Positions 1-20,783 of a stretch of 20,783 nt of DNA are shown here, in pieces. Below the pieces are notes generated by a model that was given only the letters and a program-made list of their open reading frames with translations, was not told the origin of the DNA and ran no database searches. The stretch covers positions 1 through 20,783 of the IMG/VR virus record IMGVR_UViG_3300030099_001526. One strand, given 5' to 3'. How positions within the stretch are numbered: the first letter of the stretch is position 1; every line of letters starts with the position of its first letter. A program made the translations under genes and the position numbers. Source of the DNA: a virus.

Positions 1-21
1 TGGTTGAACCTCTGAACTATG

Positions 22-49
22 ATAATATGTATAAAAAACTATCTGTCAA
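22..49 (-). promoter_or_regulatory. Candidate leftward sigma70-like promoter
   Basis: On the - strand a perfect TTGACA (+ coordinates 44-49) is followed after 16 bases by TATTAT (22-27), a 5/6 match to the -10 consensus. It would start transcription near position 15, leaving the window to the left. It lies in the A-rich gap before the primase gene, so the gap could be a divergent control region. In AT-rich DNA such matches arise easily, and what lies left of the window is unknown, so this is a candidate only. Confidence 0.35.
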
Positions 50-108
50 CAAAAAAAAATAAAAAAATTCATTTGACATACTTTTTGTTATATTTTAACA
101 GTAAAGCT

Positions 109-906
109 ATGAGTTATACTTGGGTGAAAACTTTTATTGAAGATCTGACTTTGCAACCTAACGGAAGATTGCGTATGGATTGTCCATCATGTCAGAAGAA
201 GAACACATTAAGCGTGTCTGATGATGGTTATAGAAGAATGTATAATTGTTTCTCTGCTAACTGTGATGTTAAAGGAGTAACGAACAATCGCCTAACGACA
301 ACAAACTCTCGTGTAGTGTTTGAAAAGAAGTCCGAGCCAAGTGTAAAACATAAAGTCTCTGATTTTCAACTACCCTCAACCTTTGTACCATTGTCACGTA
401 ATCAGAAAGCCATTGACTATGTACGTTCAGTCAATTCATATCAAGCGTACTTAGACAATCGTGTGGATATTATGTATGATATTCGTTTTGATCGTGTCTC
501 CTTTCTTGTCAAGAACAAAGGTAGGGTAGTTGATGCAGTAGGCAGAAGTCTTAATAATGTAAAACCGAAGTGGTATAGATATGGAAAGTCTAATTATGGA
601 TTTGTCTTACATAATAAGTTTAATCATCTCTTTATCGTGGAGGATTGTCCTTCTGCTTGTAGTGTTTGCAACTTTGTGTCAACGTTAGCACTACAGGGAA
701 CAAGTCTTCTTGATAACCACATAGATGTAATTAAAAAGTACGACAATGTAATCGTTGCGTTAGATAATGATGCAACAAACAAAGCAGTAGAAATGTCACG
801 TAAGATTTCACAATATGTGAACTGTAGCGTGGCATTTCTTACTAACGATTTAAAAAACCTAGAGGATAAAGACCGTGAACGATTCGTTAGAAAGTATATC
901 AATTGA
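109..906 (+). CDS. DNA primase (zinc ribbon plus Toprim)
   Basis: This 265-aa protein probably makes RNA primers for phage replication. It has an N-terminal zinc ribbon (C25-x2-C28, C47-x4-C52) followed by a Toprim-like region with an acidic VED motif (E178) and a DND motif (D219, D221) that would bind catalytic metal. This matches the primase half of T7 gp4, but the helicase is a separate gene immediately downstream. I chose ATG 109 because the zinc-ribbon family pattern begins just after it. An in-frame ATG at 19 would add a Lys/Asn-rich 30-residue extension with no similarity to the family. Neither start has a strong ribosome binding site. The last 32 bases overlap the helicase gene. The family call is firm and the start is less so. 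Confidence 0.85.
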   Translation: MSYTWVKTFIEDLTLQPNGRLRMDCPSCQKKNTLSVSDDGYRRMYNCFSANCDVKGVTNNRLTTTNSRVVFEKKSEPSVKHKVSDFQLPSTFVPLSRNQKAIDYVRSVNSYQAYLDNRVDIMYDIRFDRVSFLVKNKGRVVDAVGRSLNNVKPKWYRYGKSNYGFVLHNKFNHLFIVEDCPSACSVCNFVSTLALQGTSLLDNHIDVIKKYDNVIVALDNDATNKAVEMSRKISQYVNCSVAFLTNDLKNLEDKDRERFVRKYIN

Positions 907-2104
907 TCATAAAGTTTTAGGCTTTTGTCTGAAGCATGACTTTTTTAACAAAGTAAAAAATATTCTTGAAGAAGATATGTTCTCAGGACAGACAAAAGAA
1001 CTGTTCAAGACAATCTTATTTGCTCAAACAAATTACGAAAAAGATTTAACAAAAGATGAACTGTTTGCGTTGCACGTAGACAGACATCCTGCAATGCCAG
1101 CAACTACAAAAAAAGATGTAATGTCGATAGTACACTCTTTGCCACCTGATGCAAACAACCATGACTTACAGATGGATGTTGTTAAAAACTTTTGGATGCG
1201 TGATCGTGCAAGACTGATTGGTGAGAAAGCTATTAGTATTTTTACAGGACAGGATGTAGACTTTGGTGAGTTGCAACGTATTATGGATACAGTTGAAGAT
1301 GGTCGTATGGAGAATAAGACCACGTATACAGAGTGTGATCTTGATCTTGAAGAGTTGCTTGATGATGTAGCAGGAGAACCTGATTTTCCTTTTGATTGGA
1401 ACATAATTGGTGACGTGCTGCAAGGTATGTGGAGAGGTAACTTAGGTATAATATTTGCCAGACCAGAGGTAGGTAAAACAACGTTCTGTGCTTACCTATG
1501 TTCTAAGTATGTCAAACAAAAGAAAACAATTATATATTGGGCTAACGAAGAACCTGCAAAGCTTGTTAAGTTACGTATGATACAAAGTTACTTTGCTATA
1601 ACTAAAAAAGAAATGAACACCAACAGACGTAAGTACATAGCGTTGTATCGTGAACACATAAAACCATACTTACGTATCATGGATGCAGTAGGAACTTCGA
1701 TTGAAGAGATAAATGACTTTGCACAACTGAACAAACCTGACATAATGTTTTGTGATCAGTTAGATAAGTTTAAAGTGCGTGGGGAGTTTGGTCGTGGGGA
1801 TGAACGATTGAAAGAGATATATGTATTGGCTAGAGAAGTTGCAAAGCGTAATAATCTTTTGATGTGGGCAATCTCACAAGCAAGCTATGATGCACATGAT
1901 CGTGCATTTATTGACTATGCTATGTTAGACAATAGTAAAACAGGTAAAGCAGGAGAAGCTGATGTCATCATAGGATTAGGTAAAACAGGATCAAGTGAAG
2001 TTGAAAACAATGTTAGACATATCTGTATATCAAAAAATAAAATTAATGGTTGGCATGGTATGTTAAATTGTAATATAGATGTAGAACATGGAGTATATTA
2101 TTAA
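875..2104 (+). CDS. Replicative DNA helicase, DnaB-like
   Basis: This 409-aa protein is a probable 5'-3' replicative helicase of the DnaB/T7 gp4 C-terminal class. Residues about 10-125 look like a small DnaB N-terminal helical domain. The RecA-like core follows, with Walker A ARPEVGKT (195-202), a Walker B-like strand ending at D294 (IMFCD), and a SQAS segment (334-337) where DnaB helicases carry a conserved Gln. Translation most likely starts at GTG 875, inside the primase gene, with AGAGG nine bases upstream. No useful ATG occurs until well into the domain. The stop shares one base with the start of the SleB-like gene (TAATG), which suggests translational coupling. Separate primase and helicase genes differ from the T7 fusion. 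Confidence 0.88.
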   Translation: MNDSLESISIDHKVLGFCLKHDFFNKVKNILEEDMFSGQTKELFKTILFAQTNYEKDLTKDELFALHVDRHPAMPATTKKDVMSIVHSLPPDANNHDLQMDVVKNFWMRDRARLIGEKAISIFTGQDVDFGELQRIMDTVEDGRMENKTTYTECDLDLEELLDDVAGEPDFPFDWNIIGDVLQGMWRGNLGIIFARPEVGKTTFCAYLCSKYVKQKKTIIYWANEEPAKLVKLRMIQSYFAITKKEMNTNRRKYIALYREHIKPYLRIMDAVGTSIEEINDFAQLNKPDIMFCDQLDKFKVRGEFGRGDERLKEIYVLAREVAKRNNLLMWAISQASYDAHDRAFIDYAMLDNSKTGKAGEADVIIGLGKTGSSEVENNVRHICISKNKINGWHGMLNCNIDVEHGVYY

Positions 2105-2535
2105 TGTTTATAACAGAAGCAATATTATGTCTTGCACTTAATGTGTATCACGAAGCAAAAAATCAACCGTTCATAGGACAAGTGGCAGTTGCACAAGTGG
2201 TGATGAACAGAGTGTATGATCAAAGGTATCCTAACACTGTATGTGAGGTAGTAGAACAAGGACCAACATATTCATGGAAACCTGACTTTCCTATAAGAAA
2301 TCGTTGTCAATTTAGTTGGTATTGTGATGGTTTGTCAGATACACCTACAGAGAAAGATGCGTGGGATAATGCTATCATGGTGGCAAATATGGTGTACGAA
2401 CGTAATTTTGAAGATTTTGTAGAGGGGGCGACACATTACCATGCATATTATGTTACACCTGAGTGGGCAAGTGCTAAAACGTACATAACAAGAATAGAAG
2501 ATCACATATTTTACAGATGGGATATTGAGCAATGA
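2104..2535 (+). CDS. Cell wall hydrolase, SleB (Hydrolase_2) family
   Basis: This 143-aa protein resembles the catalytic domain of SleB/CwlJ-type peptidoglycan hydrolases. It shows the family pattern of an N-terminal helix with a conserved Glu (YHEA, E17), then GQVAVAQVVMNRV, and near the C-terminus the THYHAYYV..EWA block. It probably acts as the phage endolysin, cutting peptidoglycan at lysis. No signal peptide or membrane segment is evident, so a holin or another route would be needed to reach the wall. It starts one base inside the helicase stop, and its own TGA overlaps the exonuclease ATG (ATGA). A lysis gene between helicase and polymerase is unusual for the T7 type, where lysozyme is encoded apart. 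A different role at entry cannot be ruled out. Confidence 0.85.
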   Translation: MFITEAILCLALNVYHEAKNQPFIGQVAVAQVVMNRVYDQRYPNTVCEVVEQGPTYSWKPDFPIRNRCQFSWYCDGLSDTPTEKDAWDNAIMVANMVYERNFEDFVEGATHYHAYYVTPEWASAKTYITRIEDHIFYRWDIEQ

Positions 2536-3110
2536 TTTATATGACACTAGACGTAGAAACAACACACAAGGAGAAAATAAATGGTGGACACACTCCCTTA
2601 CCTTACTTCGGTAATAAACTCGTTAGCGTTGGCTATAAGTATATGGATAGCTTTACCTCTTACTTATTCTTTAATCATTCTACTCGGAAACCTGACTTCA
2701 AAGGCGATGAGATATTACAGGACGCATTGAACAATGTAGATGTTCTTATAGGACATAACATTAAGTTTGATATAACTTGGTTGCGTGATTGTGGGTTTGT
2801 GTACAATAATCATCTGTATGATACTATGGTTGCTGAATACATTCTTGCCAGCAGTAGACGTTGGAGTTTAGGTCTTGAGTCTGTAGCTGAACGTTATGGA
2901 GCGTTAAAAAAGAAAAGTCTTGTTGACGGATTTTTAAAAGATGGTAAAACATTTTATGATATACCTTACGACATCATCGAAGAGTATGGTCGATCAGATG
3001 TCGAAGCAACTGAACAGGTTGCATTGAAACAGTTAGAAGCCTTTGGCACAACATTTGAGGAGCTATTTGCTGATGAAGAAACTATTGCCAACTCTGCGTT
3101 TGTCTCTTGA
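2532..3110 (+). CDS. DNA polymerase 3'-5' exonuclease subunit (DnaQ/PolA-like)
   Basis: This 192-aa protein is the proofreading exonuclease domain of a family-A polymerase as a stand-alone polypeptide. All three exonuclease motifs are visible: Exo I D7-V-E9, Exo II GHNIKFD (N76, D80), and Exo III YGRSD (Y152, D156). These residues would bind the two catalytic metals, so the domain looks active. In related phages and in T7 this domain is the N-terminal part of the polymerase chain. Here it ends at a TGA 38 bases after the likely start of the polymerase gene, which lies in the +1 frame. It starts with ATGA overlapping the hydrolase stop. The alternatives to a true split are a sequencing indel or a frameshift that restores the fusion. 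Confidence 0.87.
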   Translation: MIYMTLDVETTHKEKINGGHTPLPYFGNKLVSVGYKYMDSFTSYLFFNHSTRKPDFKGDEILQDALNNVDVLIGHNIKFDITWLRDCGFVYNNHLYDTMVAEYILASSRRWSLGLESVAERYGALKKKSLVDGFLKDGKTFYDIPYDIIEEYGRSDVEATEQVALKQLEAFGTTFEELFADEETIANSAFVS

Positions 3111-4611
3111 TATGACAAATGTTCTTGCTAAGATAGAACATGCAGGAATAAAAATAAATTTAAATACTTTGGATGAGATACGCAATGAGTATGAACACGA
3201 GTTGACTACGATTGACAAACGTTTAAAACAAATAACAAATGATGTTATGGGTGACACACCAATCAATCTTAACAGTGCAGATGATAGATCTATGTTGTTC
3301 TATTCTCGTAAAGTACACAATAAAGATACATGGGTCAGAATATTTAACATAGGACACGAGATGCGTGGTGCAACTCGTAAAGTCAAGATGCGTAGTAGGA
3401 TGTCCAAGACTGCATTTGCGAAGAACATACGAAACAATACTGAAGTTGTTAGAAAGACAACAGGCTATCAGTGCAGTACGTGTGAGGGTGTTGGTCGAGT
3501 TAGATTTCGGTTGAAGAACGGAGAGTTGGGTAAAGCGAATAGATTATGCAAGCCATGCAATGCAACAGGTATGATATATGTTAAAAGTAAAGAAGTTGCA
3601 GGGTTGCGTATCTTGCCAAGAAATACAAAGGATGTTGCACAAGCAGGATTTAAAACAGACAAGACAACTCTTGAAGATATGTTACCATCGTTGAGTGGTG
3701 CTGCAAAAGAATTTGTAGAACTGTACGTTAGATATTCTGCCTTGCGTACATACCTTAGTACATTTGTAGAAGGAATGGAAAATAATGTTGATGAGAATAG
3801 TTTTATACATCCAGAGTTTATGCAGTGCATTACTGCTACAGGTCGTTTATCGTCAAGAAATCCGAACTTTCAGAACATGCCACGTGGATCTACGTTTCGT
3901 ATACGCAAGGTTGTGGAGAGCAGGTTTGAAGGTGGTTCGATCATTGAGGGAGACTACTCACAGTTGGAGTTTAGAGTTGCAGGGTTTTTGGCAAATGATT
4001 CGCAGATATATAAAGATGTAGAGGATGGTGTCGATGTACATGCATACACTGCATCTGTGATTGGTTGCGACAGACAGACTGCCAAAGCTGATACGTTCAA
4101 GCCATTGTATGGTGGAGTAACAGGAACACCAGACCAACAAAAATATTACAGGGCATTTAAAGAAAAGTATGCAGAAGTAACAGAGTGGCATGATAAGTTA
4201 CAACGAGAAGCAGTAGAGACAAAACAGATAATGTTGCCTTCTGGCCGCAGATATTGTTTTCCAGATACTTCATGGACAAAGTGGGGTACTGCAACGAACA
4301 GGACTGCCATATGTAATTACCCTGTACAAGGGTTTGCAACTGCAGATATACTACCTTGTTGTTTGGTTGAATTAGATAGAAGATTGCAACCATACAAGTC
4401 TCTTATCTGTAACACTGTACATGACTCAATTGTGGTTGATTGTCATCCTGATGAAGAGATACACGTTTTAGAAATTTTAAAAGTTTCTATGCTTGGTGTT
4501 GCATCAGATCTAGAAAAAAGATATAAAATCAAATACTTAATGCCTGTAGAAATAGAAATAAAAAAAGGTAACAATTGGCTTGACACACAAGTTGTTTATC
4601 CTGTAGAATAA
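3073..4611 (+). CDS. DNA polymerase, family A, with partial DnaJ-type zinc domain
   Basis: This 512-aa protein is the polymerase part of a Pol I-type replicative DNA polymerase. Motif A is GDYSQLEFR (293-301). Motif B is R334-x3-K338-x3-F342-x3-Y346-G, with Phe at the position equivalent to E. coli F762. Motif C is VHDS (449-452), Ser replacing the usual Glu. Between the NLNS segment (about 65-68) and the helix around YSALRTYLS lies an insert with CSTCEGVG (C134, C137) and CKPCNATG (C159, C162), resembling two of the four zinc repeats of DnaJ. ATG 3073 is preferred because GAGGAG ends ten bases before it. Upstream TTG codons in the same frame are weaker. The start overlaps the exonuclease gene by 38 bases. 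The HMO-2011 polymerase is remembered to have exonuclease, partial DnaJ and polymerase regions in one chain. Confidence 0.92.
   Translation: MKKLLPTLRLSLDMTNVLAKIEHAGIKINLNTLDEIRNEYEHELTTIDKRLKQITNDVMGDTPINLNSADDRSMLFYSRKVHNKDTWVRIFNIGHEMRGATRKVKMRSRMSKTAFAKNIRNNTEVVRKTTGYQCSTCEGVGRVRFRLKNGELGKANRLCKPCNATGMIYVKSKEVAGLRILPRNTKDVAQAGFKTDKTTLEDMLPSLSGAAKEFVELYVRYSALRTYLSTFVEGMENNVDENSFIHPEFMQCITATGRLSSRNPNFQNMPRGSTFRIRKVVESRFEGGSIIEGDYSQLEFRVAGFLANDSQIYKDVEDGVDVHAYTASVIGCDRQTAKADTFKPLYGGVTGTPDQQKYYRAFKEKYAEVTEWHDKLQREAVETKQIMLPSGRRYCFPDTSWTKWGTATNRTAICNYPVQGFATADILPCCLVELDRRLQPYKSLICNTVHDSIVVDCHPDEEIHVLEILKVSMLGVASDLEKRYKIKYLMPVEIEIKKGNNWLDTQVVYPVE
4580..4609 (+). promoter_or_regulatory. Sigma70-like promoter before the SSB-like gene
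   Basis: A perfect TTGACA (4580-4585) is separated by 18 bases from TAGAAT (4604-4609), a 5/6 -10 match. The elements overlap the last codons and stop of the polymerase gene. Transcription would begin near 4616 and give a leader of about 30 bases up to the strong Shine-Dalgarno at 4632-4637. It lies in one of the few real intergenic gaps of the + module, which supports independent, stronger expression of the downstream gene. Confidence 0.55.
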
Positions 4612-4631
4612 ATTTATCGCTAACTTTACAT

Positions 4632-4648
4632 AAGGAGAAGTTAAAATT
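4632..4648 (+). promoter_or_regulatory. Strong ribosome binding site pointing to an AUU start
   Basis: AAGGAG at 4632-4637 is the best Shine-Dalgarno in the + module. Eight bases after it lies ATT (4646-4648), in frame with the downstream coding region. An in-frame TAA at 4631-4633 limits any longer reading. No ATG, GTG or TTG in this frame stands at a usable distance. The first ATG in frame is at 4685, 47 bases after the Shine-Dalgarno, without one of its own. Confidence 0.55.
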
Positions 4649-5497
4649 ACTAACTTAGCAGTTGTAGATGACCAACTAGATAAAATGGTCGAAGCGTTAG
4701 AGAGTGATGATGATCAAGCACTACTAGCGTTAACAGGTCAAGAAGCCAAACCATCTGAGAATGAGTTGGCTAAGTTGGCTATTAATTACGAGACAGAAAC
4801 TGATGAAGGACACACACTTCGTAAGGGTGAGTGGAGAGTGTGGCACGACAATCGGTTTCTATATGCACCAGAGGTAAAGATTCGCATTTTTATTCGGTCT
4901 TTCATGTGGAGTCTTTTTGATGCAGATGAGGGTAAACCTATTTGTAACTCGGTGCAGAAGTCAACACTTGAAGGTGACTTTATAGATACCTTGGGTGGTG
5001 ACAGATGTGGTCGATTGAAGAAGGAAGAAATCGAGAAGCTCTCCGATGACGATCCTAGATTGGTTACATCAAAAGCCGTGCAATGCAACCAAGTGGTTTA
5101 TGGTGTGTTGTCTGGTAAACTGAAAGAAGCTGACGGTACAGAGGTACAACTCGATAATTTACCTATCGTTAGTTATTTCAAAAAGTCTGGGTATATGCCC
5201 ATGAACAACTTCATTAGAGGTTTACACGATAGAAAAAAGATTGTGCCTAGAGTTGAGGTAAATCTTAAAACTTCTAAAGCGAAGAAAGGATCAGTTACAT
5301 TTTTTGTGCCTGTTCCAACTGAAGGAAAGTCTTTGACTGCTCTATCCGATGAGGATAAAAAATTAATTAGGATGTTCAAAGACACCATCGATGCTGCTAA
5401 TGCTAATGTATTAAAGAAGTATAACGAAGCTCTTAGAGGTTCTGTGTCTGAAGAAGATTCAGATCTCTCTAAAGACTTCGATGCTATTACTACTTAG
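4646..5497 (+). CDS. Probable ssDNA-binding protein
   Basis: This protein is 283 aa if it starts at ATT 4646, or 270 aa from ATG 4685. I do not recognise a named family. The SSB call rests on context and composition: it sits between DNA polymerase and a recombination-type nuclease, has its own promoter and strong Shine-Dalgarno, and has a beta-strand-rich middle with aromatic and basic residues (KGEWRVWHDNRFLY, IRSFMWSLF). Its C-terminus is acidic (SEEDSDLSKDFD), as in T7 gp2.5 and bacterial SSB, where the tail recruits partners. Two cysteine-bearing stretches (PICNSV and DRCGRL) are present but do not make an obvious zinc site. The end overlaps the Cas4-like gene by 17 bases. Another replication or recombination accessory role is possible. 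Confidence 0.6.
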   Translation: MTNLAVVDDQLDKMVEALESDDDQALLALTGQEAKPSENELAKLAINYETETDEGHTLRKGEWRVWHDNRFLYAPEVKIRIFIRSFMWSLFDADEGKPICNSVQKSTLEGDFIDTLGGDRCGRLKKEEIEKLSDDDPRLVTSKAVQCNQVVYGVLSGKLKEADGTEVQLDNLPIVSYFKKSGYMPMNNFIRGLHDRKKIVPRVEVNLKTSKAKKGSVTFFVPVPTEGKSLTALSDEDKKLIRMFKDTIDAANANVLKKYNEALRGSVSEEDSDLSKDFDAITT

Positions 5498-6356
5498 CAT
5501 ACAGGAGTTTCTAGACAAAGCTGGTCAGGGAGAAGTTAAACTCCCTGATCATCTTATCGAAGAGTTTAAAGAATCTTGCGAACTCGCAATCAGAAAACAA
5601 TTTAATAGAACTGAAGATGCTAAATTAAGAATGTCTGGCATAGGTAGACCTATATGCCAACAAATTCTTATGTTACAAAAGTATCCTAAAGAAGGTTCGT
5701 ACAATGATATAATGCGTTTTCTGTTTGGTGATTTGATTGAAGCAGTTGCTATGCTTGTAATTAAGGCCGCAGGAATAAAAGTTGTAGATGAACAAAAGCC
5801 AAGTCGTATTGTTTTAGATAAAGAAAACATCAAAGGAACACTAGATGTTATTATTGAAGAAGACGGTGTACAAAAGGTATGGGATATAAAATCTGCATCA
5901 CCGTATTCATTTGATTACAAATTTAAAAAAGGATACGACAAGATAAAAGAAGAAGATACGTTTGGCTACATAACACAAGGACATCTGTACGCTGAATCAA
6001 ACAACATGCCATTTGGTGGTTGGATTGTAATAAACAAATCAACAGGAGAGTGGGCAGTTGTAGATGCACCAGATGATCTTGATGAACGTAAAAGAGTTAT
6101 TAAAGAAGCTAACAAGATTGTGAAGACAGTCAAGAAAGCTGATTTTAAGAAAGTAAAATTAAAAGATGATTGGGAAACATACAGGCAAGACGGTGAGATA
6201 CTACGAACAAAGAACAGGCTAATGCCGAAGATATGTTCGTTCTGTGAGTACAAAAAACATTGTTGGGAAAACGCACAGTATAAAACAAAGATCACATCGA
6301 AAGCAAAGATACCCCCTCAGGTGTGGTATACACGATATGTTCAAAGGAAAATATAA
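5481..6356 (+). CDS. Cas4/RecB-like PD-(D/E)XK exonuclease with Fe-S cysteines
   Basis: This 291-aa nuclease has the PD-(D/E)XK core GTLD (D122) followed by WDIKS (D135, K137), then a QxxxY motif (Q166, Y170) typical of RecB/Cas4-type enzymes. Near the C-terminus is C252-x2-C255-x5-C261, the spacing of the three C-terminal cysteines of the Cas4/AddB iron-sulfur cluster. The fourth ligand could be C59 or C33 near the N-terminus. It probably resects or processes DNA ends during phage recombination and replication. I see no CRISPR context, so this is not an adaptation Cas4. It begins inside the end of the SSB-like gene, which suggests coupled translation. The Shine-Dalgarno for ATG 5481 is weak. 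Its TAA shares one base with the next ATG. Confidence 0.82.
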   Translation: MLLLLSIQEFLDKAGQGEVKLPDHLIEEFKESCELAIRKQFNRTEDAKLRMSGIGRPICQQILMLQKYPKEGSYNDIMRFLFGDLIEAVAMLVIKAAGIKVVDEQKPSRIVLDKENIKGTLDVIIEEDGVQKVWDIKSASPYSFDYKFKKGYDKIKEEDTFGYITQGHLYAESNNMPFGGWIVINKSTGEWAVVDAPDDLDERKRVIKEANKIVKTVKKADFKKVKLKDDWETYRQDGEILRTKNRLMPKICSFCEYKKHCWENAQYKTKITSKAKIPPQVWYTRYVQRKI

Positions 6357-6739
6357 TGCCCCTTATATATACAGATGATTATGATCTTGAGTTTATAACT
6401 ATGAATCCACATATAGCTTTTCTATATGTAGAGTCACATAAGGTATTGGGTGGTGGTCGCATGACTGCCGTGTTAAGAGGACACCTAAAAGGTATACCCA
6501 TAACTTTACGAGAGAACTATACAGATGATGGTTACTTACGAGAAGAAACACAAGCAAGAGATAAACAATTGTTGATAAAACAATTTAAAGATATTCACGA
6601 TAAACTATGGAATCAAACTGTTATATGTCTACCAATTACACCTTTCCAAAGAGAACTAGAGAGCTTAGAAAAATACTCTCCAGAAGTGGCAAAAGTCCTG
6701 TCAAGAAGAATGGAATACATAAGGGAGACATTTTCGTAA
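6356..6739 (+). CDS. Hypothetical protein
   Basis: This 127-aa protein is not one I recognise. ATG 6356 is chosen because it overlaps the nuclease stop by one base (TAATG) and has AAGGA seven bases upstream. An in-frame GTG at 6323 would extend it by 11 residues into the nuclease gene. The N-terminal half looks like short beta strands with a Gly-rich turn (VLGGGRM). The C-terminal half is predicted helical and charged. It lies between two nuclease genes in the replication module, so a DNA-metabolism role is plausible but not shown. There are no cysteine pairs, membrane segments or nucleotide-binding motifs. Confidence 0.7.
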   Translation: MPLIYTDDYDLEFITMNPHIAFLYVESHKVLGGGRMTAVLRGHLKGIPITLRENYTDDGYLREETQARDKQLLIKQFKDIHDKLWNQTVICLPITPFQRELESLEKYSPEVAKVLSRRMEYIRETFS

Positions 6740-7104
6740 TGCCTGTATACAGATCACAATTTGAAAAGATTGTTGCCGTAAAGATGGCACAAGATGGTGG
6801 TGTATTTAAATACGAAACGATAAGGTTACCTTACGTTCCAAAGGTTAGACACTACACACCAGACTTCTACATACCAGAGACAGATATATACATTGAAGCA
6901 AAAGGTAGGTTAACACGAGAAGATAGAACAAAGATGTTACTTATAAAACAACAACACCCAGAGTGTGATATTCGGTTTGTTTTTGCAAACGCAAAGAATA
7001 AACTTTACAAGAGTAGTAAGACAACTTATTCTGATTGGTGTAATAAACATGGATTTGATTGGGCTGAGAAAACTGTGCCTAGAGAGTGGTTAAAAAATGA
7101 GTAA
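6739..7104 (+). CDS. T7 endonuclease I-type Holliday junction resolvase
   Basis: This 121-aa protein matches T7 gp3 (endonuclease I), which cuts four-way junctions and branched DNA before packaging. The catalytic set is visible: E9, YTPDF with D42, and YIEAKG with E53 and K55. The spacing is close to E20, D55, E65 and K67 of T7. The following block LLIKQQHPECDIRFVF and the C-terminal part (KLYKSS..TYSDWCNKHGF, PREWLK) also track T7 gp3 closely. ATG 6739 is chosen over an upstream in-frame ATG at 6607 because it overlaps the previous stop (TAATG), has GGGAG upstream, and starts at the family N-terminus. It probably acts as a dimer in the cytoplasm on phage replication intermediates. The gene overlaps the next by eight bases. 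Confidence 0.9.
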   Translation: MPVYRSQFEKIVAVKMAQDGGVFKYETIRLPYVPKVRHYTPDFYIPETDIYIEAKGRLTREDRTKMLLIKQQHPECDIRFVFANAKNKLYKSSKTTYSDWCNKHGFDWAEKTVPREWLKNE

Positions 7105-7387
7105 AGAAAAAGATATAGAAAAACTTACCCTGTTACCTGATAGGTACTACATAATATTAACTAAAGTTGATGAAGAAACTTTTACACTGACTGCATATGA
7201 TACAACAGGATCATACAAAGAAGGTGAGATGCCCTGTTCTGCTGCAATAGCACAAGAAGGATTATTAGAGATTATGGATATAGATTTATCAAGTGTGTTG
7301 AAGATGGGTGCGTTACGAATAAAGAAAAGAGATTTTATACCACTAGAAGATAATGTAATTAAAGTAGACTTTGGAGCAAAACAATGA
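7097..7387 (+). CDS. Hypothetical protein
   Basis: This 96-aa acidic protein is not one I recognise. It begins within the resolvase gene (8-base overlap) and ends with a TGA overlapping the next ATG (ATGA), so it is part of the coupled + strand operon. The sequence suggests alternating short strands and helices (RYYIILTKV, FTLTAYDT, GLLEIMDID) with no motif I can name. Its place between the resolvase and the DUF3310/RNR genes points to early phage metabolism, without specific evidence. Confidence 0.72.
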   Translation: MSKEKDIEKLTLLPDRYYIILTKVDEETFTLTAYDTTGSYKEGEMPCSAAIAQEGLLEIMDIDLSSVLKMGALRIKKRDFIPLEDNVIKVDFGAKQ

Positions 7388-7623
7388 AAAAAGATATGGT
7401 CAATCAACCACCACATTATAATCAAGATAAAATAGAATGTATTGATGCTATTGAATCAGCAACAAACAGTGGGTTTGAATTTTATTTACAGGGAGTAATA
7501 ATTAAATATCTTTGGAGATATAGATACAAAGGTAAACCAACAGAAGATCTACGTAAAGCAGAGTGGTATTTGCAAAAACTAATAGAATTAAAAATGGAAG
7601 AGGAACTGAAAGGAAAAAATTAA
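7384..7623 (+). CDS. DUF3310 protein
   Basis: This 79-aa protein belongs to the DUF3310 family of small phage proteins. It shows NQPPHYNQ, then IECIDAI, then a helix with IKYLWRYRYKGK and a final EDLRKAEWYLQKL helix. The same pattern forms the C-terminal part of T7 gp1.7, described as a nucleotide kinase, but this short protein lacks the N-terminal part of gp1.7. I would not assign kinase activity. Its location directly before ribonucleotide reductase suggests a role in nucleotide metabolism. ATG 7384 overlaps the preceding TGA. The gene ends three bases before the RNR start. Confidence 0.85.
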   Translation: MKKDMVNQPPHYNQDKIECIDAIESATNSGFEFYLQGVIIKYLWRYRYKGKPTEDLRKAEWYLQKLIELKMEEELKGKN

Positions 7624-7625
7624 AC

Positions 7626-9560
7626 ATGAAAAATCTACCTACACCATACCAAGACTTTATACATAAATCACGCTATGCTCGTTGGAATGAAGATAAAAAG
7701 AAACGAGAAGATTGGGATGAAACAGTTGACAGGTATCTAGATTATATTACTGAACATGTAAAGAAAGAATATGATTTTGATATAGAAAGTCACAACATAG
7801 GCTTGTATCCTGCACTAAGACAACACATATTAGATCTAAAGGTAATGCCCTCTATGCGAGCAATGATGACTGCTGGGGAAGCATTAGAGCGAGATAATAT
7901 TTGTGGATATAATTGTAGTTACATTCCTGTTGATCACCCTAGAGCGTTTGATGAGTGTATGTACATACTCATGTGTGGCACAGGTGTTGGGTTCTCGGTA
8001 GAACGAGAGAACGTAGATAAGTTACCAATCATTGCTGAAAACTTTCATAACAGTGATACAGTTATTACAGTTGCAGACAGTCGTATGGGGTGGGCAAAGT
8101 CCTACAAAGAACTAGTTGCATTACTATATTCTGGGCAAGTTCCCACATGGGATGTGTCATCTGTTAGACCTGCAGGAGCAAAACTAAAGGTCATGGGTGG
8201 TAGAGCATCAGGACCAGAACCTCTTGTAGAACTATTTGATTTTACAATAAATACTTTTAAAAAGGCTAGTGGCCGCAAACTATACCCAATAGAATGTCAC
8301 GACATTATGTGTAAGGTTGGACAGGTTGTTGTAGTTGGTGGTGTTAGACGTTCAGCATTAATCAGCCTATCTAACTTAGGTGATGATCAGATGCGACATG
8401 CCAAGTCTGGAACATGGTGGGAAACACAAGGTCAACGTGCTTTGGCAAACAACAGTGTATCTTACAAGTTTAAACCAGAGATGGGTACATTCATGCGTGA
8501 ATGGGTATCTTTGTATGAATCAAAGTCTGGTGAACGTGGCATGTTTAATCGTGAAGCATCAGACAAACAAGTTGCACGGAATGGTCGTAGAGAAACAGGA
8601 CATGCTTGGGGTACAAATCCTTGTTCTGAAATAATACTTAGACCATATCAGTTTTGTAACTTGTCAGAGGTGATTGTTCGTAGTGAAGATACGTTACAAG
8701 ACCTAAAAGAAAAAGTTCGTATGGCTACCATACTAGGAACATTTCAATCAACATTAACTAACTTTAAATATTTGAGGAAGATATGGAAACAAAACACAGA
8801 GGAAGAAAGATTATTAGGAGTATCATTAACTGGTATAATGGATCATCCAGTTTTATCAAAAACTATAGATTCTACAAGATGGCTAAAAGAAATGAAAGAC
8901 CACGCAGTCCTTATAAATCAAGAGTATGCAAAACTACTGGGTATCCCTCAGAGTGCAGCGATAACTTGTGTCAAACCCTCAGGTACTGTGTCGCAGCTGA
9001 CTAACTCAGCCAGTGGTATACACTCAAGACATAGTAAGTATTACATAAGAACTGTACGAGCAGATAATAATGATCCTCTTACAAAACTTATGAAAGATGA
9101 AGGAGTAGTACACGAACCTGATGTAATGAAACCAGACTACACTACGGTCTTTTCATTTCCTACAATGTCTCCAAAAGGTGCTACTCTACGGAAAGATGTA
9201 TCAGCCATTGAACAGTTAGAGTTATGGAAAGTATATGCACAACACTGGTGTGAACACAAACCATCTATAACTGTTACAGTAAAAGAAGATGAATGGATGG
9301 ATGTAGGTGCATGGGTATACGAAAACTTTGATATAATATCTGGTATATCTTTTCTACCATATGATGATCATACGTACCAACAAGCACCTTATCAGGATTG
9401 TACGAAAGCAGAGTATTCATCTGCATTGTTAAAAACACCGAAAAGAATTGACTTCAGTAAATTATCTATATATGAAAAAGAAGATACTACAACAGGAAGT
9501 CGAGAGTTAGCATGTACATCTGATGCTTGTGAGATTGTCGATATTGGGGAAGTTGCATGA
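7626..9560 (+). CDS. nrdJ: Class II (B12-dependent) ribonucleotide reductase, monomeric type
   Basis: This 644-aa enzyme reduces ribonucleotides to deoxyribonucleotides for phage DNA synthesis, using adenosylcobalamin as radical source. The active-site block NPCSE (C333, E335) is followed 11 residues later by C344, and C97 lies in YNCSY. The C-terminal pair C630-x4-C635 would shuttle electrons. These spacings equal those of Lactobacillus leichmannii RTPR (C408/E410/C419 and C731/C736). The KPSGTVSQL and CGTGVGFSVE blocks are also typical. RTPR is about 739 aa, so this phage form is shorter. ATG 7626 is chosen for the AAAGGA upstream and the lack of overlap with DUF3310. A GTG at 7563 would overlap that gene. 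It ends in an ATGA overlap with the next gene. The enzyme requires cobalamin from the host cell. Confidence 0.93.
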   Translation: MKNLPTPYQDFIHKSRYARWNEDKKKREDWDETVDRYLDYITEHVKKEYDFDIESHNIGLYPALRQHILDLKVMPSMRAMMTAGEALERDNICGYNCSYIPVDHPRAFDECMYILMCGTGVGFSVERENVDKLPIIAENFHNSDTVITVADSRMGWAKSYKELVALLYSGQVPTWDVSSVRPAGAKLKVMGGRASGPEPLVELFDFTINTFKKASGRKLYPIECHDIMCKVGQVVVVGGVRRSALISLSNLGDDQMRHAKSGTWWETQGQRALANNSVSYKFKPEMGTFMREWVSLYESKSGERGMFNREASDKQVARNGRRETGHAWGTNPCSEIILRPYQFCNLSEVIVRSEDTLQDLKEKVRMATILGTFQSTLTNFKYLRKIWKQNTEEERLLGVSLTGIMDHPVLSKTIDSTRWLKEMKDHAVLINQEYAKLLGIPQSAAITCVKPSGTVSQLTNSASGIHSRHSKYYIRTVRADNNDPLTKLMKDEGVVHEPDVMKPDYTTVFSFPTMSPKGATLRKDVSAIEQLELWKVYAQHWCEHKPSITVTVKEDEWMDVGAWVYENFDIISGISFLPYDDHTYQQAPYQDCTKAEYSSALLKTPKRIDFSKLSIYEKEDTTTGSRELACTSDACEIVDIGEVA

Positions 9561-10042
9561 TAGAGTTAGAAATTTCTGGTGATCAGTTTATTAGAGCCAG
9601 AAAGAAAGCTATCGACATGGGTACGATAGCAAACTCAATTACTAATGGTGGGGGAAACCTAGCAGGATTTATTGGTGAGATACTTGTTACAGATTACATA
9701 AATGCAAAAGAACAAAATACATATGATTATGATATTGTTGATTTAGTGGGTAACAAGATAGATGTTAAAACAAAACGTTGCAACTCTGAACCAAAACCTC
9801 ACTATGACTGTAGTATTGCAGCACATGGCACAAAACAGAAATGTGATATGTATGTGTTTGTACGTGTATTAAATAATTTTTCTAAAGGCTGGATACTTGG
9901 TAAGATAACTAAAGATGATTATTTTAGTAAAGCTAAGTATCATAAGAAAGGTGATCTAGATGATGACAATAAGTTTAGGTATAAGACTAATTGTTACAAT
10001 GTTAAAATATCTGATTTGGATACACTGTATGGCTCAAAATAA
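9557..10042 (+). CDS. Putative PD-(D/E)XK nuclease
   Basis: This 161-aa protein has a layout suggestive of a restriction-type nuclease fold. A helix contains a conserved-looking Glu (FIGEILV, E41), followed by YDIVDL and then KIDVKTKR, where D69-x-K71 would be the D-x-K half of the motif. The middle (CDMYVFVRV) looks like a core beta strand, as in many small PD-(D/E)XK enzymes. Cysteines at 75, 85, 96 and 146 are scattered and not clearly a metal site. It could cut host DNA, act on phage intermediates, or be an inactive relative. The start is in a 4-base ATGA overlap with nrdJ, so the two are co-translated. The fold call is by motif only. Confidence 0.6.
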   Translation: MIELEISGDQFIRARKKAIDMGTIANSITNGGGNLAGFIGEILVTDYINAKEQNTYDYDIVDLVGNKIDVKTKRCNSEPKPHYDCSIAAHGTKQKCDMYVFVRVLNNFSKGWILGKITKDDYFSKAKYHKKGDLDDDNKFRYKTNCYNVKISDLDTLYGSK

Positions 10043-10253
10043 ATTAGCAGAATTATTCTCTTTTAAAGCATATCTAAACCAAGACGGTAAAGTAGATATA
10101 CGAATGGAATCTGTAAACCCAGAAGAATTGATTAGGGTTATGGAAAGAGGTCTTCCAGATTATGAAGGCACATTTAAACTAGCATCTCTTGTTCGTTACT
10201 TAAAAACAACAGGCGATGAGATGTTGAACAAATCAACTATATATACACATTGA
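10029..10253 (+). CDS. Hypothetical protein
   Basis: This 74-aa protein is not one I recognise. ATG 10029 is used because the upstream in-frame stretch only re-reads the nuclease gene in another frame. The start overlaps that gene by 14 bases. The protein appears to be a short strand pair (LFSFKAYLNQDGKVDIRM) followed by two helices (PEELIRVMERG and FKLASLVRYLKTTG). There are no catalytic motifs. Its stop codon forms part of the Shine-Dalgarno of the next small gene. Confidence 0.6.
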   Translation: MAQNKLAELFSFKAYLNQDGKVDIRMESVNPEELIRVMERGLPDYEGTFKLASLVRYLKTTGDEMLNKSTIYTH

Positions 10254-10260
10254 GGTAATC

Positions 10261-10434
10261 ATGGCAGAAGAAGAAAAAGGAATGACGTTTGAAGATATAA
10301 AACTTATGATTGTGGGGGATAAAGATAAAGTAACCCTACTAAATTTGTTTCAGGGTATTGTAAACGAAAATTCTCGGTTAAAACTTGAGGTTGAAGAGCT
10401 AAAAAAGGCTAAATCAACAGAATCAAGTTCTTAG
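10261..10434 (+). CDS. Small hypothetical protein with C-terminal coiled coil
   Basis: This 57-aa protein starts at ATG 10261 with TGAGGT (10251-10256) as ribosome binding site, five bases upstream. It runs to TAG at 10432-10434. The N-terminus is acidic (MAEEEKG). The middle is helical, and residues about 33-51 (IVNENSRLKLEVEELKKAK) form a likely short coiled coil, followed by a Ser-rich end. It is the last gene of the + strand module, just before the terminator region. The good ribosome binding site, the tight spacing and protein-like composition support it as real. Function unknown. Confidence 0.68.
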   Translation: MAEEEKGMTFEDIKLMIVGDKDKVTLLNLFQGIVNENSRLKLEVEELKKAKSTESSS

Positions 10435-10444
10435 AGACACCCGT

Positions 10445-10497
10445 GGGGTAGAATGATTTTTCTGGTATAAACATACTAGAGCCTATCGTTCTACCCC
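10445..10497 (+). ncRNA. Nested stem-loop, possible structured RNA or processing site
   Basis: GGGGTAGAATGA (10445-10456) pairs with TCGTTCTACCCC (10486-10497), giving a 12-bp stem with one G-U pair. Inside it, TCTGGTAT (10461-10468) pairs with ATACTAGA (10473-10480), with one G-U pair around an AAAC loop. The stems are joined by an internal loop (TTTT / GCCTA). It lies between the last + strand gene and the terminator, in a transcribed non-coding gap. No T-tract follows it directly, so it is not itself a standard terminator. It could protect or process the transcript 3' end, act in trans, or work as DNA. Confidence 0.45.
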
Positions 10498-10516
10498 TCT
10501 AAGGGTCTTTATACGA

Positions 10517-10547
10517 AGACGTTTTTTAGTAACGTCTACTTTTTTTT
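10517..10547 (+). terminator. Rho-independent terminator of the + strand module
   Basis: AGACGTT (10517-10523) and AACGTCT (10531-10537) form a 7-bp stem with a 7-base loop, followed after two bases by eight T (10540-10547) and further on by a second T run (10550-10556). It stands where the + strand and - strand modules converge and overlaps the last codons of the - strand 64-aa gene. In the - direction no T-tract follows the hairpin, so it should act mainly on + strand transcripts. Confidence 0.68.
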
Positions 10548-10730
10548 CATTTTTTTGACTGATGAGCCATACATCATTCCCATCATGCCCATTTTATTTT
10601 TTCGCATACCTGCGGCCATAGAATTACCCACTGTATTAGCCATGCCACCACCCATCATTTTTTTCATGGATGCTCCACCACCATACATCATTGGTTTTCT
10701 TATTGACGAACCATTACTGTATACTTTCAT
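10536..10730 (-). CDS. Methionine/glycine-rich small protein
   Basis: This 64-aa protein has about 15 Met and many Gly and Lys, in runs such as MMYGGG, MKKMMGGGM, MGMMGMMYG, and a Lys-rich end (KKMKKK). It is strongly basic and has no Cys. AAGGAG six bases before its ATG is a near-ideal ribosome binding site, and it follows the 1686-aa gene by 11 bases, so I take it as a real late gene. I know no function. Possible roles are a small virion component or a membrane- or DNA-associated peptide. The Met-rich sequence makes a similar-length open frame on the opposite strand, which has no ribosome binding site and is ignored. Confidence 0.7.
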   Translation of the reverse strand: MKVYSNGSSIRKPMMYGGGASMKKMMGGGMANTVGNSMAAGMRKNKMGMMGMMYGSSVKKMKKK

Positions 10731-10741
10731 TTGTTTCTCCT

Positions 10742-13700
10742 TTAGTTAGTTCCAGTTATTGAATTTAAATCCATAAACTCTTCTTGTGTAGGGTTTAGGA
10801 CATCTGATATAGCACCAAGCTGTTCTCTCTTATCTTCATCATAATCGTAGGATACTAAAAGATTTCGTATTAAATATGCTTCTAGTCTTGCAACAAATTG
10901 ACTTACTTCAGCAGGAGAAGGTCTTCGTGTGTTTTGTGCTATGGCAAGTGTAAATTTAGTATTTTCTTTATCACTTAACAAAAATTGAAATAGTTGTTGT
11001 TCATTATCTCTTAACATTCTAAAACCAGCATCAGCTAAAAGAAACTCTGTACCAACCATACCTCTAAACCAGTTAAAAGCTCTAGAAAGAACATTAGCAT
11101 CTGTATAGTCGTTTCTATAAATTGCTGGACTCATAGTGTTATCTCTATAACTTTTTTCTCTTGCAATCATACTCATTATAGATTTTAAACCATCAAAATG
11201 TTCATCATCTATTCCTAAATATTTAAAGTAAGATCTTACATTTGGATGTTGCATTAATTCTAATACTTCGGCTGGGTTTTGTAATACACGTATTTGAGTT
11301 TTAGCAGATTGCCCCGGCAACATTTGTTCAGGAAGTCTTTCTACTGTTACAGATTTCATACCTGCACGTTCCATTAAACCATTAAATAACATACTAGTGT
11401 AAACCATCTTTATAGTTTCAAGACTAGTATTTGGACTTTCTACTTGCAAGAGTTCAATATCATTTATAAATCTTTGCATATACTCTTGATCAATACCGTC
11501 TACAGTATTACGTAATCCAGAACCTATTCCATACCTTTTAATAAAGTCTTCTGGTTCAGCTAAATTAAAATTTAAAATTGTTTTGTTAACAAGTTCAGAA
11601 GTTTCAGAAAAAGTTCTTTCTGCTGTAGCTCTATCTTGTTTTGCAGCTCTGTAAAGTTTGTCGGCTTGATCTCTTACAATCTTACGAGCTTTTTCACTCT
11701 TTTTTAAGAAATGACCAAGATCAGCTTCTGTTTGTAACATATATCTATCTACAGAACTTAAATATTTAACACCGTCAGTGGTGTTAAATGATAAAGCTTC
11801 TTGCAATGCTTCTTTGTATGCAACACCATTATCAGGATCTGATAAAAATGATTGTCCTCCAAAAGAAGAAGAAGTATCAAGAGCATCACTATAAAATAAA
11901 TCTCCTTCTTGTTGATAGATTTTTTTAGATTGTAATAATTTTCCTAAATTATCTTTTAAATCTTTATGAAATGACATATATTTAAAAGTCATGGCAACAC
12001 TCATATCAGCAAGCTCTATACCTGCTTGACCTATCTTTGTTTTTGGATCTAACATGTAAGTTACGCTTCGTTCAAGCAAATCCCTGTAAGTGTATACTTC
12101 TCCGGGAACAGTGGCACTAAAGTCAATATCATCTCGCAAAACTCTATTACCAGCAAAATACCCTATGTTATCTGTTGCATCATCACTTGATATGTCTTTA
12201 GTAAGGGCTTTAGGTAAAACAGGAACACCATAAGCTTCTTCTATAGTTGTTCTAAAATCATCCATGTAACCTAATTTTGCATCAAAATCAGTTTGTTCCA
12301 TCATGTTATCAAACAAATTTTTTCCTGTAAGAATATTAAATGCTTTCTTCTTTGCATCAGCATCATACTCTCTACCGTTTATTATTTCAAGTTGTCTTAA
12401 AAGGGAATCTTTTTCTTTTCTCTTACCTACTAATGCACCGTACAGTATATTCATTTTCTGTACTTCTTTATACGCATTTGATTGCATACCATTTACTACT
12501 ACTTCTAATTCTGAACCCTTTTCTTTCATTAAAGATTCAATACTGTCAGACAATTCTGAATATTCTCTTGCCTTTTCTTTTATTGTTGATTTGTCGCTTT
12601 TCTTAAAATTTACAGCTTTTTCAGTTAGCTCTCTTTTTAAGTATACTAGATCGGCAAATTTAATTTGAACTTCAGATAAAGATTGATCGTTTATCATGCC
12701 CCCTCTTGACATGATATAATCATAGTAATGTATAGGAGCAGGATCAAATTTAACTTCACCTGTAGATTTATTAAAAGGAAAACCGTAGGCTTTACCCACA
12801 ATATTCTTTGAACTCTCTATCCATTCCAAATAATATATTGGAGCTGCATCCCCAAAGGTATTTACAAATGTTCTTTTTATAGCTTCAGAAGCAATATCGT
12901 TCATTACTTTGGTAAATTCTTTTCCTCTTGCAGTTTTGTTAAATTCACTTTTAGGTCTAAAGTTTGTTAATAAAACATCATTAATACCTATATCTTCAAA
13001 AGAAGCTTTTTTGTGGAGTTCAAGAAGAGACTTATAAACATCAGATGCTTCAACAGTTCCAAAACTATCAAGTGGTTCATATATTTGTTTTGCAATGTTT
13101 CGATAATAGTTATCAATAATTCCATAATGACTTTTTACAGATTTTCTTAAAACATTATAGTTTGGTATTTCCCCTTGTTTAGTTGAAAGAAGTTCAGTTG
13201 AATTTGCTAATCCTTTCAACGCTTCCTTGTGTATTGTGTGCATATTTAAAACAGTATCCATATTTTTATCAAAAAAATCACTTTCATATTCAATACCACG
13301 AGCTACTGTAGGATCACCTAAATCAACATTAGCTAATCTACTATCTAGCACTTCATCTAATTGAGCAGGGTCTAATGATAAAAAATGTTTAGGGTCTGAA
13401 AGCATTGAACTTATTTCTTGTTCAACCAACGCAGCTTGTTGTTTGTTTTCTTGCATTGCACCTGCAAATGCTACGTTTATATTACTTTCAAGTTCTAGTA
13501 TATTTCTTAAAGCTTCAGAACCTTCTCCTGTTAACTTATTATTTCTAGCAGCATTTATAAATGCAGATTTCATATCATCTAATACATTGGAATGTGCTAC
13601 AAGCAATTGATCTGCTTCACGCATAGCTTTTACTGCAGTATTAAATCTACTTGATGTAGACATAACATCACGTAAAGTTAATTTGCTTAATAGTCCTTTA

Positions 13701-15802
13701 GCAACACCGTGATACCAAGATATAGAACTTAACTGTGCATAAGATAATCGTAAATAATTTCTATATTGATCTACAGTAGGGGAATCTCGAACAACAGAAA
13801 GAGCAGTATCAATATCTCTATTTGCATCCTCTGCATTTTTCAATTGTAATTTTTGTGTATCATCATCTAATCTAACAAATAAATTTTTAAAAACTTTTCC
13901 TGCTCTATATTGTTCAACATCTGGGCTTCTCAATTCACCAAATGCATTAGGAATTTTTACATCCATTACATCTGGATCTAATAAAGGTTTTAGTCCTACT
14001 GCTCTCGTAAGTCCAGTGCCATCTAATACAGATTTTATTTGAAAAGATAAGTCAGCTCCAGTGGGGATAAATTTTTCTCCTCCTGCCACTATCCATCTAA
14101 AAGGATATTGTAATACTGCTGGAGATAAGTACATAATCGCACTAAGAAGATTTGCTCTTTCTAATTGTTCTGCTGTAACTTCTCCACTCGTCAAAGCATT
14201 AAAAGTAAACGATTGAGCAAGTGTTGGTAATAGTTCATCCCCCAATATATCTTGCAGTTGAGTAACAGGCATAGCATATCTATTTCCTTTAATCATACTA
14301 AAACCACTAGTTGATGCTTTTAAAAATGCATTTTCGGCTATATCTAATTCAGACAATGCTTGATTTCTTGCTGCAGTTGTTGTTGCATCGTTTACTTTTT
14401 TAATTGCATCATCAATGGCATTTTGATATTTGGGGTCCATATTTTTAATTATGTCATCATAAATATACTGACCCTGTTGTGCTTTTAATGTTTGTCTTGT
14501 TGTTTTAAAACTAAGTTTACCTAATAAAAATTTAAAGAACCCATCCCTTTTAATTTGATTAGCTTCCATCTCAGTAAATTTTACTGTACTGGTTGAGGAG
14601 TACGGATTTATACCATCAGCATTTTTTGGATATGTTTTTCTTTTTCTATCTTGATCTAAAAGAAATTTTACAGGAGATTTTGTACCAATTACTTGCCCCA
14701 TTGCTTTTCCAATTGTTGCAAAACCAACTCTTGTTCCTAAATTAAAACCTAAATCTTTTATATAATTTTCAATAAAAGTTAGTTCTGCCGAAGCAAAATT
14801 ATAAATTGCTCTTGCATCTCTCTCATCTAACATTAATTTTTTAGAGTTCTTTTTGTATTCTTCTTCTCCAAATTTCTTTATATATTCATCTTTTATGAAC
14901 GTATTTATTCTATCTGTACTAGTAGCTGCGATAGCACTATCTTGAAATCCATTCATATAGTTTTCAACATCTACTCTTCTAGCGTTTGCCTTTTCCTTAA
15001 AATATTGTGATGCAAGATCAAATACACCTTCTTCTCCATCTTTAGATTCATTAAAAGCTCTTCCAAGTGACTCTACATAATCCCCTGTAAGATTTCTAAT
15101 TATCTTTTGTAAAGTAAGCCCTCCACTTATTATATCTTTTGAATCATTTAAAAATTGCCTAAAAGTATCCCCTGTTGTAAATGATTCAGTAAGTATACTA
15201 AAAGCTTCTGGGCTTCTTTCTGCAATTTTTGTTCTTTCACCAAATTGAACTAATCTAGCTCTGTTCTCAGCTAATCGTCTTTCAGGAGTTTTTAACATAC
15301 CAAAAAACGTAGGCTTTACACCAAAAAAGTTTTTGTTTGCATATTCTGGTGCAACTTCACCTTCAGCAGTAACACCAAATGCTCTGTACTTAGGAACGTC
15401 TGCTTGTGCTGTTTGTTCTGCACTTTCTAAATCCTGCTTTAACATTTTGTAAGCATTAAATAAATTATTTTTTAAAACAGGAGGTAGTTCTTTATTTTCA
15501 GAGCTTAAAGACTCTACATATAATTTTGCCTTATCGACCGTCTGCTTGTTTATATTTTTAGGAGGTTCTGCACCCTCAAGCAACACTTGATTTAAAGACG
15601 GAACAAACGCTTTTTGTTGTCGCTTTTCAATGTCTTCGTCTATTGCTTTTTGTTGTTGTGCAAAAGTAAACCCTGCTTCTTTTGCAGGACCTGATAATTC
15701 CAATTGTTTACTATCTACACTTGTATCAGGAACGATTTGTTGATCTTCAACTTTTATAAGTTGTTCGTCTTCTTCTGTAGTGTTATCTAATTGTTCAGCC
15801 AT
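10742..15802 (-). CDS. Very large virion protein, candidate internal/ejection protein
   Basis: This 1686-aa protein is the largest in the window and has no family I recognise. It is mostly helical and charged, with an acidic N-terminus and no signal peptide. Two stretches are hydrophobic or amphipathic: about 351-373 (LGFNLGTRVGFATIG) and 551-575 (NLLSAIMYLSPAVL). An aromatic helix lies near the C-terminus (AFNWFRGMVGTEFLLADAG). I saw no lysozyme or transglycosylase motif. It follows the 776-aa gene with an 8-base gap, and AAGGA stands six bases before ATG 15802. Order and size resemble T7 gp15 (747 aa) and gp16 (1318 aa), which leave the capsid to build a channel across the envelope, so an ejection role is inferred. 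I find no cysteine in the whole chain. Confidence 0.82.
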   Translation of the reverse strand: MAEQLDNTTEEDEQLIKVEDQQIVPDTSVDSKQLELSGPAKEAGFTFAQQQKAIDEDIEKRQQKAFVPSLNQVLLEGAEPPKNINKQTVDKAKLYVESLSSENKELPPVLKNNLFNAYKMLKQDLESAEQTAQADVPKYRAFGVTAEGEVAPEYANKNFFGVKPTFFGMLKTPERRLAENRARLVQFGERTKIAERSPEAFSILTESFTTGDTFRQFLNDSKDIISGGLTLQKIIRNLTGDYVESLGRAFNESKDGEEGVFDLASQYFKEKANARRVDVENYMNGFQDSAIAATSTDRINTFIKDEYIKKFGEEEYKKNSKKLMLDERDARAIYNFASAELTFIENYIKDLGFNLGTRVGFATIGKAMGQVIGTKSPVKFLLDQDRKRKTYPKNADGINPYSSTSTVKFTEMEANQIKRDGFFKFLLGKLSFKTTRQTLKAQQGQYIYDDIIKNMDPKYQNAIDDAIKKVNDATTTAARNQALSELDIAENAFLKASTSGFSMIKGNRYAMPVTQLQDILGDELLPTLAQSFTFNALTSGEVTAEQLERANLLSAIMYLSPAVLQYPFRWIVAGGEKFIPTGADLSFQIKSVLDGTGLTRAVGLKPLLDPDVMDVKIPNAFGELRSPDVEQYRAGKVFKNLFVRLDDDTQKLQLKNAEDANRDIDTALSVVRDSPTVDQYRNYLRLSYAQLSSISWYHGVAKGLLSKLTLRDVMSTSSRFNTAVKAMREADQLLVAHSNVLDDMKSAFINAARNNKLTGEGSEALRNILELESNINVAFAGAMQENKQQAALVEQEISSMLSDPKHFLSLDPAQLDEVLDSRLANVDLGDPTVARGIEYESDFFDKNMDTVLNMHTIHKEALKGLANSTELLSTKQGEIPNYNVLRKSVKSHYGIIDNYYRNIAKQIYEPLDSFGTVEASDVYKSLLELHKKASFEDIGINDVLLTNFRPKSEFNKTARGKEFTKVMNDIASEAIKRTFVNTFGDAAPIYYLEWIESSKNIVGKAYGFPFNKSTGEVKFDPAPIHYYDYIMSRGGMINDQSLSEVQIKFADLVYLKRELTEKAVNFKKSDKSTIKEKAREYSELSDSIESLMKEKGSELEVVVNGMQSNAYKEVQKMNILYGALVGKRKEKDSLLRQLEIINGREYDADAKKKAFNILTGKNLFDNMMEQTDFDAKLGYMDDFRTTIEEAYGVPVLPKALTKDISSDDATDNIGYFAGNRVLRDDIDFSATVPGEVYTYRDLLERSVTYMLDPKTKIGQAGIELADMSVAMTFKYMSFHKDLKDNLGKLLQSKKIYQQEGDLFYSDALDTSSSFGGQSFLSDPDNGVAYKEALQEALSFNTTDGVKYLSSVDRYMLQTEADLGHFLKKSEKARKIVRDQADKLYRAAKQDRATAERTFSETSELVNKTILNFNLAEPEDFIKRYGIGSGLRNTVDGIDQEYMQRFINDIELLQVESPNTSLETIKMVYTSMLFNGLMERAGMKSVTVERLPEQMLPGQSAKTQIRVLQNPAEVLELMQHPNVRSYFKYLGIDDEHFDGLKSIMSMIAREKSYRDNTMSPAIYRNDYTDANVLSRAFNWFRGMVGTEFLLADAGFRMLRDNEQQLFQFLLSDKENTKFTLAIAQNTRRPSPAEVSQFVARLEAYLIRNLLVSYDYDEDKREQLGAISDVLNPTQEEFMDLNSITGTN

Positions 15803-15810
15803 AATTTTCC

Positions 15811-18141
15811 TTATTGATCTATTCGATTACCATTTTGATCGACTTGCACTGGTCCTTCACTTGTTTGTATTGTAATTATTTCTGGTGGTGTTTGCGTTGT
15901 ATCAGAAGGTGATGTCTGTGTAGCTGTTGACTTTACTGATGCAGAGGGTATATATGCAAGATTACTTGCGTTGTTATTATCAAAATATACATATAAATTA
16001 TTTGCCGCACTAAAAAGAGGAGATACTAATGTATTGTTAGTTTTATTAAAAACTTGATATACAGTTCGCTCTATTTGGTTTTCATCGGTAAATGTTAAAT
16101 CAGGTCTTGGTTTTAAACCTAAAGGACTACTAGTAGCTATTGACATATTTTCTACAACATACTTCTTATCCCTTACTGTCTCAGAATTTGTCGATGCCAT
16201 AATACGACTAAATGCTATAGCTCCAGATATTCTTTGAACATCAGCACGAGTAACATTACTCGGATCATAACCAGCAAGAATACTAAATCTTTGATACTTA
16301 CGAGATAATCGATCAATAGAAATTCCCAGCATACCTTCTACATATTCTGGGGATACAATATTTCCATCTCCAGCAAAAGCACTTAAAACGTTGTCTAAAT
16401 CTTTATCTGAAACTCTTCCTGATGGGTCAAACACTTTTGCAAGAGTATAAGCCAAATAAATTCTCAAAGCTGCAGCTTCACCATAAGCTTTTCTTCTATC
16501 ACCTGTTAGCGTGTTTTGATAGTCTTGTGCAGATTTTATTTCTTGTTGTATCCTTTCATAGCCTTTATCACGAAAACTATCGAATCCAAATTCTTCGTCT
16601 TCGCTACTAAATAAGTCCATTAAACTATCTATTTGACCAGTGCCATTTCCTACAAGATTTACAAATTTATTATCAATAAATCCTGCTAAACCTACTTTTA
16701 TTTTTTTACCTTTTACAAGTCTTAAATATTCTTTTGATAAATCCAAAGCTTCCTTTGCGGCACTAGCCATCTCAGATATTTTGTCAACACCTTCTTTTCC
16801 TGACAACAAAGTTATTTGTTTAATTATCTGACTATATTCTTTAGATATAGAATCAGTTTTAGAATATAACATTCCCCCTTCTTGATTTACATCTCTATTT
16901 ATTAAAAGACCTAAAGCTAACATAGCTTCTTCTGGTTGCATACCCTGCTCTATTGCGTCTAACATAGTAACACCAACAGCAGTTCTCATTGACGGTGTTA
17001 AACTAAAAGCACTTTGATGTAATTGTAATAAAGATTTTGCTTTAGGATTATCTTTGTATGGAATATCAGGTTGCATGCCCGGTAACGTTAAAATAGTTTG
17101 GGCTAATTTAAATATTCTATTATCTGATGTTACAAGTTCTGGATAAGCTGCAGCTAGTTGTTTTTCATTTGCAATTGGTCGAGAATCTGTAGAAGAATGT
17201 TCCATTAAAATACCCAACTGTCCTGTATCTTCAAAATTTACTTGTGTTTCTACTGTGCCATCTGGCTTAGTCTTTTGACCAACCATTGTAGGCTTTTGTC
17301 CATATATAGAACCAATTAAATCATACGTTGTATCTTCTTTCAAATTTGTAAAAAACTCTTGGTATGGTTTTTTATATTCTTCAGAACCTGTCAATCTACC
17401 TATTTGAGTCCACTCAATGTCTCTAAATTCGTGATTTGGATTTTCTGCTTTTAATTGTTGTTGACTTGAAAGATGTTTACTAGACGCACTTATCATTTGA
17501 TTTTCTAATGTTTGTGCAAATTCTATTTGTTCTTTCTTAGGTAACCTACTATATTTATCTCCATTTAATACAAGTGCATTTACAAAGTTGTTTCCGTTAG
17601 CATAATATTCTTCAAAAGTATTTGGATTATCCGTAAATCGCACTAAAAACTCATCATTAGTTCCCTTTCCAAAAACTCTGTAACCTTTGTATTGATCTGT
17701 GTTTGTTTCATTGTCAGCTTGATAAAGGGCTATTGCAGCTTGATACAAAGCTTCTTGACCTTTTGGTGTAGTTATATCATATTGACTAACATCAAAACTT
17801 TTATACAACTCAGGTTTCTTTTTTATCACGTCAAAAGCTAAGTCAAGATATTTATCTTTAATTTTATCATCAGTATTTTTATCTTTTACATAACTTAAAA
17901 CTGTCTGTAATCCAGCATCACTTGTCATTTGTTCATAACTCATATCAAGTTCTTTAAACATTTCTGGATTTTCAGTTATAACATCTTTTACAATACTTGA
18001 ATTAAAAGCTATCTTTTGAGCCTTTGCTTTTTGATCAGCTTCCTGTCTAAGTTTAGCTTGTTCTGCAGCCTGTTCCTGTTTTATTACTTCGCCTTTTAAA
18101 TACCCTCTAACAAGAGCTTGAAAATTTCTTCCTCCAGCCAT
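15811..18141 (-). CDS. Large virion protein, candidate internal/ejection protein
   Basis: This 776-aa protein is not one I recognise by family. Residues about 15-47 form a Lys/Gln/Ala-rich helix, likely a coiled coil. The long middle is helical. A segment around 575-610 (YLAYTLAKVFDPSGRVSDKD) looks like a conserved helix-turn block that I recall from other marine phage structural proteins. The last 50 residues are Thr/Ser/Pro/Gln-rich and probably disordered. No cysteine or transmembrane helix is seen. Its ATG shares one base with the stop of the 173-aa gene (TAATG), with AGGGAAG upstream. Size and position before the giant protein parallel T7 gp15. A virion role is well supported by context. 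The ejection role is inference. Confidence 0.82.
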   Translation of the reverse strand: MAGGRNFQALVRGYLKGEVIKQEQAAEQAKLRQEADQKAKAQKIAFNSSIVKDVITENPEMFKELDMSYEQMTSDAGLQTVLSYVKDKNTDDKIKDKYLDLAFDVIKKKPELYKSFDVSQYDITTPKGQEALYQAAIALYQADNETNTDQYKGYRVFGKGTNDEFLVRFTDNPNTFEEYYANGNNFVNALVLNGDKYSRLPKKEQIEFAQTLENQMISASSKHLSSQQQLKAENPNHEFRDIEWTQIGRLTGSEEYKKPYQEFFTNLKEDTTYDLIGSIYGQKPTMVGQKTKPDGTVETQVNFEDTGQLGILMEHSSTDSRPIANEKQLAAAYPELVTSDNRIFKLAQTILTLPGMQPDIPYKDNPKAKSLLQLHQSAFSLTPSMRTAVGVTMLDAIEQGMQPEEAMLALGLLINRDVNQEGGMLYSKTDSISKEYSQIIKQITLLSGKEGVDKISEMASAAKEALDLSKEYLRLVKGKKIKVGLAGFIDNKFVNLVGNGTGQIDSLMDLFSSEDEEFGFDSFRDKGYERIQQEIKSAQDYQNTLTGDRRKAYGEAAALRIYLAYTLAKVFDPSGRVSDKDLDNVLSAFAGDGNIVSPEYVEGMLGISIDRLSRKYQRFSILAGYDPSNVTRADVQRISGAIAFSRIMASTNSETVRDKKYVVENMSIATSSPLGLKPRPDLTFTDENQIERTVYQVFNKTNNTLVSPLFSAANNLYVYFDNNNASNLAYIPSASVKSTATQTSPSDTTQTPPEIITIQTSEGPVQVDQNGNRIDQ

Positions 18142-18662
18142 TACTTAACTTCCCTTTCTGCATTTAAAAAATTATCATCAAGTTCTTGAGGTTGTCCTCC
18201 TGTACGAATTTCTTCGTTTACTTTTTCTTTTATAAATTGAAACATTCTTGGGTTATTCTTTTTCATAATTTTTAACATGTGAGTATCGTCTATTTCGTCT
18301 TCATCTAATGGAATATCACTTTCAAAAAATCTGTAAGGTATTTCTTCCTCTTCAGCAATACTTGCTAAATACAACGCTAAAGAAGGTTTCATTATTAATG
18401 CTGTATCTAAAGAAAACTTGCCTGATTCAAAACCAGCGTATATAAAACCCTCAACAAGACTTTCAACAGATATACCTGCCATCAATGATTTTACAAGATT
18501 AGTTCGTGTTACTGGAGATTCTAATGAATTAATAGCTGCATCCATCGCCTTATTGGGATCAGCGTATTTGGGGGGATTGCCCCACGGATAATTTCTATTA
18601 TCCTCTGTAAGCGATATACCTGCAGGAGCAGGAGCTAACAAATCAAATTTACCTTGTTCCAT
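18141..18662 (-). CDS. Putative virion-associated protein
   Basis: This 173-aa acidic protein has an N-terminal pattern GISLT...YPWGNPPKYADPNKAM, then helices with LVKSLMAGISVESLVEGFIYAG and a hydrophobic IMKPSLALYLASIA, then an acidic tail. I recall similar small proteins with SLT, PWxxPPxY and LMxxG-type blocks in marine phage structural modules, but no experimentally defined function. It lies directly after the 138-aa gene (stop and start adjacent), with AGAGGGG in the end of that gene as likely ribosome binding site. It overlaps the 776-aa gene by one base. No cysteine, signal peptide or enzymatic motif is seen. Co-expression with the large virion genes suggests a structural or assembly role. 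Confidence 0.75.
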   Translation of the reverse strand: MEQGKFDLLAPAPAGISLTEDNRNYPWGNPPKYADPNKAMDAAINSLESPVTRTNLVKSLMAGISVESLVEGFIYAGFESGKFSLDTALIMKPSLALYLASIAEEEEIPYRFFESDIPLDEDEIDDTHMLKIMKKNNPRMFQFIKEKVNEEIRTGGQPQELDDNFLNAEREVK

Positions 18663-19079
18663 TTATATCTGTACCCCTCTTACTATACTTTGTTCAACTC
18701 CAATGTTTTTACTTTTCTTACGAGTTGATTTAGGTGTATTTGCATACCTATTAATTAATTGTAATAACTCATTATTTTTTGTGTTATTTACAAGAGATTT
18801 TATATTGTTTAACAACTGTGGATTTGTAAAAGGGTAACTTCTAAATTGTTTTAAATTTGCTGGGGCAGGAGAAGATTGATTTATAAGATTATCTGTTATA
18901 GTCATTTTAGGAATTTCTCTTCCTTCTTTTTCATCAGACAATGCTTTTACTGCTTTTCCTGCTGTTAAAAACCCAGTTTTTACAACATCCCCTACCGTAT
19001 CTTTACCTGTAAGATCCATAAAAAAATCAAATGGAAATTGGGCAAATGATTTTACTAATTTAAACTTATCTCTAATCAT
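18663..19079 (-). CDS. Hypothetical late protein
   Basis: This 138-aa basic protein is not one I recognise. The N-terminal third has amphipathic helical stretches with aromatics (KSFAQFPFDFFMDLTG). A linker follows (QSSPAPANLKQFRSYPF), then a helix (LLNNIKSLVNNTKNNELLQLINRY) and a Lys-rich C-terminus. Its ATG overlaps the TGA of the 470-aa gene (ATGA), so it is coupled to that virion gene. It might be a small internal or minor capsid protein, by context only. No cysteine is present. Confidence 0.72.
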   Translation of the reverse strand: MIRDKFKLVKSFAQFPFDFFMDLTGKDTVGDVVKTGFLTAGKAVKALSDEKEGREIPKMTITDNLINQSSPAPANLKQFRSYPFTNPQLLNNIKSLVNNTKNNELLQLINRYANTPKSTRKKSKNIGVEQSIVRGVQI

Positions 19080-20488
19080 GCGTTATCACCCCACAAACTT
19101 GCAAAAGTTCCTATCATTTCAATTAAATCTGTTTTTTCTTGCTCATTTAATAATTTTTGGTTATACGAAAACTCTAATGCCATAAGACCAATAGCGTGTT
19201 TTCTTCCCAAAGCATTTTCAACTTTTGAAAAATTAAAAGATGCGTTATCCCTATAATCTTGCCACAGTGCGTTTAAAGCTGATTGTTCAGCATTATATTC
19301 ATTTTGTACGTTTATTCTATTTGTTTCATTTTGAGTTGCAGTATTAGCCGTATTAACTTCTCTTCTCCATGTCACATTTGATTGATCAATAGCAAATTTA
19401 GCAGATGCATTAAATTTTTCTCTAGAGTCTTGTATTTGTGCATTAAGTTGTAGCATAGCATTTTCTTCTGAAATATTAAACTGTCTCATTGCTGCAATTC
19501 TGTTAGCGTTGGCCGCTTCAACTTGTGATCCTAATTGAGCAAAATATTCTTCTACTTGTATTTGATTTTTTGCATTAAACTGTCTTGTAGCATTTTCAGA
19601 CGCTGCATCTCTAAATGCAGATTGAACCATTGCTTGATAACTTAATGAATTAGCTTTTTGTTGGTTGTCTAAATTTTTAGTATCAATAGCTAAAAAATTT
19701 CTAGCATTATGCACAGCCGCTGTTAATCGTGCATTTAAATTTGCTGTGTCCATTGCCGCCACAGTTGCCGCATTTCTCAAAGCTGTTTGTTGTCTATTAC
19801 TTAAATTTTGTAATTGTATGCGTTGGTACGCTTGTGCATCTGTTGTTGCAATGGCGACTCCAGATTCCATAACAGCTTGTATCATAGCAGACCCTGCCAT
19901 AGATGATGCTCCCATTCCTCTTGAGTTCATTATTGCTGTTATTTTTCGTACTTGGGGAGAAGCCCACGGTGGTAATGGTTTACCTTCTTCAAAGCTACTC
20001 ATTAGATCAGATAACTGATAACGTACTGTAGCTTTTGGATCTAATTCTTCTGTTGCGGCTTCAGCCAATGCCCCTTCTGATAACTTTCCCTGAACATTAT
20101 TTATAACATACGAAGGACCTTTTGAAAAGGCGGCTGATGCATCTCCTAAATCTCCTACTTTTTGTGTGCCAATGTCTAAAGGTAAATCGGCAGGAGCTTT
20201 TGGTACATTAACATTAAGTCCAGAAGTATCTGCCGTGTTTGCAGTTACATTAGATGTGCCTGATAAAAGTTTTCCAGAATCACCTAAATTTGTTCCTGCT
20301 GCGTTTGGATCTATTTTAGTTGAAGTTACAAGGGGTACTGTCTGTGTTCCAGCTAATATGTCTGAACTTGTTTGTTTTGGATCTGCGAATGATGATTTAC
20401 TTTGGTTAAACTGAGCTTCAGTCATAGGAGCAGTACCCTGTTCATTCATAGCAGCTACATAATCAGCATAAGTTGCATATTGTTCCAT
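19076..20488 (-). CDS. Helical virion protein with 11-residue Asn repeats
   Basis: This 470-aa protein has a Ser/Thr/Gly-rich, probably flexible N-terminal 130 residues, then a conserved-looking block (LPPWASPQV, IMNSRGMGASSMAGSAM). A long Ala/Gln/Asn-rich helix follows from about 200 to 415. In that helix Asn recurs every 11 residues: 228, 239, 250, 261, 272, 305, 327, 338, 349, 360, 371, 382 and 393. The LPPWA and RGMGASSMA blocks resemble structural proteins I recall from marine phages. I take it as a virion protein, by position perhaps like T7 gp14, which forms part of the ejection channel. It begins two bases after the 76-aa gene stop and has a weak ribosome binding site. No cysteine or enzymatic motif is seen. 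Confidence 0.8.
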   Translation of the reverse strand: MEQYATYADYVAAMNEQGTAPMTEAQFNQSKSSFADPKQTSSDILAGTQTVPLVTSTKIDPNAAGTNLGDSGKLLSGTSNVTANTADTSGLNVNVPKAPADLPLDIGTQKVGDLGDASAAFSKGPSYVINNVQGKLSEGALAEAATEELDPKATVRYQLSDLMSSFEEGKPLPPWASPQVRKITAIMNSRGMGASSMAGSAMIQAVMESGVAIATTDAQAYQRIQLQNLSNRQQTALRNAATVAAMDTANLNARLTAAVHNARNFLAIDTKNLDNQQKANSLSYQAMVQSAFRDAASENATRQFNAKNQIQVEEYFAQLGSQVEAANANRIAAMRQFNISEENAMLQLNAQIQDSREKFNASAKFAIDQSNVTWRREVNTANTATQNETNRINVQNEYNAEQSALNALWQDYRDNASFNFSKVENALGRKHAIGLMALEFSYNQKLLNEQEKTDLIEMIGTFASLWGDNA

Positions 20489-20490
20489 AA

Positions 20491-20721
20491 TTATTTACCT
20501 ATCAGTATCTTATCTAGTTTATCTTCTAATCTTTGCAACGCATCCATTACAGTATGCATGTCTTCTTTAACGTCATCACGCTTTGCATATTCTTCTCTTG
20601 TTTTATTTAACAGTATGTCAAGCCTTTTTATCTCCATGAACATACCACGAAAGACCCATATAGCAGGAGCTATTACGACTGTAAGTATTCCATTCCAAAA
20701 TAGTATAGGGTTTATTTCCAT
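20491..20721 (-). CDS. Small membrane protein with coiled coil, holin or spanin candidate
   Basis: This 76-aa protein has one N-terminal membrane segment (about residues 6-24, ILFWNGILTVVIAPAIWVF), followed by a charged helix (about 28-74, with RLDILLNKTREE and ALQRLEDKLDKIL) that reads as a coiled coil. One transmembrane helix plus a coiled coil fits an inner-membrane spanin (Rz-like) or a small holin, and the window has a SleB-type hydrolase that would need such a partner. A virion or membrane-anchor role is also possible. It lies two bases before the 470-aa gene and just after the end of another gene. No outer-membrane spanin partner is visible nearby. No cysteine is present. Confidence 0.7.
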   Translation of the reverse strand: MEINPILFWNGILTVVIAPAIWVFRGMFMEIKRLDILLNKTREEYAKRDDVKEDMHTVMDALQRLEDKLDKILIGK

Positions 20722-20724
20722 AGT

Positions 20725-20783
20725 TTAACTCTGTGTTAACATATCGTTGTATACTGTAGTATCACTTGTATTTTGACTTCTAA
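20725..20783 (-). CDS. C-terminal end of a late gene (partial)
   Basis: On the - strand an open frame enters from the right edge and ends at TAA (20725-20727), three bases before the ATG of the 76-aa gene. It encodes about 18 visible residues ending in VYNDMLTQS. The tight junction and continuous frame fit the operon layout, but so short a piece could be chance and nothing can be said of function. Confidence 0.4.
   Translation of the reverse strand, partial: RSQNTSDTTVYNDMLTQS

Follow-up and report, generated by a model that had tools for sequence, protein, structure and literature searches.

A conserved asparagine ladder of 11-residue period in an unannotated protein family of HMO-2011-type phages, and its possible role in DNA ejection

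The H protein of phage phiX174 is a 170 Å decameric tube whose helices begin with the hendecads QKELTKMQLDN, QKEIAEMQNET and QKEIAGIQSAT, and whose lumen is lined by Asn, Gln and Arg side chains that affect passage of the genome (PMC7354561). In phage T7, gp14 forms a hexameric helical channel, and gp15-type ejection proteins have mostly been matched by size and synteny, not by sequence (PMC8954989). Proteins gp20-24 of phage SU10 are ejection proteins (PMC9509320) and Sf6 gp12 is a decamer channel (PMC4755594). Undecads are also present in the trimeric adhesin NadA, together with an Asn layer that binds chloride (PMC6191539). The HMO-2011-type phages have been described as a dominant group with a broad distribution in the ocean (PMC9038755); nothing was found in the literature on how they move their DNA across the envelope.

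The window analysed here is a 20,783-nt stretch of viral DNA (IMG/VR record IMGVR_UViG_3300030099_001526, from position 1). It encodes a DnaB-type helicase, a family A polymerase and a B12-dependent RNR, with the same structural block as the HMO-2011 group; the capsid, portal and terminase genes lie outside it. Judged from this gene content, the window most likely represents part of the genome of an HMO-2011-type phage. An exonuclease-like ORF (2532-3110) and the family A polymerase ORF (3043-4611, both plus strand) overlap in different frames, and the protein text seems continuous across the overlap, possibly reflecting a frameshift, either natural or an assembly error, that splits one polymerase gene. 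The polymerase ORF contains an inserted Cys-rich, zinc-finger-like stretch (CxxCxGxG ... CxxCxxxG), which resembles the DnaJ-type insert that the HMO-2011 polymerase is said to carry.

The gene of interest, at 19076-20488 on the minus strand, encodes a protein of 470 amino acids and is a homologue of HMO-2011 phage1322_25 (ADW08438), CHOED_013, phiM6_25, CRP-3 gp24 and others. Between residues 228 and 393 (19310-19807, minus strand) Asn occupies 13 of 16 positions spaced exactly 11 apart, at residues 228, 239, 250, 261, 272, 305, 327, 338, 349, 360, 371, 382 and 393. The remaining slots are S283, D294 and F316, and the next Asn in register is at residue 415. This recount agreed with the sequence-only reading, as did the statement that the following residue is mostly small or hydrophobic: Leu, Ala, Val or Ile comes directly after 14 of the 16 slots, the exceptions being Y284 and T383. 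The period was compared with 2000 shuffles of residues 180-470, scored over 16-slot windows in all phases at periods 3-18, and every shuffle gave 10 or fewer. Asn at other periods between 2 and 24 in the same protein reached a top score of 8, at period 22, and 8 was also the maximum outside the ladder ORF when every residue was scored at periods 3-40 in all ORFs of the window that reach 200 aa. The period-11 Asn repeat was thus matched neither by the shuffles nor by any other ORF. Pairs of Asn were over-represented at lags of 3, 11, 19, 22 and 33 residues. No 33-bp tandem repeat was detectable in the DNA of the gene, indicating that the repeat units are old and diverged, and ruling out recent DNA slippage as the source of the ladder. 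Searches of Pfam and PHROGs with the ladder protein gave no credible match, and searches of PDB sequences using both the protein and the family profile gave no match.

The structure of the ladder protein was predicted with AlphaFold2 using 60 relatives. Helices were predicted at residues 196-291 (19616-19903), 297-398 (19295-19600) and 402-469 (19082-19285, all minus strand), mostly with a pLDDT of 70-85; the pTM of 0.31 leaves the overall fold and the packing of the helices unsettled by the model. A low-confidence break at residues 292-301 coincides with the interruption of the ladder. The predicted break between the first two helices (residues 292-296; 19601-19615, minus strand) includes the conserved D294, and the three ladder gaps are grouped around it, at 283-316. 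Helix 1 carries a 22-residue alternation of NLxNxQQxxLx and NAxxxAxxxxx, also visible in expanded relatives, and helix 2 contains hendecads of the type NAxxxNxxxQF. The family hydrophobicity of helix 2 has a periodicity peak at 98.2 degrees per residue, corresponding to 11/3, and helix 1 gives a weaker peak at 96.5 degrees. A long coiled coil of 11-residue units with one continuous stripe of Asn had been proposed from the sequence; predicted helicity, conservation, changes of length by whole hendecads and the helix 2 period support the 11-residue helical part of this proposal, but the single uninterrupted stripe is replaced in the model by two helices with a conserved break. Foldseek comparison of the model with the PDB gave no match, and the two best matches in BFVD are apparently members of the same family by their lengths (1021 aa, as CRP-9, and 619 aa, as CRP-3).

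When the repeat was plotted on a helical wheel, the phase-0 Asn lay beside the hydrophobic strip and not at its centre. The most hydrophobic phases were 7 and 10, and phase 1 was mostly Ala or Leu; the Gln-rich phases 2 and 6 lay opposite this strip, and charged, variable residues occupied phases 4 and 8. Such a pattern would fit bundles or barrels, whose helices make contacts through two faces, and does not by itself prove that the Asn are buried or luminal. The ladder helices are weakly amphipathic, and a well-packed hydrophobic core is not obvious. An 11-residue helical period is typical of amphipathic helices that lie on membranes, as in perilipin and synuclein, and the 11/3 hydrophobic period of helix 2 would fit a helix that coats the host membrane during entry. 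This reading appears very improbable, since the hydrophobic strip is weak, Asn and Gln make up approximately 20-30% of the ladder helices and their net charge is near zero, unlike membrane-binding 11-mers.

Relatives of the ladder protein were identified by tblastn in 27 isolate phage genome records, with a best E of 6e-42. These include Puniceispirillum phage HMO-2011 and phages of Pelagibacter, Roseobacter, Sinorhizobium, Rhizobium, Aeromonas, Vibrio and Pseudoalteromonas, and the genes are either unannotated or annotated as hypothetical (one as 'huntingtin'). Approximately 100 further loci, some of them overlapping, were found in IMG/VR. Similarity to the HMO-2011 gp25-type proteins was significant over the repeat and over the conserved domain that precedes it (residues 150-195; 19904-20041, minus strand), which contains invariant P173, A176, G191 and S195 and the motif P-x-W-A ... 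RG-[LM]-[GS]-A-S-S. These proteins are approximately 26-40% identical to the ladder protein and share its gene neighbourhood and its Asn ladder. They range from approximately 440 to 1180 aa with a varying number of hendecads, and some carry an additional LysM or S74 domain or a long extension at the N-terminus. On this similarity, the ladder gene is a member of an unannotated family found in HMO-2011-type podoviruses and related terrestrial and gammaproteobacterial phages.

Alignment of 110 distinct relatives gave a mean identity of 88% at the ladder Asn, 66% at other Asn in the stretch and 46% at the remaining residues; for the 14 most distant relatives the values were 74, 49 and 31%. The ladder Asn, which lie at period 11 in register with those of the relatives, therefore do not drift freely among homologues. 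Phase 0 is on average 75% Asn, and its entropy (0.76 bits over the 110 relatives) is below that of the ten other phases; residues 228, 250, 272, 305, 327 and 371 are each Asn in at least 96%. The gap residues are also kept, as Asp at 294 in 97 and Phe or Tyr at 316 in 98 of the 110 sequences, and Glu, Lys or Asp occurs in some relatives at slots 239, 283, 382 and 393. The weakest ladders were those of phiM6 and the Rhizobium phages (7 of 12 positions), CRP-603 (7 of 13) and CRP-738 (8 of 13). Aeromonas phages with 51-53% GC (MQM1 and phage 1233) retain the ladder at 10 of 11 positions, ruling out an artefact of AT-biased base composition.

The ladder might also have arisen as a by-product when an 11-mer or 22-mer was duplicated in tandem long ago, in which case the Asn would have no structural role. 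Repeat arrays grow and shrink by the unit, and Ala, Gln and Asn are abundant in the region. Against such an origin, phase 0 has remained Asn in genomes of low and high GC although the DNA copies are fully diverged, its entropy is the lowest of all phases, and conservation extends to the ladder gaps. In its strong form this explanation is refuted by the position-specific conservation, and overall it was given very little weight.

Relative to the query, the gap lengths found in the relatives inside the repeat were -22, -11, +22, +33, +44, +66, +132 and +176. Each of these is a multiple of 11, and the only indel of another length, present in four sequences, removes 2 residues. An aligner can be biased by repeats, and the spacing of the motifs P-x-W-A and N-x-x-W-[RA]-[RQ], which lie on either side of the variable region, was therefore measured without alignment; in 86 of 91 relatives it was congruent to that of the query modulo 11, which counters alignment bias as the source of the gap lengths. 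A single event is probably behind many of the +66 cases, so that the counts are not independent and the distinct lengths are the better evidence. Two indel hotspots were observed. At codon 235 (19784-19786, minus strand) relatives gain 22, 66, 132 or 176 residues or lose 22, and at codon 344 (19457-19459, minus strand) they gain 22, 33 or 44, with a loss of 11 nearby. The inserted units keep the ladder going, for example in approximately 16 of 19 units in locus L040, and as seen in the 19-unit first arm of ctYwJ313. Between anchors 228 and 371 the relatives contain about 12 to 29 hendecads, equivalent to a helix of about 20 to 48 nm at approximately 16.5 Å per hendecad. The conservation of the ladder, its independence of GC content, the multiple-of-11 indels and the inserts that continue the ladder together argue from the sequences that the 11-residue register is under real constraint.

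The changes of length also bear on the way in which the two ladder helices could be paired. The predicted helices are nearly equal, at 96 and 102 residues, and lie around a conserved break, as would be expected of an intramolecular antiparallel hairpin in which Asn rungs zip the arms together, giving an adaptor or scaffold and not a tube. However, the arms change length one at a time (+66 or +176 in arm 1 only), unequally (+132 with +22) or in opposite directions (-22 in arm 1, +22 in arm 2). A matched hairpin would not tolerate such changes, and the hairpin was consequently considered improbable.

The ladder gene is followed by small genes, including one for a 138-aa protein (18663-19079) that forms part of the proposed cassette and one for a conserved 173-aa protein (18141-18662), which has a homologue in 110 loci holding the ladder gene. 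Two very large proteins come next, of 776 aa (15811-18141) and 1686 aa (10742-15802, all minus strand), in positions comparable to those of T7 gp15 and gp16 by synteny and size only. This is the order of podovirus internal proteins, and the match to a podovirus ejection block with two large internal proteins lies in order and size only. The ladder protein resembles the T7 gp14/gp15/gp16 system in gene order, with a small protein before two large ones, and in its likely role, but shows no sequence or profile similarity to gp14, gp15 or gp16. AlphaFold2 gave a poor model of the 776-aa protein (pLDDT 52), with no useful fold match. In Slicky01 the last gene of the block matches a PHROG annotated 'virion structural protein' (2e-18).

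In Salmonella phage 7-11 (Moazamivirus, Grimontviridae), gp20, a DNA ejection protein of PHROG 4287, is likewise encoded by the first gene of a block placed ahead of larger proteins, and the SU10 gp20-24 set is arranged similarly. The 7-11 protein has a G-x-x-G-S-S-like motif and an S74 ending like that of some ladder relatives. In contrast to the ladder protein it has no Asn ladder, the profile comparison was not significant with either 7-11 gp20 (P = 0.009) or the DB2 gp18 family, and its neighbours have no detectable homology to the 173-aa gene; nor was homology of the 173-aa protein found with cassette genes of 7-11, DB2 or AH02. The injection proteins Sf6 gp12 and P22 gp20 share with the ladder protein a predicted helical stem forming a channel, but Sf6 gp12 has only a short predicted coiled coil, at residues 223-293 (PMC4755594), and does not match the ladder protein.

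Three further observations were made beside the block. Directly upstream of the ladder gene, a 76-aa protein (20491-20721, minus strand) has by eye a membrane helix at its N-terminus and a tail that resembles a coiled coil, and looks holin- or spanin-like; it matched PHROG 12220 (E 4.5e-6) and PHROG 462 (E 2e-5). Just after the 1686-aa gene lies a 64-aa ORF rich in Met, Gly and Lys (10536-10730, minus strand; MMYGGG, KKMMGGGM, MGMMGMMYG), which gave no credible family match in Pfam or PHROGs. In HTVC115P a gene annotated as a toxin-activating lysine-acyltransferase (L037:3314-3763) is inserted directly after the ladder gene.

The Peptidase_S74 chaperone domain that some relatives append after the C-terminal helix is absent from the ladder protein itself (Pfam). 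It was found at the C-terminus of three tested isolate relatives, from CRP-3, CRP-235 and CRP-738 (L034, L026 and L033), the CRP-235 protein also having an N-terminal LysM domain, and was not found in the related phiM6 protein. This distribution suggests that S74 has been gained or lost among these four phages on a protein of the ejection type. The PHROG annotations to which the S74-containing relatives are linked, mostly through the S74 domain, are 'virion structural protein' and 'DNA ejection protein'. In Octadecabacter DB virus 2 and in Pseudomonas phage AH02 (L124 and L125), a short protein encoded next to cell wall hydrolase or P22-like injection genes likewise ends in an S74-like domain.

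The S74 domain is mainly familiar from trimeric fibres and speaks for a fibre as much as for an ejection protein. The main rival is a trimeric tail fibre, needle or stalk, in which a parallel three-stranded hendecad coiled coil would have Asn core layers and would be matured by the S74 chaperone in some relatives. Asn layers at the d position of coiled coils bind halides. The S74 domains of CRP-3, CRP-235 and CRP-738 would fit such a fibre, as would a PHROG of long tail fibres that was weakly matched (again through S74), the putative tail fibre genes upstream of the homologue in HMO-2011, and the undecads and chloride-binding Asn layer of NadA (PMC6191539). Trimeric stalks of the NadA type resemble the ladder in their 11-residue coiled-coil units with polar Asn in or near the core; they differ in that the units are isolated within a heptad stalk, in belonging to a surface adhesin and in sharing no homology. 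The query and most relatives lack an S74 domain or receptor-binding head, the predicted helical region reaches almost to the C-terminus, the ladder gene sits with the two large proteins and not among tail fibre genes, and S74 also ends a protein named DNA ejection protein, that of phage 7-11. A fibre or stalk consequently appears unlikely, though it deserves more weight than the hairpin.

On balance, it appears somewhat more probable than not that the ladder protein is a structural, probably ejected ('pilot') protein that forms a parallel hendecad bundle or barrel and helps DNA through the envelope. A channel or core protein of the ejection machine had been suggested by the sequence-only reading, and this role is favoured because of the gene position and the S74 and LysM domains of relatives, although comparison with phiX174 H, T7 gp14/15/16 and 7-11 gp20 gave no significant homology. 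The description of the protein as a virion protein in that reading was an assumption. The literature on the group yielded no virion proteomics for any family member. After the small conserved domain, the C-terminal half would form long helices in an 11/3 register, near-straight or slightly right-handed. Copies would most likely assemble in parallel and in register, giving a helical bundle or barrel in which the phase-0 Asn may form rungs at the helix-helix seams, with the Gln of phases 2 and 6 on a polar face. After adsorption the protein would contribute to, or brace, a conduit by which DNA crosses the envelope, and the relatives may lengthen or shorten this conduit one hendecad at a time, within a range of about 12 to 29 units.

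By analogy, such a mechanism would be like that of the phiX174 H tube, with a polar lumen. Both proteins have a long helix with 11-residue repeats and one conserved amide residue per unit, placed beside a hydrophobic residue (MQ or IQ in H, FN or LN in the ladder protein), and pilot function is proposed for the ladder protein as well. The H protein differs in having only three hendecads before heptads and in belonging to an ssDNA phage, and its oligomer has been solved, while the ladder protein is known from sequence and a model; hhalign gave a probability of 0.3%, providing no indication of homology. A more specific and distinctly tentative proposal is that the protein forms a trans-envelope tube measured in whole hendecads, each contributing one ring of Asn, with approximately 12-29 rings tuned to the host envelope, as an independent dsDNA-phage counterpart of H.

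The Asn ladder is real, and is stronger than the sequence alone had indicated. It belongs to an uncharacterised but widespread phage protein family, and the kind of structure is already known and not categorically new. With its Asn ladder and its quantised hendecads, a gene that is conserved but unannotated acquires a structural role that can be tested, and the natural length variants of 12 to 29 units provide a series in which to ask whether the length of a conduit or rod is matched to the host.
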